This document shows positions 1 through 64,000 of a stretch of 64,000 nt of DNA, in pieces. The translations under genes were made by a program, and so were the position numbers. Origin of the DNA: Micromonospora radicis (GTDB taxonomy: Bacteria > Actinomycetota > Actinomycetes > Mycobacteriales > Micromonosporaceae); contig NZ_QXEC01000007.1 of the NCBI RefSeq assembly GCF_003583405.1, positions 1-64,000 on the forward strand, given 5' to 3'. Every line of letters starts with the position of its first letter. The first letter of the stretch is position 1. A model generated the notes under the pieces. It saw only the letters and a program-made list of their open reading frames with translations. It had not been told where the DNA came from and did not search any database.

Positions 1-104
1 GTGCTGCGGGGCGGCGGCTTCGCCGACGGCGTGATGTCGGCCGTCAATCGGAGGTACGGTCAGCTGCGTCCAGCAGAGCCTTCCGACCGACGCCGAGGGG
101 TGAG

Positions 105-563
105 ATGCCGTACCTGAGCCCGATCGCCGCGCAGCGTATCGAGGCCGCTGCCGTCGCGGCTCTCGCCGTCGTCGTGACCGTCGCCGCCGGGTACCCGTGG
201 TGGTCGCTGCTCGCGCTCTTCCTCGTCTTCGACCTGTCCATGCTCGGGTACCTGCGCGGGCCACGGCTCGGCGCCGTGTGTTACAATCTGGCGCACTCCT
301 ACGCGGTGCCGGCGGCGCTCGGCGCGATCGCCGTGGCCGCGGCCGGGATCGGCGACCGGATCGACTGGCTCGGCGTGCTGGCCGTTGCGTGGGTGTTCCA
401 CATCGCCGTCGATCGCGCCCTCGGTTACGGCCTCAAGACGGCCGAGGGCTTCGAACACACCCACCTCGGGCCGATCGGGCAGGCCAGGCGGGCCCGGGCG
501 ACGGCCGGCACCGCGGCGTCGGGCGGGCCCGGCACCGGGATCGACGACGACCCGGCACGGTGA
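105..563 (+). CDS. DUF4260 family small membrane protein
   Basis: A 152-residue integral membrane protein of unknown function. Hydrophobic segments lie at about residues 13-50 and 60-110. The tail carries the segment ALGYGLKTAEGFEHTHLG, which I recall as typical of DUF4260; the last 30 residues are a soluble Ala/Gly-rich tail. The ATG at 105 follows a GAGGGG ribosome-binding site at about 95-100. No partner gene is evident, since the next gene is on the other strand. The family call rests on motif recall; biochemistry is unknown. Confidence 0.75.
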   Translation: MPYLSPIAAQRIEAAAVAALAVVVTVAAGYPWWSLLALFLVFDLSMLGYLRGPRLGAVCYNLAHSYAVPAALGAIAVAAAGIGDRIDWLGVLAVAWVFHIAVDRALGYGLKTAEGFEHTHLGPIGQARRARATAGTAASGGPGTGIDDDPAR

Positions 564-729
564 GCCCACGCCAGCGCCGCCGCGCGGGCCGACGGACCTG
601 CCTCAGGACGACCAGCGGACGACGGTTGGCCGGAGCGGGTCGGGCCGCGCTGGACGGCGACGGGGGAACAGCCGTCCCGACTCGGTGTCGGGACGGCCAT
701 CCCGTTCGTGGCGGCGGTGCCGCCCGTGC

Positions 730-1932
730 CTAGGCGCTTCGGTTAGTCCAGCTCCAGTGGCTGCCGTTCCACCATCGGCTCCACAGGTTGCCGCTGGTGT
801 CCCGGAGGAAGATCGCCGGTCGGGTGGAGTTCTGCGACGCGAGGACCGCGGCGCCGTTGAGCGTGGGCCGGAACGGTGGGCTCTGGTCACTCCAGTACCA
901 GTCCTGCCCATCCCAGTAGTTGATCCACAGGCCACCCCCGTCGGTGGCGAAGAAGGAGTACGGCGACGTGCCGCCGACCGAGAGAGCGCCGAGCGTGCCG
1001 GGAACCAGTCGTTGTCCCGGTGGTGCGCCCATGTTGCGCCATTGCCACTGGCTTCCGGTCCACCAACGTAGCCACACGTTGTCGTCGCCGCCGGTGGCGA
1101 ACAGGTACGGCCGGGCGTCCGGTGCGGCCTGCACCGCGCTGTGGGCGCCGAAGGCGGTGCTGGCGTCGGTGAGCAACACACCGTCGGGTCGGCCGAGGTC
1201 GACCCAGGGCGCGGGGGCGTCGTCGAAGCGCGTGCTCCAGAGGTTCCCGAAGTTGCTGACCGCGTAGACCTGCGGGGTGCCGTCCTCCAGCAGGACACCG
1301 ACCGGCCCGGTGGCCGCGATGCCGTCGGGTGGCGAACTGATGTGGGTCCAGTTCCACACGGCGCCGTTCCACCAGTTGACCCACACCGTCTCGTCGCCGT
1401 CGCTACGAACGAAGAGGTACGGGCTGGTGCCGTTCACCGCGACCGCCGCGAAGCTCGGCCAGCTCACGAAGTTCGCTCCCGGTGGGCTGCCCTGGTTGCG
1501 CCACTGCCAGCTCGTGCTCGACCGCCACAGGCTCCACACGTTCTGGTCGGTGCCGAGAAGGAAGGCGTACGGGCGGCTGAAGTTGTCGACGACCGTCACG
1601 CCGATCGGCGTCCGCAGGCCGACTCCGGCAGGCGTGCCCATGTTCGACCAGTTCCACTGCTCCGACTCGTCCTGCCAGTTGATCCAGAGGTTCCCGTCGG
1701 TCCCGACGACGAAGACGTACGGATACCTGTCTCCGACCGCGACCGCCCCGACGACCTGCCGCGTCGTCGGGACCGCGCTCGTCGAGACGCGCGCGAGCAG
1801 GAGTTGGTCGCCGGGCGCCGCCGCGCCCGCCCCCCCGGGGGTGGCGCCCACCGCCGTCGCGGCACCCACGGCGACTGCCGCCGCAACGGCCAGACCGGTG
1901 GCCAGGATCCGTCGCGTCATGGTTGTTTGCAT
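730..1932 (-). CDS. Secreted WxW-repeat lectin-like beta-propeller protein
   Basis: A 400-residue exported protein. The start ATG at 1932 gives a signal peptide: Met-Gln-Thr-Thr-Met-Thr-Arg-Arg, then an Ala/Val-rich core with likely cleavage after about residue 30. The rest is seven or so degenerate repeats of about 50 residues. Each has a pattern like PYxFxxGTDGNLWxxW followed by WxWxNxGxPPG. This resembles the PLL/fucose-binding-lectin type of propeller, so carbohydrate binding is the best guess. No catalytic residues are recognised. It could also be a generic secreted repeat protein of unknown ligand. A longer in-frame start near 2070 lacks a signal-like N-terminus and was not chosen. Confidence 0.7.
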   Translation of the reverse strand: MQTTMTRRILATGLAVAAAVAVGAATAVGATPGGAGAAAPGDQLLLARVSTSAVPTTRQVVGAVAVGDRYPYVFVVGTDGNLWINWQDESEQWNWSNMGTPAGVGLRTPIGVTVVDNFSRPYAFLLGTDQNVWSLWRSSTSWQWRNQGSPPGANFVSWPSFAAVAVNGTSPYLFVRSDGDETVWVNWWNGAVWNWTHISSPPDGIAATGPVGVLLEDGTPQVYAVSNFGNLWSTRFDDAPAPWVDLGRPDGVLLTDASTAFGAHSAVQAAPDARPYLFATGGDDNVWLRWWTGSQWQWRNMGAPPGQRLVPGTLGALSVGGTSPYSFFATDGGGLWINYWDGQDWYWSDQSPPFRPTLNGAAVLASQNSTRPAIFLRDTSGNLWSRWWNGSHWSWTNRSA

Positions 1933-2171
1933 ACTGTCCTCTCGTGGCAGGAGCATCCGCGACAGTAGCGTGAATGAAGCTCGGGTTGCCGCAGCCGGAA
2001 AGGCGACCCGAGCAACTTGCTGACATCTGCCCGTCGCCCATCTCGACGGCCCGCTGACCGCCGGCCGCACGCAGCGCCCGGTCCGGATGCGCCCCGATCA
2101 GCACGCACCGCCCCGCCACCCGCCAGGTCCGCCACCTACGCGACGGTGAACGCGCGACACCGACGGTGCGG

Positions 2172-2561
2172 CTACTCCCATGTCTGGGACAGCGACGCGA
2201 AGGTGTCCGGGTCGCCGTGGCACGGAATGACGCAGACGAGGTGGCCGCCCGGGGCCCGTAAGGTCACGCACTCCAGCCAGCGGCCGACCTCGACGGCGCC
2301 GAGTGCGATCAGGCGGCGCGTCTCGGCCTCGACGTCGTCGGTCTCGATGTCGACGTGATATCGGGCCGGACCATCGACGGCCTGGACCGCCAGAATCATC
2401 TCGGGCAATGCCCGGTGCAGGGCGGTGAACTGCGGCTCGTCGGGGACTGTACGTGCCGGCACGCCAAGTGCTTTCGACCAGAAGGCGATGGATGCGGGTG
2501 CCGCACCGCTTGGTACGTCAATCAGGATCGTCGAGAGTCTGCTGCGATGCGCCACGGTCAA
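2172..2561 (-). CDS. VOC (glyoxalase/bleomycin-resistance fold) protein
   Basis: A 129-residue single-domain protein with the beta-alpha-beta-beta-beta layout of the vicinal-oxygen-chelate superfamily. It has an N-terminal strand LSTILIDVPSG, a helix ASIAFWSKALGV, and a C-terminal half in which YHVDIETDDVEAETRRLIALGA leads to ECVTLRAPGGHLVCVIP. Likely metal ligands are His in YHVDIE and a C-terminal acidic or His residue, but the full set is not clear. Substrate is unknown. The start is uncertain: TTG at 2561 or in-frame GTG at 2555; neither has a strong ribosome-binding site. Confidence 0.75.
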   Translation of the reverse strand: MTVAHRSRLSTILIDVPSGAAPASIAFWSKALGVPARTVPDEPQFTALHRALPEMILAVQAVDGPARYHVDIETDDVEAETRRLIALGAVEVGRWLECVTLRAPGGHLVCVIPCHGDPDTFASLSQTWE

Positions 2562-3397
2562 TCATTATCCACATTCAGCTGAACATTCGCCCGCCACATC
2601 GTGACCGCCGACGCAGGCGAAGCCGAGCAGTCGCGCCAGCCGGATGGCGCTCCCCCATCGGCGTGCCCGGCCGGCCGGGGGCCATGGTCGCCTCATCGAC
2701 GGACGGAAGGACGGCTCGACGGCGTACCCGGCGCCGCCACCCGGGACGGCGCCCGGGCACACAAGTCGATTCACCGACGACTATTCATTGATCTTGCCGA
2801 ACCGACGACGTGAACCTTGTCATGCCCTCGCTCGTCGCCTGACGTACGTCGCCTGCAACAACAGCACGAAGCGCGGCGGCGGGGAGGATCCGTCGACCGA
2901 AGTGGGGTGGACTTGCGCTGCGGACCCGGCGTAGCATCCTGCCCCATAGAGATCGTCAAGCGACTGCCGCTGGTGATTCTCCACAGCGGGACGGGGGAGG
3001 TAACGGTCTATGCACAGCCACCGAGAAGTCTTTTTCCTCGCGCTGCCGTAGCAACGCGCCAATCGGTTTCGGCCTTGACTTCCGGAGGCCATCGCAAGCC
3101 CCTGTTGGCCTGATGCCGACTGATGTTCGCCAGCCGCGAAGCTAATACGGACCGCGGTGGCCCGGATTACCGCCTCGCCTCCGGAATGGCGACACACCAC
3201 ACCCCGGCGACCTCATGGCGAGGATCCAGGAGCGCGCCGAAGGGCACCCGCCTTCCCCCGCACCGCGGCTACGCGCCGCCGGCCTCCGTCGCCGATGCGC
3301 GGCCGCTTGGCGCGCTGTCGTCGCCGACAACTGGGGCAGCAGGTCCGCCACCTGGCCAGACGCACACGGGGCACCAGACGAGAGGGGTAACCGAACC
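2562..3397. other. Noncoding stretch upstream of the lipid operon
   Basis: About 830 bases without a supported gene. Open frames on both strands (for example 2817-3113 plus and 2820-3200 minus) encode Arg/Pro/Ser-rich low-complexity products with no recognisable domain. The part around 2770-3130 is noticeably less GC-rich than its neighbours and probably carries the promoter of the operon starting at 3398. I see no clear operator palindrome. Confidence 0.5.
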
Positions 3398-4582
3398 GTG
3401 GTGACAGTGGACATCTTCGGTCGCTGCCGGTCATACACCGAGAGCCGGGAGGCCCGCGCGGCCCGGCTGTACCCGTACTTCACTCCCTTCGAGGGGCAGG
3501 ACGCGACCGTCGCGCAGACCGCGGACGGCGACGTCCTGATGTGCGGCTCGAACAACTACCTCGGACTCACCTCCGACCCGCGGGTGAAAGCGGCTGCGCA
3601 GGCGGCGATCGAGGAGTACGGATCGTCGCGTACGGGCTCACGGCTACTCAACGGCAACACACCCCTGCACGAGGAACTGGAACGCGAACTGGCCGACTTC
3701 CTCGGCATGCCGGCCGCGCTGGTGTTTCCGACCGGCTACCAGGCGAACGTCGGAGTGATCGCGTCGCTGCTGTCGCGACACGACGTGGCCATCCTCGATC
3801 GCGAGGCGCATGCCTCGGTCTACGACGGCTGCGGCATGAGCCGGGCGAAGACCCGCCGGTTCGCCCACAACGACATGGACGACCTGGAGCGGCAGTTGGC
3901 GGCCAGCCCTTCGGACGCCGGCCGGCTGGTCGTGGTGGACGGGGTGTACTCGATGGCGGGCGATCTGTGCCCGCTGACCGAGGTGGTACGGCTGTGTCGG
4001 CAGTACGGCGCCCGGCTGCTCGTCGACGACGCGCACGGCATCGGGGTGCTCGCCGAAGGCCGGGGTACCAGCGCCCACTTCGGCGTCACCGATGAGGTCG
4101 ACCTCGTCACGGTCACCTTCAGCAAGTCGCTGGCGTCGATCGGTGGTGCGGTGCTCGGTCCGGAGGATGTCATCGAGTACCTGCGCCACCACGCGCGCAG
4201 CCTCATCTTCAGCGCCTCCGCCACACCGGCCAACCTGGCCGCCGCGTACGCCGCGCTGCGCATCCTGCGGGCGCAGCCGTGGCTGTGCCGCCAGGCGGTG
4301 GAGAACGCGTCGTACGTCCGTCGGGAACTCACCGCCCTGGGCTACGAACCGTTCCCGAGCGAGACGCCGATCGTGTCGGTGCGGCTCGACGGCATGCAGC
4401 AGACCCTGCGCGCGTGGCGCAACCTGCTGGACCGCGGCGTGTACGTCAACGCGGTGGTCCCCCCGGCGGCGTCGCCCCGGCTGCGCGCGAGCTTCTCCAC
4501 CACGCACACCCCGGAGCAGCTCAAGCGCGTCGTCGCCGCGTTCGCCGAAGTCCGCGACCTGATGCCCCTGGAGGATCGATGA
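3398..4582 (+). CDS. Alpha-oxoamine synthase, serine palmitoyltransferase-like
   Basis: A 394-residue PLP enzyme of the AONS/KBL/ALAS/SPT family, which condenses an acyl-CoA or acyl-ACP with an amino acid and loses CO2. Visible signatures are the glycine-rich SNNYLGL near residue 50, the cofactor Asp210/His213 in VDDAHGIG, and the PLP lysine about K243 in TFSKSLASIGG. That TFSKS form and the later segment HHARSLIFSASATPAN resemble bacterial serine palmitoyltransferases more than biotin-pathway enzymes, which usually read TLGKA; this is from memory. The start is GTG 3398 (or the adjacent GTG 3401) about 10 bases after GAGGGG; a longer frame from 3215 encodes Arg-rich junk. First gene of a seven-gene operon; no biotin genes are nearby. 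Exact acyl and amino-acid substrates are unknown. Confidence 0.85.
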   Translation: MVTVDIFGRCRSYTESREARAARLYPYFTPFEGQDATVAQTADGDVLMCGSNNYLGLTSDPRVKAAAQAAIEEYGSSRTGSRLLNGNTPLHEELERELADFLGMPAALVFPTGYQANVGVIASLLSRHDVAILDREAHASVYDGCGMSRAKTRRFAHNDMDDLERQLAASPSDAGRLVVVDGVYSMAGDLCPLTEVVRLCRQYGARLLVDDAHGIGVLAEGRGTSAHFGVTDEVDLVTVTFSKSLASIGGAVLGPEDVIEYLRHHARSLIFSASATPANLAAAYAALRILRAQPWLCRQAVENASYVRRELTALGYEPFPSETPIVSVRLDGMQQTLRAWRNLLDRGVYVNAVVPPAASPRLRASFSTTHTPEQLKRVVAAFAEVRDLMPLEDR

Positions 4583-5565
4583 CCGTCAGCCAGCTCGAAC
4601 CCGCAGTCACGACCCGGGATCAGGCGGTGGCCTGGGCGCGGATGTGGCGGCTGCACTTCGTGCCCTTCTCGCTGTCGGCCGGTCTGGTCGGCATGACCGC
4701 GCCGCCGGCCGGGGCCAGCGCCGCGAGCATCGTGATCGGGCTGCTCTTCTGCACCCTCGGATACGGCGTCGGCGTGGTCATCAACGACTGGTTCGACCGC
4801 AAGGCCGACGCGGTGAACGCTCCGGACCGCCCGTTCGTCACCGGGGTGATCAACCCTCACGTCGGCCTGGGGGTGACGCTCGCGTTGTCCACCACCCTGA
4901 TGGTGGTGGCCGTCGTGGTCGCGCCGACGCTGGCGCTGTGGGGCGTCATCGCGATCGGCGGGCATCTGGTCTACTCCTTCACCAAGCGCATCCCGATGCT
5001 GGGCAACCTCGTCAACGGCGTCGACATGGCGCTGTTCACGGTGCTCGGCGCCGTGGCCGTGCGACCCGACGCCGGATGGCTCGACATCCCGGCGGTGACC
5101 TGGTTCCAGACGGCGCTCGTCGCGGTCGTGTTCAGCGGCTTCTGCCTCGTCGGGTACTTCAAGGACATCGAGGGCGACCGGGTCGCGGGCTACCGCACGC
5201 TGCCGGTGGCCATCGGCACCAGGGCCTCCGCCCGGATCGCCGTGGTGTTCCCGGTGGTGGCGGTGGTGGCCGCGGGCGCGGCCGCCGTGGCGGGCGCCGA
5301 TCGTACGGGTGCCTACGCCGAGATCGTCTTCTGGGCGCTCCTCGTCGCGTCCGGGCTCGGGTTCACGCAGAGTCTCGTGACGCTCATCCGGGCACCGCAG
5401 ACCCGGGCGTACGAGGCGCTGGTCTGGTTCATCCGGGCGACCACCCTGTTCTTCCTGTCGCTCGGCGCGCTGCACCGACCGACGCTCTTCCTCGTCGTCG
5501 CCGTTCCGATGCTGGTGTATCTGGAGCTGACGCTGCGCGCGACCCAATCGTCCCGGCAGGCGTGA
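4579..5565 (+). CDS. UbiA-family membrane prenyltransferase
   Basis: A 328-residue polytopic membrane enzyme predicted to transfer an isoprenyl group from a prenyl diphosphate. The first Asp-rich motif is NDWFDRKADAVNAPDRP (about residues 69-85). The second is KDIEGDRVAGYRTLP (about 195-210). Both are the Mg-diphosphate sites of the UbiA superfamily. About eight or nine hydrophobic helices are visible. ATG 4579 overlaps the stop of the preceding synthase (ATGA), implying translational coupling. The acceptor is unknown. UbiA relatives make ubiquinone, menaquinone, heme O, chlorophyll and archaeal ether lipids, but none of those pathways' other genes are here. Confidence 0.88.
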   Translation: MTVSQLEPAVTTRDQAVAWARMWRLHFVPFSLSAGLVGMTAPPAGASAASIVIGLLFCTLGYGVGVVINDWFDRKADAVNAPDRPFVTGVINPHVGLGVTLALSTTLMVVAVVVAPTLALWGVIAIGGHLVYSFTKRIPMLGNLVNGVDMALFTVLGAVAVRPDAGWLDIPAVTWFQTALVAVVFSGFCLVGYFKDIEGDRVAGYRTLPVAIGTRASARIAVVFPVVAVVAAGAAAVAGADRTGAYAEIVFWALLVASGLGFTQSLVTLIRAPQTRAYEALVWFIRATTLFFLSLGALHRPTLFLVVAVPMLVYLELTLRATQSSRQA

Positions 5566-5566
5566 C

Positions 5567-6616
5567 GTGACCTCCACCGCCTGGAACCGGTTGTCCCTGG
5601 ACGCGGCCGAGGGCAGCCTGATCACCGCGATACGCGAGTGCATGGTCCGGTCGCCGCGGCAACTCAACAGCGCCTTCGAGGCCGACGCCGAACTACTCGA
5701 CCTGGGTGCCGCCGGGCTGCTGGCGATGACGGTCGACACGTTGAACAACGGTGCCGAACTCGCCACCGTCAGCACGCCGTACGCGAAGGGCTGGTTGACC
5801 ACCACCGTCAGCGTCAGCGACCTTGCCGCGGTGGCCGCCGACCCGGTCGCCGTGCTGGTCTCCTGCTCGCTGCGCCGCGACAGGTGGACCCTCGACGACG
5901 CCCGCGAGTTCGGGCGCGGCGCGTCCGACGCCGCCGAACGGTACGGCTGTCACGTCGTTGGCGGCGACACCAACTGGGCCGAGGAGGAGAGCTTCACCTC
6001 GTGCGCCCTCGGCACCGTCCCGCGCGGATCGGTGTTGAGCCGGATCGGCGCCCGGGCCGGCGACGCGCTGTACGTGACCGGCCCGATCGGCGCCGGCAAC
6101 GCGGCCGGGTTCCGGGCCCTGGCCTTGGGCGGGCCGGGGGCGGGCGAGCCGTGGCTGCCCGAGGCGCGGGTGGCCGCGGGCGAGCCACTACGCCGGTACG
6201 CCCGGGCGTGCATCGACACCAGCGACGGGCTGACGAGTGCGGCGGTCAGCCTCGCCGAACTCAACGGTCTGGGCGTGGAGGTGGTGCTACGCGACGAGGT
6301 GTATGCGCCGGTCGTCTCCGCCATCGCCGACTCGACGTACCTGCCTCGGTGGTGTTCGGCCGCCGCGGAGTGGGGCGAGTTCGAGCTGCTGTACGCGGTC
6401 GATCCCGCCGACGCGCAGCGTTGCTCCCAGGCGTTGGCGGAGCGCGGCCTGCAGCCCGTCCACGTGGGACAGCTGGTCGCCGGCCCGGAACTGCTGTTGT
6501 TCGACGAGTCGGGCGAGCGCCGAGAACTGCGGGACCTGCTGCTACGCATGCGGGCGCTCGACCCGGCCGGTTCGTTGCTGGCCGACCTGCGTGCCCTGCT
6601 GGCAGAGGGCGCGTGA
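5567..6616 (+). CDS. PurM/ThiL-like ATP-binding protein (AIR synthase-related)
   Basis: A 349-residue protein with the two-domain layout of the PurM/ThiL/SelD/HypE superfamily, which phosphorylates or activates substrates with ATP. The N-terminal half has a ThiL-like sheet with TVDTLNNGAELATVSTPYAKGW and a VSVSDLAAVAADPVAVLVS segment. The C-terminal half has GARAGDALYVTGPIGAGNAAG and CIDTSDGLTSAAVSLAELNG, closely matching the thiamine-monophosphate-kinase pattern. No thiamine genes are nearby, and the canonical metal-binding GDDAA of ThiL is not obvious. It probably acts on the operon's own intermediate rather than on thiamine phosphate. GTG 5567 lies one base after the prenyltransferase stop. 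Confidence 0.75.
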   Translation: MTSTAWNRLSLDAAEGSLITAIRECMVRSPRQLNSAFEADAELLDLGAAGLLAMTVDTLNNGAELATVSTPYAKGWLTTTVSVSDLAAVAADPVAVLVSCSLRRDRWTLDDAREFGRGASDAAERYGCHVVGGDTNWAEEESFTSCALGTVPRGSVLSRIGARAGDALYVTGPIGAGNAAGFRALALGGPGAGEPWLPEARVAAGEPLRRYARACIDTSDGLTSAAVSLAELNGLGVEVVLRDEVYAPVVSAIADSTYLPRWCSAAAEWGEFELLYAVDPADAQRCSQALAERGLQPVHVGQLVAGPELLLFDESGERRELRDLLLRMRALDPAGSLLADLRALLAEGA

Positions 6617-7608
6617 TGGGGTCCGGTGTCGCGCTGGTGACGGGGGCCACCGGCTGTGTGGGCCGCGCGGTCGCCGCCGCGCTGCGGGACCGGGGATGGT
6701 CGGTGCGCGGGCTGGTGCGGGCGCCCGTGCCGGGGGCGAGCTACGCGGCTCATGTCGGTGACCTGACCGATCCGGCGTCGCTGCGCGGCTCCTGCGCGGA
6801 CGTGGAACTCGTGGTGCACGCGGCCGCCGATCTGACCGACTGGCGACCCGGCCGTCGGATCTGGCGCGTGAACCAGGACGGCACCCGCGCGATGCTGGAC
6901 GAGGCGCGGCGCTGCGGCGTCTCCCGATTCGTCTACCTGAGCACGGTCGACGTCTTCGGTTTCCGGCCGGCGAAGGTCATCGACGAGTCGTCGCCGCGAC
7001 GGGTGCCGCGATACCCGTACCCGCGGTCGAAGGCAGCCGGGGAGGACCTGGCGTGGTCTTACCACGGAAACGGCCTGGACGTCACTGTGGTTTACCCCTC
7101 CTGGGTGTTCGGCCCCGGCGACCGCAACTTCCTGCCCGAGCTGGTACGCGGGCTGCGGAACAACAAGCTCGTCCAGTTCGACCGCGGCGCGCCCCCGATC
7201 GAGGTGACCTACAGCGTGAACCTGGCGGAGGCGATCGTGCTGGCGGGCACCTCCCCCGAGGGCGCGGGTGGCCGGTTCATCGTGGGCGACTCGTACGGTC
7301 TGTCCCTGGGGCAGCTGTTCGCCGCGGTGGCCGAGCGGATCGGGGCACGGCCACCGACCGCCTCGATCCCCTTCGGGGCGGCACTGGCCGCCGGAGCCCT
7401 GTCCGAAGTGGCCGGGTGGGCCGCCATCGGCACCCGATCCGGCCGGCCGCTGCTCACCCGCTACGCGGTGCGGTCCGTCGCCGGGGGGATGCGGTACGAC
7501 GTCGGCCGGATCCGGTCGATCGGCTACGCACCCCGGTTCGGGTTCGCGGAGGCGCTGTCCCACACCCTGACGGAACTGGCGATGGAGCAGACGCATGGCC
7601 GCCGATGA
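6616..7608 (+). CDS. NAD(P)-dependent epimerase/3-beta-HSD-like reductase
   Basis: A 330-residue extended short-chain dehydrogenase/reductase. It has the Rossmann motif TGATGCVG near residue 10, an HAAADLTDW segment, a catalytic Ser/Thr in YLSTVDVFG, and the active-site YxxxK as YPYPRSKAAGE (Y133/K137 region). The class contains nucleotide-sugar epimerases, 3-beta-hydroxysteroid dehydrogenases and the Caulobacter-type ceramide-pathway reductase. Next to a serine-palmitoyltransferase-like synthase, reduction of a 3-keto-sphingoid or similar ketone is a reasonable inference. ATG 6616 overlaps the previous stop by one base; GTG 6613 is also possible. Confidence 0.85.
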   Translation: MGSGVALVTGATGCVGRAVAAALRDRGWSVRGLVRAPVPGASYAAHVGDLTDPASLRGSCADVELVVHAAADLTDWRPGRRIWRVNQDGTRAMLDEARRCGVSRFVYLSTVDVFGFRPAKVIDESSPRRVPRYPYPRSKAAGEDLAWSYHGNGLDVTVVYPSWVFGPGDRNFLPELVRGLRNNKLVQFDRGAPPIEVTYSVNLAEAIVLAGTSPEGAGGRFIVGDSYGLSLGQLFAAVAERIGARPPTASIPFGAALAAGALSEVAGWAAIGTRSGRPLLTRYAVRSVAGGMRYDVGRIRSIGYAPRFGFAEALSHTLTELAMEQTHGRR

Positions 7609-8515
7609 GCAGGACCGGGTCGTCTGTGTCGTCAACCCCTCCTCCGGGGTCCGGCGCGGGCGCACGACCGAGCAGCGGATCGCCGCGGAACTACCCGACG
7701 CGCAGTGCTGGGTCACCCGCTACCCGGGGCACGGCATCGCCCTCGGGCGGCAGGCGGTCGAGGACGGGTACGGCACGGTGGTGGCGGTCGGCGGCGACGG
7801 CACGCTGTCCGAGGTCGCCAACGGGATGCTGGCGGCGGGCGGCGAGAAGGTGCGGCTCGGGTACGTGCCGGCCGGTACCTGCAACGACTTCGCTCGCGGC
7901 CGGCGGCCGGTCGCCCACCTCGGTGGCCTGCTCGACCGCACCCGCGACCAGCAGACCGACGTCGGCACGGTGACCTTCACCCGGCCCGACGGTACCCGGG
8001 GGCACCGGTACTTCCTCGTCGGCGGCACGGTCGGCCTGATCAGCGTGATCGGTCAGCGGTTCACCGAGAAGACCCCGGTCAACCGGGTGCTCAAGCGGCT
8101 CCACCTGCCACTCGCCGAGACGGCGTCCAGCCTCCGGACGCTCGCCCGCTGGCGGCCCGTGGCGGTGCGGTTGGAACTCGACGGCGAACCGTCGCACCGG
8201 ATCATCACCAATCTCGCCGTGCTCAAGGTGCCGTACTTCGCCGGTGGGCTGACCTTCGGTCGTCCCCGGCCGGCACGGGCGGGACACCTGGACGCGGTAC
8301 GGGTGGCGGGTGTCGGCCGGGTCGGCGTGGTCGGGCTGATGTGGCGGGTGTTCCGCGGCGCCGCTGCGGGACACCCGGCGATCCACCTCCAGGAGGTCCG
8401 CACCGTACGCGTCGACGCGGACCGCCCGCTGCCGGTGGAGGTGGACGGCGAGATCGTCGGATCCACCCCGGCCGAGTTCTCGGTGCATCCGTCGTGCCTG
8501 ACGACGGTGGTGTGA
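7595..8515 (+). CDS. Diacylglycerol kinase-family lipid kinase
   Basis: A 306-residue soluble lipid kinase of the DAGK catalytic family (YegS/BmrU/sphingosine kinase type). It has an N-terminal VNPSSG, the nucleotide-binding GGDGTLSEVANG (about residues 65-76), PAGTCNDFARG, and a C-terminal beta-sandwich ending in EVDGEIVGSTPAEFSVHP. The family phosphorylates diacylglycerol, sphingoid bases or ceramide. It overlaps the preceding reductase gene by 14 bases, so it is part of the same operon. Given the synthase at the head of the operon, the lipid product or a polyprenol is the likely substrate. Confidence 0.88.
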   Translation: MAADEQDRVVCVVNPSSGVRRGRTTEQRIAAELPDAQCWVTRYPGHGIALGRQAVEDGYGTVVAVGGDGTLSEVANGMLAAGGEKVRLGYVPAGTCNDFARGRRPVAHLGGLLDRTRDQQTDVGTVTFTRPDGTRGHRYFLVGGTVGLISVIGQRFTEKTPVNRVLKRLHLPLAETASSLRTLARWRPVAVRLELDGEPSHRIITNLAVLKVPYFAGGLTFGRPRPARAGHLDAVRVAGVGRVGVVGLMWRVFRGAAAGHPAIHLQEVRTVRVDADRPLPVEVDGEIVGSTPAEFSVHPSCLTTVV

Positions 8516-8535
8516 ACCCAGCAAGGGAGCGACCC

Positions 8536-9852
8536 ATGTCCACTCCGCGCACCTTCCACATCGGGCTCGTGGTCCCCGACTACACCGGTCACCTCAGCCC
8601 GATGGCCACGCTCGGCAGAGAACTACTCCGTCGGGGCCACCGGGTCACCCTGGTGTCCCTGCCGGACGCCGCGACGAAGTCGTTCACGGCCAGGTTCGGC
8701 TTCGCGCCGATCGGCGAACGCGAGTTCCCGGTCGGCTCGCTGGCCCGCTTCGCCGAGGAACAGGGCCGGCGCAGTGGCCTGGCCGCGATCCGCTTCATCG
8801 TCCGTGGGTACGTGCGCGAGGTCGAGGTTCTGCTGCGGGATCTGCCGGCCCTGGTGGCGCGGCACGGTCTGGACGCGCTGCTGGTGGACCAGGTCTACGG
8901 CGCGGGGAACTCCGTCGCGGAACACCTCGACATCCCGGTCGTCAACGTCTGCAACGCGCTGGCGCTGAACACCGAACCCGGGGTGCCGCCGTTCATGACG
9001 GCCTGGCCGTACCGTCCCTCGCTGCTGGCACGCGCGCGCAACATGCTGGGCGACCAGGTGGTCGCCTGGGTCATCCGGCCGGTGCTGCAACGGATCAACG
9101 AACGTCGCGCCGAGTGGGGCCTACCGCCGGTCGACGGAGTCAACGACGGCTCGGACCTCGCGCAGATCACCCAACAACCGCCGTTCTTCGACTTCCCGCG
9201 TAGCCGGCTGCCGGACGCGTTCCACTACACCGGGCCGTTCCACGACCGGGACAGCACCGAGCCGGTGCCGTTCCCGTGGGAGAAGCTCGACGACCGTCCG
9301 TTGATCTACGCGTCGATGGGTACCCTCCAGAACCGCCTCCCACGCGTGTTCGAGGTGATCGCCGAGGCGGGTGCCGGACGCGACACGCAACTGGTCATCT
9401 CCCTCGGCAGCACGGACGCCGAGCCGCCGACCGACCTGCCCGGCAACCCGCTCGTGGTCCGGTACGCGCCACAGCTGGACCTGCTGGCGCGGGCGGCTCT
9501 CGTCATCACGCACGCCGGAATCAACACCGCGCTGGAATCGCTCGCCCACGGCGTACCGATCGTGGCGCTACCCGTCGGCAACGACCAGCCGGGCGTGGCC
9601 GCCCGGCTCAAGTACCTCGGCGTGGGCGAGTTCATCCCGGTGCACAAGGTCACCCCGGCGCGGCTGCGGGCGGCGATCGACACGGTGGGCGGCGACCCCG
9701 CCTACCGGGCGAAGGCGCAGCACTACCAGCACCGGATCGCGGAGTTGGACGGGGTGCGGCGGGCGGCCGACATCGCGGAGGAGGCGTTCCGGACGCGCCG
9801 GCCGGTACGCAGACAGGAGTTGTCCGAGACCACGGAGGGTGGCCGCCGATGA
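8536..9852 (+). CDS. MGT-family (CrtX-like) glycosyltransferase
   Basis: A 438-residue GT-B glycosyltransferase of the UDP-glycosyltransferase/MGT type. The N-terminal acceptor domain starts VVPDYTGHLSPMATLGREL, a pattern reminiscent of zeaxanthin glucosyltransferase CrtX. The C-terminal donor domain carries YASMGTLQN, YAPQLDLLARAALVITHAGINTALESLAHGVPIVALPVGNDQ; the HAGxNTxLE box binds the nucleotide sugar. ATG 8536 is preceded by GGGAGC at about 8524-8529. It probably glycosylates the operon's lipid or terpenoid product; donor sugar and acceptor are not deducible. Confidence 0.88.
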   Translation: MSTPRTFHIGLVVPDYTGHLSPMATLGRELLRRGHRVTLVSLPDAATKSFTARFGFAPIGEREFPVGSLARFAEEQGRRSGLAAIRFIVRGYVREVEVLLRDLPALVARHGLDALLVDQVYGAGNSVAEHLDIPVVNVCNALALNTEPGVPPFMTAWPYRPSLLARARNMLGDQVVAWVIRPVLQRINERRAEWGLPPVDGVNDGSDLAQITQQPPFFDFPRSRLPDAFHYTGPFHDRDSTEPVPFPWEKLDDRPLIYASMGTLQNRLPRVFEVIAEAGAGRDTQLVISLGSTDAEPPTDLPGNPLVVRYAPQLDLLARAALVITHAGINTALESLAHGVPIVALPVGNDQPGVAARLKYLGVGEFIPVHKVTPARLRAAIDTVGGDPAYRAKAQHYQHRIAELDGVRRAADIAEEAFRTRRPVRRQELSETTEGGRR

Positions 9853-11039
9853 CAGCGCAGGCGGGACGAATGGCCCGGCAGTTGCCGACGCTCAACGGGC
9901 TGCGGGGGGTCGCCGCGGTCACGGTCTTCTTCTCCCACACGACGTTGTTCGGCTTCTTCGCCGACGAGCGGATCGACGACTGGTGGTACGGCGCCCTCAG
10001 CCGTACCGGATCTGCCGCTCTCGGCTTCTTCTTCATCCTCAGCGGCTTCGTGCTGACCTGGTCGGCTGCCGACTACGAGCCGAAGCGCCGGTTCTGGCGG
10101 CGCCGGGCCGCCCGGATCCTGCCGAACCACCTGGTCGTCTGCGCCGCGGTGATCGTGCTCATGATCCTGGTCCGCGGCGGCGCGCCGCTGTGGCCGACGC
10201 TGGCGAACGTCACGCTGGTGCAGAGCTGGATTCCGAACGAGTTCATCTTCAACGGGATCAACCCACCGAGCTGGTCGCTGAGCTGCGAGATCTTCTTCTA
10301 CGCCTCGTTCCCGTGGCTACTCGCGGGGTTCCGACGGCTCTCCCCGGCCTGGCTCTGGTCGATCGCGGGTGGCATCGTCGCCGCGACGCTGGTGGCACCC
10401 GTCGTCTCCACGACGTTCCTGCCGGCCGAGCCGACGTACACCTACGCGGACGCCGCGTTTCCGCAGTTCTGGTTCGTGCAGCAGTTCCCGTTGATCCGGA
10501 TGCTGGACTTCGTCCTCGGGATCGTCATCGCCCAGCTCGTCATGCGGGGCAAGTGGTTCCGGCTGAGCCTGCCCGCCGCCGCCCTGATCACGGTGGCCTG
10601 CTACGGCGTCTCCCAGGTCGTGCCGCTGCTCTACTCGGTGGTGGCGGCGATGGTCGTCCCGCTCTCGTTGCTGGTGGCGGCCGCGGCCCGGGCGGACGTC
10701 GAGGGGCACCGTTCACCGCTGCGCGGGCGGGTCGCCGGCTGGCTGGGCGACACGTCGTTCGCGTTCTACCTCATTCACATCCTGGTGTTGTACGGCGCCG
10801 GCAACATAGCCCCGGACGGCTTCGGCGTCGCCGCCGCGCTGGCCGTCATGCTCGGCGCATACCTGGTCACGCTCGGCCTGGCAGGGCTGCTGCACTCCGG
10901 CGTGGAGCGGCCGATGATGCGCCGGTTCGCCAGCTCCCGCCCCCGCACGCGGGCCGCCGACCCTCCGCCCGCCGCGCCGCCCGCCATCGAGCCGTTGCCG
11001 GTGACGACGGGTGACGGGACGCCGGTCGCCGAACGCTGA
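9849..11039 (+). CDS. Acyltransferase family 3 membrane O-acyltransferase
   Basis: A 396-residue integral membrane protein of the acyltransferase-3/OafA family. Conserved features include LNGLRGVAAVTVFFSHT near residue 15 (catalytic His), the FFFILSGFVLTW segment, RRRAARILPNHL, and a C-terminal helix DTSFAFYLIHILVL. About ten membrane helices are visible. Such enzymes acylate sugars of glycolipids, antibiotics and surface polymers. Immediately after a glycosyltransferase, with ATGA overlap at 9849, it most likely acylates the sugar just added. The last 35 residues are a Pro/Arg-rich cytoplasmic tail. Last gene of the operon. Confidence 0.87.
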   Translation: MTAQAGRMARQLPTLNGLRGVAAVTVFFSHTTLFGFFADERIDDWWYGALSRTGSAALGFFFILSGFVLTWSAADYEPKRRFWRRRAARILPNHLVVCAAVIVLMILVRGGAPLWPTLANVTLVQSWIPNEFIFNGINPPSWSLSCEIFFYASFPWLLAGFRRLSPAWLWSIAGGIVAATLVAPVVSTTFLPAEPTYTYADAAFPQFWFVQQFPLIRMLDFVLGIVIAQLVMRGKWFRLSLPAAALITVACYGVSQVVPLLYSVVAAMVVPLSLLVAAAARADVEGHRSPLRGRVAGWLGDTSFAFYLIHILVLYGAGNIAPDGFGVAAALAVMLGAYLVTLGLAGLLHSGVERPMMRRFASSRPRTRAADPPPAAPPAIEPLPVTTGDGTPVAER

Positions 11040-11054
11040 ACGACCGTCGGAGGA

Positions 11055-11089
11055 TGCCCCGGCTGATCCGGCCCGGATCAGCCGGGGCA
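11055..11089. terminator. Bidirectional terminator hairpin
   Basis: Perfect 16-bp stem TGCCCCGGCTGATCCG / CGGATCAGCCGGGGCA with a 3-base loop, between the convergent acyltransferase and P450 genes. It has no T-run, as is usual in high-GC actinomycetes. Confidence 0.85.
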
Positions 11090-11094
11090 CCAGC

Positions 11095-12435
11095 TCACCG
11101 GAGGGTCAGCGTGGCCCGGACCGGGCCAGCGGGACGCAACGTGACCCTCGGCACGACCGCCAGCCGCTCGTCGCGGGTGTCGACCCGGTAGCGGGCGAGC
11201 AACGCGCTCAGCAGTGCGGTCATCTCCAGCAGCGCGAAGTGTTCCCCGATGCAGCTGCGCGACCCGCCGCCGAAGGGGAAGTACGCGTAGCGCGGTCGTT
11301 CCTGCCGGCCGAGGAACCGGTCGGGCTCGAAGCGCTCCGGATCGGGCCAGAACTCGGGATGCCGGTGGGTCACCCAGGGGGTGATCACCACCTTGGTGTT
11401 GGCCGGGATCCGGTAGCCGGAGACGACGACATCGGATTCGGACATCCGCTCCATGCTGTACACCGGCGGGTACAGCCGCATTCCCTCCATGACGGCGGCC
11501 CGCACCAACTCTTCGTCGCCGGTACCGATCGCGGCCACGACCCGCTCCTGCACCTCGGGATGCCGACCCAGCAGGTGCATGGTGAAGGCCAGCCCGGCCG
11601 ACGTCGTCTCGTGCCCGGCCAGCAGGAACACCAGCACCTGGTCCCGGATCTCTTCGATGGACAGCGCCTGACCGGTCTCCGGGTCTTCGGCCGCGAACAA
11701 CCGACCGAGCAGGTCCTCGTTCTCCGCACCGCCCGCCCGGCCCTGGCGGTCGGCGATGATCCGGTCGACGATCTCGTACTGGGTCGCGCGGACCTGCCCG
11801 ATCCGGCGCGCCCGCGGCGTCGGCCAGCTCAACGGCAGCTTGACCACCTGCAGGGCGCGCGCCAGCGCGAGGTCACCCAGAATCGGCATGAGCTCCTGCA
11901 GGCGGGGGACGACCTCGTCGATGTCGTCGCCGAACAGTGCCCGGCCGACCACCCGCATCGTGTAGCGCTGCATGACCTGGTACAGGTCCACGACGGAGCC
12001 CGCGGTGACCGCCAGCTCGTCGACGACGCGGGCCGCCTCGTCGGCCATCAGCTCGGTGTAGCGGGCCACCCGGCGCGGCGTGAACAGCGGTTGCAGCGTG
12101 CGCCGCTGCCGCCGCCAGCGGTCTCCTTCGCTGGTCAGCAGCCCCTCACCGATGAACTCCCGAAGGATCTCGTACGCGCTCGCGCGGCGACTGAAGACCT
12201 GCGGCGTGGTGAGGACCTGGTGGATGCCGTCGGGGTGGTGCACGTTGATCACGTCCACGCTCACCGCGCGTGGCCCCCGAGGCAGACCGACGTGGTAGGC
12301 CACCACGTCGCCGTGCTGGTGGAACCCGTCCAGGATCGCTCCCAGCAGGTCGTCGCGGAGCGCCGGCAGCATGCCGAGGAGCGGATGCCCGGTCGGACCC
12401 GGTACGGCGGCGGCCTTGGACAACTGTGTCGTCAC
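11095..12435 (-). CDS. Cytochrome P450
   Basis: A 446-residue P450 monooxygenase. Motifs: I-helix oxygen-binding LAGHETTS (about residues 270-277), the ExxR in EGMRLYPPVY, PERF-type EFWPDPERFEPDRF, and the heme loop FPFGGGSRSCIG with thiolate ligand about C395. The EGDRWRRQRRTLQPLF region is like the fatty-acid-hydroxylating CYP4/CYP102-type branch rather than the usual soluble Streptomyces P450s, so a lipid substrate is plausible. GTG 12435 follows GGGGGATCACC, a good ribosome-binding site; an ATG at 12474 is an alternative. It converges on the glycolipid-like operon and may oxidise its product, though it is separately transcribed. No ferredoxin gene is adjacent. Confidence 0.9.
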   Translation of the reverse strand: MTTQLSKAAAVPGPTGHPLLGMLPALRDDLLGAILDGFHQHGDVVAYHVGLPRGPRAVSVDVINVHHPDGIHQVLTTPQVFSRRASAYEILREFIGEGLLTSEGDRWRRQRRTLQPLFTPRRVARYTELMADEAARVVDELAVTAGSVVDLYQVMQRYTMRVVGRALFGDDIDEVVPRLQELMPILGDLALARALQVVKLPLSWPTPRARRIGQVRATQYEIVDRIIADRQGRAGGAENEDLLGRLFAAEDPETGQALSIEEIRDQVLVFLLAGHETTSAGLAFTMHLLGRHPEVQERVVAAIGTGDEELVRAAVMEGMRLYPPVYSMERMSESDVVVSGYRIPANTKVVITPWVTHRHPEFWPDPERFEPDRFLGRQERPRYAYFPFGGGSRSCIGEHFALLEMTALLSALLARYRVDTRDERLAVVPRVTLRPAGPVRATLTLR

Positions 12436-12581
12436 GGTGATCCCCCGTTCAACGAATCGACGTACGTCGACCATGTTTCCACACACCGCGCCACCGCATC
12501 AGCCGGTGAAACACGCGCAGCGGCCGGACGTGACACCGACAAACGGTGCACACGCCCGGCCGCGATCGCGGTGACCGATAC

Positions 12582-14237
12582 TCAGCAGTGGCGGTACGAG
12601 GCCCAGTCGAAGTCCGCGTACCCGCCCTCGGCGCCCAGGTCCTGGACCCACAGGCCGACGAACGCCCCGGTGAAGCCCCAGCCGTCCGGCTCACCGTCCA
12701 CCAGGGTGGCCGCGTACTCGTCGGAGAGGATGGTCGCGTCCAGTTCCGCCGGCAGGTCGACCCAGCGCGTCGCGCCGGCCGGTCGATAGGCGAAGGTGAC
12801 GTGCGGGCCGTCGAAGGTGACCCGCAGCGTGATCTCGTCTGTCCCCGGCAGTTCGACGCGGCACGCGTCGTGCATGGTGCGCCGGCCGTTGTCCGCCGAC
12901 AGCACCTCCAGAACCGGGCGTCCGTCGTCGTCGGCGGTCAGGTAGGCGTAGTGCCAGTTACGGGTGTTGTAGTAGGCGGTGACGCCGGCGAGTTGGCGGT
13001 AGTTGGCGGGCGAGAAGTGCAGGTGTGCGGTCAGCTCGCACTGCTTCGAGGTGACCCGGCGGGCGACCAGGCTCGGACGCTGCCGGCCGACCGGCGACTG
13101 CCCGCCCTGGATCCGCAGGAACGAGGGACGCGACGTGAGATCGACCCAGTCCGCGGTGGCGGGACGGCGCAGCGTCGACCACTCCGGGCCGAGCGTCGGC
13201 TCGGTGAAGTCGTCATGCTCCGCTGCCGGCTCCGCTGCCGGCTCGGCGTCGCCCGGCACGGGTACGACCACCGCCGGCACCCCGCCCTCGACGCGCGGCC
13301 ACTCCCCCGGCGGCCACTGCACCGCCTGGATCGCGGTCTCCCGGCCGAGCACACACCTTCCGAGTGGGGTGTACGGCCGGGCGGTCAGGTGCGCCAGGTA
13401 CCACCGCCCGTCCGGGGTGGACACCAGGCTGCCGTGACCGGCCTTCTGCAGTTCCAGTTCCGGGCGACCGTTCGAGGTGAGCATCGGACCGGCCGGATCG
13501 ACCTCGTACGGCCCGAACAGGCTACGGGAACGGGCCACGGTCACCTGGTGCGTCCAGGACGTGCCGCCCTCCGCGGTCACCAGGTAGTACCAGCCGTCCT
13601 TCTGGTACAGGTGCGGGCCCTCGGTCACGCCGACGGAGGTGCCGTGGAAGATGATCCGCTCGGTGCCGACGAGGCGACGGGCCGCGCGGTCGTACTGCTG
13701 GATCTGGATGCCCGCGAACCGGTCACGGCCCGGCCGCCAGTCCGCGGTCATCGACAGCATCCAGGTGGTGCCGTCCTCGTCGTGGAAGAGCGCCGCGTCG
13801 AACCCCCGCCCATGCAGCACCACCGGGTCCGACCAGGGCCCGGCCAGGTCACGCGCGGTGACCAGATAGTTCTGCGGATCCCAGTACCCGCTGGCGAAGC
13901 TCGCCACGTCGGCGTACAGGAGATGGAACTCGCCGTCCACGTACGACAGGTCGGGCGCCCACACACCGCAGGAGTCACCCGCACCGGTGAGATCGAGAAG
14001 CCGCCGCTCGGTGAGGACGCCGCCGAGCGGGCGCCAGTTCACCAGGTCGGTCGAATGGTGCAGCCGGACCCCGGGGTACCACTCGAATGTCGACGTGGCG
14101 ATGTAGTAATCGGTGCCGACGCGCAGAATCGACGGGTCAGGGTTGAAGCCGGGTAGGACCGGGTTTCGAATCAGCCGGCCGGGTGCCTCGCCGCCGTGGG
14201 GCCCGAGCGTTGCCGGGCTCTTTGTTGCGGTCGTCAT
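12582..14237 (-). CDS. Glycoside hydrolase family 43 (beta-xylosidase/arabinofuranosidase)
   Basis: A 551-residue, probably cytoplasmic glycosidase with no signal peptide. The N-terminal five-bladed propeller begins NPVLPGFNPDPSILRVG, with the catalytic-base Asp in DPSI. It continues with GVWAPDLSY and the acid Glu in TEGPHLYQKDG. The C-terminal third (from about 350) is the beta-sandwich found in XynB-type GH43 enzymes, ending GGYADFDWASYRHC. Likely substrates are xylo- or arabino-oligosaccharides. ATG 14237 sits 7 bases after GGAG. A CGAAAGTTTCG palindrome just upstream is consistent with xylan-type control. Confidence 0.9.
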   Translation of the reverse strand: MTTATKSPATLGPHGGEAPGRLIRNPVLPGFNPDPSILRVGTDYYIATSTFEWYPGVRLHHSTDLVNWRPLGGVLTERRLLDLTGAGDSCGVWAPDLSYVDGEFHLLYADVASFASGYWDPQNYLVTARDLAGPWSDPVVLHGRGFDAALFHDEDGTTWMLSMTADWRPGRDRFAGIQIQQYDRAARRLVGTERIIFHGTSVGVTEGPHLYQKDGWYYLVTAEGGTSWTHQVTVARSRSLFGPYEVDPAGPMLTSNGRPELELQKAGHGSLVSTPDGRWYLAHLTARPYTPLGRCVLGRETAIQAVQWPPGEWPRVEGGVPAVVVPVPGDAEPAAEPAAEHDDFTEPTLGPEWSTLRRPATADWVDLTSRPSFLRIQGGQSPVGRQRPSLVARRVTSKQCELTAHLHFSPANYRQLAGVTAYYNTRNWHYAYLTADDDGRPVLEVLSADNGRRTMHDACRVELPGTDEITLRVTFDGPHVTFAYRPAGATRWVDLPAELDATILSDEYAATLVDGEPDGWGFTGAFVGLWVQDLGAEGGYADFDWASYRHC

Positions 14238-14264
14238 GTCGATTCTCCGTAGCGATAGCCGCGT

Positions 14265-14275
14265 CGAAAGTTTCG
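14265..14275. promoter_or_regulatory. CGAAAGTTTCG operator upstream of GH43
   Basis: An 11-base palindrome 28 bases upstream of the GH43 start. The GAAAxTTTC core is the element I recall upstream of xylanolytic genes in streptomycetes, bound by LacI- or ROK-type repressors. No such regulator gene is adjacent, so control would be in trans. Confidence 0.55.
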
Positions 14276-14316
14276 GCGACCTTCGATCGCCGGATCGGCA
14301 CAGAGTAGCCGCCGGT

Positions 14317-14634
14317 TCAGCTTAGTGACAATGTCGACGGCCGGCACAGCGTGTCGGGTTCGACGCGCCCAGTTTCCGGAAGTTGTTCCGACAGTTCCCG
14401 GGTCGAACACGGCGCTACGGGGAGACTTCGACCGACCATGACCATCTCCACAATCACGGCGGCAGATGCGATCTCGGTGACCCAGAAGATGACGTGGATC
14501 ATTTGCTGGTTCGGCGGGTGCAGCGACCCGGACCGGCATCCGTCCCAGGCACAGCCGAAGCTGACCCGCCACGACAAGCGCCACGACAGTGCCGCGCCGA
14601 GGTCCGCAAGATAGAAGTAGCTCTCTGCCGTCAC
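14317..14634 (-). CDS. Possible small membrane protein, hypothetical
   Basis: A 105-codon frame in the otherwise empty 452-base gap between the divergent GH43 and membrane-protein genes. It contains one convincing hydrophobic segment (MIHVIFWVTEIASAAVIVEM, about residues 46-65) and a sensible mix of aromatic residues in its first two thirds. The C-terminal third looks like chance reading. Its 3' end lies close to the GH43 promoter. No family is recognised. I give it as possible only. Confidence 0.25.
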   Translation of the reverse strand: MTAESYFYLADLGAALSWRLSWRVSFGCAWDGCRSGSLHPPNQQMIHVIFWVTEIASAAVIVEMVMVGRSLPVAPCSTRELSEQLPETGRVEPDTLCRPSTLSLS

Positions 14635-14689
14635 TGATCCTACATTGTGTCACGACTGCGCTGCCGTCGATGTGGAAGGACGACCGAAG

Positions 14690-15631
14690 ATGGCCAACCT
14701 GGACAACGGTCCGGCCCTCCGCCTCGAACCGCCCCCGACGACGAGGAGCCGGCCACCGACACGCGCGGCGATCCTCGCGGTGCTCGGCGGAATCCTGCTG
14801 GCCATCCTGTGGTCGTTCGAACTCGTCGACTCGGTGATCGGCGACACGATGGCCAACGCGGCACTCGGCCACGACGCCAAGGCCACCCCGATCACCGGTA
14901 CGGCCGCCGGCCTGCTCTTCGCGTTCGTCTCCGGGCTGGCCGGAACCTTCACCGCCTGCAACATCGCCATGCTCGCCTCGGTCGGCCCGTTGTCCGAGGC
15001 CAGCACGGGACGAGCCGGGATCGCGAGATACACCCTCGCCGCGCTGTGGCGTCCGGTCGCCTGGATGACCTTGGGAATGGTGACGGTCTCCGCCGCGTAC
15101 GGGGTGATCGGGGTGCTGCTCGGTGACCGGCTACCGCAGTTGTCCACCGACACCGTGGGTGGCATGCCGGTGCGGCTCATCCAGTCGTCCGTCGTGTTCG
15201 GTCTCATCGGGCTGGCCCTGGTCTACCTCGGCCTGGCCGCCCTCGGCATGGTCCGCGACGTGTTCGCCGGCCGGCCGGTGGCCCGCGTCGTCACCATCGG
15301 CGCGCTCATCGGCGGTTTCCTCGTCGGCCGGCCGTACCCGCTGTTCAACAAGCTGTTCCACTGGGCCGTGGACACCGGGAACCCGCTCAACGGGGCACTC
15401 GCGTTCGTTCTTCAGTCGCTGGGCAACATCCTGATCGTGACACTGCTGTTCCTCGTCGTCGTGCTCGTCACCCGGGGCGGCTTTCTCCGGTGGGCCGCGG
15501 ACCCGTCGCGCAGCGCCGTGGTGACCGGCGCGTTGCTGCTCATGTTGGGCGTCTTCACCGTCGTCTACTGGGATCTGCGAGTTCCCGCGCTCTTCGGCGT
15601 CGGCTGGTTCCCGATGATGCCGTACAACTGA
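14690..15631 (+). CDS. Polytopic membrane protein, CcdA/DsbD-like
   Basis: A 313-residue membrane protein with about seven hydrophobic helices after a 40-residue charged N-terminus. The segment FVSGLAGTFTACNIAMLASVGPLSE and the helix order recall CcdA/DsbD-type transmembrane reductant transporters. However, only one Cys is visible there and the partner Cys of that family is not obvious, so redox function is unproven. ATG 14690 follows GGAAGGA with 9-base spacing; a longer frame from 14645 is less likely. It stands alone between divergent and convergent neighbours. Confidence 0.55.
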   Translation: MANLDNGPALRLEPPPTTRSRPPTRAAILAVLGGILLAILWSFELVDSVIGDTMANAALGHDAKATPITGTAAGLLFAFVSGLAGTFTACNIAMLASVGPLSEASTGRAGIARYTLAALWRPVAWMTLGMVTVSAAYGVIGVLLGDRLPQLSTDTVGGMPVRLIQSSVVFGLIGLALVYLGLAALGMVRDVFAGRPVARVVTIGALIGGFLVGRPYPLFNKLFHWAVDTGNPLNGALAFVLQSLGNILIVTLLFLVVVLVTRGGFLRWAADPSRSAVVTGALLLMLGVFTVVYWDLRVPALFGVGWFPMMPYN

Positions 15632-15665
15632 CGCCGGTGTCCGGGCCGTGTCACGGTGATGGCGG

Positions 15666-15684
15666 GGCGGGAACACCTCCCGCC
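15666..15684. terminator. Terminator hairpin between convergent genes
   Basis: Stem GGCGGGA / TCCCGCC with a 5-base loop, between the membrane protein and the zinc dehydrogenase, which converge here. Moderate strength; it could serve both genes. Confidence 0.5.
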
Positions 15685-15719
15685 GGGACCGCCACCACCC
15701 CGCCCCGCGGCGGTGCCCG

Positions 15720-16709
15720 CTACGAACTGATCAGCAGTTTGCGGCCTTGGCCGGTCCGGAACTGGGTCATCGCCTCCGCGTAGGAGGCCAGCGGGAAGCG
15801 GTGGCTGATGAAGACCTCCGGGTCCAGGACACCGGCGGTGAACAGCTCGGCGGCGCGGTCGAAGCTGTGCAGGACGGCCATCGAGCCGGTGACGGTGATC
15901 TCCTTGTTGTAGACGCGGTACGGCTCGATGGGGACCCGGGTGGCGTACTCACTGACGCCGAACTGGAGGAAGGTGCCGGCGGGGGCGACCCGGGCCAGGC
16001 CGTCGGTGATGGCGGCCTGCACGCCGGTGCAGTCGATGACGACGTCCCAGCCCCGTGGGCGGTCCAACTCCTCGGCGGTGGCGGCACTGGCCGAGCAGCC
16101 CAGCTGCACCGCGGTGGCGAGGCGGTCGGGGTTCGGGTCGACCACGCTGACCGTGGCGGCGCCGCAGCGTTTGGCCAGTTCCAGCATCATCAGGCCCATG
16201 GTGCCGGCGCCGTAGACCAGGTAGTGGTCGGCCAGCCGGCGGGGCAGCACGTCGAAGCCGCGTACCGCGCAGGACAGCGGCTCGATCAGGGCCGCTTCGG
16301 CGGGGTCGACGCCCTCGGGCAGCACCACGCAGTTGCGTACCGGGGCGAGGGCGTACTCGGCGGCGCCACCGGCGACGGTGACACCGATGGCGTTCCAGCG
16401 TTCGCAGAGGTTGCCCCGGGCGCGCCGGCACTGGTAGCACTCGCCGCAGTGCAGCGACGGGTCCACGGCGACCGCGTCGCCGACGCGGACCTCGGTGACG
16501 TCGGAGCCGAGTGCGACCACCGTGCCGGCGAACTCGTGGCCGGGCACGATCGGGTACGCGGGGGCGAACTCGCCGTCCATGATGTGCAGGTCGGTGCCGC
16601 AGATGCCGCAGCCGGCCACCTGGACGACCACGTCCCGGGGGCCGGGCGTCGGGTCCGGTACGGACTCCACACTGATCGTGCCCGGCGTGACGATGACTGC
16701 TGCTTTCAC
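15720..16709 (-). CDS. Zinc-dependent medium-chain dehydrogenase (polyol type)
   Basis: A 329-residue alcohol dehydrogenase. The catalytic zinc site is GCGICGTDLH with VPGHEFAG. The structural zinc site has four Cys in HCGECYQCRRARGNLCE (about residues 88-104). The NAD-binding region is YGAGTMGLMMLELAKRCGA. It belongs to the sorbitol/threonine dehydrogenase branch. It is the last gene of an ABC-transporter operon and overlaps the preceding permease by 4 bases, so it probably oxidises the imported sugar alcohol or sugar. Exact substrate is unknown. Confidence 0.88.
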   Translation of the reverse strand: MKAAVIVTPGTISVESVPDPTPGPRDVVVQVAGCGICGTDLHIMDGEFAPAYPIVPGHEFAGTVVALGSDVTEVRVGDAVAVDPSLHCGECYQCRRARGNLCERWNAIGVTVAGGAAEYALAPVRNCVVLPEGVDPAEAALIEPLSCAVRGFDVLPRRLADHYLVYGAGTMGLMMLELAKRCGAATVSVVDPNPDRLATAVQLGCSASAATAEELDRPRGWDVVIDCTGVQAAITDGLARVAPAGTFLQFGVSEYATRVPIEPYRVYNKEITVTGSMAVLHSFDRAAELFTAGVLDPEVFISHRFPLASYAEAMTQFRTGQGRKLLISS

Positions 16710-17548
16710 TTGACGGCCCCCATGGAGAGTCCTCGGACGAGTTGTTTCTGGGCGATCCAGCCGGCCAGCACGACCGGCAGCGACACGATGGTCGCCGCCG
16801 CGCAGAGCCGGGCCAGGAACAGCCCTTCGGAGGTGATGAAGCCGACCAGGAAGATCGGCGAGGTGCCGGCCCGGGTGGCGGTCAGGTTGACCGCGAGGAA
16901 GAACTCGTTCCAGCTGAAGATGAAGCAGATCAGCGCGGTGGCGGCCAGGCCGGGCGCGACGATCGGCAGCAGGATCCGCCGGATGGTGACCAGCAGGCTG
17001 GCGCCGTCCATCGCCGCCGCCTCGATCAGCGCGGTGGGTACCTCCAGCAGGAACGAGCGCATCATCCAGACCGCGATCGGCAGGTTCATCGCCGTGTAGA
17101 GCACGATCAGGGTCCAGACGTTGTCCAGCATGCCGAGGTTCTGCACCAGCAGGTAGACCGGCAGCAGAGCGGCGACGACCGGCAGCATCTTGGTACTGAT
17201 GAAGAAGAACAGCACGTCGCGCCAGCGGGCCACCGGACGGATGGACAGCGCGTACGCGGCCGGGGTGGCCAGCACCAGCACCAGCAGGGTGGAGACCAGG
17301 CTGGCCATCAACGAGTTGAGCAGGTACGGCGTCAGGTCACGGTCGAAGACCTGCCGGTAGCCGTCCAGCACCGGGGTGAAGAACCAGGACGGCGGGTTGC
17401 TGGCGGCGTCGACCTCCCGCTTGAAGCCGGTGAGCACCATCCATGCCACCGGCAGGAAGAACAGCAGCCCGGCCAGCCAGGCCAGCACGGTCCAGACGGC
17501 GTCGGTGCGGCCCGCGGTGCGCCGGGCCGGGTTCGCGGTACGGGTCAT
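16706..17548 (-). CDS. Carbohydrate ABC transporter permease (MalG type)
   Basis: A 280-residue inner-membrane permease with six helices. It has an EAA loop, LIEAAAMDGASLLVTIRRILLPIVAPGL (about residues 185-212), that docks the ATPase. It resembles the second permeases of sorbitol/mannitol uptake systems. ATG 17548 overlaps the stop of the upstream permease by 4 bases. No ATP-binding subunit lies in the operon, so a shared MsiK-like ATPase elsewhere is expected, as is usual in actinomycetes. Confidence 0.9.
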   Translation of the reverse strand: MTRTANPARRTAGRTDAVWTVLAWLAGLLFFLPVAWMVLTGFKREVDAASNPPSWFFTPVLDGYRQVFDRDLTPYLLNSLMASLVSTLLVLVLATPAAYALSIRPVARWRDVLFFFISTKMLPVVAALLPVYLLVQNLGMLDNVWTLIVLYTAMNLPIAVWMMRSFLLEVPTALIEAAAMDGASLLVTIRRILLPIVAPGLAATALICFIFSWNEFFLAVNLTATRAGTSPIFLVGFITSEGLFLARLCAAATIVSLPVVLAGWIAQKQLVRGLSMGAVK

Positions 17549-18477
17549 CGCGCGTCCTCCATCCGGAACAGGCTGGAGATCACCCGCAGCGCGAAGGTGG
17601 CGACCAGGATGGTGCCGATCACCACGACGACGCCGGCCGCGGCGGCCTCGCCGTACTCGAACTTGCGGAAGGTGGTCAGGTAGATCTCGTACGGCAGGTT
17701 GGTGGTGGCCCGGCCGGGTCCACCCTGGGTGATGGTGAAGACCGCGTCGAAGGTCTGCACCAGGTAGATCGAGCCGAGCAGGGCACCGAGTTCCAGGTAG
17801 GGCCGCAGGTACGGCAGGGTGATCCGGGTGAAGGTCTGCCACGGGCCGGCGCCGTCGACCCGGGCGGCCTCCAGCGTCTCCAGGGACTGGCTCTGCAGAC
17901 CGGCCAGGATGATCAGCATCATGAACGGGGTCCACTGCCAGACCAACGCGGCGACCACGGAGACCATCGGATACTGCGACACCCAGTCGGTGTTGCCGCC
18001 GAAGATGCCGTTGATCAGGCCGTACGACGGGTTGTAGATGGCGTGCTTCCAGAGCAGTGCCGCGGCCATCGGCATCACCAGGAACGGGGTGATGAGCAGG
18101 GTCCGTACGATGCCCCGGCCGGGGAACCTGCGGTCCAGCAGGATGGCCAGGCCGAGGCCGAGCAGCACCGAGACGAGCACCGACGAGGCGGTCAGCACCA
18201 CCGTGTTGACCAGGGCGGCGCGCAGCCGGGCGTCGGAGAGCACGGTGGCGTAGTTGGCCAGGCCGATGAACTCGCGGCTGCCCGGCCGCAGCGCGTTCCA
18301 GCTCTGGGTGGACAGGTAGACGGTGAACAGGAACGGCAGCTGGGTCACCACGATGGCGAAGACCAGGGCGGGCAGCAGCGGGGCGCGGCGACTCCAGCGC
18401 TGCCGGCGGTCCGGGCGGGTGGGACGTACGGCGGGGGGCGCTGTCGCGTCCACGCCGCTGGTGATGGTCGTACTCAT
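17545..18477 (-). CDS. Carbohydrate ABC transporter permease (MalF type)
   Basis: A 310-residue permease with six membrane helices after a 30-residue cytoplasmic N-terminus. The EAA loop reads ETLEAARVDGAGPWQTFTRITLPYLRP (about residues 205-231). It pairs with the next permease to form the membrane channel for a sugar or polyol. It lies 54 bases after the solute-binding lipoprotein gene in the same operon. Confidence 0.9.
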   Translation of the reverse strand: MSTTITSGVDATAPPAVRPTRPDRRQRWSRRAPLLPALVFAIVVTQLPFLFTVYLSTQSWNALRPGSREFIGLANYATVLSDARLRAALVNTVVLTASSVLVSVLLGLGLAILLDRRFPGRGIVRTLLITPFLVMPMAAALLWKHAIYNPSYGLINGIFGGNTDWVSQYPMVSVVAALVWQWTPFMMLIILAGLQSQSLETLEAARVDGAGPWQTFTRITLPYLRPYLELGALLGSIYLVQTFDAVFTITQGGPGRATTNLPYEIYLTTFRKFEYGEAAAAGVVVVIGTILVATFALRVISSLFRMEDAR

Positions 18478-18531
18478 CGCTCCACCTCGGGGCAGGGCCG
18501 GGGCCGGACGGGTGCCGGCCCCGGCGTGCGA

Positions 18532-19893
18532 CTACCGGTGTCTGGCGGCGGCTTCCTCGGCCAGCCGCTGCCCGTCGGCGAGTGCCTTGTCGACGCTGAC
18601 CTGGCCGGCGATCGCGGCCGATACCTCCTGGGAGACCTTGGTGCCGAGGTCGGCGAACTCGGGGATGCCGACGAACTGCACCCCGAGCGCGGGTCGCGGC
18701 TGCACGCCCGGGTTCACCGGGTCGGCCTCCTGGATGGACTTGAGGGTGATGTCGGCGAACGCGGCGGCGGAGTCGCGGTACTCGGGGATCTCGTACGTCG
18801 ACTGGCGTTTGCCGGCCGGCACCCGCGACCAGCCGAGCGTGGCGCCGACCAGCCGCTCGTACTCCTTGCCGGTGGCCCAGGAGATGAACTGCCAGGCGGC
18901 GTCGGCGTTCTTGGTGGTCTTCGGCATGGCCAGGGCCCACACCCACAGCCAGCCCGCCGAGTCGGTCTTGTCGACCGGGGCGTACGCGTAGCCGACCTTG
19001 CCGGCGACGGTGCTGGAGTTGGGGTCTTCCAGGGTGCCGGCGGCGGAGGTGGCGTCGTACCACATGGCGGCCTTGCCCTGGCCGAAGGTGTTGAGGCACT
19101 CGGTGAAGCCGGACTGGGGTGCGCCGGGTTGGCCGTGGGCGCGCAGCAGGTCGACGTAGAACTTGGTGGCCGCGGTGAACTCGGGGGCGTTGACCTTCGG
19201 CGTCCAGTCCTGTTCGAACCAGGTGCCGCCGAAGGTGTTGACCACGGTGGTCAGCGGGGCGAACAGCTCGCCCCAGCCGGGCAGGCCGCGCAGGCAGATG
19301 CCGGCGACGCCGGCCTGCTTGTCGTCGAGCCGGGCGGCGAAGTCGGCGACCTGCTGCCAGGTGGGTCGCTCGGGCATGGTCAGCCCGGCCGCGGCGAAGA
19401 GTTCCCGGTTGTACATCAGGAACGACGACTCGCCGTAGAACGGGGCGGCGTAGAGCTTGCCGTCCGCGCCGGACAGTGAGGCGACCGCCGGGCCGAGCAG
19501 GTCGGCCTTGTCGTAGCCGCTGTCGGCGTCGGCGTACGAGCTGAGTTCGTGCAGCCAGCCGTTCTGCGCCCAGATCGGTGCCTCGTACGCGCCGATGGTG
19601 GCCACGTCGTACTGGCCGCCCTGGGTGGCAACGTCCTGGGTGACCCGGTCACGTAGCTCGTTCTCCGGCAGGATGGTGAACCGTACGGTGATCCCGGTGT
19701 CGGCGGTGAAGTTCTCGGCGGTGATCTTGGCCAGGTCCTCCATCTGCGGGTTGCCGACCATCAGGACCGTGATGGCGGTGCCGTCGTCGGACGAGCCGCC
19801 ACCCGCGCCGGAACAGGCGGTGGCGGTCAGGCCGACCGCCAGTGCGGCGGCAAGGGTGGCGCGCCATCGGCGGGGAGTTCGTGTTCTGGGCAC
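18532..19893 (-). CDS. Sugar/polyol-binding lipoprotein of ABC transporter
   Basis: A 453-residue extracellular solute-binding protein (family 1). The signal peptide has an Arg-rich start and a lipobox ending TATAC, with the lipidated Cys about C27. The mature part has the usual two-lobed fold with a YAAPFYGESSFLMYNRELF hinge-region signature seen in sorbitol/mannitol-type binding proteins. The downstream zinc dehydrogenase supports a polyol or related sugar substrate. Probably induced by relief of the adjacent DeoR repressor. Confidence 0.88.
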   Translation of the reverse strand: MPRTRTPRRWRATLAAALAVGLTATACSGAGGGSSDDGTAITVLMVGNPQMEDLAKITAENFTADTGITVRFTILPENELRDRVTQDVATQGGQYDVATIGAYEAPIWAQNGWLHELSSYADADSGYDKADLLGPAVASLSGADGKLYAAPFYGESSFLMYNRELFAAAGLTMPERPTWQQVADFAARLDDKQAGVAGICLRGLPGWGELFAPLTTVVNTFGGTWFEQDWTPKVNAPEFTAATKFYVDLLRAHGQPGAPQSGFTECLNTFGQGKAAMWYDATSAAGTLEDPNSSTVAGKVGYAYAPVDKTDSAGWLWVWALAMPKTTKNADAAWQFISWATGKEYERLVGATLGWSRVPAGKRQSTYEIPEYRDSAAAFADITLKSIQEADPVNPGVQPRPALGVQFVGIPEFADLGTKVSQEVSAAIAGQVSVDKALADGQRLAEEAAARHR

Positions 19894-19948
19894 AGCGAAC
19901 CTCCGTGGTGGGTGGTGGTGAGGTGGGCGGAACGTCGGTCGGCGGCGC

Positions 19949-20710
19949 TCAGACGCGCAGCACCACCGGCCCGAGCAGGGAGTACCGGTGCGCCTCGGAT
20001 GCCGGCAGCGCGGTGTCCGTGACGATGGTGTCGACGTCGGCGACGTCGGCGAAGCGGCAGAAGCTGTGGCTACCGAACTTGGTGTGCACGCCGGCGAAGA
20101 CCACCCGCCGGGAGACCGCCATCACCTGGGCCTTGACCGCCGCGACGGCGGGATCCGGGGTGGTGAGGCCGTACTCGCGGGAGATGCCGTTGGCGCCGAC
20201 GTAGGCCAGGTCGATGACGAAGCCGGCGAGCATCCGGGTGGCCCAGTGGTCGACGGTGGCCAGCGTGCGGCCGCGGACCCGGCCGCCGAGCAGCAGCACG
20301 GTGACGCTCGGGTACTCGGCCAGGGCCGCCGCGGTGTGCAGGGAGGCGGTCACCATCGTCAACGGCCGGTGGGTGGGCAGGGCCTCGGCGATCAGTTGCG
20401 GGGTGTAACCCTCGTCGATGAAGATCGATTCGGCGTCGCCGAGGTGTTCGATGGCGGCGGCGGCGATCCGGCGCTTCTCCACGACCATCCGGGTGGCCCG
20501 GGTCTCCAGGGTCGTCTCGAACCGGGCGGTCTCGACCGGGTACGCGCCGCCGTGGGTGCGGCGGACCAGTCCCTGTTGGGCCAGCAGGGCCAGGTCGCGG
20601 CGGATCGTCTCCGGCGCCACCGCCAGGTCGGCGGCGAGTTTGCGGACGTCGACGTCGCCCTGGCGGCGCGCCAGGGTGAGGATGTGGTGTCGGCGCTGGT
20701 TCGCGTCCAC
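19949..20710 (-). CDS. DeoR-family transcriptional repressor
   Basis: A 253-residue regulator. The N-terminal winged helix-turn-helix is HHILTLARRQGDVDVRKLAADLAVAPETIRRDLALLAQQGLVRRTHGGA (about residues 8-57). The C-terminal sugar-phosphate-sensing domain follows, with VTASLHTAAAL, VDLAYVGANGIS and GVHTKFG. It sits 56 bases upstream of the transporter genes on the same strand and probably represses them until the sugar phosphate appears. GTG 20710 is chosen because GGGAGG lies 8 bases before it; GTG 20719 overlaps that site. Confidence 0.88.
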   Translation of the reverse strand: MDANQRRHHILTLARRQGDVDVRKLAADLAVAPETIRRDLALLAQQGLVRRTHGGAYPVETARFETTLETRATRMVVEKRRIAAAAIEHLGDAESIFIDEGYTPQLIAEALPTHRPLTMVTASLHTAAALAEYPSVTVLLLGGRVRGRTLATVDHWATRMLAGFVIDLAYVGANGISREYGLTTPDPAVAAVKAQVMAVSRRVVFAGVHTKFGSHSFCRFADVADVDTIVTDTALPASEAHRYSLLGPVVLRV

Positions 20711-20932
20711 TGTGCACACCTCCCGTCGACTCGTGTGTCTTTTTGTAACACCGCGACGAGCCCGTGACCGCGGTCACATGGCGGCCAATCGGGTGGTTTT
20801 GTTGCCCGGCTCCCACCACCGAACGGGCAGGCGATAACGGTCATATCGCGCATTACCCGCATATCACCTGCCCGATTCGGGCTACATCGCGCCCGCTTCC
20901 CACCCGATCCGCCCGGTCGGGCACCTACCGGG

Positions 20933-21673
20933 TCACTTCGGCGCGGGCCCGTTGTCGACCAACCGGAACCGTTCGGTCCCGAGATCGTCACCGGCCTCCT
21001 CGAGGATCAGCCCCCAGGTCGGAGAGTTCCGCAGGTACGCCGCCTGACTGCTGATCGCGTACGTCCCGCCGGTACCGACGAGCCTGAACTGCTGCCTCGG
21101 CTCGTCCGGCACGCAGGGGGCCGCCTCGACCCGCAGTGGTTGGCTACCCGAGGACCGCACCTCCCAGCAGGTGTCGGTCAGGTCGGTGCCCGGCTCGGCG
21201 GTCCGGATCTGGTACGTGTCGGGCCCCGAGGGCGCGACCACGAACAACCGCCGCCCCTCGACGCCGTCGACCTCGCCCAGCCGACCGTCGTCGAGGATCG
21301 ACAACGCGCCCTCGAACGCCTCCACCCGCACGATGGCGACCTGACGCTCCCCGGACAGCAGTGGATCACTACTGGTGGGGGCCGCCGGAGGACTGGAACT
21401 GCCACTGGGTGGCGGGCTGGCCAGTTCGGTGGTGGCCGTCGGGCCCGCCGGCGCGATCGGCTGGGGGCGCGGGGTGTCGTCGGGACGGGTCAGCGCGACG
21501 CCCGTGCCGAGCGCCATGACGGCGACCGCGGCCAGCGCGACCGAGGTCGCCCGTCGGCGTCGACGGCGACTGTCGCCGCGCCGGCGGATGTCGGCCACCG
21601 CCGGGACCCTCCCCCGCCCGCCGTGGCCCGCCAGCGCCCGCAGGGCGTCGTCGAGCTGGTGATCAGAGCTCAT
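20933..21673 (-). CDS. Membrane-anchored extracytoplasmic protein paired with ECF sigma factor
   Basis: A 246-residue protein with a cytoplasmic N-terminus of about 40 residues (HQLDDALRALAGHGGRGRVP, then an Arg cluster). One membrane helix lies at about 42-60, then a Pro/Ser linker, then an outside domain of about 140 residues. The outside domain matches the protein at 22271-22954: both have SGxRxVxIVRVxAFE, DxGRLxEVDGxEGRxLFV and end FRxxDNGPAP. It overlaps the sigma-factor gene by 11 bases, which suggests an anti-sigma or sensor role, though no zinc-binding HxxxCxxC motif is present. Function unknown. Confidence 0.7.
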   Translation of the reverse strand: MSSDHQLDDALRALAGHGGRGRVPAVADIRRRGDSRRRRRRATSVALAAVAVMALGTGVALTRPDDTPRPQPIAPAGPTATTELASPPPSGSSSPPAAPTSSDPLLSGERQVAIVRVEAFEGALSILDDGRLGEVDGVEGRRLFVVAPSGPDTYQIRTAEPGTDLTDTCWEVRSSGSQPLRVEAAPCVPDEPRQQFRLVGTGGTYAISSQAAYLRNSPTWGLILEEAGDDLGTERFRLVDNGPAPK

Positions 21674-22175
21674 GGCCGCGCCCCCTTCCGCTGGCGTACT
21701 CCGGTTCGGTCAGGTGTGCCGCGAGCGCCCGACGTCCCCGGACCAACCGCGTCTTGACGGTGTTCTCGTTGGTGCCGATCTCCGCCGCGATCTCGGCCAC
21801 GCTCAACCCGACCAGATGGTGCAGCACCACGGCCCGACGCTGCTCGGCGGAGATCTGCCGCAGCGCCGTCACGATCGCGACGTGGTCGACCGAGGTGCCC
21901 TCCACCTGCTGCTCGGACACCTCCCGGCGATGGGCGCGCAGCCGGTTGACCGTCTTGCGCCAGGCGCTCACCGCCACCCGGTACGCCACCCGGCGTACCC
22001 ACGCCTCCGGGCTGTCGCACTCCCGCACGGCGGCCCACCGGTCCCAGGCCCGGGCGTACGCCTCCGCCACCGCGTCCTCGGCCTCGGACCGGTTACCGAT
22101 CATGGCGTACAGATGGCCCAGCACCCGTTGCACGGACGCGGAGTAGAAGGCGTCGAACTCCGCTGCGTCACGCAT
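21663..22175 (-). CDS. ECF sigma factor, SigE-family type
   Basis: A 170-residue RNA polymerase sigma factor. Region 2 is FDAFYSASVQRVLGHLYAMIGNRSEAEDAVAEAYARAWDRW. Region 4 is LRQISAEQRRAVVLHHLVGLSVAEIAAEIGTNENTVKTRLVRGRRAL, the -35-binding helix-turn-helix. ATG 22175 follows GGTGGAG by 11 bases; upstream in-frame codons to 22271 look noncoding. The downstream overlapping gene encodes a membrane-anchored protein, and the upstream gene encodes its secreted paralogue, suggesting one signalling module. Confidence 0.88.
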   Translation of the reverse strand: MRDAAEFDAFYSASVQRVLGHLYAMIGNRSEAEDAVAEAYARAWDRWAAVRECDSPEAWVRRVAYRVAVSAWRKTVNRLRAHRREVSEQQVEGTSVDHVAIVTALRQISAEQRRAVVLHHLVGLSVAEIAAEIGTNENTVKTRLVRGRRALAAHLTEPEYASGRGRGHEL

Positions 22176-22270
22176 CGGACAAAGTCTCCACCCGACCTGG
22201 TTGATTCTGGAAATCGGGACGCCGAGCGTGGCCCGGCCGGCCGCTACCGACCGGGCCGCTGCCGGGGTCA

Positions 22271-22954
22271 CTACTGACGCGGGGCCGGGCCGTTGTCGAT
22301 GAACCGGAAGCTGTCGAACGGCGCCGCGTCACCCAGCTCCTCCATGATCAGACCGTTGCGTACGGTGTCGCGCAGGAACGCCGACCGGTTGCTGATCACG
22401 TACTCGCGTGGGCCTCCCGCGGCGGCGGGCAGGATCTCGAACCGCTGTTGCGGATCGTGCGCCCGGCAGGTGGCGCCCCCCACGTACAGCGGCTTGGTGT
22501 TGCCCGGGTTGCGCACCTGCCAGCAGACCGGCTGCCCGCTGCCGCCGCTCTGGTACGCCTTGATCAGGAACTGCCCCGCGCCGACCGGCGTCGGCACGAA
22601 CAGCTGCCGCCCCTCGGCGCCGTCGACCTCGGCCAGCCGTCCGCCGTCGAGCAGGGCCAGCCCCGACTCGAACGCACCCACCCGGACGATCGTGACCCGA
22701 CGCTTGCCGGAGAGCACCTGGTCCACCTTCGGCTCCCCTGACGGAAGGAGCGTCACCACCGTATCCAGCGGCGCCTCGGGCGACCGCCCGTCGCCCACCG
22801 GAGCCGTCCCGCCCACCGGAGCCGTCCCGCCCACCGGAGCCGTCCCGCTCACCGGGCCCTCGCCGGCGGTGACCGACGTCACGCCATACACTGCTGCGGC
22901 GCCGCCGATCAACGCCGCCAGGCTCGCACCCGCAAGCCACTTGCGCACCAACAC
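22271..22954 (-). CDS. Secreted or anchored paralogue flanking the sigma factor
   Basis: A 227-residue protein with an N-terminal signal or anchor helix (WLAGASLAALIGGAAAVYGV, residues 6-25). A short repeat linker VGGTAP x3 follows, then the same outer domain as the protein at 20933-21673, ending FRFIDNGPAPRQ. Two Cys in the outer domain (QPVCWQVRN and ATCRAHD) could pair. It lacks the cytoplasmic segment of its paralogue. It lies 95 bases upstream of the sigma gene on the same strand. No known family is recognised. Confidence 0.7.
   Translation of the reverse strand: MLVRKWLAGASLAALIGGAAAVYGVTSVTAGEGPVSGTAPVGGTAPVGGTAPVGDGRSPEAPLDTVVTLLPSGEPKVDQVLSGKRRVTIVRVGAFESGLALLDGGRLAEVDGAEGRQLFVPTPVGAGQFLIKAYQSGGSGQPVCWQVRNPGNTKPLYVGGATCRAHDPQQRFEILPAAAGGPREYVISNRSAFLRDTVRNGLIMEELGDAAPFDSFRFIDNGPAPRQ
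22801..22854. repeat. Three 18-base tandem repeats inside the secreted paralogue gene
   Basis: Three in-register units of gagccgtcccgcccaccg (one base change in the third) encode the VGGTAP linker. In-frame units permit length variation by slippage without breaking the gene. Confidence 0.9.
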
Positions 22955-23126
22955 AGTTCCTCCCGGCCGACTCGATCGCCGAGCTCAGCAGCCGCGCCGG
23001 CTGGCGGATCCTCGTGCGATTCAGCCAGATGACGCGCGAGGTCGGCGGCGGGTTTCACCGGGGGCCGGATCCGTTCGCCGGCGGCGCACGGCCCGAGGTT
23101 CACCCGCGAGCCGCCGGCGAACACCG

Positions 23127-23540
23127 TCAGCGCAGTGCGAGCAGCCGGATCCCGGTCCGGATCAGGACCACGGCACCACCGGCGGCCATCACCATGCCGA
23201 TACCCGGCATCAACTGTCCCCAGCTGTCGGTGCTGGCGCTGAGACTGATCAGGCGGGCGGCCTGCCAGCCGACGATGAGGGCCACCGTCAGTCCGGGGAT
23301 CAGGCTGTGCGCGATGGCCACCCGGCGGTACGGCAGCAGGGCACCGGCGATGGCGAGGAACGCCACGCTCAACGTCCACAGGCCGGGACCGGCCGCGCCG
23401 TTGAGCGTGCCGAACGGGGTGATGACCCAGGGCAGCACCGAGCCGACCAGGGCGAGGAGACCGCCGACGATCATGCCGAGGCTGCCGGCGTGGAGGATGC
23501 GACGGCGAACCGGAGCGGCGGCGGGTGCGGTGTCGGCCAT
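23127..23540 (-). CDS. Small polytopic membrane protein, hypothetical
   Basis: A 137-residue protein with four hydrophobic helices (about residues 17-38, 48-66, 72-92, 106-130). The loop GSVLPWVITPFGTLNGAAGPGLWTL is of the type seen in small actinobacterial DUF membrane proteins. ATG 23540 gives a compact protein; the longer frame to 23927 encodes Arg/Cys-rich nonsense. Function unknown. It is divergent from the symporter genes. Confidence 0.65.
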   Translation of the reverse strand: MADTAPAAAPVRRRILHAGSLGMIVGGLLALVGSVLPWVITPFGTLNGAAGPGLWTLSVAFLAIAGALLPYRRVAIAHSLIPGLTVALIVGWQAARLISLSASTDSWGQLMPGIGMVMAAGGAVVLIRTGIRLLALR

Positions 23541-23930
23541 TTCCGGATGGTAGGTGGCCGCGCCCCACCGGCGTACCGACGATCGGTGAACGGTCGATTC
23601 GGGTCGGTGGGCGGCCACCGGATCGGTGGCAACACCCGCAAACCGGACCGGCGACGGCCGCTCACGCCACCCGCTCCGCCGCTCACGGCACCGAACGGAC
23701 CGTTCACCGACACCAAACCGCCGTCTTGCAGATCGGCTCTTGCCTGGCTCGGTGCCGTCGCGTTCCCTTCCGAGACTAAAGGTGTGACCGACCGCACAGC
23801 CACGCCAGCCAGCACTACGGCGCGGGTGGGCGGCCGGGCAGCGGCAACAGCCTGTGCCACCACCAGTCGGGCACCCCGTCGCAGCCCTCACCGGATCCGC
23901 CGTTTCGTACCGACCAGGAGGCGCCAAGAC
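23541..23930. promoter_or_regulatory. Divergent intergenic region with a 12-base inverted pair
   Basis: A 390-base gap with no supported gene. CGGTGAACGGTC at 23584-23595 recurs inverted at 23698-23709, the second copy within the near-palindrome GAACGGACCGTTC. These may be operator half-sites for the divergent membrane protein and symporter genes. The 3' part up to the ribosome-binding site at 23915 shows nothing else clear. Confidence 0.4.
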
Positions 23931-24275
23931 ATGACCGAGGTAACCCCCGAGAAGGAGACCCGGGGTGGGGAACCACCACCGCCGGGTTCGGCACCGCCGG
24001 ACAACGGTTGGCGCAAGGAGTACTGGAGCCGCAATCTGCGGCTCATGGTGATCCTGCTGGCCATCTGGTTCATCGTCTCGTTCGGCTTCGGCGTGCTGCT
24101 GATCGAGCCGCTGAACGAAATCGTCATCGCCGGCTTCCCGCTCGGCTTCTGGTTCGCTCAGCAGGGATCGATCTACGTCTTCGTGATCCTCATTCTGGTG
24201 TACGCGAAGATGATGGACCGCCTGGACAGCCAGTTCGGTGTCGATGAGCCGGAGACCGAGGGGGCGGCCAAGTGA
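23931..24275 (+). CDS. DUF4212 small subunit of sodium:solute symporter
   Basis: A 114-residue protein with two membrane helices (about residues 38-58 and 70-95). It has the DUF4212 pattern: YWSRNLRLMVILLAIWFIVSFG, then GFPLGFWFAQQGSIYVFVILILVYAKMMDRLD. This family is the small partner of VC_2705-type solute symporters. ATG 23931 follows CAGGAGG at 23915-23921. Its stop overlaps the start of the large subunit, implying a stoichiometric complex. Confidence 0.9.
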   Translation: MTEVTPEKETRGGEPPPPGSAPPDNGWRKEYWSRNLRLMVILLAIWFIVSFGFGVLLIEPLNEIVIAGFPLGFWFAQQGSIYVFVILILVYAKMMDRLDSQFGVDEPETEGAAK

Positions 24276-25957
24276 GCGACATCCAGCTCTGGACCCTCGT
24301 CTTCATCGGCGGATCGTTCGCCGTCTACCTCTACATCGCCTGGCGCAGCCGGGTGAAGGAGACCGCCGGCTTCTACGTCGCCGGCCAGGGCATCCCGACC
24401 GTCGCCAACGGTGCCGCCGTCGCCGCCGACTGGATGTCCGCGGCGTCGTTCATCTCGATGGCCGGCCTGATCGCCTTCCTCGGCTCCGACGGCTCCATCT
24501 ACCTGATGGGCTGGACCGGCGGCTACGTACTGCTGGCCCTGCTGATCGCCCCCTACCTGCGCAAGTGGGGCAAGTTCACCGTCCCCGAGTTCGTCGGTGA
24601 CCGGTACTCGGAAACGGTCCGGACCGTCGCCGCCGTCGCCGCCATCATCATCTCCTTCACCTACGTGGTCGGACAGATGCGCGGTGGCGGCATCGTCTTC
24701 AGCCGCTTCCTGGGCCTGGACGTCACCGGCGGCGTCATCGTCGCCGCGGTGATCATCGGCCTGTACGCGGTACTCGGCGGCATGAAGGGCATCACCTGGA
24801 CCCAGGTCGCCCAGTACACGGTGCTGATCGTCGCCTACCTGATCCCGGCCGTCGCGGTGGCCCAGCAGATGACCGGTATCCCCGTCCCGCAGGTGTCGTT
24901 CGGGCAGATCCTCGACGAACTCAACGCGATCAGCCTCGAACTGGGACTGGCGCAGTTCACCGACGCCTTCGCGGCCCGCCCGCAGATCGACGTCTTCCTG
25001 GTCACCATGTCGCTGATGATCGGCACCGCCGGCCTGCCGCACGTGATCGTCCGGTTCTACACCACCAAGAGCGTGCGCGGCGCCCGCTACTCGGCATTCT
25101 GGGCGCTGTTCTTCATCGCCCTGCTCTACACCACCGCCCCGGCGGTGGGCGCGTTCACCAAGCTGAACCTGCTGCAGGGCGTCAACGGCGTCTCGGCCGA
25201 CGCGCTGCCGTCCTGGGTCAACAACTGGGCGGCGACGGGTCTGGTCACCGTCGGCGACGGGGTGACGACCATCAACTCGGTCAGCAACAGCCCGACCTCC
25301 GGGGCCGACCTGATCGTCAACAACGACATCCTGGTGTTGGCCAGCCCCGAGATCGCCGGCCTGCCGGCGCCGATCGTGGGCCTGGTCGCCGCCGGCGGCC
25401 TGGCCGCCGCGATGTCCACCGCGGCCGGGCTGCTGCTGGTCATCTCGTCGTCGTTCTCCCACGACCTGTACTTCCGCCGGGTCAAGCGGGACTCGACCGA
25501 CGCCCAGCGGCTGCTGGCCGGCCGGATCGCCATGGGTCTGGCGGTGCTGATCTCGATCTACGCCGGCATCAACCCGCCCGCGTTCGTGGCCCAGGTGGTG
25601 GCATTCGCCTTCGGATTGGCGGCGGCGAGCTTCTTCCCGGTCATCGTGCTCGGCATCTTCTGGAAGAGATGCAACTCGGCAGGCGCGGCGGCCGGCATGA
25701 TCACCGGCATGGTGTTCACCGCCACCTACATGATCTACACATTGCCGGTGTTCGGCACCGAGGCCAACCCGCACATCCTCGACATCAGCCCGGAAGGCAT
25801 CGGCACCATCGGCGCCATCGTCAACTTCATCGTGACGATCGCGGTGTCGAAGATGACCGCGCCGCCACGGGACGAGATCGCCGAGATGGTGGAGAACATC
25901 CGCTACCCGTCCGAGCGCCGCACGGTGACCGCCGGCGCCGCCACCGACGCCTCCTGA
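24272..25957 (+). CDS. Sodium:solute symporter, VC_2705/ActP-like subfamily
   Basis: A 561-residue SSS-family transporter with about 13 helices. Features include FYVAGQGIPTVANGAAVAADWMSAASFISMAG near residue 30 and RGARYSAFWALFFIALLYTTAP. A loop at about 295-355 is inserted, and an SFFPVIVLGIFWKR segment is near 450. Members take up acetate, pyruvate or related monocarboxylates with a cation. GTG 24272 overlaps the DUF4212 stop by 4 bases. Substrate here is inferred from family only. Confidence 0.9.
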   Translation: MSDIQLWTLVFIGGSFAVYLYIAWRSRVKETAGFYVAGQGIPTVANGAAVAADWMSAASFISMAGLIAFLGSDGSIYLMGWTGGYVLLALLIAPYLRKWGKFTVPEFVGDRYSETVRTVAAVAAIIISFTYVVGQMRGGGIVFSRFLGLDVTGGVIVAAVIIGLYAVLGGMKGITWTQVAQYTVLIVAYLIPAVAVAQQMTGIPVPQVSFGQILDELNAISLELGLAQFTDAFAARPQIDVFLVTMSLMIGTAGLPHVIVRFYTTKSVRGARYSAFWALFFIALLYTTAPAVGAFTKLNLLQGVNGVSADALPSWVNNWAATGLVTVGDGVTTINSVSNSPTSGADLIVNNDILVLASPEIAGLPAPIVGLVAAGGLAAAMSTAAGLLLVISSSFSHDLYFRRVKRDSTDAQRLLAGRIAMGLAVLISIYAGINPPAFVAQVVAFAFGLAAASFFPVIVLGIFWKRCNSAGAAAGMITGMVFTATYMIYTLPVFGTEANPHILDISPEGIGTIGAIVNFIVTIAVSKMTAPPRDEIAEMVENIRYPSERRTVTAGAATDAS

Positions 25958-25980
25958 TGTCCCCGCACCCTGGATGAGCC

Positions 25981-26025
25981 GCCGGTCGCCGGCCCCGACA
26001 ACGGCGTTCGGGGCCGGCGACCGGC
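25981..26025. terminator. Strong terminator after the symporter
   Basis: A perfect 18-bp stem (25981-25998 with 26008-26025) and a 9-base loop, just after the symporter stop. Confidence 0.85.
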
Positions 26026-26121
26026 CCGACACATACATCGAGATCGACACATCCTTCCCAATCGGTGATCAAGGCAATACCGTGTGTGCAGTCTTCGGCG
26101 CGCACAACGGGGGGTCCCGGG

Positions 26122-27717
26122 ATGGCGGAGTTCGACTACATCGTGGTGGGTGCGGGTTCGGCCGGTTGCGTGCTGGCCAACCGGTTGACCGAGGATCCGG
26201 CCAGCCGCGTACTGCTCATCGAGGCCGGCGGCTGGGACAGCAGCCCCTGGGTCCGCATCCCCAAGGGATTCAGCCGGCTGATGGACGACAAGCGCACCGC
26301 CTGGCACTACCCCACCGAGGTACGGCCGGGGCACCAGGAGATCTGGCAACGCGGCCGACTGGTCGGCGGCTCAAGCTCCATCAACGGCATGGTGTACGCC
26401 CGCGGCGACCGGATCGACTACGACGAGCTGGAACGACTCGGCAACCCCGGCTGGGGCTGGGACACCATGCTGCCCATCTTCAAACAGCTGGAGGACAACC
26501 CCCTCGGCCCCTCCGACGTACGCGGCACCGGCGGCCCGCTGCGGCTGTCCACCGCCACCGGCACCGATGAGATCTGCGAGGAGACCATCGCCGCCGGCGA
26601 GGAGCTGGGCTGGAAGCGGGTCGACGACCTCAACGCCGACGACGGCCAACGGATCGGCTACCTGATGGCGACCATCCGCGACGGTCGCCGCAGCAGCGCC
26701 GCCGACGCCTTCCTGCACCCGGTGCGCCACCGACCCAACCTGACCGTCGTCGTCGACACGCTCGTACGGCGTGTCCTGGTCGAGAACGGGCGGGCCGTCG
26801 GCGTCCGCACCCACCGCGGCGGCCAGACCGTCGACTACCGGGCCGCCGCGGAGGTGATCCTCGCCGCCGGGGCACTGGCCTCACCGCAACTTCTCCAGGT
26901 CTCCGGCGTCGGACCGGCGGAAACGCTCCGCGCCGCCGGCGTCGACGTGCTGCTCGACCGACCCCGGGTCGGCACCGGCATGCGCGAGCACCGCACCACC
27001 CCGATGCAGTTCCGGTTGGCCGGCCGCGCCGGCTACAACCCGCGACTCAACGGGCCACTCGGCCAGGCCCGGGAGATGCTGCGCTACCTGTTCACCCGAC
27101 GCGGACCGCTGGCCCTTCCCGTGTACGACGTCGGCGCGTACATCCGGTCCGGGCCCGAGGCCGGACACCCGGACGCGCAACTGCTGATCGCGCCGTTCTC
27201 GGCCGCGCCCCGGCGCCCCGGACGGGCGATCGAACTCGAAGCCGAGTCGGGCCTGATGGCCCAGGTGACGGTGACCCGGCCGGAGAGCCTGGGCAGCCTC
27301 GCCATCACCTCGGCCGACCCCGGCACCCCGCCCCGGATCGTGGCGAACTACTTCGACGCCGCACACGACCGTCGGGTCGCCATCGGCGCCCTGCGCCGGG
27401 CCCGGGAACTCTTCGCCACCGGCCCGATCGCCAAGCGGATCACCGCCGAGACGCTGCCCGGACCGGCCGTCCAGGACGACGACGAGATCGTCCAGGCCGG
27501 TGTGGCGCTCGGCTACTGCGGCTACCACGCCGTCGGCACCTGCGCGATGGGGCCGGGGGACGACTCCGTGGTCGACCCGCAGCTGCGGGTCCGGGGCGTG
27601 GCCGGGCTGCGCGTGGTGGACGCCTCGGTGCTGCCGGTCATCGTCTCGGGGTACATCAACGCCCCGGTGATGGCGCTGGCCTGGCGGGCGGCCGACCTGA
27701 TCAGGACCGCCGGCTGA
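26122..27717 (+). CDS. GMC family FAD oxidoreductase (choline/alcohol dehydrogenase-like)
   Basis: A 531-residue glucose-methanol-choline oxidoreductase. The N-terminal FAD motif is YIVVGAGSAGCVLANRL. GMC signature 1 is GRLVGGSSSINGMVYARG (about residues 80-97) and signature 2 is ILAAGALASPQLLQVSGVG (about 250-268). The C-terminal active-site region is YHAVGTCAMG, with the catalytic His. It probably oxidises a primary alcohol to an aldehyde; choline and polyethylene-glycol-type substrates occur in the family. ATG 26122 is chosen because the motif starts within 6 residues. Monocistronic. Confidence 0.9.
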   Translation: MAEFDYIVVGAGSAGCVLANRLTEDPASRVLLIEAGGWDSSPWVRIPKGFSRLMDDKRTAWHYPTEVRPGHQEIWQRGRLVGGSSSINGMVYARGDRIDYDELERLGNPGWGWDTMLPIFKQLEDNPLGPSDVRGTGGPLRLSTATGTDEICEETIAAGEELGWKRVDDLNADDGQRIGYLMATIRDGRRSSAADAFLHPVRHRPNLTVVVDTLVRRVLVENGRAVGVRTHRGGQTVDYRAAAEVILAAGALASPQLLQVSGVGPAETLRAAGVDVLLDRPRVGTGMREHRTTPMQFRLAGRAGYNPRLNGPLGQAREMLRYLFTRRGPLALPVYDVGAYIRSGPEAGHPDAQLLIAPFSAAPRRPGRAIELEAESGLMAQVTVTRPESLGSLAITSADPGTPPRIVANYFDAAHDRRVAIGALRRARELFATGPIAKRITAETLPGPAVQDDDEIVQAGVALGYCGYHAVGTCAMGPGDDSVVDPQLRVRGVAGLRVVDASVLPVIVSGYINAPVMALAWRAADLIRTAG

Positions 27718-27733
27718 AACGTCCAGCCGCAGC

Positions 27734-27850
27734 GCGGGTGAAACGTCCGGCCCGCGGGCCCCGGTAGCCGGTCGAGGGCGAACCAGCCCCACTCCGCGGC
27801 CTCGCCGTCCGGCTCGCCCACCCGGTCCGTTGCCCCGGTGTCGGAGGCCA
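27734..27850 (-). pseudogene. Possible Nudix hydrolase C-terminal remnant
   Basis: On the minus strand a short frame reads GEPDGEAAEWGWFALDRLPGP. This resembles the C-terminal EWxWFxLDxLP stretch of Nudix proteins. There is no Nudix box upstream and the frame then runs into the GMC gene in antisense. It is probably a fragment left by deletion. Weak evidence, based on one motif. Confidence 0.35.
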
Positions 27851-28047
27851 CCATCCGTATGGCATCCTAGGCAGCTAGGTCATATCCGGTCGTGCTGCGC
27901 CGACCTGGGAATGCCCCCCGCCCCGAAGACTGTGACCTGCGTTACCAAGGGGCCGGGCGGGAATCAGGACGGCGATCACGGGTTGCAGCCAGGTGTGATG
28001 GTCGTACTTCAGCCTGCCCTCTTTCCGTACCGTCCGGAGTCGGCCCG

Positions 28048-29328
28048 ATGACCGCCGTCGACCCGGCCGCGCCGCCGAAGCCGGTGATGCCGGGTGACCT
28101 GATGACCCCGCGGCAACGTCTGCGGCTCATCCTCGTCCTCGGCTCACTGATCGCCGTGGGTCCGCTGACCATCGACATGTATCTGCCGGCCCTACCGGCC
28201 ATCGTCGACGACTTCGGGACGACCTCGGCGGCGGTGCAGCTGACGCTGACCGGCACGCTGATCGGTCTGGCCCTGGGCCAGCTGCTGATCGGCCCGCTCT
28301 CCGACGCGGTGGGACGCCGGAACCCGCTGATCGCGGGTACCGCGCTGCACATCGTGGCCTCGGTGGGCTGTGCCCTCGCCCCCAGCATCGGGGTGCTCGG
28401 GGCGCTGCGGGTCGTCCAGGGGTTGGGCGCCGCGGCCGCCGCCGTCATCGCCATGGCGGTGGTACGCGACCTGTTCAGCGGCTCGTCCTTCGCCCAGCTG
28501 CTCTCCCGGCTGCTGCTGGTGATGGGCGCCGCGCCGGTGCTGGCGCCGACGCTCGGCAGCGAGTTGCTGCGCTGGACGCAGTGGCGGGGGGTCTTCGCGG
28601 CCCTGGTGGTCTTCGGGGTGCTGCTGATGTTGGTCGCCATGTTCGGGCTGCGGGAGACGCTGCCACCCGAACGCCGGCAGCGCGGCGGCGTGCTGCCCAC
28701 CGTCCGGCTCTACGGCTCCCTGCTGCGCGACCGCCCCTTCGTCGGGCTGGTGCTGGTCGCCGGGCTGGCGATGGCCGCGATCTTCGCGTACGTCGGTGGT
28801 TCCTCCTTCGTCCTGCAGGGGCAGTACGGCCTCGACGAGCAGCAGTTCGGCTTCGCGTTCGGTGCCGGCGCGATCGGCCTGATCGCGGCGACCCAGACCA
28901 ACGTACGACTGCTACGCCGCTACTCTCCGCAGCGCATCCTGCTGGCCGCGCTGCTCGTGGGCGCCACCGCCGCGCTGGTGCTGCTCGCGGTCGCGGTGAC
29001 CGGGTTCGGTGGGCTGCCGGCCGTGCTCGCATCACTGTGGGTGGTGCTCGCCGCCACCGGTCTGGCCATGCCGAACGCCCCGGCGGTGGCCCTGAGCCGG
29101 CACGGTGAGGCGGCCGGTACCGCGTCGGCCCTGCTCGGCGCGGTGCAGTTCGGCATCGGGGCGGTGGCCGCCCCGATGGTGGGCGTCTTCGGCACCGGCG
29201 CGGTGGCGATGGCCCTGGTGATCGCTGGTGGTCTGGTCGCGGCGCTGCTGGTCCTGCTGCTCGTGGTCCGCCCGGCCCGGCTGACCGTCGAGGTGGAGCC
29301 CGAGCCGGTGGCCGTCGCGGCGCACTGA
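28048..29328 (+). CDS. Bcr/CflA-type MFS multidrug exporter
   Basis: A 426-residue transporter with 12 helices. It has the Bcr/CflA start RLILVLGSLIAVGPLTIDMYLPALPAIVDDFGTTSAAVQLTLT and the MFS motif A GPLSDAVGRRNPLIAG (about residues 85-100). The family exports bicyclomycin, chloramphenicol and other drugs by proton antiport. ATG 28048 follows CGGAG. The Val/Glu-rich cytoplasmic tail is unremarkable. No local regulator. Confidence 0.9.
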   Translation: MTAVDPAAPPKPVMPGDLMTPRQRLRLILVLGSLIAVGPLTIDMYLPALPAIVDDFGTTSAAVQLTLTGTLIGLALGQLLIGPLSDAVGRRNPLIAGTALHIVASVGCALAPSIGVLGALRVVQGLGAAAAAVIAMAVVRDLFSGSSFAQLLSRLLLVMGAAPVLAPTLGSELLRWTQWRGVFAALVVFGVLLMLVAMFGLRETLPPERRQRGGVLPTVRLYGSLLRDRPFVGLVLVAGLAMAAIFAYVGGSSFVLQGQYGLDEQQFGFAFGAGAIGLIAATQTNVRLLRRYSPQRILLAALLVGATAALVLLAVAVTGFGGLPAVLASLWVVLAATGLAMPNAPAVALSRHGEAAGTASALLGAVQFGIGAVAAPMVGVFGTGAVAMALVIAGGLVAALLVLLLVVRPARLTVEVEPEPVAVAAH

Positions 29329-29338
29329 GGCGAACCGG

Positions 29339-29475
29339 TCAGACCTCGCCCGTCTCGACCAGGCGGGCGAGGTTCGCCCACGCCAGCCGGGTGCTCCGTC
29401 TCGTCGTCCGCGGCGTCGAACTCGTGCACCTGGCCGCTCATGCCCGCCGGCACCCGCCACCTGGCCAGCGCCGTC
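29339..29475 (-). pseudogene. SRPBCC/AHSA1 protein remnant, frameshifted
   Basis: Minus-strand fragment. The upstream part reads ARWRVPAGMSGQVHEFDA, matching the N-terminal half of AHSA1-type SRPBCC proteins. After about 10 codons the frame changes and the end reads TRLAWANLARLVETGEV then stop, the usual C-terminus of the same family. The middle 70-80 residues are missing. So this is an internally deleted, frameshifted relic. Confidence 0.6.
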
Positions 29476-29482
29476 CGGCGGC

Positions 29483-29645
29483 GTGAACGCAGTGCAGACG
29501 TACCGCCCTCTCGCCTCCTCGACGCTGGGTGAGGGCTCGCTGGCCCTCCAGGCCAGCGGTGGGTCGGCACCGAATCCCCGCTTCTTCACCGGTTTTCTCA
29601 CCACGCCCCAGGCGGCGGTCGGTCTGCTGGCCGTGGCCGTGAGGC
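29483..29645 (+). pseudogene. SWIM-type zinc-finger protein N-terminal remnant
   Basis: Plus-strand fragment encoding YRPLASSTLGEGSLALQASGG, then NPRFFTGFLTTPQAAVGLLAVA. I recall this as the conserved N-terminus of large actinobacterial SWIM zinc-finger family proteins. The conservation stops there and no SWIM CxCxnCxH motif follows. It is a truncated relic beside the SRPBCC fragment. Confidence 0.45.
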
Positions 29646-29712
29646 CGTCGGCCGGTGCCAGCCGGTCGGCCCGCGCCGGTTTGACCGGGGCCGCAGCGGG
29701 CAGGAGCAGCCT

Positions 29713-30999
29713 ATGCCGGTTGAGTTGATGGGACGCGTGGACGACACACTGACGTTGGCGATCCAGGGGTACGGGTGGTTGCCCAACCGTCTGCGGGCGG
29801 GCGACACAGACGTGTTCCGGACCCGGCTGGCCGGTCAACGGGCGGTGGCGCTGCACGGCCCCGACGCGGTGCGCTTCTTCTACGACGAGCGGCACGTACG
29901 GCGGGGCGGTGGCGTACCGGAGCCGTTGCAGGCGACGCTGTTCGGCAAGGGGGCGGTGCACACCCTCGACGGCGAGGCGCACCGGGTCCGTAAGGCGATG
30001 TTCACCGCGCTGCTGATGGACCGGGGGTTCGGTGCCCTGGTGGAGCGGGCCGAGGCGGCCTGGGACGGCGCCGCCCGCTCCTGGGTGGGGCGGCCGGTGG
30101 TGTTGTTCGACGAGGCCGCGCAGGTGCTCACCCGGGCCGTCGCCGACTGGGCCGGGATTCCGGTCGACCGGGACGACGAAGCGGCACTGGCGGCCGATCT
30201 GGTCGCGATGGTGGACGGTTTCGGCACGGCGGGGCCGCGGCACTGGCGCGCGCGGCGGGCCCGGGTACGGCGGGAACGCTGGCTCGCCGGGCTGGTCACC
30301 GGGATCCGGGACGGCCGGGTCGGTGCGCCGCCGAACTCGGCGCTGGTCGCGGTGGCCGAGCACCGCGAGGCGGATGGCCGGCTGCTGGATCCGCGGGTCG
30401 CCGCGGTGGAGTTGCTCAACATTCTCCGCCCGACGGCCGCGGTGACCTGGTTCGTCACCTTCGCCGGTCATGCCCTGCACCGCTGGCCGCGGTACCGGGA
30501 CCGGCTCGCTGCGGGCGACTCCACCTTCGCCGAGGCGTTCGCTCATGAGGTGCGTCGGTTCTACCCGTTCGCGCCCTTCGTGGGTGGGCGGGCGGTGACG
30601 GACCTGACGTGGCAGGGCACCGAGATCCCGGCCGGTGCCATCGTGCTGCTCGACCTGTACGGCCAGAACCACGACGCCCGGCTGTGGCCGGATCCGTACC
30701 GGTTCGATCCGGACCGCTTCGTCGGTCGGGAGATCGGGGCGTTCGACCTCATCCCGCAGGGTGGCGGTGATCCCCGTACCGGGCACCGTTGTCCCGGTGA
30801 GCAGATCACCGTGGCGCTGCTGCGCGCCCTGTCGATCCGGTTGGCGCGGCTCGACTACCAGGTGCCCGACCAGGATCTGGACATTCCGCTGCACCGGATT
30901 CCGACGCGCCCGAACAGCGGCGTGGAGATCGTCGTCGTTGCCGCGCGCCGGCCCGCGCTGCGGCACGCCGGTGATGCGCCGGGGTCGGCGGCGGGCTGA
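29713..30999 (+). CDS. CYP152-type fatty-acid P450 peroxygenase
   Basis: A 428-residue P450. The I-helix lacks the acid-alcohol pair and instead has an Arg-Pro (R239-P240) in NILRPTAAVTWFVTFAGHALH. This is the hallmark of hydrogen-peroxide-using CYP152 enzymes (BS-beta, SP-alpha, OleT), where Arg binds the fatty-acid carboxylate. The heme loop is IPQGGGDPRTGHRCPGEQ, ligand about C360, also typical of the group. Expected reaction: alpha/beta-hydroxylation or decarboxylation of free fatty acids with peroxide and no redox partner. ATG 29713 follows GCAGGAGC. Monocistronic. Confidence 0.9.
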   Translation: MPVELMGRVDDTLTLAIQGYGWLPNRLRAGDTDVFRTRLAGQRAVALHGPDAVRFFYDERHVRRGGGVPEPLQATLFGKGAVHTLDGEAHRVRKAMFTALLMDRGFGALVERAEAAWDGAARSWVGRPVVLFDEAAQVLTRAVADWAGIPVDRDDEAALAADLVAMVDGFGTAGPRHWRARRARVRRERWLAGLVTGIRDGRVGAPPNSALVAVAEHREADGRLLDPRVAAVELLNILRPTAAVTWFVTFAGHALHRWPRYRDRLAAGDSTFAEAFAHEVRRFYPFAPFVGGRAVTDLTWQGTEIPAGAIVLLDLYGQNHDARLWPDPYRFDPDRFVGREIGAFDLIPQGGGDPRTGHRCPGEQITVALLRALSIRLARLDYQVPDQDLDIPLHRIPTRPNSGVEIVVVAARRPALRHAGDAPGSAAG

Positions 31000-31066
31000 C
31001 CGTCACGCAAACGTGCCCGACCGGGGGCTGGAACTATCGGCGCCGTCCGGGCGACCATGTGTGTAG

Positions 31067-31135
31067 CTGAACGGCGTCGCGCGCCGCCATCCCCGGGGGC
31101 AGGGCCCGGCCGCACCGGCTCGCGACGCCGTTCAG
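31067..31135. terminator. Long-looped inverted repeat, likely terminator
   Basis: Perfect 15-bp arms CTGAACGGCGTCGCG / CGCGACGCCGTTCAG separated by 39 bases that can themselves fold. It lies 68 bases after the P450 stop and well before the ABC operon. A terminator is likely; a regulatory RNA element is possible. Confidence 0.55.
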
Positions 31136-31224
31136 CATCTCTCCTGCCGGGTCGGCGGCATCGGCCGCGGGTGCCGCCCGACGGGTGAAGAAGACCTCAC
31201 CGACTTCCGTCCCGCTGATCTTGC

Positions 31225-31259
31225 TGTTAGCTTCTTGCCAGTATCTTGCAAGAGCAACA
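31225..31259. promoter_or_regulatory. Imperfect inverted repeat upstream of metal-chelate ABC operon
   Basis: TGTTAGCTTCTTGC and GCAAGAGCAACA form a bulged dyad around 9 bases. TCTTGC also appears twice as a direct repeat. The dyad ends 20 bases upstream of the GTG at 31280, in a less GC-rich stretch suited to a promoter. It does not resemble the iron box seen elsewhere in the window. Confidence 0.45.
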
Positions 31260-31279
31260 GTAGTGCAGATTGGGGCACG

Positions 31280-32368
31280 GTGACCGTCACCGCCCTCGCC
31301 ACGGGTGAACAAGATCTGCTCGGAATCGCGGCACAGCGCCGCCGCACCGGGCTCTGGCTGCTCGCGCTGACCGCCGGGCTGCTGGTCACCGGCGTCGTCG
31401 CGGTCGGCTCCGGTGCCGTCGGCATCCCGCCGCCGACGGTGGCCCGGATCATCGGACACCACCTCGTCGGTCTGCCCGGCGAGGTGACGTGGACGCCTCC
31501 GCAGGAGGCCATCGTCTGGCAGGTCCGCCTCCCCCGGGTGCTGCTCGGCATGCTCGTGGGTGCCGGGCTGGCCGTGTGCGGAGTGGCGTTGCAGGCCATG
31601 GTGCGCAACGTCCTGGCCGATCCGTACCTGCTCGGAATCAACTCCGGCGCCTCCAGCGGCGCCGCCGCGGCGATCCTCTTCGGCGCCGGTGCCGGCTTCG
31701 GCCAGTACGCGCTGTCCACCAGCGCCTTCCTCGGCGCGCTCGCGGCGTCCCTGCTGGTCTTCCTGATCGCCCGCAGCGGCGGCCGGGTCACCTCCATCCG
31801 GCTGCTGCTCTCCGGCGTCGCCGTCGGCTACGCGCTGTACGCGACCACCAGTTTCCTGATCTTCGCCTCGGGTTCCGCCGAGGGCGCCAGATCGGTGATG
31901 TTCTGGCTGCTCGGATCGCTCGGGCTGGCCCGCTGGAACGCCCTGCTGGCGGTGGCCGCGATCGTGCTGATCGGCACCATCGGTTACCTGACCGTGGTCG
32001 GACGGCGGCTCGACGTGCTGGCCATCGGCGAAGAGACCGCGCAGACCCTGGGGGTGTCACCGGACCGTTTCCGGCTGCGCCTGCTCGTCCTGGTGTCGTT
32101 GAGCGTCGGGGTGCTGGTCTCCGCCGCCGGCAGCATCGGCTTCGTCGGCCTGGTCGTCCCGCACCTGGCCCGGCGCATCGTCGGGGCACCGCACGTCCGG
32201 GTGGTGCCGGTCGCCGCGCTGCTCGGGGCGATCCTGCTGGTCTGGGCCGACGTGCTCGCCCGGATGCTGCTGGCGCCGCAGGAGATCCCGATCGGCATCA
32301 TCACCGCTCTGCTCGGCGCGCCCTTCCTGCTGGTCCTGATCCGTCGTCTGCACGCCACCGGCGCATGA
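31280..32368 (+). CDS. FecCD-type ABC permease for metal chelate/cobalamin
   Basis: A 362-residue membrane permease with about ten helices of the BtuC/FecCD fold. Conserved parts are VRLPRVLLGMLVGAGLAVCGVALQAMVRNVLADPYLLGINSGAS (about 80-123) and GSIGFVGLVVPHLARRIVG (about 285-303), the coupling region. Members move ferric siderophores, heme, cobalamin or other metallophores. GTG 31280 has GGGG upstream; an ATG at 31235 would start inside the operator dyad. First gene of a four-gene operon. Confidence 0.88.
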   Translation: MTVTALATGEQDLLGIAAQRRRTGLWLLALTAGLLVTGVVAVGSGAVGIPPPTVARIIGHHLVGLPGEVTWTPPQEAIVWQVRLPRVLLGMLVGAGLAVCGVALQAMVRNVLADPYLLGINSGASSGAAAAILFGAGAGFGQYALSTSAFLGALAASLLVFLIARSGGRVTSIRLLLSGVAVGYALYATTSFLIFASGSAEGARSVMFWLLGSLGLARWNALLAVAAIVLIGTIGYLTVVGRRLDVLAIGEETAQTLGVSPDRFRLRLLVLVSLSVGVLVSAAGSIGFVGLVVPHLARRIVGAPHVRVVPVAALLGAILLVWADVLARMLLAPQEIPIGIITALLGAPFLLVLIRRLHATGA

Positions 32369-32393
32369 GCGCCCCAGCTGTTGAGAGGTACCG

Positions 32394-33370
32394 ATGAAGA
32401 CCATCCGGGTCGCCGCCACCGCCGCCACGCTGCTGCTGGTCGCCGCCGGCTGCGGCGGCAACGCCGACGCGCCGACCGCCGCCGGCCCGGGCTACCCGGT
32501 CACCGTCACCAACTGCGGCGTGGACGTGACCTTCGCCGCCGCGCCGCAACGGGTCGTGCTGCTCAAGAGCGCGGCCGTACCGTACCTGCACGCGCTCGGG
32601 GTGCTCGACCGGGTCACCGCCCGCGCCGGCCAGTACCCGACGGAGTACTACGACGCCGCGACCCTCGCCGAGCTGGACCGGATCCCGCTGCTGACCGACA
32701 AGACCGACACCAGCGGCCACCTCCAGATCTCCAAGGAGGTGGTGATCGGTCAGCAGCCGGACCTGGTCCTCGGCGAGGTGGACAACCTCTCCCGCGACAC
32801 GCTCTCGGCCGTCGACATCCCGCTGCTCGAGGAGCCGGCCATGTGCCCCGGCAGCACCGCCGTGCCGAGCTTCGACGACGTCTACCGCCAGCTGGAGACC
32901 TACGGTCGGGTCTTCGGCCGCGAAGCCGAGGCGGCCACCGCGGTCACCGCGCTGCGGGACCGGACGGCGAAGATCCAGGCTGCGGCGGGTACGGCTGCCG
33001 AGCGCACCGCGGCGGTGCTGTACCCGACCGTCGGCGGCGGCACCACGTACGCCTACGGCACCGCCAGCATGGCCCACCCGCAGCTTCGCGCCGCCGGCCT
33101 GCGCAACGTCTTCGGTGATGTCCAGGAGCGGGTCTTCGAGGTCACCGTCGAGGAACTGCTCGGGCGCGACCCCGACGTGCTGATCCTGCTCCACGGCGAC
33201 GGTGATCCCACCGCCGTGGCGCAGGCGCTGACCGGGCTGCCCGGCGCCGAGAAGCTCACCGCGGTACGCGACGGCCAGGTGATGACCCAGCTGTTCAACT
33301 TCACCGAGCCGCCCTCCCCGCTGTCGGTCGACGGTCTGGAGCGGATCGTGCGGCGCTTCGGGGACGGCAC

Positions 33371-33374
<4 letters not shown>
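32394..33374 (+). CDS. Metal-chelate-binding lipoprotein (TroA/FepB-like)
   Basis: A 326-residue substrate-binding lipoprotein, lipidated at about C20 (VAAGC). The mature protein begins YPVTVTNCGVDVTFAAAPQRVV, the common opening of iron-siderophore binding proteins. It has two lobes joined by a long helix and ends FTEPPSPLSVDGLERIVRRFG. It delivers ligand to the permease just upstream. Ligand is unknown: siderophore is the default, cobalamin or another metallophore is possible. Confidence 0.85.
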
Positions 33375-34152
<778 letters not shown>

Positions 34153-34156
<4 letters not shown>

Positions 34157-34848
34157 GCACGCAGGAGCGGATCAACGCGTACTGGACCGGCCGGGCGCCG
34201 GACTACGACGCGTACCAGCAGCGGCCCGACCGGTTCGACGCCGACCAGCGGGCCTGGGCCCGGATCTGGGCCGAGGCCCTGCCGGCGGCACCGTCGGACG
34301 TGCTCGACGTCGGCACCGGCACCGGCCAGGTCGCCATGGTGCTGGCCGGACTCGGACACCGGGTCACCGGCATCGACCTGGCCGAAGGGATGCTCGCCGA
34401 GGCCCGCCGGCACGCGGCCACCGTCGCCGACGGCCCGACCATCCGGTACGGCGACGCCGTGCGACCCGACTTCCCGCCCGCCAGCTTCGACGCGGTGACC
34501 AGCCGCTACCTGATGTGGACGCTGCGCGAGCCGAAGACCGCGGTGGCGAACTGGATGCGGCTGGTACGCCCCGGTGGGATCGTCGCCGTGGTGGACAGCA
34601 CCTGGTTCCCCGACGGCCTCGACAACGCCTCGGAGAACTTCACCGACCACTACGACGCCGACGTCCGGGCCGCGCTTCCGTTGGCCACCGCCACCTCCAT
34701 CGACCAGACCGTGGCGATACTGGAGGCGGCGGGCCTGACGCAGGTCACCGCCACGGCGCTGACCTCGATCTACGAGCTGGACCGGCAGTACGGTGTCGCG
34801 CCGAACCACGAGCACCAGATGCAGTACCTGGTCACCGGGCGGGTCTGA
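34153..34848 (+). CDS. Class I SAM-dependent methyltransferase of the ABC operon
   Basis: A 231-residue methyltransferase with motif I VLDVGTGTGQVAMVLAGLGHRVTGIDLAEGML (about residues 50-81) and later MRLVRPGGIVAVVD. ATG 34153 overlaps the ATPase stop, so it is part of the uptake operon. A methyltransferase in an uptake operon may modify the imported chelate, for example to release the metal. This is inference; substrate unknown. Confidence 0.8.
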
Positions 34849-34857
34849 GCGGGCGCC

Positions 34858-34879
34858 GCGCCGACGCCCCGGTCGGCGC
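34858..34879. terminator. Short terminator-like hairpin
   Basis: GCGCCGAC / GTCGGCGC with a 6-base loop, between the converging methyltransferase and metallophosphoesterase genes. Confidence 0.4.
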
Positions 34880-34882
34880 CGT

Positions 34883-35716
34883 TCAGCCGGCCGGCAGGAT
34901 CCGCCGGATCGGCTGGGGGCTGTCGCCACGACGCCGCCACTCGCGCGGGTAGCCGAGCGACACCTCCTCGAACCGCACGCCGTCGTGCCAGCTGGTCCGC
35001 GGAATGTGCAGGTGCCCGTAGACCACCGCGGCGGCCCGGAACCGCAGGTGCCAGTCGGCGGTACGGGTGGTGCCGCACCACTGCGCGAACTCCGGGTACC
35101 ACAGCACGTCGGTCGGCTCCCGCACCAGCGGATAGTGGTTGACCAGCACGGTGGGCCGGTCGGGTGGCAGCGCGGCCAGCCGCCGCTCGGTGTACGCCAC
35201 CCGCGCCGCGCACCACGCCTCGCGGCTGTCGTACGGCTCCGGGTGCAGCAGGAACTCGTCGGTGCAGACCACGCCGGAGCGTTCGGCGATGCGCAGCGAC
35301 TCCGCCTTGGTGCTCGCTCCCGGTGCCAGGAACGAGTAGTCGTAGAGCACGAAGAGCGGCGCCACGGTCACCGGACCGTCGGCGCCCTCCCACACCGGGT
35401 ACGGATCCTCCGGGGTGTGCACGCCGAGCCGGCGGCACAGCTCGACCAGCTGCCGGTAACGCGCCTCACCCCGCAGCGTCACCGGGTCCGCCGGCACCGT
35501 CCACAGCTCGTGGTTGCCGGGGGCCCAGACGACCGTGCCGAACCGTTCCCGCAGCAGCCGCAACGCCCACTCGACGTCCTCGAACCGGTCGGCGACGTCA
35601 CCGGCCACCAGCAGCCAGTCGTCCGGCCGGTCGGGCCGCAGCGCGTCGACGACCGCCCGATTCTCCGCGTACGAGACATGAAGGTCGCTGACGCCCAGCA
35701 GCTGCGGTCCACCCAT
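34883..35716 (-). CDS. Calcineurin-like metallophosphoesterase
   Basis: A 277-residue phosphoesterase with the five metal-binding blocks: GVSDLHVSY (residues 8-16), LVAGDVADRF, APGNHELW, VNHYPL and YGHLHIPR. It probably hydrolyses a phosphomonoester or diester with a two-metal centre. Cytoplasmic. It lies 18 bases after the DUF6817-like gene on the same strand, probably co-transcribed. No specific substrate indicated. Confidence 0.88.
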   Translation of the reverse strand: MGGPQLLGVSDLHVSYAENRAVVDALRPDRPDDWLLVAGDVADRFEDVEWALRLLRERFGTVVWAPGNHELWTVPADPVTLRGEARYRQLVELCRRLGVHTPEDPYPVWEGADGPVTVAPLFVLYDYSFLAPGASTKAESLRIAERSGVVCTDEFLLHPEPYDSREAWCAARVAYTERRLAALPPDRPTVLVNHYPLVREPTDVLWYPEFAQWCGTTRTADWHLRFRAAAVVYGHLHIPRTSWHDGVRFEEVSLGYPREWRRRGDSPQPIRRILPAG

Positions 35717-35734
35717 CGCCGTCGATAGTAGCCA

Positions 35735-36271
35735 CTACGCGGAGCCGAACAGCCGTACCACCTCGGCGCGCACCGCCGGGGAGGTGGCGGGCGCCCATCC
35801 GGCGAACAGCTCGGCGAAGTACGTCCGGTGCCGGTCGAGCAGGGCGGGCAGCTGGGCGAGAACGTCCAACTCGTTGACGATGCTCAGGTCGACAAGCGCG
35901 GTGAGCTGCCCGGGGCGGACCACATGGCGCTGCCCGGTGAAGCGGTCGAAGATCTCACCGGTGGCGGCGAGCCGCCGCCAGGAGCGTTTCCGGTCACCGG
36001 CGCCGTACAGGTACACCAGCGCCTCGGCGTCGGCACCGATCAGCTCACGCAGCCGGTCCCGGTCGCCGCGGTCGAGCAACGCCACGTCGAACCCGTCGGT
36101 GCCGTAGACCGCGTGGGTCAGACCCGCCGCCTGCACGTGCGCGTCGTGCCCCAGGTCGGCCAGGCGCTGCTGGACCCGGCACAGGTGGGCGTAGAGCGTC
36201 CCACCGGGATGCTCTACCCTCTCGGCGCCCCGCTCGCGCAGCCAGCCCCGCACATCGACATCGGCGCTCAT
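35735..36271 (-). CDS. DUF6817-like protein
   Basis: A 178-residue soluble protein. It contains HPGGTLYAHLCRVQQRLADLGHDAHVQAAGLTHAVYGTDGF (about residues 21-61). The spaced His and Asp residues recall HD-domain hydrolases, and the family is named DUF6817 as far as I recall. ATG 36271 gives MSADVDVRGWLRERG; longer starts run into non-conserved sequence. Function unknown. Confidence 0.7.
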   Translation of the reverse strand: MSADVDVRGWLRERGAERVEHPGGTLYAHLCRVQQRLADLGHDAHVQAAGLTHAVYGTDGFDVALLDRGDRDRLRELIGADAEALVYLYGAGDRKRSWRRLAATGEIFDRFTGQRHVVRPGQLTALVDLSIVNELDVLAQLPALLDRHRTYFAELFAGWAPATSPAVRAEVVRLFGSA

Positions 36272-36417
36272 CTCGCCGAGGCTACGGCAGCACGGCCCGG
36301 GCCAGTGGCGCCAGACCGCGTGCGGTTGCGCACAGTGCCGGCCGGTCGGGATCGGCGGATGCGAATCACGCCAGCGTGGTCTTGCCACCGACCGTGGGCG
36401 GATAGTTGGCTGGTGGC

Positions 36418-36888
36418 ATGGCTCGGATCGGGTACGACGACACCGACGCGACGGCGTTCGAGGCGACCCGGCATCTCACCGACGAAGGGCTGGCCGAGTG
36501 GCGGGCGGCGGTGACCCGCCACCTCACCGCGCGCCCCGGCCGGCGCCTACTCGACCTGGGTGCCGGTACCGGCAGTTGGGCGCGCGCCTTCACCGCCTGG
36601 TTCCCCGGCACGGAGGTGGTCGCCGTCGAACCGTCGGCGGCGATGCGGGCCCGCTGCGGTCACACCCCTGTGGTCGGTGGGCTCACCCTGACCGCCGTCG
36701 AACCGGTCCCCCAGGTGACCGCCGGGTCGCTGCGGGAAGCGGCCGGCACGTTGCGGCGGGAGGCACACACCCTGCTGCAACTGATCACCGATGCCGAGTA
36801 CGCCGCCGGGGTGGAACGGTTGCGCCGCGCGGCTCGGGCCGACACCGGGCCGGTGGTCGACACGCTGGACCTGCTGGTGCTGCGCTGA
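36418..36888 (+). pseudogene. Class I methyltransferase with in-frame internal deletion
   Basis: A 156-residue frame. It starts like a normal SAM methyltransferase: DLGAGTGSWARAFTAWFPGTEVVAVEPSAAM, motif I and the acidic loop, residues 44-76. After GHTPVVGG it jumps straight to a C-terminal segment, LTAVEPVPQVTAGSLREAAGTLRREAHTLLQL, that normally follows about 100 residues later. The strands carrying motifs II-III are missing, so activity is doubtful. The frame is intact, suggesting a clean deletion. ATG 36418 chosen. Confidence 0.6.
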
Positions 36889-36912
36889 CAGCCGATAGTC
36901 GGTGCGGCGTTG

Positions 36913-39741
36913 TCACCGTACGACTCCGGGCGGCTCCGCGGGCGCCGACCGGCCCGGGGCGGGGCCGAGTTCCGCGATCCGGCGGCGGGCGTCGGCGGCG
37001 GCGGGATCACCCAGTTCGTCGTAGATCAACGCGGCCAGCCGCCAGGCGGCCGCCGCCGCGTTGGTGTTCCCGGTCGCGGCCCGGACGGTGCCGAGGCCGA
37101 TGAGGGTCTCCGCCTGGTGGTAGCGGTCGGCGGAGGCCCGGAACAGCTCGACGGACTGCTCGTAGCAGGAGACCGCCCGGTCGTGGTCGCCCAGCCCGTG
37201 GTAGGCGAACCCGAGGCTGTCCAGGGTGGCCGCCTGGCCGTTGTGGTCGTCGATGAGCCGCTGCTGGTTGAGCGCCGCCGTACAGTCGGCGATGGCCTGC
37301 GGATAGTCACCCTGGACCGCGTGCAGGTACCCGATCGCGTTCAGCGCCCGCCCCTCGCCCGCCCGGTTGCCGGCCGCGCGGTGCAGCCGCAGCGTCTCCC
37401 GGGCGTGCCGTAACGCCTCGTCGCGTCGGCCGAGCACGAAACAGTGCTCGGTGTAGTTGTGCAGGGTCTGCGCCAGGCCGGCCCGGTCACCGATCTGCTC
37501 GTACAGCTCGATCGCCCGTTGGAGGTGGGCGCCGGCCGTGTCGTACTTGCCCAGCCGGTACGCGGCCCGACCGAGCAGCCGGTTGGCGCTGGCCTGTGCC
37601 GCCGGCTCGCCGAGGCGTTCGGCCGATTCGAGCGCCACCTGCTGCGCGGTCAACTGGTCCTGCCAGAATCCGCGCGGTGCCAGGAAGGTGGTCAGGGCCC
37701 AGGCGAGCTGACAGGCGTACGCGTCGAAACCGGTCGCGTTGGCCTGCCGGATCACCCGCAGCAGGACCTGTCGTTCCGTCGCGAACCAGGCCAGCGCGGC
37801 GTCCTGGTCGGCCATCGGCACGTGGACGTTGCCGCCGAGCGGCGGCAACACGGCCACCGGCGGCCACTGGGGCTGGACCAGCCGCCCGGCCGGGTAGGCG
37901 CTGTGCAGGTAGTGGTCGTACATCCGGCGGTGGGCTCGGCGCCGGTCGCCGGCCTGTTCGGAGCGTTGCGCCAACTCGGCGGCGTAGGAGCGCAGCAGGT
38001 CGTGGAAGGCGTACCGGTCGGGTTGGTGCTCGGTCAGCAGGTGCAGCCGGGTCAGTTCCTTGAGCAGCACCGTCACCGCGGCACGCGGCCAGCCGAGCAA
38101 CGCCGCGGCGGCGGCGCCGCTCAACTCCGGCCCCGGGTGCAGGCCGAGCAGCCGGAACAGGCGGGCCGCGTCCGGGCTCAGCGCCTCGTACGACCAGGAG
38201 AACACCCGCCGCACGTCGCCGTCGGCCAGTACCTCCAGCCGGGTCTCCGGTGTCCTCAGCTCGGCGGCGATCGCGTCGAGCGGGAAGCGGGGCCGGGTGG
38301 CCACCCGCGCCGCCACGATCGACAGGGCCAGCGGTAGCCGGCCGGAGGCTTCGATCATCTCGGCCACGGCGGCGGGCTCGGCGTCGAGCCGTTGCCCGTC
38401 GACCCGACTGTGCAGCAGGTGCATCGACTCGGTGTCGGTCAGCACGTCGAGGGTCAGCAGCCGGGCGCCTTCGGCGGCGACCAGGTGGCTGAGCTGGTCG
38501 CGGCTGGTGACCACGACGACACACCGGCCGGCGCCCGGCAGCAGCGGTCGCACCTGCTCGGCGTCGCGGGCGTTGTCGAGCAGGATGAGCATCTTCCGGT
38601 TCGCCAGCAGGCTGCGGTAGAGACCGGTCCGGGCGTCGGTGCTGCTCGGCATGCGGGCCGGTGGCACGTCGAGCGCCTCGAGGAAGCCGAGCAGGGCGTC
38701 GGCCGGGGAGACGGTCTCGCCGTCGTCGTAGCCGCGCAGGTTGACGTAGAGCTGGCCGTCGGGGAAGCGGTCGGCGACCCGGTGCGCCCAGTGCAGCGCC
38801 AGCGCCGTCTTGCCGATGCCGGCCATCCCGCAGACCACCGTGATGACCACCGAGGTCGGCTCGCCGTCGGGGGCGCCGACGGCCACGTCGAGGCGGGTGA
38901 GCTGGGCTCGCCGGCCGACGAAGTTCGGTGTGGCCAGTGGCAGCTGGGCCGGGCGGGTGCGGGGCGCGGCGGCCGGGGCGTGCGGTGCCGCTGCCGCGCG
39001 GGGACATCGGTGGTGCAGGATGTCGTCGTGCAGGCGGGTCAGTTCCGGCCCCGGGTCCATCCCGGTCTCCTCGGCGAGGATCTGCCGGGCCTGCCGGAAC
39101 GCCGCTGTCGCCCCGGCCACGTCGCCGCTGTGGTAGAGCCCGGTCATCAGGTGCGCCCAGGCGCGCTGCCGCAGCGGATGGCGTTCGAGCAGGGCACGTA
39201 GCCGGGGAATCACCTGGGCGCCGGCGCCGAGCGCCAGTTTCGCGGCGGCGTGGTCCTCCTCGGCCAGCAGACGCCGCTCGGCCAGCCGGTCTACCCAGCG
39301 GGACAACGCGCGTGGCAGCGGTAGTCCGGCCAGCGCCGGCCCGCGCCACAGGGCCAGCGCCTCGGCCAGTTCGGTCTCGGCCAGTTCGGGGTCGCCATCG
39401 GCCAGGGCGTCGCGTCCGCGCGCGACCGCGGCGTCGAAGCGGTCGAGGTCCCGTTCGTCGGGCTGCACGCAGAGCAGGTATCCCCCGCTGGTGGTGACGA
39501 TCCGTCCGGCGCAGTCGAGGGCCTGCCGCAGTCCGCGTACGTAGGTGCGGATGTTGGCGCCGGCGGACGCGGGCGGCTGGTCACCCCAGAGCGTGTTCAC
39601 CAGTTCGTCGGTCGGGACCGCCTCGCCCGGGCGGCTGAGCAGGAGGGCGAGCAGCAGCCGTTGCTTGGCGGAGCCGAGATCGACTGGCTGGCCGGCCCGG
39701 GACACCGACAACGGGCCGAGAAGGTCGAAGCGGAGATACAT
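36913..39741 (-). CDS. AfsR-type SARP regulator (BTAD, NB-ARC, TPR)
   Basis: A 942-residue regulator. It starts with an OmpR-like winged helix (LGPLSVSRAGQPVDLGSAKQRLLLALLLSRPG, residues 8-39) and has a BTAD domain to about 245. An NB-ARC ATPase follows, with P-loop GMAGIGKTALALHWAH near 307 and kinase-2 LILLDNARDAEQ. TPR repeats run from about 690, including ALNAIGYLHAVQGDYPQAI and LDSLGFAYHGLGDHDRAV. Such proteins activate secondary-metabolite genes, binding direct repeats near -35. It is divergent from the LanB-like operon at 39877, which is its most obvious target. Confidence 0.92.
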   Translation of the reverse strand: MYLRFDLLGPLSVSRAGQPVDLGSAKQRLLLALLLSRPGEAVPTDELVNTLWGDQPPASAGANIRTYVRGLRQALDCAGRIVTTSGGYLLCVQPDERDLDRFDAAVARGRDALADGDPELAETELAEALALWRGPALAGLPLPRALSRWVDRLAERRLLAEEDHAAAKLALGAGAQVIPRLRALLERHPLRQRAWAHLMTGLYHSGDVAGATAAFRQARQILAEETGMDPGPELTRLHDDILHHRCPRAAAAPHAPAAAPRTRPAQLPLATPNFVGRRAQLTRLDVAVGAPDGEPTSVVITVVCGMAGIGKTALALHWAHRVADRFPDGQLYVNLRGYDDGETVSPADALLGFLEALDVPPARMPSSTDARTGLYRSLLANRKMLILLDNARDAEQVRPLLPGAGRCVVVVTSRDQLSHLVAAEGARLLTLDVLTDTESMHLLHSRVDGQRLDAEPAAVAEMIEASGRLPLALSIVAARVATRPRFPLDAIAAELRTPETRLEVLADGDVRRVFSWSYEALSPDAARLFRLLGLHPGPELSGAAAAALLGWPRAAVTVLLKELTRLHLLTEHQPDRYAFHDLLRSYAAELAQRSEQAGDRRRAHRRMYDHYLHSAYPAGRLVQPQWPPVAVLPPLGGNVHVPMADQDAALAWFATERQVLLRVIRQANATGFDAYACQLAWALTTFLAPRGFWQDQLTAQQVALESAERLGEPAAQASANRLLGRAAYRLGKYDTAGAHLQRAIELYEQIGDRAGLAQTLHNYTEHCFVLGRRDEALRHARETLRLHRAAGNRAGEGRALNAIGYLHAVQGDYPQAIADCTAALNQQRLIDDHNGQAATLDSLGFAYHGLGDHDRAVSCYEQSVELFRASADRYHQAETLIGLGTVRAATGNTNAAAAAWRLAALIYDELGDPAAADARRRIAELGPAPGRSAPAEPPGVVR

Positions 39742-39876
39742 GCCTCACTCCAGCCGACGGCCTGGCCTGAAGGACGGGTTCAGTTGTACGTCGAATGTGC
39801 ACGGTTGATACGCCGGCCACCGTACCATCGGCCGCCAGATCGGCGACCTGTTCGGACGGCGGCTGTCGAGGTGTTC
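39742..39876. promoter_or_regulatory. Divergent promoter region between SARP gene and LanB operon
   Basis: A 135-base spacer holding both promoters. It is less GC-rich around 39780-39812, which is a likely promoter zone. I see no convincing SARP heptamer repeats by eye. Confidence 0.4.
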
Positions 39877-39960
39877 ATGCGCGAAGAAGCCCCAGGTGAG
39901 GCGGCTCGGGACACGCCCACCGCGGACGTCGCGTCGGCCCACCGGGTGGGGCTGCGATGA
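39877..39960 (+). CDS. 27-residue peptide ORF coupled to the LanB-like gene
   Basis: ATG 39877 lies 5 bases after GAGG. The frame encodes 27 residues: MREEAPGEAARDTPTADV then ASAHRVGLR. Its TGA overlaps the ATG of the LanB-like gene (ATGA at 39957-39960). It has an acidic front (EE) and a Thr/Ser-containing tail. It could be a short RiPP precursor, or simply a leader ORF that couples translation. No known precursor family is recognised and no Cys is present, so a lanthionine product is not possible from it. An upstream in-frame extension cannot be excluded. Confidence 0.45.
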   Translation: MREEAPGEAARDTPTADVASAHRVGLR

Positions 39961-41942
39961 CACGCTGGGATCCGGAGCTGACGGTGCTGAACCGTTCCTG
40001 CCTGCCCGTCGGCGCGCTGGCTCGGCTCCGTTCCGAGCCGCTGGCCCGGTTGCTGGACGAGACGTTGGCGGGCGGCCGGCAGGCCGCCGGGACGCCGGCC
40101 GCGGAGTTCGTCGACGGGCTGCTGGCCGACGAGCGGGTCGACCGGCTTCTCGCGGTTCGGGAACTGGCCGCCGATCCGGTGTTCCGGCTCGCCCTCGACC
40201 GTGGCGATCCGGCCCTCGCCGCCGACCTCGCCGGCTGGCTCGCCGACCCGGACCGGACACCGGGCGAGCGTACGCTCCGTGACCTGGTCCGCCGGCTCAG
40301 CCTTGCCGCGGCGCAGACCGACCCGGGTGGTGTGTTCCCCACCAGCGGCCCGGTGGCCTGGGTGCGGTACGGGCCACCGGTGGTGGCGCACCCCGGGCCG
40401 CGACGCACCGGCGACGACGTCGCCGAGTACCACGACCGCCGGGTCCGGCTGCTGGCCGGCGCACGCCGGTCGGTCGGCAGCGCACCGGGTGGCTCCGGCG
40501 CGACCCGGATCAGCGCGCCGACCGTCCGCACCATCCGCGACCGCAGGCCACCCCCGCCACCGCTGGCCACCTGCGGTACCCGCTGGTGGGCGCCAGTGGC
40601 GGCCGACCTCGACGCGCTCCGCGGCTGGCTCGCGCCGTTCGCGCCGACGCTGCCGGCGCGGCTGATCCTCACCGAACTGTTCGGCGCGCGGATCCGCGCC
40701 CGCGGCCCGCTGCCCGTGCCGGAGTTCTACCGCGAGTACCAGCGGATCGCCGGCGACGCCGCGGAACTGGCCGACTGGTCGGACCCGACGCTCTACCGCA
40801 GTACCCGGGACAGCGTGTGGCCGTCGGTGCGGCAACTGGGACAGGTGGTGGACAGCGCCCTCGCCGCGTTGTCCCCACACCCGGCGGCGGAGCATGCCGC
40901 CGGGACACCGGCGTCGACAGCGGGGGTGGGCGGGGAGGCTGCCCCCGCTGTCGACGCCCCGGTGGGTACGGGCGTCTGCGTCGAGGTGGGCGTGCTGCGG
41001 GCCACCACCGCCCGATATCCCGACTGGGTACCCCCGCTGCGGTCGCTCTGCGCCGGTCTGCAGATCACCCACACGCCCAGCGGCTACCTGCAGGCCGTGG
41101 TGAACGCCCTGCACCCCGGGTTCGGTGCGATGCGGGCCCGGTCGGACCGATTGGCCGGCGTCCGGCGGACGATCGGCGTGCCGGACCCGTCGGCGGGTGG
41201 GCGCCAGGTGGGCGGCCGGGGCCGGTGGCTCGGCGTACCGGTGTCCGGGGAACCGCCGCTGGTGCTGGCCGACACCGCCCGGCTGCCCGTCGCCGACCTG
41301 GACGTGCACCTGGACGACCGGTCGGGCCTGCTGGCGCTGCGCTCCCGCAGCCGCCGACAGCCGGTACGCGTGGTGCACACCGGACTGCTGACCGGGTCCC
41401 GGCTTCCTCCGCTGTCGCGGCTGCTCGCCGTGTTGTCCGGTGAGACGCCGCCGGGTTCGCCGCTCGGCCGGGCACCGGAGGTCGCCGAGCACCCGCACCG
41501 CTGGCCCCGGCTGACCGTCGGCCAGCTGGTCCTCGGGCGGGCCCGGGTCTCGTTCCCCGCCGACCAGGTTCCCGTCGCCAGGCCGGGCGAGCGCGACGGC
41601 GGTTACCTGCTGCGGTTGGCGCGGTGGCGAGCGACGCACGGCATCCCCCGGCGGTGCTTCGTCGCGCTGTCGCGACGAAGCACCGGGTCCGCCACCCGCC
41701 GCTGCGGGCACGGTGGGGCCGGCTCGTTCTACCTGGACTTCGACAGTTGGCTGCTGGTGCAGGACTTCGTCGCCGCGGTGCGCCGGCCGGACACCGTCGC
41801 GGTGGTCTTCGAGGAGGCCTTGCCGGATCCGCTCGGACACGGCGTCGACCTGGCCGACCACGTGACCGAACTGTTGCTCGACGTCGCCGCCGACGAGCCG
41901 TCCTGGTCGGTGGCGTCCGGACGGCTGCCCGCGCGGCGGTGA
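39957..41942 (+). CDS. LanB-like lantibiotic dehydratase, glutamylation domain only
   Basis: A 661-residue protein aligning by eye with the N-terminal LanB domain, which uses aminoacyl-tRNA to acylate peptide Ser/Thr. Landmarks: VFRLALDRGDPALAADLAGWL, then a GVFPTSGPVAWVRYG block equivalent to the usual GFFGPVGWA. Next are LPARLILTELFGARIRARGPLPVPEFYREY and LPVADLDVHLDDRSGLLALRSRS. The end is WRATHGIPRRCFVAL, SFYLDFDSWLLV, VVFEEALP. The C-terminal SpaB_C elimination domain (about 280 residues) is absent and no separate gene for it is nearby. So it may be a PEARL-like aminoacyl ligase, a split LanB, or a degenerate enzyme. The usual KND before the GFFGP block is replaced by QTD. Confidence 0.78.
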   Translation: MTRWDPELTVLNRSCLPVGALARLRSEPLARLLDETLAGGRQAAGTPAAEFVDGLLADERVDRLLAVRELAADPVFRLALDRGDPALAADLAGWLADPDRTPGERTLRDLVRRLSLAAAQTDPGGVFPTSGPVAWVRYGPPVVAHPGPRRTGDDVAEYHDRRVRLLAGARRSVGSAPGGSGATRISAPTVRTIRDRRPPPPPLATCGTRWWAPVAADLDALRGWLAPFAPTLPARLILTELFGARIRARGPLPVPEFYREYQRIAGDAAELADWSDPTLYRSTRDSVWPSVRQLGQVVDSALAALSPHPAAEHAAGTPASTAGVGGEAAPAVDAPVGTGVCVEVGVLRATTARYPDWVPPLRSLCAGLQITHTPSGYLQAVVNALHPGFGAMRARSDRLAGVRRTIGVPDPSAGGRQVGGRGRWLGVPVSGEPPLVLADTARLPVADLDVHLDDRSGLLALRSRSRRQPVRVVHTGLLTGSRLPPLSRLLAVLSGETPPGSPLGRAPEVAEHPHRWPRLTVGQLVLGRARVSFPADQVPVARPGERDGGYLLRLARWRATHGIPRRCFVALSRRSTGSATRRCGHGGAGSFYLDFDSWLLVQDFVAAVRRPDTVAVVFEEALPDPLGHGVDLADHVTELLLDVAADEPSWSVASGRLPARR

Positions 41943-42023
41943 GCGATCGCGTCACCAACGCACCTGAACTCCGTTTGTCGCGGCCGGTGCGAGCCGGCCG
42001 AGGGAGGTGGCAAACGGCCGGAC

Positions 42024-42058
42024 GGGTGGCTTGTGCAGCTCAGTGGCACAAGCCACCC
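42024..42058 (+). terminator. Terminator of LanB operon
   Basis: A perfect 13-bp stem GGGTGGCTTGTGC / GCACAAGCCACCC with a 9-base loop, 82 bases after the LanB stop. Confidence 0.8.
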
Positions 42059-42134
42059 GCGCCCGGTGCTGCGGGCCACCGGCGGGTGGACCCACCGCGT
42101 ACGCGGGAGGCGGATCCCGCCGGCTGCGGCGTGC

Positions 42135-42179
42135 CGGGAGCGGACCGTCGGCGACGGGATGGCCGACGGTTCGCTCCCG
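42135..42179. terminator. Second strong hairpin
   Basis: An 18-bp stem (42135-42152 with 42162-42179) with a single G-T wobble and a 9-base loop. It could be a second terminator, or part of a structured RNA, because no gene ends just before it. Confidence 0.6.
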
Positions 42180-42349
42180 CACGCCGCGGCCGCCCGAAGC
42201 GTCCGGGTCGGCACCCGACGCGCCGCGCCAGGCGGGGGTGGCGTGGCACCCCGGTGAGGGAGGTGGCTCACAACCGGTACCGGGGTGGCGGGTGGAGCGC
42301 CCCGTCCGGGATACGGTGTCGGCGGCGCTGGTTCGCCCGGCCGAGCATC

Positions 42350-42520
42350 GGCCGGGCGTCGTAAGAGGGAACCCGGTGTGACTCCGGGACTGCCCCGCAG
42401 CGGTGAGTGGGAACGACCGCCGTCAACCGAGCACTGGACCGCGAGGTCCGGGAAGCGACGGCCAGTAGGAGACCGGTGAAGGCCGGTCGCGCCCGCGAGT
42501 CCGAAGACCTGCCCGCGCCG
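42350..42520 (+). ncRNA. Cobalamin (adenosylcobalamin) riboswitch
   Basis: A plus-strand region with the conserved B12 aptamer blocks in order. AGAGGGAACCCGGTG is at about 42364-42378, then CTGCCCCGCAGCGGTGAG (B12 box core region), GCACTGG, GGGAAGCGACGGCCAGTAGGAG, GCGAGTCCGAAGACCTGCC. A GCGCACAC / GTGTGCGC hairpin follows at about 42520-42540. GCCCGCGC at 42511 can pair with CGCGCGGGC at 42550, giving a plausible expression platform. The next gene, 42648, encodes an acyl-CoA thioesterase, not a known B12-regulated function. Confidence 0.92.
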
Positions 42521-42647
42521 CGCACACGCGGTGTGTGCGCTGCCGTCGACCGCGCGGGCGGGTCGTACGGGTGACGCGCCGTTGGTGCGCGTCCTCGACG
42601 TGCGCGCCGGTGGGTTCGACGGTGTGCTTCCCGAGGACGGATGAGCC

Positions 42648-43160
42648 ATGTACGACACCAGCACCCTCACCGGCCGACCCCCGTCGGCGTCACACCTGAC
42701 CCTGTCGCAGATCATGGACCAGCACCACACCAACCTGATGGGCACGGTCCACGGCGGCCGGATCCTGAACCTGATCGACTCAGTGGCCGGGGTGGTCGCC
42801 GCCCGGCACTCCGACGGGCCGGCGGTCACCGCCGCCATCGACGAGACGGCCTTCCTGCGGGCGGTGCGCGTCGGTGACGTGGTCCACGTCGACGCCCGGA
42901 TCACCTGGGCGGGACGCAGCTCGATGGAGGTCGCCGTCAAGGTCACCGCCGACCGGTGGGACCGGGCGGTGCCGCCGACCGACGTGGCCACCGCCCATCT
43001 GGTGATGGTCGCCGTCGACGACGACGGCCAACCCCGACCGGTGCCGCCGCTGCTGCCCGAGACCGACGGCGACCGGCGCCGCTACCGGGAGGCGCAGATC
43101 CGCCGCGAGCATCGGCTCGCCCTGCGCCAGGCGTTGCTCGACGGCGCCGAGGACGGCTGA
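42648..43160 (+). CDS. Hotdog-fold acyl-CoA thioesterase
   Basis: A 170-residue thioesterase of the YciA/BACH type. Conserved parts are MDQHHTNLMGTVHGGRILNLIDSVAGVVAARH (about residues 24-55, with the catalytic-helix Asp), AAIDETAFLRAVRVGDVVHVDARITWAGRSSMEVAVKV, and VATAHLVMVAVDDDG. It hydrolyses acyl-CoA to free acid and CoA. ATG 42648 sits about 130 bases downstream of a cobalamin riboswitch and has GAGGACGGATGAG before it. If the riboswitch controls it, the gene would be off when cobalamin is plentiful. Confidence 0.88.
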   Translation: MYDTSTLTGRPPSASHLTLSQIMDQHHTNLMGTVHGGRILNLIDSVAGVVAARHSDGPAVTAAIDETAFLRAVRVGDVVHVDARITWAGRSSMEVAVKVTADRWDRAVPPTDVATAHLVMVAVDDDGQPRPVPPLLPETDGDRRRYREAQIRREHRLALRQALLDGAEDG

Positions 43161-43193
43161 GGCTGCCCGGCCGGTCGCGCGCCGGGCAGCCTC
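43159..43193. terminator. Terminator between thioesterase and catalase
   Basis: A perfect 13-bp stem GAGGCTGCCCGGC / GCCGGGCAGCCTC with a 9-base loop, beginning on the thioesterase stop codon. Suits both converging genes. Confidence 0.8.
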
Positions 43194-43252
43194 CACATCG
43201 GTTCGCGCCAGACTCGCCGGGGCCACGGCAGGACCGCCGGGGCCACGACGGG

Positions 43253-45514
43253 TCAGCCCACCGGGGCGGGGAACCTCTCCCAGACCCGGTGCTGGGCCAT
43301 CAACTGCTGCACGCCGACGAAGACGTCGGCGGCGGTGTCGCCGGTGACGACACCCGGCGTTCCGCTGACCCCGGCCCGGTCCAGCACGGCGACACCGGTG
43401 TCCCAGGCGCCGATCGGCTTTGCGTGCCGCCAACATTCCTGCACCAGCAGCAGCACCCGCGGGTCGACCGTGGTGGCGCCCGGGGCGTCGGCCCTGGCGT
43501 CGCGGGCCGGCAGCGCGTCCGGCGCGGGGACCGGCGCCGTGGCGAGCAGGACCGCGTCCAGTTCGACCGACCGGCCGGTGGCGAAGGTGCGCTGCACCGG
43601 CAGGTCGCCCAGCCGGCCGCCGTGCGGGGCGATCAGCAACGGCACCATGTCGGCGGCGAACACGGCCCGGCGTACCTGGCCGACGGTGTCGAGGTCGGCG
43701 TCGGAATCCACCACGATGCCGACCAGCCGGCCGTCGCCCGGCCACTGCCGGCCGACCTGGGACAGCGCCGGGCTGGGCGTGACCTCCGCCAACGGCAGGG
43801 TCGGTTCCGGTGCGGGCAGTCCCAGGCCGGTGGCGACCTCGGCGCAGAGCACCGGGTCGATGTTGGCCAGGCACCGCAGCTGACGTTCCTTGATCGCCTG
43901 GTGGTAGCACTTGCCCAGTTCGAAGGTGTAGGCGCGGATGATGTGCTCCCGCTCGACCGGGGACATGCTCAGCCAGAACAGCCGGGCCTGACTGAAGTGG
44001 TCGTCGAAGGAGGCCGGGTTCTGCCGGATCTTCGGCGCCGCGGTCACCTGCACCGGTACGTCGACGAACGGGTGGTCGTCGTCGCCGGCCGGGAAGGGGT
44101 TGCCGCCGTCGAGCGAGTTCGGCCGGTACGGTGCCACTCCGGCGTGCACCGCGTGCTGGTGGAAGCCGTCGCGCAGCATGTCGTTGACCGGGGCGTGCGG
44201 CCGGTTGATCGGGATCTGCGAGAAGTTCGGTCCGCCCAGCCGGGTCAACTGCGTGTCGACGTACGAGAAGAGCCGGCCCTGCAACAGCGGGTCGTTGGTG
44301 ACGTCGATGCCCGGCGGCAGGTGACCGACGTGGAAGGCGACCTGCTCGGTCTCGGCGAAGAAGTTCGACGGGGTGCGGTTGAGGACCAACCGGCCGACCG
44401 GCTGTACCGGCGCCAGCTCCTCCGGCACGATCTTCGTCGGGTCGAGCAGGTCGATGCCGGCGAACGTCTCCTCCGGGGTGTCGGGCAACACCTGGATGCC
44501 GAGTTCCCACTCGGGGAACGCGCCGGCCTCGATGGCGTCGTAGAGGTCACGGCGGTGGAAGTCCGGGTCGATGCCGCCGAGCAGCTGCGCCTCCTCCCAG
44601 ACCAGGGAGTGCACGCCCAGCTTGGGCTTCCAGTGGAACTTCGCCAGCGCCGTCTCCCCCGCCGCGTTGACCAGGCGGAAGGTGTGGACGCCGAAGCCCT
44701 CCATGGTCCGGTACGAGCGCGGGATGCCCCGGTCCGACATGTTCCACATGGTGTGGTGTTGCGCCTCGGTGTGCAGCGAGACGAAGTCCCAGAACGTGTC
44801 GTGGGCGCTCTGGGCCTGCGGGATCTCCCGATCCGGGTGCGGCTTGGCCGCGTGGATGATGTCGGGGAACTTGATGGCGTCCTGGATGAAGAAGACCGGC
44901 ATGTTGTTGGCGACCAGGTCGAAGGTGCCCTCGTCGGTGTAGAACTTGGTGGCGAAGCCACGGGTGTCCCGGACCGTGTCGGCCGATCCCCGCGAGCCGA
45001 GCACGGTGGAGAAGCGGACGAAGACCTCCGTCTCGCGGCCCTTGGCCAGGAAGGCGGCCCGGGTGACGTTCTCGGCGGTGCCGTACCCGGTGAACACGCC
45101 GTGCGCGCCGGCTCCCCGGGCGTGCACGACCCGCTCGGGGATGCGTTCGTGGTCGAAGTGGGTGATCTTCTCGCGCAGGTGGTGGTCCTGGAGCAGGACC
45201 GGTCCGCGTGGGCCCGCCTTCAGTGCGTGGTCGGTGTCGCGCAGCCGGGCGCCCTGCGAGGTGGTGAGGAAGTCACCCTGTTGCCCCGTCGCCGTGGCCG
45301 GCGCCCCGGTGCGGGCGCCGGTCGGCGTACGGGTCTGTGGTGATCCCTGCTCCGGTTTGGGTGGCAGTGGACCGTGCGGGGTGGTCGGTTCCCCGACCGC
45401 CGGTGGGGCGCTGCCCGGCGCGCCGGGCACGTCGGGGCTGAGCACGTCGGCCACCTTCTCCGCCGCCGACTCCACCACGTCCTTGACCGCCTTGGCGGGA
45501 TTGCGGGTTTCCAT
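43253..45514 (-). CDS. katE: Large-subunit (HPII/KatE-type) catalase
   Basis: A 753-residue heme catalase. An N-terminal Pro/Thr-rich extension (1-85) precedes the catalase core. The catalytic His is in RVVHARGAGAHGVF and the Asn in DLVANNMPVFF. The proximal heme Tyr is in RLFSYVDTQLTRLG. A C-terminal flavodoxin/GATase-like domain starts near 600 at GRLVGIVVDSDADLDTVGQVRRAV. This domain and the length define clade II catalases. ATG 45514 follows AGGAGG by 10 bases; upstream in-frame codons to 45619 were not used. Detoxifies hydrogen peroxide, usually in stationary phase. Confidence 0.93.
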   Translation of the reverse strand: METRNPAKAVKDVVESAAEKVADVLSPDVPGAPGSAPPAVGEPTTPHGPLPPKPEQGSPQTRTPTGARTGAPATATGQQGDFLTTSQGARLRDTDHALKAGPRGPVLLQDHHLREKITHFDHERIPERVVHARGAGAHGVFTGYGTAENVTRAAFLAKGRETEVFVRFSTVLGSRGSADTVRDTRGFATKFYTDEGTFDLVANNMPVFFIQDAIKFPDIIHAAKPHPDREIPQAQSAHDTFWDFVSLHTEAQHHTMWNMSDRGIPRSYRTMEGFGVHTFRLVNAAGETALAKFHWKPKLGVHSLVWEEAQLLGGIDPDFHRRDLYDAIEAGAFPEWELGIQVLPDTPEETFAGIDLLDPTKIVPEELAPVQPVGRLVLNRTPSNFFAETEQVAFHVGHLPPGIDVTNDPLLQGRLFSYVDTQLTRLGGPNFSQIPINRPHAPVNDMLRDGFHQHAVHAGVAPYRPNSLDGGNPFPAGDDDHPFVDVPVQVTAAPKIRQNPASFDDHFSQARLFWLSMSPVEREHIIRAYTFELGKCYHQAIKERQLRCLANIDPVLCAEVATGLGLPAPEPTLPLAEVTPSPALSQVGRQWPGDGRLVGIVVDSDADLDTVGQVRRAVFAADMVPLLIAPHGGRLGDLPVQRTFATGRSVELDAVLLATAPVPAPDALPARDARADAPGATTVDPRVLLLVQECWRHAKPIGAWDTGVAVLDRAGVSGTPGVVTGDTAADVFVGVQQLMAQHRVWERFPAPVG

Positions 45515-45643
45515 CGCTGCCGGTACCTCCTGGAACACGACGACCAGATGCCAGGGCGATACCCGGGCCACCACCGGCAAAACGGGTCGAACATCACTGA
45601 CCGGGGCGATACTCGCCATCCCGCTCCGCCCGCTCGGGCGGGG

Positions 45644-47149
<1,506 letters not shown>

Positions 47150-47154
47150 TCACC

Positions 47155-47175
47155 GGGGTCTTGCCGCAAGACCCC
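47155..47175. promoter_or_regulatory. Rifamycin-associated element (RAE) upstream of rox
   Basis: A 21-base palindrome with arms GGGGTCTTGC and GCAAGACCCC around one central base, ending 86 bases upstream of the rox start. It matches the inverted-repeat RAE known upstream of rifampin-inactivation genes in actinomycetes. TATA-like sequence lies just beyond it on the upstream side (about 47180-47190), consistent with promoter-proximal placement. Confidence 0.85.
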
Positions 47176-47236
47176 GTATGTGCTATATGTTGGGAGTGGC
47201 AGGAAGAGCACCATCTTCCTGCCATTCGCTTTGTCG

Positions 47237-48220
47237 TCACACGGTGATGACCACCTTGGCCCGGGCGTGCTCTGCTTCGAGGTAGCGGATGGCCTGCGGC
47301 ACCTCGTCGAGCGGGTAGGTCCGGTCGACGACCGGGGTGAGGCGGCCGGCCTCGGCGTGGGCCCGGAGCCGGTCGAGGTGCGGGCGGCTGGGCGTGGCGG
47401 TCAGGATGGCGATGCGCTGCCGGACCAGCGGCGCCAGCAGCCGGCCGCGCGTGAGGAGCCAGACGGGTCCGACGAGGCTACCGCCGCGGTAGACGCCACC
47501 CCCGGAGAGCACCAGTGTGCCGGTCGGGGTCAGAGACCGCCGCAGCGCGGTGATCGAGCGGTTGCCGACCAGGTCGAGGACGAGGTCGTGGCGGCCCGCG
47601 TGGCGGGTGAAGTCGGTCCGGGTGTAGTCGACCACCTGGTCGGCGCCGAGGGAGCGGACCAGGTCGACGTTGCGGGTGCGGCAGACCCCGGTCACCGTCG
47701 CGCCGAGGGCCTTGGCCAGTTGGACGGCCAGGGTGCCGACCCCGCCGGAGGCCCCGTTGACGAGGACCCGCTGGCCGGGCTCGACCTGCCCGAGGTCGGA
47801 CAGTCCCATCAGGGCGGTGACGCCGGCCAGCGGCAGGGCGGCGGCCTGCCGCGGGGTCAGGTTCGCCGGTGCCGGTGCGACCAGGTGTTCGGGGAGGCAG
47901 GCGTACTCGGCGAACGCACCGTTGGCGTCACCAAGGTCGCCGAAGACGGCGTCGCCCGGGCGGATCTGCCGCACCTGGGTGCCGACGGCGGTGACCCGGC
48001 CGGCGAAGTCGCGGCCACGGATGCGGGCCCGGGGCCTGGACCACCCCAGGCTCAGCCGCGCCAGCCGCGGGTCACCGCGCATGACGTGCCAGTCATAGGC
48101 GTTGAGCGCGGCGGCCTCGATGCGCACGAGCACCTCTTCGGAGCCGGGTACCGGCACGTCGACGTCCGCGAGCCGCAGCGTCTCCGGTGGGCCGTACCGG
48201 TCCTGGACGATCGCTCTCAT
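47237..48220 (-). CDS. Zinc-independent quinone oxidoreductase (MDR family)
   Basis: A 327-residue NADPH-dependent medium-chain reductase. It has YGPPETLRLADVDVPVPGSEEVLVRI at the start, GRDFAGRVTAVG (about 70-81), VLVNGASGGVGTLAVQLAKALGA (about 143-165, NADPH binding) and VVDYTRTDF. No structural-zinc Cys cluster is present, so it is the quinone-oxidoreductase type. It is divergent from a TetR gene, with twin palindromes between, so probably induced by the TetR ligand. ATG 48220 follows GGGGAGTGGG. Confidence 0.88.
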   Translation of the reverse strand: MRAIVQDRYGPPETLRLADVDVPVPGSEEVLVRIEAAALNAYDWHVMRGDPRLARLSLGWSRPRARIRGRDFAGRVTAVGTQVRQIRPGDAVFGDLGDANGAFAEYACLPEHLVAPAPANLTPRQAAALPLAGVTALMGLSDLGQVEPGQRVLVNGASGGVGTLAVQLAKALGATVTGVCRTRNVDLVRSLGADQVVDYTRTDFTRHAGRHDLVLDLVGNRSITALRRSLTPTGTLVLSGGGVYRGGSLVGPVWLLTRGRLLAPLVRQRIAILTATPSRPHLDRLRAHAEAGRLTPVVDRTYPLDEVPQAIRYLEAEHARAKVVITV

Positions 48221-48237
48221 GCCCACTCCCCTTCCCT

Positions 48238-48288
48238 GGTGTACGGCGTACACCTGATATCGAGAACGATAGGTGTACGCCGTACACC
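48238..48288. promoter_or_regulatory. Twin 17-bp palindromic operators in divergent promoter
   Basis: GGTGTACGGCGTACACC at 48238-48254 and GGTGTACGCCGTACACC at 48272-48288 are near-identical palindromes with centres 34 bp apart, about three helical turns. They lie between the quinone oxidoreductase and TetR genes and are almost certainly the TetR binding sites. Confidence 0.88.
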
Positions 48289-48337
48289 CGTCAAGCCGGA
48301 TATGGTTCTCCGCGATACCGGACGAACGAGGACGCGA

Positions 48338-49054
48338 ATGGTTGACCAGGCCGAGACGCTGCGCCGGACGCCGCTGAGCAGGGATCGGATCCTGCGCGCC
48401 GCCGTCGCGCTCGCCGACGCGGCCGGCATCGAGTCACTCAGCATGCGCAACCTCGCCCAGGACCTCGGCGTGGCGCCGATGGCCCTCTACAAACACGTGT
48501 CCAACAAGGACGAGCTGCTCGACGCGATGATCGATCTGGTGGTCGCCGAGATCGATCCACCGGCACCGGGCGCCGGCTGGAAGCAGTCGGTACGCGGCCG
48601 GATCCTCTCCGCGCGGCAGGCGCTGCGCCGGCATCCCTGGGCACCGCTCGCCGTCGAGTCCCGGAACATGGCGACCCCGGGCCTGCTCGCCTATCTCGAC
48701 TCGGTGGTCGGGACACTGCGGGCCGGCGGCTTCTCGGCCGACCTCGCCCACCACGTCATGCACGCGATGGGCAGTCGGGTTCTCGGCTTCAGCCAGGAAC
48801 TCTTCGACACCGCCCGGGACACCGGTCGCTCCGGCGCCGCCGCGGATCAGCCCTCCGCCGACATGCCACCCGAGATGGCGGCCCGCTTCCCGCACCTCGC
48901 GGAGATCGCCCGCGCCGCGGCCCACGATGACGGGTCGGTGGTGGGGCCGGGCTGCGACGACCAGTTCGAGTTCGAGTTCGCGCTGGACCTGCTGCTGGAC
49001 GGGGTGGAACGGCTACACCGCCAGGGGTGGACGTCGGCGCACCGGCCCGGCTGA
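48338..49054 (+). CDS. TetR-family repressor with TetR_C domain
   Basis: A 238-residue regulator. The N-terminal helix-turn-helix is RDRILRAAVALADAAGIESLSMRNLAQDLGVAPMALYKHVSNKDELLDAMID (about residues 15-66). The C-terminal ligand domain has an HHVMHAMGSRVLGFSQEL segment of the TetR_C_1 type. It is divergent from a quinone oxidoreductase gene and probably represses both through the twin palindromes. ATG 48338 follows GAGGACG. Ligand unknown. Confidence 0.9.
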   Translation: MVDQAETLRRTPLSRDRILRAAVALADAAGIESLSMRNLAQDLGVAPMALYKHVSNKDELLDAMIDLVVAEIDPPAPGAGWKQSVRGRILSARQALRRHPWAPLAVESRNMATPGLLAYLDSVVGTLRAGGFSADLAHHVMHAMGSRVLGFSQELFDTARDTGRSGAAADQPSADMPPEMAARFPHLAEIARAAAHDDGSVVGPGCDDQFEFEFALDLLLDGVERLHRQGWTSAHRPG

Positions 49055-49072
49055 GACGCGGCCGGTCAGGGA

Positions 49073-50068
49073 TCAGTCGATGTCCAGGTCGGGCAGCCGG
49101 CCCTCGGCGCGCAGTTGCGCGAAGTGCGCCTCGGGCGGCGGCTCCGGATCCGGATCGGAGGGACGTGGAGGCTCGGGCCCGTCGGCGCAGAAGCGCAGGA
49201 GCGTCTCGATGCGGATGACCCGGAACCGGCGTCCGAGCACATTCACCTCGTCGGCCCGGGTCGCCTCCAGTTCGTCGGCGGCCCGCCGGTACTCGGCGGC
49301 CTCCCGCTCGGTCGGGTTGGCGATCCGCGGCACCAGCCACCGGAAGTCGAACAGGATCAGGTCACGGGCCTGCTGTGGGGTCGCCACCGCCCGACTCGAC
49401 GGTTGCCAGCCACCGGCCACCTGCTCGGCCACCGCGTACCGGGTGGGCAGCACGACCCCGTTGGGATGGGAGCTGACGGCGGCGACGCTGTCGGCTCGCA
49501 CGTCCACCGGCACCCGCGCGCGGGGATAGTGGGCGGGCAGCAGCTCGATCTTCAGTAGGGCGGCCCCCACACCGGTGGGTGCGCCGGGATCGGCGATCAG
49601 GTCGGTACCGCCGAGGAAGTCGTCACAGATGTCGGCCTGCCGCGGGTCGGGGTCGGTGGGTCGGGGTGGCTCCGGACCGTCCGGGCCGAACCGGGTGAAC
49701 GTGTCGGCCCGGATCACGCGGTGGCGGCGGCCGCCGACCGTCACCTCGTCGACCTTCTTCCAGTCGAGCACCCGGCCGACCGCCGCCAGCTCGGCGGCCA
49801 GGTCCGCGCCGACGCCGGCGGCGAGTTGCTCGCGCAACCGGTGGGCCAGCGCGTCCCGGGCGGCCTGCGGCGTGTCCTCGGCCAGGTCGTGAATGCGCCA
49901 TCGCCCGCCGCCGAGGTCCACCGCGTAGCCGAACGACGGGGCCCCGATCCGCAGGGTCGGGTAGCTGGCGGCCCGCTCGGCGGCGTCGTGGTCGGTCACC
50001 ACGCCGACCGGGTCGTCGCCGCGCCGGATGCGGATCACCACCCCCGACAATCGCTCACCGTCATCCAT
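49073..50068 (-). CDS. DUF5954 family protein
   Basis: A 331-residue soluble protein. It has two similar halves: the block VDEVTVGGRRHRVIRADTFTRFGPDGPEPPRPTDPDP (about 104-140) recurs near the end as ADEVNVLGRRFRVIRIETLLRFCADGPEPPRPSDPDP. This duplication and the sequence style match DUF5954 as I recall it from Streptomyces. No catalytic motif is seen. Function unknown. Confidence 0.75.
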   Translation of the reverse strand: MDDGERLSGVVIRIRRGDDPVGVVTDHDAAERAASYPTLRIGAPSFGYAVDLGGGRWRIHDLAEDTPQAARDALAHRLREQLAAGVGADLAAELAAVGRVLDWKKVDEVTVGGRRHRVIRADTFTRFGPDGPEPPRPTDPDPRQADICDDFLGGTDLIADPGAPTGVGAALLKIELLPAHYPRARVPVDVRADSVAAVSSHPNGVVLPTRYAVAEQVAGGWQPSSRAVATPQQARDLILFDFRWLVPRIANPTEREAAEYRRAADELEATRADEVNVLGRRFRVIRIETLLRFCADGPEPPRPSDPDPEPPPEAHFAQLRAEGRLPDLDID

Positions 50069-50271
50069 GGGTCAACATTCTGTGACGACAGGGTCCGACA
50101 CGCCAGAACCGGACCGGCGACACGGCGAAGTCGACCGGCGCGGGGGCCGGCGCGTACGACGGCGGGCCACCCGGGCGGGGTGAACGTCCGGGCGGACGCG
50201 ACGGCGGGCGCCGGCACCGGGTGCCGACGCCCGTCGGGCGGATGACTCAGCGCTTGGCCTGCTGCTTGCGG

Positions 50272-51084
50272 TCAGTGTGGGGCCGACCGGGCACGGTGCC
50301 GGCGTACCTCTGTCGCCGCCAGCACCGCTGCCACCAGGCCGAGCAGCCCGGCCAGGCCCCAGGGTTGGTGCTCGGTGCTGGCGGTGACCCGGCTCGACGT
50401 ACCGGCGGTGACGATCTCGCCGTGGATCTGGTACGCACCGAGGGCGGGTGCGGGCAGCGCCACCGGGATCCGGACCTCGCGTTCCTCACCGGCGCCGAGG
50501 TCGGGCGGGACGGGTGGGACGACGAATCCGGTCGGCTCCGGGCCGCGGCCGACGCTGAACGACCAGGACACCGGCGCCGGTGCCGCCTGCTCGTTGCGCA
50601 GGCGCAGCACCAGGGTCCGCCGGCTGGCGAGACCGAAGTACGCCGCCCACCCGTCGTCGCGTTCGAGCTGCGCATCGGCGATGACCACCGGGCGGATCGC
50701 CGTCGGCGCGGCGGCGCCGACGGCCGTCGGGCGTGCGCCGGTGACGACCAGCGCAGCACCCGCCGACAGCCGGGTGTCCAACGTGGTCACCCGCACCCGG
50801 CAGGGGCAGCCGCCGGGTGGGGCGGCCACGGTCAGCGGGGCGCCACCGCTGCCGGTACCGGGCAGGTGGATCTGCGCCGAGGTGTCCACCGCGCAGCGCG
50901 GCGGCGTACCGGCGTCGCACAGCTCGATGACCACGGTGCCGGCGGGCCAACCGGTGAGCCGCACCAGCACCCGCTCGCCCGGCTTCGCCTCGGACCGGTC
51001 CAGCCCGACGCGGGGATCCGGGGCCGGGGCGCCGGTCAGGGCCAGCCCGGCGACCAGCGCGACGGCGTACGTCAGCGGCCTCAC
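50272..51084 (-). CDS. Secreted, C-terminally anchored protein of the HtaA operon
   Basis: A 270-residue protein with an N-terminal signal peptide (PLTYAVALVAGLALTGAPA). Two beta-sandwich-like regions follow. The first has SEAKPGERVLVRLTGWPAGTVVIELCDAGTPPRC, and later CPCRVRVTTL. A membrane helix near the C-terminus (WGLAGLLGLVAAVLAATE) precedes a basic tail. GTG 51084 overlaps the stop of the upstream DUF916-like gene. It is probably a cell-surface partner of the HtaA system; no family name recognised. Confidence 0.65.
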   Translation of the reverse strand: MRPLTYAVALVAGLALTGAPAPDPRVGLDRSEAKPGERVLVRLTGWPAGTVVIELCDAGTPPRCAVDTSAQIHLPGTGSGGAPLTVAAPPGGCPCRVRVTTLDTRLSAGAALVVTGARPTAVGAAAPTAIRPVVIADAQLERDDGWAAYFGLASRRTLVLRLRNEQAAPAPVSWSFSVGRGPEPTGFVVPPVPPDLGAGEEREVRIPVALPAPALGAYQIHGEIVTAGTSSRVTASTEHQPWGLAGLLGLVAAVLAATEVRRHRARSAPH

Positions 51085-52142
51085 GTGTCGGCCGGTTCCG
51101 CACGGCGGCGGGCCCGCAACCGGCTGGCGAGCAGCCAACCGACGGCGGTGAGCAGGACGGCGGTCCACACCCACGGCACGGCCCAGACGGTGGCGGTGCG
51201 GGTCACCGTGGGCAGCATCCGGTCCGGGGTGGCGGGGTCGACGACCACGTCGGCGGCGAGCCGGCCGGCCGGAACGACGCCGTTGACCTGTTCGGTGATG
51301 GTGATCGCCGCGCCGGGCAGCACCTCGGGCACGGTGACCGGCTCGGTGCGGGCCAGCCGGAGGCCGAACGGCCCGTTGAGGCGTACCTGGGTGGTACCGG
51401 TCAGCCGGGTGTTGCCGCTGTTGCGCAGGCGGTAGCTGACCACGACCGGACCGGTGCCGAACGGGTTGAGCGGATTGTCGTAGCCGATCCGCATCGCCTC
51501 GACCTGGAGGCCGGGACGGACCGGTCCGGCCACCCGCAGGTAGATCCGGGCGGCGACCCGCCGGTCGAGGTTGACCTGCCCGCCGCTGTCGGTGGACCGG
51601 AGCTGGGCGATCGAGGCGACCACGCCCCCGGCGTGGTCACCGGGGGTGGCGTTGGCCGGCACGGTGAGCTGGAACGGCACGATCACCTGCTTCCCGGCGG
51701 GCACCCGGTAGGTCCGTTCGGCGAAGGTGGTCCACGCGCCGACGTCGACCGGTGGTCGGCTGGCCGGGTGCAGGGCGAAACCGCCGTCGGTGGTGGTGAA
51801 GGCGTCGGCGCCGTAAACGGCGAAGGTCATCGCGCTGCTGCCGAGGTTGGTGACGGCGACCCGGTCCTCGATGCGTTGGCCGGGTTCGGCGTCGTAGACG
51901 AAGTAGCTGCGGCCGGTGGGACCGGAGGGGCCGGACGGTTGCACCGCCCAGGTGAAGCCGGCGTCCGGCGGTGAGGGGCTGGGGGCCGGTGCCACACCGA
52001 CCGAGGGGCCGGCGGCCGGTGCCACACCGACCGCAGGGCCGGCGGCCGGTGCCGCGAGGGCGGCGGGGCCGGCGGCCAGGGCGGTGACGAGCACGGCGAG
52101 GACCGCGGTGGCGACCAGGTGCGGGGAAGGGCACCTCGTCAT
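51081..52142 (-). CDS. DUF916/WxL-interacting-like surface protein
   Basis: A 353-residue protein with a signal peptide, then an Ala/Pro/Val repeat linker (PAAGPAVGVA, PAAGPSVGVA). A DUF916-type Ig-like domain follows: FVYDAEPGQRIEDRVAVTNLGSSAMTFAVYGADAFTT (about 74-110). After a second Ig-like domain it ends with a membrane helix (VWTAVLLTAVGWLLASRL) and a basic tail. DUF916 proteins bridge WxL proteins to peptidoglycan. It lies 33 bases downstream of the HtaA-like gene and probably anchors it. Confidence 0.75.
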   Translation of the reverse strand: MTRCPSPHLVATAVLAVLVTALAAGPAALAAPAAGPAVGVAPAAGPSVGVAPAPSPSPPDAGFTWAVQPSGPSGPTGRSYFVYDAEPGQRIEDRVAVTNLGSSAMTFAVYGADAFTTTDGGFALHPASRPPVDVGAWTTFAERTYRVPAGKQVIVPFQLTVPANATPGDHAGGVVASIAQLRSTDSGGQVNLDRRVAARIYLRVAGPVRPGLQVEAMRIGYDNPLNPFGTGPVVVSYRLRNSGNTRLTGTTQVRLNGPFGLRLARTEPVTVPEVLPGAAITITEQVNGVVPAGRLAADVVVDPATPDRMLPTVTRTATVWAVPWVWTAVLLTAVGWLLASRLRARRRAEPADT

Positions 52143-52175
52143 CGTTCTGCGCACAACAAGATGCCCTTCCACGCG

Positions 52176-53696
52176 TCAGGACAGGGTCAGGGTGAGGGTG
52201 GCGGCGTAGTCCCCCGGCGCGGTCGCGGCCGGGACCCCGAGGTCCAGGTCGGCGGCGCACCGGAAGCTGCCGGCGCTGGCGCCGGCAGCGGCGGCGCACA
52301 GGGTTCGTGCGCTGCCCAGACCGTCACCCGGGTTGGCCCGCCCGCCCGGCGTGACCACTCCGGGCGTACCCACCAGGTCGTCGGGGAGCACCGACGCGCT
52401 CGGCGCCCAGCCGAGGTTGTCGGCGGCGATGACGCCGCCGAGCGCGCTGGTGAAGTCCTCCACCTGGCCGACCACGTTCCAGCCGGCGTTGGTGCCCCGC
52501 AGGTCGTTGACCGTCACCGCGTTGAGCGCGCCACCGGCGACGGCACCCGGGTGTACGGCGGACAACGCCACGGCGTTGCCGGCCGAGGTCAGCGTCAACG
52601 GGCCGGACTGGAGCACCTGGGCGGTGATCTCCTGCTCGGCTCCGCTCGGAGCACCCGTACCGCCGCCGAAGGTGATCGGGGTGAAGGTGTCCTGGCTGCG
52701 GTCGCTGGAGGCGTGCGCGGCGAAGGTCAACACGTAGCACTGGGTCACCGTGCAGTCGACCGGGTCGCCGTTGCCGTCAATGTAGCTCGGCACCAGGTCC
52801 AACGTGGTGCTGAAGCTGCCGTCGGCGTCGAGCTTGACCTGCGCGGCGGACGACGAGGCGTTCTTGTGCACCCACTTGACCGGCTTGTACGGGCGGGAGT
52901 TCGTCCAGTGGTTGTCGCCCTTCGGTCCGAAGGCGACGTAGACGCCGACACCGCCGTTGGCGTCCGGGTCGAATCCGGAGCCGGTGACGGTGACGGTGGC
53001 ACCCTCGGTGTCGAGGGCGGCGGACGGGTTCACCGTCACCGTCGGGGTGGCGGGGGTGCCACCCCCGCTCGCGGTGGTGAAGGTGACCGACGCCGGGTCC
53101 AGCGCCGTACCGGCGGTGAAGAAGCCGGCGAACGCCGCCGCTCCGGTCTCGGTGAGCGTGGTGGTGAGGTTGCTCCAGCTCACCGTCTCACCGGCGACGG
53201 TCGGGCTGGTCGCGCCGGTGCCGAGGGTGGCGATGGCGGCCTGCTCGATCTGCACCGGTTCGAAACCGCCGCCGCTGACCTGGAGGTCGACGTCGGCGAG
53301 CAGGGAGCCGCCGGCACCGTCCACCACCACGGTGGGGTTGGTCAGGGTGATGGTGAAGAAGTGCGCCGGGTAGGAGAACACGACGGTGCCGCCGTAGTTC
53401 ACAGTGGTCGCGCCGGTGGCGCTGTCGTACGTGCCGCCGGTGGCCGGGAACCTGAAGGTGCCGTCGGCGTTTCGGGTGGCGCCGTCGCCGACCGCGATCG
53501 GCGGGTTGCCGTTGCCGGTCGAGACGTACGCGCGGAACGAACTCTTGAAGCCCCAGTCGAGGCTCCCCCCGGTGACGTCGACGGGCGCCGCGGCCGCGGG
53601 ATTCACCACGGCCAGTGACGCGGCGGCGCCGAGCAGGGCCGCCGACGCCCACCGGTACGACCGTCGGCGGATACCGCCGGGTCTGGGTACGGACAT
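52176..53696 (-). CDS. htaA: HtaA-domain secreted heme-binding protein
   Basis: A 506-residue exported protein. Signal peptide to about residue 36. Next is an HtaA domain that begins GGSLDWGFKSSFRAYVS (about 42-58) and contains GGTVVFSYPAHFFTITLTNPTVVV, the Hta heme-binding signature with likely axial Tyr and His. An Ig-like domain follows (VTVTGSGFDPDANGGVGVYVAFGPKGDN). The C-terminal 160-residue domain resembles WxL-type cell-wall-binding modules. It captures heme at the surface and passes it to HmuT. First gene of the leftward operon and divergent from hmuTUV; an IdeR-type iron box at 53728-53746 covers its promoter. Confidence 0.85.
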   Translation of the reverse strand: MSVPRPGGIRRRSYRWASAALLGAAASLAVVNPAAAAPVDVTGGSLDWGFKSSFRAYVSTGNGNPPIAVGDGATRNADGTFRFPATGGTYDSATGATTVNYGGTVVFSYPAHFFTITLTNPTVVVDGAGGSLLADVDLQVSGGGFEPVQIEQAAIATLGTGATSPTVAGETVSWSNLTTTLTETGAAAFAGFFTAGTALDPASVTFTTASGGGTPATPTVTVNPSAALDTEGATVTVTGSGFDPDANGGVGVYVAFGPKGDNHWTNSRPYKPVKWVHKNASSSAAQVKLDADGSFSTTLDLVPSYIDGNGDPVDCTVTQCYVLTFAAHASSDRSQDTFTPITFGGGTGAPSGAEQEITAQVLQSGPLTLTSAGNAVALSAVHPGAVAGGALNAVTVNDLRGTNAGWNVVGQVEDFTSALGGVIAADNLGWAPSASVLPDDLVGTPGVVTPGGRANPGDGLGSARTLCAAAAGASAGSFRCAADLDLGVPAATAPGDYAATLTLTLS

Positions 53697-53727
53697 GTGT
53701 GTTCCTCTCAGAAGGGGGAGGGCGAGA

Positions 53728-53746
53728 TTAGGTTAGGCTCACCTAA
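53728..53746. promoter_or_regulatory. IdeR/DmdR iron box, htaA side
   Basis: TTAGGTTAGGCTCACCTAA, a 19-base near-perfect match to the actinobacterial iron-dependent repressor site, 32 bases upstream of the htaA start. Expected to repress when iron is sufficient. Confidence 0.9.
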
Positions 53747-53796
53747 TCTTGGCGAGAATCCTCCGAACACCCTCTTGCGCGACCGTCAAGATCTAC

Positions 53797-53815
53797 TTAG
53801 GTTAGCCTAACCAAT
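53797..53815. promoter_or_regulatory. IdeR/DmdR iron box, hmu side
   Basis: TTAGGTTAGCCTAACCAAT, a second 19-base iron box, 17 bases upstream of the start at 53832. With the box at 53728-53746 it puts both divergent operons under iron control. Confidence 0.9.
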
Positions 53816-53831
53816 CTTCCGGAGGTCGCTC

Positions 53832-54686
53832 ATGCCTGCCCGCCTCGCCGCTGCCCTGGTCAGTGCGATGCTGCTGGCCCTCGGCACCCTCACGGCCAAC
53901 CCCGCCTACGCGGACACGGTCGGCAAGGGCCCCGACGGCCAACGGCTCACCGTCACCAGGACGAGCGGAATCCCCCTCGGGGGTGCCACCGTCACCGTCA
54001 CCGGATCCGGCTACGACACCAGCAAGGGCGTCTACGTCGCGTACTGCGTGGACAACGGCCCCGACACGGCACCCTCCCCCTGCGGCGGCGGCATCGACAC
54101 CAGCGGCGCCACCGGAGCCTCACACTGGATTTCGTCCAACCCACCCGCCTACGGCGAGGGACTGGCCGTCCCGTACGGCTCCGGCGGATCGTTCAGCGTC
54201 CAGATCCAGATCACCGCACGCATCGGCGACGTGGACTGCACCGCCCGCCGGTGCGTGGTCGCCAGCCGCAACGACCACACCCGCAGCTCGGACCGCTCGC
54301 AGGACGTACGGGTGCCGGTCACCTTCGCCACCGCGACCTCCGGCCCGAGCCCCCGCGCCACCACCGCGGCACCGGCCACCGCGGCCAGGACCGCCGCCGC
54401 ACCGACCACCGGTACCGCACCGACCACCGGCACCGGACCGACCGGTACGCCCGCGTCGGCCGGCAACCCGGCCACGACCGTCGACCCGGCCGGCGCCGGG
54501 ACCGGCACGGACGACGGGACCGCAGCGGACGGGACCGCCGACACCGGCGAGCAGGTACACACCATCCAGGTCAGCGACAGCGGCCCGGCCGGCCGCTGGT
54601 TCACCGCCGTCCTCACCGGCCTCGCCGTACTGCTGGTCCTGCTCGTGGCGCTGCGCGCCCGACGGCGGCGACGGGCCCCCCGATGA
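53832..54686 (+). CDS. Secreted Ig-like surface protein, HtaA companion
   Basis: A 284-residue exported protein. Signal peptide to about residue 28. The outside domain, VTVTGSGYDTSKGVYVAYC plus SSDRSQDVRVPVTFATA, is the same Ig-like module as in the middle of the HtaA protein, but the HtaA heme domain itself is missing. A Thr/Pro/Ala-rich linker follows (about 175-245). A C-terminal membrane helix (WFTAVLTGLAVLLVLLVAL) and basic tail anchor it. ATG 53832 follows GGAGG. It precedes hmuT and overlaps it by 4 bases, so it is part of the heme-uptake operon. Confidence 0.8.
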   Translation: MPARLAAALVSAMLLALGTLTANPAYADTVGKGPDGQRLTVTRTSGIPLGGATVTVTGSGYDTSKGVYVAYCVDNGPDTAPSPCGGGIDTSGATGASHWISSNPPAYGEGLAVPYGSGGSFSVQIQITARIGDVDCTARRCVVASRNDHTRSSDRSQDVRVPVTFATATSGPSPRATTAAPATAARTAAAPTTGTAPTTGTGPTGTPASAGNPATTVDPAGAGTGTDDGTAADGTADTGEQVHTIQVSDSGPAGRWFTAVLTGLAVLLVLLVALRARRRRRAPR

Positions 54687-55693
54687 GGCGCCTGCTACCC
54701 GCGCTGCTGGCGTTGCCCGCGCTGCTCGGCCTCACCGGCTGCGCCGCCGCGGCGCCGGCCACGGTGTCGCCGGCCGGCTGCGGACCGGCCACCGCCGTGG
54801 TCACCGACACCGACGTCGCACCGATCGGCGCCGATCCCGGCAGCGCGCTGCCGGCCACGGTCACCTCGGCCGACGGCAGCAGCGTCACGGTCACCGACGC
54901 CAGCCGCATCCTGCCGGTCAACCTCTACGGCTCGATCGCCGAGATCGTGTTCAGCCTCGGCCTCGGTGACCGGGTGATCGGGCGTGACACCTCCACCACC
55001 TTCTCCGCCGCCAGCGGCCTGCCGGTGGTCACCCCGGCCGGGCACGACCTGTCCGCCGAGGCGATCCTGCGGCTGAACCCGAGCGTGGTCATCGCCGACG
55101 AGAGCATCGGCCCGCCCGAGGTCCTCGCCCAACTGCGTCGCGCCGGCATCCCGGTGGTACTGGTCGACGACGAGCAGAGCCTCGCCGCCATCCCCCGCAA
55201 CATCCGGGCCATCGCGGCGGCGCTCGGTGTGCCCGAGGCCGGCGAACGGCTGGTGGCCCGGGTCGACGCCGAGCTCGCCGCGGCCCGCCGGACCGCCCCC
55301 GCGGGGACCGCCCCACCGCGCGTGGCGTTCCTGTACGTGCGCGGCACCGCCGGGGTCTACCTGATCGGCGGCAGGGGCGCCGGCTCCGACGAGATGATCC
55401 GGGCCATCGGGGCGACCGACGCCGGTACGGAGCTCGGGCTGTCCCGGTTCCGGCCGCTGACCAGCGAAGGTCTGATCAACGCGGCACCGGACGTCATCCT
55501 GGTGATGACCGAGGGTCTGGCGTCGGTCGACGGCGTCGACGGCCTGCTCGCCCTGCCCGGCGTCGGTCAGACCCCGGCGGGCCGGCACCGCCGGATCGTG
55601 GACATGGACGACGGCCTGCTGCTCACCTTCGGTGCCCGGACCGGCCGCGCCATCCAGGCCCTCGCCGAGGCGGTATACCGATCGTGCGGATGA
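54683..55693 (+). CDS. hmuT: Heme-binding lipoprotein of ABC transporter
   Basis: A 336-residue binding protein of the HmuT type. Lipobox LTGC, lipidated at about C20. Mature regions include VTDASRILPVNLYGSIAEIVFSLGLGDRVIGRDTSTTF and NPSVVIADESIGPPEVLAQLRRAGIPVVLV, matching heme/hemin-binding proteins of actinobacteria. It receives heme from the surface Hta proteins and delivers it to HmuUV. ATG 54683 overlaps the upstream stop. Confidence 0.9.
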   Translation: MRRLLPALLALPALLGLTGCAAAAPATVSPAGCGPATAVVTDTDVAPIGADPGSALPATVTSADGSSVTVTDASRILPVNLYGSIAEIVFSLGLGDRVIGRDTSTTFSAASGLPVVTPAGHDLSAEAILRLNPSVVIADESIGPPEVLAQLRRAGIPVVLVDDEQSLAAIPRNIRAIAAALGVPEAGERLVARVDAELAAARRTAPAGTAPPRVAFLYVRGTAGVYLIGGRGAGSDEMIRAIGATDAGTELGLSRFRPLTSEGLINAAPDVILVMTEGLASVDGVDGLLALPGVGQTPAGRHRRIVDMDDGLLLTFGARTGRAIQALAEAVYRSCG

Positions 55694-56718
55694 GACGGAC
55701 GGCGCTGCTCGTCGGGCTGGGCGTCACCCTCGTTCTGCTCTGCCTCGTGGCGGCCGGCACCGGGCAGGTCCGGGTGCCACCGGCCGAGGTCCTCGGCTCG
55801 ATCCTGCACCGGGTCGGCCTCGACGTCGGGCCCCTGCCCAGTGCCCCGCACGGGGAGAGCGCACTGTGGGTGGTGCGCTTCCCCCGGGTCGTGCTCGCCG
55901 TGGTCGTCGGGGCGGCGCTCGGCTGCGCGGGCGCACTGATGCAGGGCGTCTTCGGCAATCCGCTGGCCGAGCCGGGCGTCATCGGGGTCTCCGCCGGTGC
56001 CGCCGTCGGCGCGGCGTCGGTCATCGTCACCGGAGCCGCCGCGCTCGGCGGCTGGACCGTGGCCGCCGGGGCGTTCCTCGGCGGCCTCGCCGCCACCGGC
56101 CTGGTCTACTCGATGTCGCGCGCCGGAGGACGTACCGAGGTGGTCACCCTGGTGCTGACCGGCATCGCGGTGAACGCGGTGGCCGGCGCGCTGATCGGTC
56201 TGCTGATGTTCTTCGGTGACACGGACGCGGTCCGGGCCATCGCGTTCTGGCAGCTCGGCAGCCTGGCACAGGCGAACTGGGCGGCGGTGGGCATCACCGC
56301 GCCGTGCGCGGCGGTCGGCGTCGGGATCGCCGTCGCCACCGCGCGCCGCCTCGACCTGCTCGCCCTCGGCGACCGGTCCGCGGGGCACCTGGGCGTCCGC
56401 GTCGAACGGCTCCGGCTGCGGATGATCGTGGTGACCGCGCTGCTCGGCGCGGCGGCGGTGGCCTTCACCGGCGTGATCTCGTTCGTCGGGCTGGTGGTGC
56501 CGCACCTGGTCCGGATGGTCGCCGGCCCGGGCCACCGGCTGCTGCTGCCGGCGAGCGCGCTGGGCGGGGCCATCGTGGTGGTCGCCGGTGACCTGGCCGC
56601 CCGGACCCTGGTCGACTACCAGGAACTGCCGCTCGGCGTACTGACCGCAGTGGTCGGCGGGCCGTGCTTCTTCTGGCTGCTGCGGCGTACCCGGGCCCGG
56701 GCCGGAGGTTGGGGATGA
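55690..56718 (+). CDS. hmuU: Heme ABC transporter permease
   Basis: A 342-residue FecCD-fold permease with about ten helices. Conserved segments: VRFPRVVLAVVVGAALGCAGALMQGVFGNPLAEPGVIGVSAGAA (about 61-104) and GVISFVGLVVPHLVRMVAGPGHRLLLPASALGG (about 260-292). ATG 55690 overlaps the hmuT stop (ATGA); GTG 55684 is in frame just before. It forms the heme channel. Confidence 0.9.
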   Translation: MRRTALLVGLGVTLVLLCLVAAGTGQVRVPPAEVLGSILHRVGLDVGPLPSAPHGESALWVVRFPRVVLAVVVGAALGCAGALMQGVFGNPLAEPGVIGVSAGAAVGAASVIVTGAAALGGWTVAAGAFLGGLAATGLVYSMSRAGGRTEVVTLVLTGIAVNAVAGALIGLLMFFGDTDAVRAIAFWQLGSLAQANWAAVGITAPCAAVGVGIAVATARRLDLLALGDRSAGHLGVRVERLRLRMIVVTALLGAAAVAFTGVISFVGLVVPHLVRMVAGPGHRLLLPASALGGAIVVVAGDLAARTLVDYQELPLGVLTAVVGGPCFFWLLRRTRARAGGWG

Positions 56719-57530
56719 GACGGACCCGCACGTTGCCGCAGGTCGGCCCGGTCGAGGCCAGGCTGCGCGTCGACCGGCTCGGGGTGCACCGGGGCGACCG
56801 CCCGATCCTCTCCGACGTGACGTTCAGCGTCGCGGCGGGCGAACTGCTGGCGCTGGTCGGGCCGAACGGCGCCGGCAAGAGCACCCTGCTCGGCGCCATC
56901 TGCGGCGATCTGCCACCCGCCGACGGCGACATCGAGTTCGCCGGTCGGCCGCTGGCCCGCTGGGCTCCGGTCGAGCTGGGACGGCTGCGTGCCGTGCTGC
57001 CGCAGCGCACCACCATGTCGTTCCCGTTCACCGTCGGCGAGGTGGTCGCGATGGGGCGTGCCCCGTGGGCCGGCACCCGGCACGCCGCCGAGGACGACGA
57101 CGCGGTCGACGAGGCGCTACGGCTGACCGGGATGCGGCCCTTCACCGGCCGGGTCTTCTCCGCGCTCTCCGGCGGCGAGCAGGCCCGCGCCGCACTGGCC
57201 CGGGTCCTCGCCCAACGCACCCCGATGCTGCTGCTGGACGAGCCGACCGCCGCGCTGGACCTGCACCACCAGGAGCTGGTGCTCACGCTGGCCCGGGAAC
57301 GCACCCGGCAGGGCGGCACCGTCGTGGTCGTACTGCACGACCTGGGTCTGGCCGCCGCGTACGCGGACCGGATCGCGTTGCTGGCCGGCGGCCGGCTCGT
57401 CGCCGACGGCCCGCCGACCGAGGTGCTGACCGCCGACCGGCTCAGCGCCGTCTACCAGCACGAGATCGAGGTGCTGCCGCATCCACGCACCGGCGTCCCG
57501 CTGGTGGTGCCGGTACGCCCGCCCGGCTGA
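56715..57530 (+). CDS. hmuV: Heme ABC transporter ATPase
   Basis: A 271-residue ATPase with Walker A GPNGAGKST (about residues 50-58), a Q-loop with LPQRTTMSFPFTVGEVVAMGRAPWAG characteristic of HmuV-type subunits, signature LSGGEQAR (about 152-159), and Walker B LLLDEPTAALD. ATG 56715 overlaps the permease stop. Last gene of the uptake operon. Confidence 0.92.
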   Translation: MRRTRTLPQVGPVEARLRVDRLGVHRGDRPILSDVTFSVAAGELLALVGPNGAGKSTLLGAICGDLPPADGDIEFAGRPLARWAPVELGRLRAVLPQRTTMSFPFTVGEVVAMGRAPWAGTRHAAEDDDAVDEALRLTGMRPFTGRVFSALSGGEQARAALARVLAQRTPMLLLDEPTAALDLHHQELVLTLARERTRQGGTVVVVLHDLGLAAAYADRIALLAGGRLVADGPPTEVLTADRLSAVYQHEIEVLPHPRTGVPLVVPVRPPG

Positions 57531-57839
57531 CGACCCACCGGGTGGGGGCCTTCATCGCGTACGCCGGTGGCGGGTGACTGCTCGACCCGGCAGCCGTCGG
57601 ACCACTCCGGCGTCGGTGGGACGCGGTGGTAAGACCGTTCAGCCCAGCGGAGCCTGAACAGCCAGGGCCGGGATGTTGTCGAGCTGATCGGGGCGACGTT
57701 TTGCCCTGATGATGCCGGGCCGGTACCTCGCGTTCGAGGAGGTCCAGGCGCGTCGCCGAACGGACTGCTTGGCGTCGTCGGTACCTCACCTAGATCATGA
57801 CCTCGTTCCACTGGCCCCGGCCCCGGGCTCGCGTGCGGT
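57531..57839. other. Noncoding gap after hmuV
   Basis: About 310 bases between convergent hmuV and the DUF2470 gene. A short dyad near 57533-57547 could end transcription. I see no supported gene here. Confidence 0.5.
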
Positions 57840-58154
57840 TCAGCTGGCGTCGGGGCGCGGCGGTTGGCCCAGCGCCGCGCAGGCCTCCCGGTACATCCGG
57901 GCCGCCTCGGCGCGGATCTGGCGGCGTTCGGTGAGCCGGCTGGAGAACGGCACCCGCACGGCGACCGGGTCGCCGTGCACGGTGGCGACGAACTCCATCG
58001 CGTCGGCGTCCATCCCGGACATGATCGCCGCGGTGGCCGTCGGCTGGCCGCCGAGGCCCTGGCAGATCACCCGGCAGTCGTCGGCGTGGTCGGTGTTCAT
58101 GTGCCGCAGTACGGCCGCGATCACCTCGGGCGGGAACGGGGCGTGGCCGCTCAT
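57840..58154 (-). CDS. DUF2470 heme-utilisation protein
   Basis: A 104-residue protein with the DUF2470 pattern EVIAAVLRHMNTDHADDCRVICQGLGG (about residues 9-35) and MDADAMEFVATVHGDPVAVRVPFSSRLTERRQIRAE. This domain is the C-terminal part of HugZ-type heme oxidases, so a heme-handling role fits. ATG 58154 overlaps the stop of the heme-oxygenase gene. Here it is a stand-alone protein beside a canonical heme oxygenase. Confidence 0.85.
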   Translation of the reverse strand: MSGHAPFPPEVIAAVLRHMNTDHADDCRVICQGLGGQPTATAAIMSGMDADAMEFVATVHGDPVAVRVPFSSRLTERRQIRAEAARMYREACAALGQPPRPDAS

Positions 58155-58792
58155 GCCGCCTTCCCCGGGGCCACGGCGCGGCCCAGTTCGTCGAGCATGG
58201 CGGTGTTCAGCCGGTACGCCCACGACACCTCGTCCAGGAAACGCTGCCGCTCGACGGCGTCCCAGGGCACGGTGTCGAGTAGCTGCCGGTAGTACTGCTT
58301 GAAGGTACGCGGGTCCAGCCCGGGGAAGAGGAAGAACCGGACGCCGTCGGTGTCGAAGCCGAACGTGCGGCGCAGCGCCCGGGCCATCACCTGGCCACCG
58401 GAGAGGTCGCCCAGGTAGCGCGTGTAGTGGTGGGCGACGAAGCCCGCCGGCCAGGTGAAGGCGACCTCCCGCAGGCGTTGCTGGTACTGCCGGGTGGCCG
58501 GGCCGGGCGTGATCCGGGCCGCCCAGTCCGGCCCGCGCAGGAAGGACAGGTCCTCGGCGATGCGGGGCAGCCGACGCAGTTCGTCGACGACGAAGGGACC
58601 GGCCACCGGGTCCTCCCGCATCGCCTCGGCCGCCTCCTCCAGGGTCTGGTAGACGACCTGCAGCTGTTCGAGCAGGGCGGCGTACCCGGCCCGGTCGAGC
58701 TGCCCAGAGAGCAGCGCGTCGAAGTACGCCACATGCTGCGCGGCCCGATGGTCCGCCCTGGTCAACTCGCGCACCTCTGCGGCGAACCCCAT
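58151..58792 (-). CDS. hmuO: Biliverdin-producing heme oxygenase
   Basis: A 213-residue heme oxygenase. The proximal-His helix is LTRADHRAAQHVAYFDALLSGQ (about residues 10-31) and the distal helix is HYTRYLGDLSGGQVMARAL (about 129-147), whose LGDLSGGQ is diagnostic. It opens heme to biliverdin, CO and iron. ATG 58792 follows AGGAGG by 6 bases. The iron box just upstream ties it to the uptake operon. Confidence 0.92.
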   Translation of the reverse strand: MGFAAEVRELTRADHRAAQHVAYFDALLSGQLDRAGYAALLEQLQVVYQTLEEAAEAMREDPVAGPFVVDELRRLPRIAEDLSFLRGPDWAARITPGPATRQYQQRLREVAFTWPAGFVAHHYTRYLGDLSGGQVMARALRRTFGFDTDGVRFFLFPGLDPRTFKQYYRQLLDTVPWDAVERQRFLDEVSWAYRLNTAMLDELGRAVAPGKAA

Positions 58793-58804
58793 GAGCACCT
58801 CCTG

Positions 58805-58823
58805 TTAGGTAAGGCTAACCTAT
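58805..58823. promoter_or_regulatory. IdeR/DmdR iron box, heme oxygenase
   Basis: TTAGGTAAGGCTAACCTAT, 19 bases, 12 bases upstream of the heme-oxygenase start and immediately beside its ribosome-binding site. Third iron box in the window. Confidence 0.9.
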
Positions 58824-58897
58824 CAGGGCTGCGCTCGGTCGCGGGAGTTGGCCGAAAGGCCAACGTGGCCCCCAACCGGACGGCTGGGCGTCACCGA

Positions 58898-59287
58898 CTA
58901 CGCCCCGGGCGCCACGATCTGGATCAGGTTGCCGCAGGTGTCGTCGAAGACCGCCGTCGTCATGCCGCCCATGGTCAGCGGCTCCTGGGTGAAGGTCACG
59001 CCGAGCCCCTTGAGTCGTTCACACTCGGCGGCCACGTCCGGCACCCCGAACATGGTGACCGGGATCCCGTCCGCGACCAGTGCCTTCTTGAAGGCGCCCG
59101 CCGCCGGATGCTGGTCCGGCTCCAGCACGAGTTCCACGCCGTCCGGGTCGTCCGGGGACACCACGGTCAGCCAACTGTGTTCGCCCAGCGGCACCTCGGT
59201 CTTCTTGATGAAGCCGAGCACGTCGGTGTAGAACGCCAGCGCCTTGCGCTGGTCGTCGACGAAGATGCTCATGTGTCCGATTCGCAT
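58898..59287 (-). CDS. VOC family protein paired with ArsR regulator
   Basis: A 129-residue glyoxalase-fold protein. It starts MRIGHMSIFVDDQRKALAFYTDVLGF, has HSWLTVVSPDDPDGVELVLEPDQHP, and ends FDDTCGNLIQIV. His, Glu and Asn residues in these blocks are at typical metal positions. It overlaps the ArsR gene by 19 bases, so it is expressed with it. The ArsR/VOC pair is common in actinomycetes; its substrate is unknown. Confidence 0.88.
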   Translation of the reverse strand: MRIGHMSIFVDDQRKALAFYTDVLGFIKKTEVPLGEHSWLTVVSPDDPDGVELVLEPDQHPAAGAFKKALVADGIPVTMFGVPDVAAECERLKGLGVTFTQEPLTMGGMTTAVFDDTCGNLIQIVAPGA

Positions 59288-59553
59288 GGTGTCACCCGCC
59301 ATCTCTGATAGATCTGCTGGAGCGGGGACGTGTCGAGGTCGATGAACATGTATCGGCCCTCGCGTCGGATCACCACCAGACCGGCCTCGGCCAGCACCCC
59401 GAGGTGCTGTGAGATCGCCTGGCGGGTCGAGGTGAACCCCCTGCCGGTCAGCCGGACACACAGCTCGAACAACGTCTGGCCACTGCGGTCCTGCAGCTCG
59501 TCGAGGATGGCGCGCCGGGTGGGATCCGCCAGCGCCCGGTACACGTCGCCCAC
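59269..59553 (-). CDS. ArsR-family helix-turn-helix repressor
   Basis: A 94-residue winged-helix regulator: VYRALADPTRRAILDELQDRSGQTLFELCVRLTGRGFTSTRQAISQHLGVLAEAGLVVIRREGRYMF. No Cys metal-binding pair is present in the recognition helix. The start is uncertain: GTG 59553 is chosen because TTG 59571 lies inside the operator palindrome. It autoregulates the ArsR-VOC operon through that palindrome. Confidence 0.82.
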   Translation of the reverse strand: MGDVYRALADPTRRAILDELQDRSGQTLFELCVRLTGRGFTSTRQAISQHLGVLAEAGLVVIRREGRYMFIDLDTSPLQQIYQRWRVTPCESDT

Positions 59554-59565
59554 CCGCCGAACAAT

Positions 59566-59585
59566 AGGCAAGCATCCGCTTGCCT
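59566..59585. promoter_or_regulatory. ArsR operator palindrome
   Basis: AGGCAAGC, 4 bases, GCTTGCCT: a perfect inverted repeat directly upstream of the ArsR start. It probably also spans the promoter, implying a very short or absent leader. Confidence 0.75.
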
Positions 59586-59697
59586 GTCAATCGACGGGCC
59601 CGCGCCCGGCGCACGTCGCCGACGGGCCCGCCCGGACCGAGTCCGGATACGGACACGGAGGGTGGCCATCGGGTTGCACGTGTGCGACGCTCGATGG

Positions 59698-60591
59698 ATG
59701 CGGTTCGAGGGATTCGACTCGCCACGGGACCGGAGGCCGCGCGAGCACTCCGACCCGCCCGCGCCACCTCCGATCCGGGACGCGTCCGTCGAGGACGCCG
59801 TTCACCGGGGCATCGTGGCGGCCATGGCTGCCCGTCGGGTCGAGGTACGCTCGCCCCGGCACCATGGTCCGGACGACCAGCCGGAGCCGCCTGCCCTCAC
59901 CTTCCGGACCACGGGCGACCGTCCACTGCGGATCACTCCCCACCTGCGCCCGGTCGCCGAGGTGGCGGCGCCCGCACACGGCCGGGTCAGAGTGGCCGGA
60001 GTGGGCCGCTTCTTTCCCGCCGACACCGTGCACGCGATGAACTCCACCGCCGTGGCGACGGCGGACAACTGCGTCCTGCGTTCGGTCGACCACTACCACG
60101 TACGCCGGTTGTCCTGTTCCCTGGACCCGGTGCTGACCGACGGGCGGCCCCGGGAGGCGCTCACGCAACTGTTGGCCAGGCCCGACGACCGCGTGCTGCT
60201 CGCTCGGTTCCAGGCCACGCTGGCTCCGCTGCTCGCCCCCGAGGCCGACCCGGCACAGCAGCGGGCCACCATCCGGCTCCGGCCGTCGTACCAGAGCGAC
60301 GTGACCGGAGCCCACGTCGTGCAGCAGGGCGACGGCTCGCGGATGGACCTCACCAACCGGTACGTCGTCGAGGAGGTGCGGTTGCCGGTCGTCGAGCTGC
60401 TGGCCACCGACCGCGGCCTGGTCCGCGACTTCGTGGCCGCGGTGCGCGGCGACGAACCGACGGCGACCGCCGGTCCCCGCAACGCGCACGGCAACGGCGT
60501 CGTCATCATGGGCGATGGGGCGATCACCGACGTCGTCGTCCACCATCCGTCGACGGCCCGGCCGGACGACGAGAGCGCGGCCCCGCGATGA
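59698..60591 (+). CDS. Hypothetical protein, function unknown
   Basis: A 297-residue soluble protein I do not recognise. The first 70 residues are Pro/Arg-rich and probably disordered. The core (about 80-250) has a mixed alpha/beta look, including GRVRVAGVGRFFPADTVHAMNSTAVATADNCVLRSVDHYHVRRL. The C-terminus holds a glycine-flanked beta segment, GNGVVIMGDGAITDVVV. Codon usage supports this frame over the antisense. The start is uncertain: ATG 59698 lacks a good ribosome-binding site, GTG 59662 and 59680 are alternatives. No operon partner. Confidence 0.55.
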   Translation: MRFEGFDSPRDRRPREHSDPPAPPPIRDASVEDAVHRGIVAAMAARRVEVRSPRHHGPDDQPEPPALTFRTTGDRPLRITPHLRPVAEVAAPAHGRVRVAGVGRFFPADTVHAMNSTAVATADNCVLRSVDHYHVRRLSCSLDPVLTDGRPREALTQLLARPDDRVLLARFQATLAPLLAPEADPAQQRATIRLRPSYQSDVTGAHVVQQGDGSRMDLTNRYVVEEVRLPVVELLATDRGLVRDFVAAVRGDEPTATAGPRNAHGNGVVIMGDGAITDVVVHHPSTARPDDESAAPR

Positions 60592-60682
60592 CGCCACGAG
60601 GTTTGTTCCGGGACGGTAAAAGGTCGACTGCCGGGTAGCCCGACTATGGCGCAGGCCGGCACATCTTGCGACGCTTGAGAGC

Positions 60683-62086
60683 GTGAACGACTACGACGTG
60701 TTGGTGCTGGGGTCCGGACCCAGCGGCCAGAAGGCCGCGATCGCCGCCGCCAAGCTCGGCCGGCGGGTGGGTCTCGTGGAGCGCCCCGACATGATCGGCG
60801 GGGTGTGCATCAACACCGGCACGGTCCCGTCCAAGACGCTGCGCGAGGCGGTGCTCTACCTGACCGGTCTGAGTCAACGCGACCTCTACGGCAGCAGCTA
60901 CCGGGTCAAGGACGAGATCACGGTCGGCGACCTGGCCGCCCGGACCCAACACGTGATCAACCGGCAGACCGACGTGATCCGCAACCAGCTGACCCGCAAC
61001 CGGGTCGCGCTGATCACCGGAACGGGGCGGTTCGCCGACGACCACTCGGTCTGGGTCGACGCCGAGTCCGGACACGAGTCCAGGGTCACCTTCGACAAGG
61101 CCATCATCGCCGCCGGCACCCGGCCGGCCCGTCCGGACAGCGTCGACTTCGACGACCGGACGATCGTGGACTCCGACGGACTGATCAACCTGCAGGCGGT
61201 GCCGCGCAGCATGGTGGTGGTCGGCGCCGGCGTGATCGGCATGGAGTACGCCTCGATGTTCGCGGCTCTCGGCACGAAGGTCACGGTGGTCGAACGCCGC
61301 GACAAGATGCTCGACTTCTGCGACGAGGAGGTCGTCGAGGCGCTCCGCTACCACCTGCGGGAGCTGTCGGTGACGTTCCGCTTCGGCGAGGAGGTGGCCG
61401 CGGTGGAGAAGCACCAGACCGCGGCGCTGTGCATCCTCAAGAGCGGCAAGAAGATCGTCGCCGACACGGTGATGTACTCCGCCGGCCGGCAGGGTCAGAC
61501 CGACGATCTGGCCCTGGCGGCGGCCGGGTTGGCGGCCGACACGCGGGGGCGGATCCAGGTCGACGCGAACTACCGCACCAGCGTGGCGAACATCTACGCC
61601 GTGGGCGACGTGATCGGCTTCCCGGCGCTGGCCTCCACGTCGATGGAACAGGGCCGGTTGGCCGCCCAGCACGCCTGCGGCGAGCCGGTCCGCGCCATGC
61701 ACGAGTTGCAGCCGATCGGCATCTACACCATCCCGGAGATCAGCTTCGTCGGGAAGACCGAGCAGGAGCTGACCGACAGTGCCACCCCGTTCGAGGTGGG
61801 CATCGCCCGCTACCGCGAGTTGGCCCGCGGCCAGATCGTCGGTGACTCGTACGGGATGTTGAAGTTGCTCGTCTCCCCCGACGACGGGCGCCTGCTCGGC
61901 GTACACGTCTTCGGCACCGGCGCCACCGAGATCGTCCACATCGGGCAGACGGTGATGGGCTGCGGCGGCACGGTCGACTACCTGGTCGACACCGTGTTCA
62001 ACTATCCGACCCTGGCCGAGGCGTACAAGGTGGCCGCGCTGGACGCCTCCAACAAGATCCGCAACATCACCCGAATCGACGGCTGA
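60683..62086 (+). CDS. sthA: Soluble pyridine nucleotide transhydrogenase
   Basis: A 467-residue FAD flavoprotein of the disulfide-reductase fold. FAD motif [18 protein letters not shown] (residues 9-26). The usual redox pair CxxxxC is reduced to a single Cys: [18 protein letters not shown], which is diagnostic of Si-specific transhydrogenases. NAD(P) motif [20 protein letters not shown] (about 175-194). Dimer interface near [17 protein letters not shown]. It balances NADPH and NADH. GTG 60683 start. Converges on malate synthase. Confidence 0.93.
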
Positions 62087-62087
62087 C

Positions 62088-62146
62088 CCCCTCCCCTCCC
62101 CTCCCCTCCCCCCTCCCCCGCGCCCCGCGCCCCGCGCCCCGCGCCG
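62088..62146. repeat. C-rich simple repeat, potential G-quadruplex on minus strand
   Basis: Runs of CCCCTCCCCTCCCC followed by CGCGCCCCGCGCCCC just after the sthA stop. The complementary strand has four or more GGGG tracts and could fold as a G-quadruplex; it is also a slippage-prone tract. Confidence 0.8.
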
Positions 62147-62148
62147 TC

Positions 62149-62203
62149 GATCATGAGGTTGGCGGCAGATATCGATCTCCAAACTGCCGCCAACCTCATG
62201 ATC
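62149..62203. terminator. Bidirectional terminator, 20-bp perfect inverted repeat
   Basis: Arms gatcatgaggttggcggcag and its complement separated by 15 bases, between convergent sthA and aceB. The motif is of a kind I associate with recurrent Micromonospora intergenic repeats, so it may occur in many copies. Confidence 0.8.
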
Positions 62204-62225
62204 AACAGGAAGGGGGGACGCCGCG

Positions 62226-63815
62226 TCAGCGGCGTGGGCCGAGGTGGCGGGCGTAGGCGGCGGTGGTGAAGAACGCCGGCAGTTCCTCGGCCAGGGCGGT
62301 CTCCTCGACGATGCGGGCGGCGTGGGCGGCCCGCTCCCGGTCGGCACCGGCACGGCCCTCGGTCAGCGCGGCCAACTCCTCGGCCAGCAGCGACCGGACC
62401 AGTTCGTCGGTCACGGCGCCGCCACCGGCCAGCGGCGTGCCGTGGTGCAACCACTGCCACACCTGGCAGCGGGCGATCTCGGCGGTGGCGGCGTCCTCCA
62501 TCAGGTTCCACAACGCCACCGCGCCGGTGCCGCCCAGCCAGGCGTCGACGTACCGTAGCGCCACCGCGATGTTGGACCGCACGCCGGCCGCGGTGACCTG
62601 GCCCGGTGTCTTGTCGACCGAGAGCAGGTCGGCAGCGGCCACCTCGACCTCGTCGCGCCGCCGGTCGAGCTGGTTCGGCCGCTCGCCGAGCACCGCGTCG
62701 AAGACCTCCCGGCAGGTCGGCACCAGGCCGGGGTGGGCGACCCAGGAGCCGTCGAAGCCGTCGCCGGCCTCCCGCTGCTTGTCCGCGCGCACCCGGGCCA
62801 GGGCGGCCTCGTTGACCTGCGGATCCCGGCTGGGCACGAAGGCCGCCATGCCGCCGATCGCGTGCGCGCCGCGCCGGTGACAGGTCCGCACCAGCAGTTC
62901 GGTGTACGCGCGCATGAACGGCACCGTCATCGTCACCTCGGCCCGGTCGGGCAGGACGAAGTCCGGCCACTGCCCGAAGTTCTTGATGATGCTGAAGATG
63001 TAGTCCCACCGGCCGGCGTTCAACCCGGCGGAGTGGTCCCGCAGCTCGTAGAGGATCTCCTCCATCTCGAACGCCGCGGTGACCGTCTCGATCAGGGTGG
63101 TCGCCCGGATGGTGCCCTGCGGCAGCCGCAGGTAGTGCTGGGCGAAGACGAAGATGTCGTTCCACAGCCGCGCCTCGCGGTGACACTCCAACTTCGGCAG
63201 GTAGAAGTACGGCCCGCAGCCGGCGTCGAGCTGCCGGCGGGCACAGTGGAACAGGTAGAGGCCGAAGTCGACCAGGCTGGCCGAGATCGGCCGCCCGTCC
63301 ACCACGATTCCCTTCTCCACCAGGTGCCAACCACGCGGCCGGACCACGATGGTGGCCAGGGCCTCGCCGAGGGCGTACCGCTTGCCGCGCGCGTCGGTGA
63401 AGTCGATCCGCCGGTCGAGGGCGTCGATCAGGTTGAGTTGTCCACCGATGACGTTGTGCCAGGTGGGTGCGGTGGCGTCCTCGAAGTCGGCGAGCCACAC
63501 CTTGGCGCCGGAGTTCAGCGCGTTGACGGTCATCTTGCGGTCCGGCGGGCCGGTGATCTCGACCCGCCGGTCCACCAGCCCGGGCGCCGCCGGGGCCACC
63601 CGCCAGGTCGGGTCGGCCCGGATGCCGACGGTCTCGGGCAGGAAGTCGGGCAGTTGGCCGGTGGCGAAGCGGTCCCGGCGGGCCCGGCGGGTGTCCAGCA
63701 GGGCCACCCTGCGGGCGGCGAACTCGCTGTCCAGGGTGACCAGGAACTCCAGCGCGTCGGCGGTGAGCACCTCGTCGAAGCGTTCGACCATCGGGCCGAT
63801 GATCTCGTACCTCAT
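62226..63815 (-). CDS. aceB: Malate synthase A
   Basis: A 529-residue malate synthase of the A type. Landmarks: [26 protein letters not shown] (about 93-118, catalytic region), [72 protein letters not shown] (substrate and Mg site), and a C-terminal helical domain. It condenses glyoxylate and acetyl-CoA to malate. ATG 63815 overlaps the isocitrate-lyase stop by 4 bases, so both glyoxylate-shunt genes form one operon. Confidence 0.95.
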
Positions 63816-64000
63816 GAGAACTGTTCCTCCTCGGTGGAGCCGCGCAGCGCGGTGGTCTCGGCGGCGGGGTTGAGCACGGTGCTGATCAGGTCGAAGTAGC
63901 CGGTGCCCACCTCCCGCTGGTGCTTGACCGCGGTGTAGCCGGCCGTCTCGGCGGCGAACTCCCGCTCCTGCAACGAGACGTAGGCCGGCATCCCCTCGGT
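63812..64000 (-). CDS. aceA: Isocitrate lyase, 3' part (cut by window end)
   Basis: Only the last 62 codons are in the window. They read [40 protein letters not shown], then a short acidic tail and stop, which is the standard C-terminus of isocitrate lyase. It cleaves isocitrate to succinate and glyoxylate. It is upstream of and translationally coupled to aceB. Confidence 0.93.

Follow-up and report, generated by a model that had tools for sequence, protein, structure and literature searches.

A complete cobalamin riboswitch stands directly in front of a hotdog acyl-CoA thioesterase gene in Micromonospora radicis, within the 64,000-nt stretch of DNA analysed here (the window). The regulatory link between the two is well supported, and the thioesterase, for which we use the working name THIO, can be placed with high confidence in a B12-shortage regulon. 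We assign a probability of roughly 0.55 to the whole model, in which an OFF riboswitch would release THIO under B12 shortage and the enzyme would hydrolyse mutase-linked acyl-CoAs.

Riboswitch, leader helices and thioesterase gene

At gathering thresholds, cmscan gave RF00174 (Cobalamin) as the sole Rfam match in the window, with a score well above the gathering threshold of 31.5 bits and the model covered in full. The features of the locus were as follows.

42312-42530, + strand: complete cobalamin riboswitch aptamer (RF00174; cmscan 86.9 bits, E 4.6e-20, model 1-189)
42568-42597, + strand: helix H-A, proposed anti-sequestor (alignment A1)
42590-42639, + strand: helix H-B, proposed Shine-Dalgarno sequestor (alignment A1, single-sequence folds)
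42633-42637, + strand: Shine-Dalgarno-like GAGGA, 10 nt 5′ of the ATG (direct sequence read)
42648-43160, + strand: THIO, hotdog acyl-CoA thioesterase with ATG start, 170 aa, ACOT7/YciA-like (PF03061 68 bits; solved relatives; conserved residues)

The ATG of THIO lay 117 nt behind the aptamer end. Because the next gene, a catalase (43253-45619, − strand), is convergent, no same-strand gene other than THIO directly follows the riboswitch. The 661-aa ORF upstream of the riboswitch (39957-41942, + strand) had no Pfam or NCBIfam match. Between 41940 and 43260, a consensus scan detected neither a sigma-70-like promoter nor an intrinsic-terminator-like site, a result of little power since about none is expected by chance in this high-GC stretch. 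The earlier note on this DNA had described a complete B12 aptamer before an acyl-CoA thioesterase, and both identifications were borne out (RF00174, 86.9 bits over model 1-189; PF03061, 68 bits). Its start at 42350 hit the right locus but missed the first 38 aptamer bases, as the aptamer begins at 42312.

Alignment A1 comprised 33 of 34 distinct leaders (L052 was omitted), and the window's genus supplied 31 of the 33; six more distant records (L053, L054, L057, L058, L121, and L126) stood outside it. The Shine-Dalgarno-like stretch was well conserved in A1. In H-A, a conserved CGGG.GA segment and the following CRCGCC pair with GGCGYG and the anti-Shine-Dalgarno segment TCCTCG. Across the 33 leaders, 90.1% of the H-A cells were paired, compared with 36-57% with slid partners. 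The H-A covariation score (0.128 against 0.096 in shuffles) was equalled by 1 of 500 shuffles and came mainly from one base pair (columns 10 and 36), while two of five measures, namely how many pairs vary and how many pair types occur, were not above shuffles. In H-B, CGTCCTCG (42590-42597) pairs with CGAGGACG (42632-42639), so that TCCTCG meets the Shine-Dalgarno CGAGGA. This helix was also present in single-sequence folds of leader parts, and 87.4% of its cells in the 33 leaders were paired, against 44-56% with slid partners. Its covariation in the same leaders did not exceed that of shuffles, 89 of 500 scoring as high. Both helices use TCCTCG and are therefore mutually exclusive. A pattern search did not find the platform element in the more distant leaders. 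The pairing elements that had been proposed as a possible expression platform are thus present as two exclusive helices above slid controls, but H-B covariation did not rise above shuffles. The helices would fit translational control, with the Shine-Dalgarno masked when B12 is bound, and we infer a switching role for H-A.

The thioesterase family and conservation of the pairing

THIO matched the 4HBT family PF03061 with 68 bits (cut-off 20.6), and all its Pfam matches were to thioesterase families. Its nearest solved relatives were ACOT7 and bacterial acyl-CoA hydrolases. N29, H35-G36-G37, and D44 were more than 97% conserved both in the THIO clade (40 rows) and in the sister group (28 rows). 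N29 and D44 are presumed to be the counterparts of the Asn and Asp of ACOT7, which we take to be its catalytic residues. Positions near D44 differed, with S45 and V49 in the THIO clade against D and A in the sister group. ACOT7/YciA-type enzymes are broad in substrate. THIO shares with them the 4HBT domain, the HGG motif, and the conserved N and D. Unlike them, it missed the YciA equivalog cut-off (NCBIfam NF007970, 50.4 versus 162 bits) and falls in a separate clade that is for the most part B12-controlled and has S45 and V49. NCBIfam gave five matches, all below cut-off, three to thioesterase models and two to 3-aminobutyryl-CoA ammonia-lyase. The ammonia-lyase identity was rejected (31.3 bits versus a cut-off of 160). 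With thioesterase families only in Pfam and sub-cut-off matches only in NCBIfam, THIO falls outside the classical B12-independent isozyme class.

In a protein search covering the window's genome plus 60 relatives, 10 of 36 congeners had a THIO orthologue (92-95% identical), and many congeners had a second thioesterase roughly 59% identical to THIO. All 10 orthologue loci had a cobalamin riboswitch directly upstream, and two loci of other homologues scanned beside them had none. The riboswitch link was found at 19 of 20 further THIO loci. Among 250 sampled family genomes, 47 carried THIO at the chosen limit of at least 64% identity. For each genome 60 riboswitch candidates were scored, and THIO loci without a match were rescanned by cmscan. 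THIO had its own riboswitch in 34 of the 47 genomes, and a link either direct or through a metE or nrdAB operon was present in 38. The layout riboswitch-nrdA-nrdB-THIO occurred in two genomes (G212 and G142) and riboswitch-metE-THIO in two Asanoa species (G110 and G077). No riboswitch or B12-operon link was found at THIO in nine of the 47 (G265, G291, G276, G274, G292, G105, G063, G124, and G089); the G274 locus was checked after the family scan by core-motif patterns only, none of which was found. Five of the 34 direct riboswitches scored low (G184, G141, G066, G085, and G246; 46.8-64.1 bits), and such cases, e.g., G184 (46.8 bits) and G141 (51.2 bits), may be degraded.

Beyond the 250-genome sample, locus L125 had its own riboswitch, and L120 and L144 had none. 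Micromonospora costi showed the order nrdAB-THIO, with the layout known from nrdA onward. Among Pseudonocardiaceae, THIO of Lentzea had its own riboswitch, and Amycolatopsis kentuckyensis showed riboswitch-metE-THIO with a 4-nt overlap. In Amycolatopsis antarctica (L128), no riboswitch match was present in the 2.5 kb upstream of THIO, and aceA-aceB (isocitrate lyase, malate synthase A) lay directly 5′ of the gene. The search for RF00174 followed by thioesterases in other actinomycetes, which the earlier note had suggested, thus returned direct pairing in 34 of 47 THIO genomes. Its companion question, whether relatives hold a classical B12 gene at this position, had a divided answer: metE intervenes in Asanoa and A. 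kentuckyensis and nrdAB in G212 and G142, and direct pairing prevails elsewhere. Given these metE layouts of Asanoa and A. kentuckyensis, descent of the present layout from a metE-THIO operon is possible.

Two further arrangements were observed. G215 had two THIO copies (L187 and L188), each with its own riboswitch. At L010:2521-2641, L011:2463-2651, and L047:2541-2750, the THIO riboswitch was preceded by a second cobalamin riboswitch match (33-64 bits), which ran on the other strand and faced away from THIO.

The sister thioesterase of the same genomes served as control. One such sister (L094 in G000) was 59% identical to THIO, and the two are alike in family, length, and conserved residues; unlike THIO, the sister had no riboswitch at any sister-clade locus scanned. 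Upstream stretches of sister, Streptomyces, and other homologues gave a riboswitch at 0 of 41 loci (L016-L034, L081-L094, L136-L138, L140, L141, L146, and L171-L173; 42 stretches, L137 and L171 being one locus). About 1.5 kb or more was scanned at these loci, and less at some near contig ends, e.g., L025. The tree was built from 79 of 109 distinct sequences after near-copies were dropped, and its bootstrap was not settled. It separated the sister clade, which includes Streptomyces (28 rows, support 99/96; 26 scanned without a match, two unlabelled), from the main THIO clade (36 rows, support 100/99), where 26 rows were linked to a riboswitch, nine unlinked, and one undetermined. Asanoa, Lentzea, and Amycolatopsis fell outside the main THIO clade, and the order among them was weakly resolved.

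B12 regulon and gene neighbourhood

The window's genome had at least four RF00174 matches among the best 150 of 445 candidates scored. Besides THIO, the targets were as follows.

C23: metE (PF01717, PF08267)
C34: nrdAB (PF02867, PF00268)
C14: btuFCD-like transporter (short partial RF00174 match; PF01497 for the binding protein)

THIO was the only unusual target among the RF00174 matches listed for this genome. Genes of relatives were called with our own codon-usage caller, which missed some (e.g., THIO in L139), and were named by eye or by BLAST to our own labels, except for the profile-checked ones. Clusters named by eye contained nrdAB, metE, cbtBA-like, THIO, LysE, and NiCoT-like genes at L061, and btuFCD-like genes, THIO, metE, and nrdAB at L062 and L063. 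Proximity to metE and mutAB was counted in 49 THIO genomes (44 of the 47 and five from the congener search). metE was absent from 26 of these; of the 23 that had it, 12 carried it no more than 21 kb from THIO. By chance, metE would be this close in about 0.6% of cases per 7-Mb genome, the genomes compared being related. aceB-aceA was present in the THIO-bearing clusters of G245 and, by eye, G251.

Several other neighbours were seen. In THIO-bearing congeners, aceA-aceB occurred in B12-riboswitch clusters at L071:14785-16794 and L182:9044-12292 (L182 names by eye). THIO islands held MerR-type proteins with a riboswitch match on the same strand (L061:12508-13985, L062:5769-6665, and L063:11804-13407). 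The L062 protein resembled CarH weakly, its 21 bits falling far short of the cut-off, and an FhuF-like Fe-S protein followed the MerR-type gene in L061 and L063 (PF11575 for the L061 one). Genes for transcobalamin/intrinsic-factor-like secreted proteins and ECF-type transporters (by eye) stood next to THIO at L072:10003-18001, L077:8668-16001, L059, and L067. A LysE-like sequence lay within 200 nt downstream of THIO at 24 of 54 loci; at L010, L012, and L038 the codon-usage caller gave no intact gene for it. LysE proteins are a family of amino-acid exporters. The neighbour could serve the export of a product, but acid export is no clear fit, as the family exports amino acids.

MM_CoA_mutase was present in all 250 family genomes (250/250), and its presence or absence was therefore discarded as a substrate test. 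The window's genome had two mutase large subunits, on contigs other than that of THIO; by their signatures, the C56 subunit (Y/R) is presumably of methylmalonyl-CoA type and the C11 subunit (F/Q) of isobutyryl-CoA type. A mutAB-type mutase was found in eight of the 49 THIO genomes. In three of the eight it was no more than 16 kb from THIO: in G013 the two are divergent neighbours, and the distance is about 9-11 kb in G251 and about 15 kb in G234. At L182:8173-9021 (− strand) and L184:4682-5596 (+ strand), a cobalamin riboswitch precedes a methyltransferase-like ORF (by eye), an unusual B12-riboswitch target, which is convergent with and runs slightly into meaB of a mutAB-meaB operon. The position of these riboswitches downstream of meaB had suggested antisense regulation of the mutase operon, a reading rejected because each precedes such an ORF. 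Many congeners, but not the window's genome, had another group of mutases, about 670 aa long and scoring roughly 425-447 bits against PF01642; as a guess, these are perhaps ethylmalonyl-CoA mutase.

Proposed role, competing explanations and meaning

The riboswitch family and the co-targets indicate that the riboswitch is very probably an OFF switch. With ample coenzyme B12, it would repress THIO translation; under shortage, the anti-sequestor H-A would form, the Shine-Dalgarno would be free, and THIO would be produced alongside MetE and NrdAB, the isozymes that need no B12. Adenosylcobalamin-dependent methylmalonyl-CoA and isobutyryl-CoA mutases would then lack their cofactor, and acyl-CoAs would build up. 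Since an enzyme made together with MetE and NrdAB needs a CoA ester that rises under B12 shortage, the mutase substrates are the natural candidates. THIO would most likely hydrolyse methylmalonyl-CoA, propionyl-CoA, and isobutyryl-CoA (guessed substrates), by which CoA would be freed and the acid would leave the cell. We put the odds at about even that acyl-CoAs behind stalled B12-dependent mutases are the substrate class. The mutAB genes near THIO in three of eight mutAB-type genomes weakly favour methylmalonyl-CoA or propionyl-CoA; equally, such proximity is the exception and weighs against a mutase link. The proposal that CoA-ester hydrolysis is a B12-shortage response, already made from the letters alone, gains support from the conserved pairing, from THIO in metE and nrdAB operons, and from the textbook co-targets.

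The aceAB neighbours suggest a broader shift of acyl-CoA use, instead or in addition. THIO could be a B12-shortage gene tuning acetyl-, butyryl-, or fatty-acyl-CoA pools in a glyoxylate-shunt switch, or a gene of general CoA protection, rather than one clearing mutase substrates. Its place directly after aceA-aceB in A. antarctica and the aceB-aceA genes in the G245 and G251 clusters (the latter by eye) agree with this, as do the broad substrate range of ACOT7/YciA-type enzymes and the ACOT7-like nearest solved relatives. However, mutAB neighbours THIO too, and the aceAB link concerns three loci only, with no systematic count, so we consider this explanation rather unlikely. A role of THIO in cobalamin uptake or salvage itself, not in the consequences of B12 loss, is improbable. 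THIO does abut ECF-type transporter and transcobalamin-like genes (by eye) at L059, L067, L072, L073, and L077, but it equally abuts metE and nrdAB, and the one transcobalamin-like protein tested had no Pfam match. Moreover, we know of no salvage step that needs a CoA thioesterase.

A reversed switch, in which B12 turns THIO on, is very improbable. The direction is not certain from sequence, but riboswitches of the same genome precede metE and nrdAB. In addition, the part of PMC4991794 consulted (citing Borovok 2006) places the Streptomyces nrdABS operon under a B12 riboswitch and suggests that NrdAB serves when AdoCbl is not available. Deletion of the native target, with THIO behind a leftover riboswitch by accident, was the other proposal of the earlier note and is hardly credible today: loss of metE from the Asanoa and A. 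kentuckyensis layout could give the present one, but the direct pairing is retained in 34 of 47 genomes and the platform helices in 33 leaders, and even within the metE and nrdAB operons THIO remains downstream of a riboswitch.

The preferred model, an OFF riboswitch with THIO acting on mutase-linked acyl-CoAs, can be set beside known RF00174 members before B12-independent isozymes (metE, Streptomyces nrdABS). As in those, a complete aptamer of the same family lies in the gene leader, and THIO shares its genome, and in relatives often its cluster, with metE and nrdAB. Unlike those, the target is a CoA thioesterase and not an isozyme, transporter, or biosynthetic enzyme. In the parts of the large survey PMC3766115 consulted, cobalamin regulons form four classes (biosynthesis, B12 transport, cobalt transport, and isozymes), and a thioesterase is absent from that main text, whose actinobacteria are only Corynebacteriaceae and Mycobacteriaceae. 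Among the open-licence papers searched, in the parts available, no B12 riboswitch-thioesterase link was found, which does not show its absence from print. The locus would be an RF00174 member with a new class of target, and a conserved thioesterase target would add a fifth class of cobalamin regulon, that of handling the metabolic damage of B12 loss.

The recurrence of the pairing in many Micromonospora and their soil-dwelling relatives points to THIO being made when vitamin B12 is short. An anonymous thioesterase clade thereby gains a condition and a likely role, and THIO offers a handle on how Micromonospora and its relatives manage when their methylmalonyl-CoA and isobutyryl-CoA mutases stall. 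The pools of these mutases also feed polyketide synthesis. More tentatively, THIO may act as a riboswitch-controlled safety valve. On this view, the response of actinomycetes to B12 shortage would go beyond B12-free replacement enzymes and include a thioesterase dedicated to discarding methylmalonyl-CoA and related esters trapped behind B12-dependent mutases, in some cases along with an exporter. If true, this would be a programmed bacterial form of methylmalonic aciduria.
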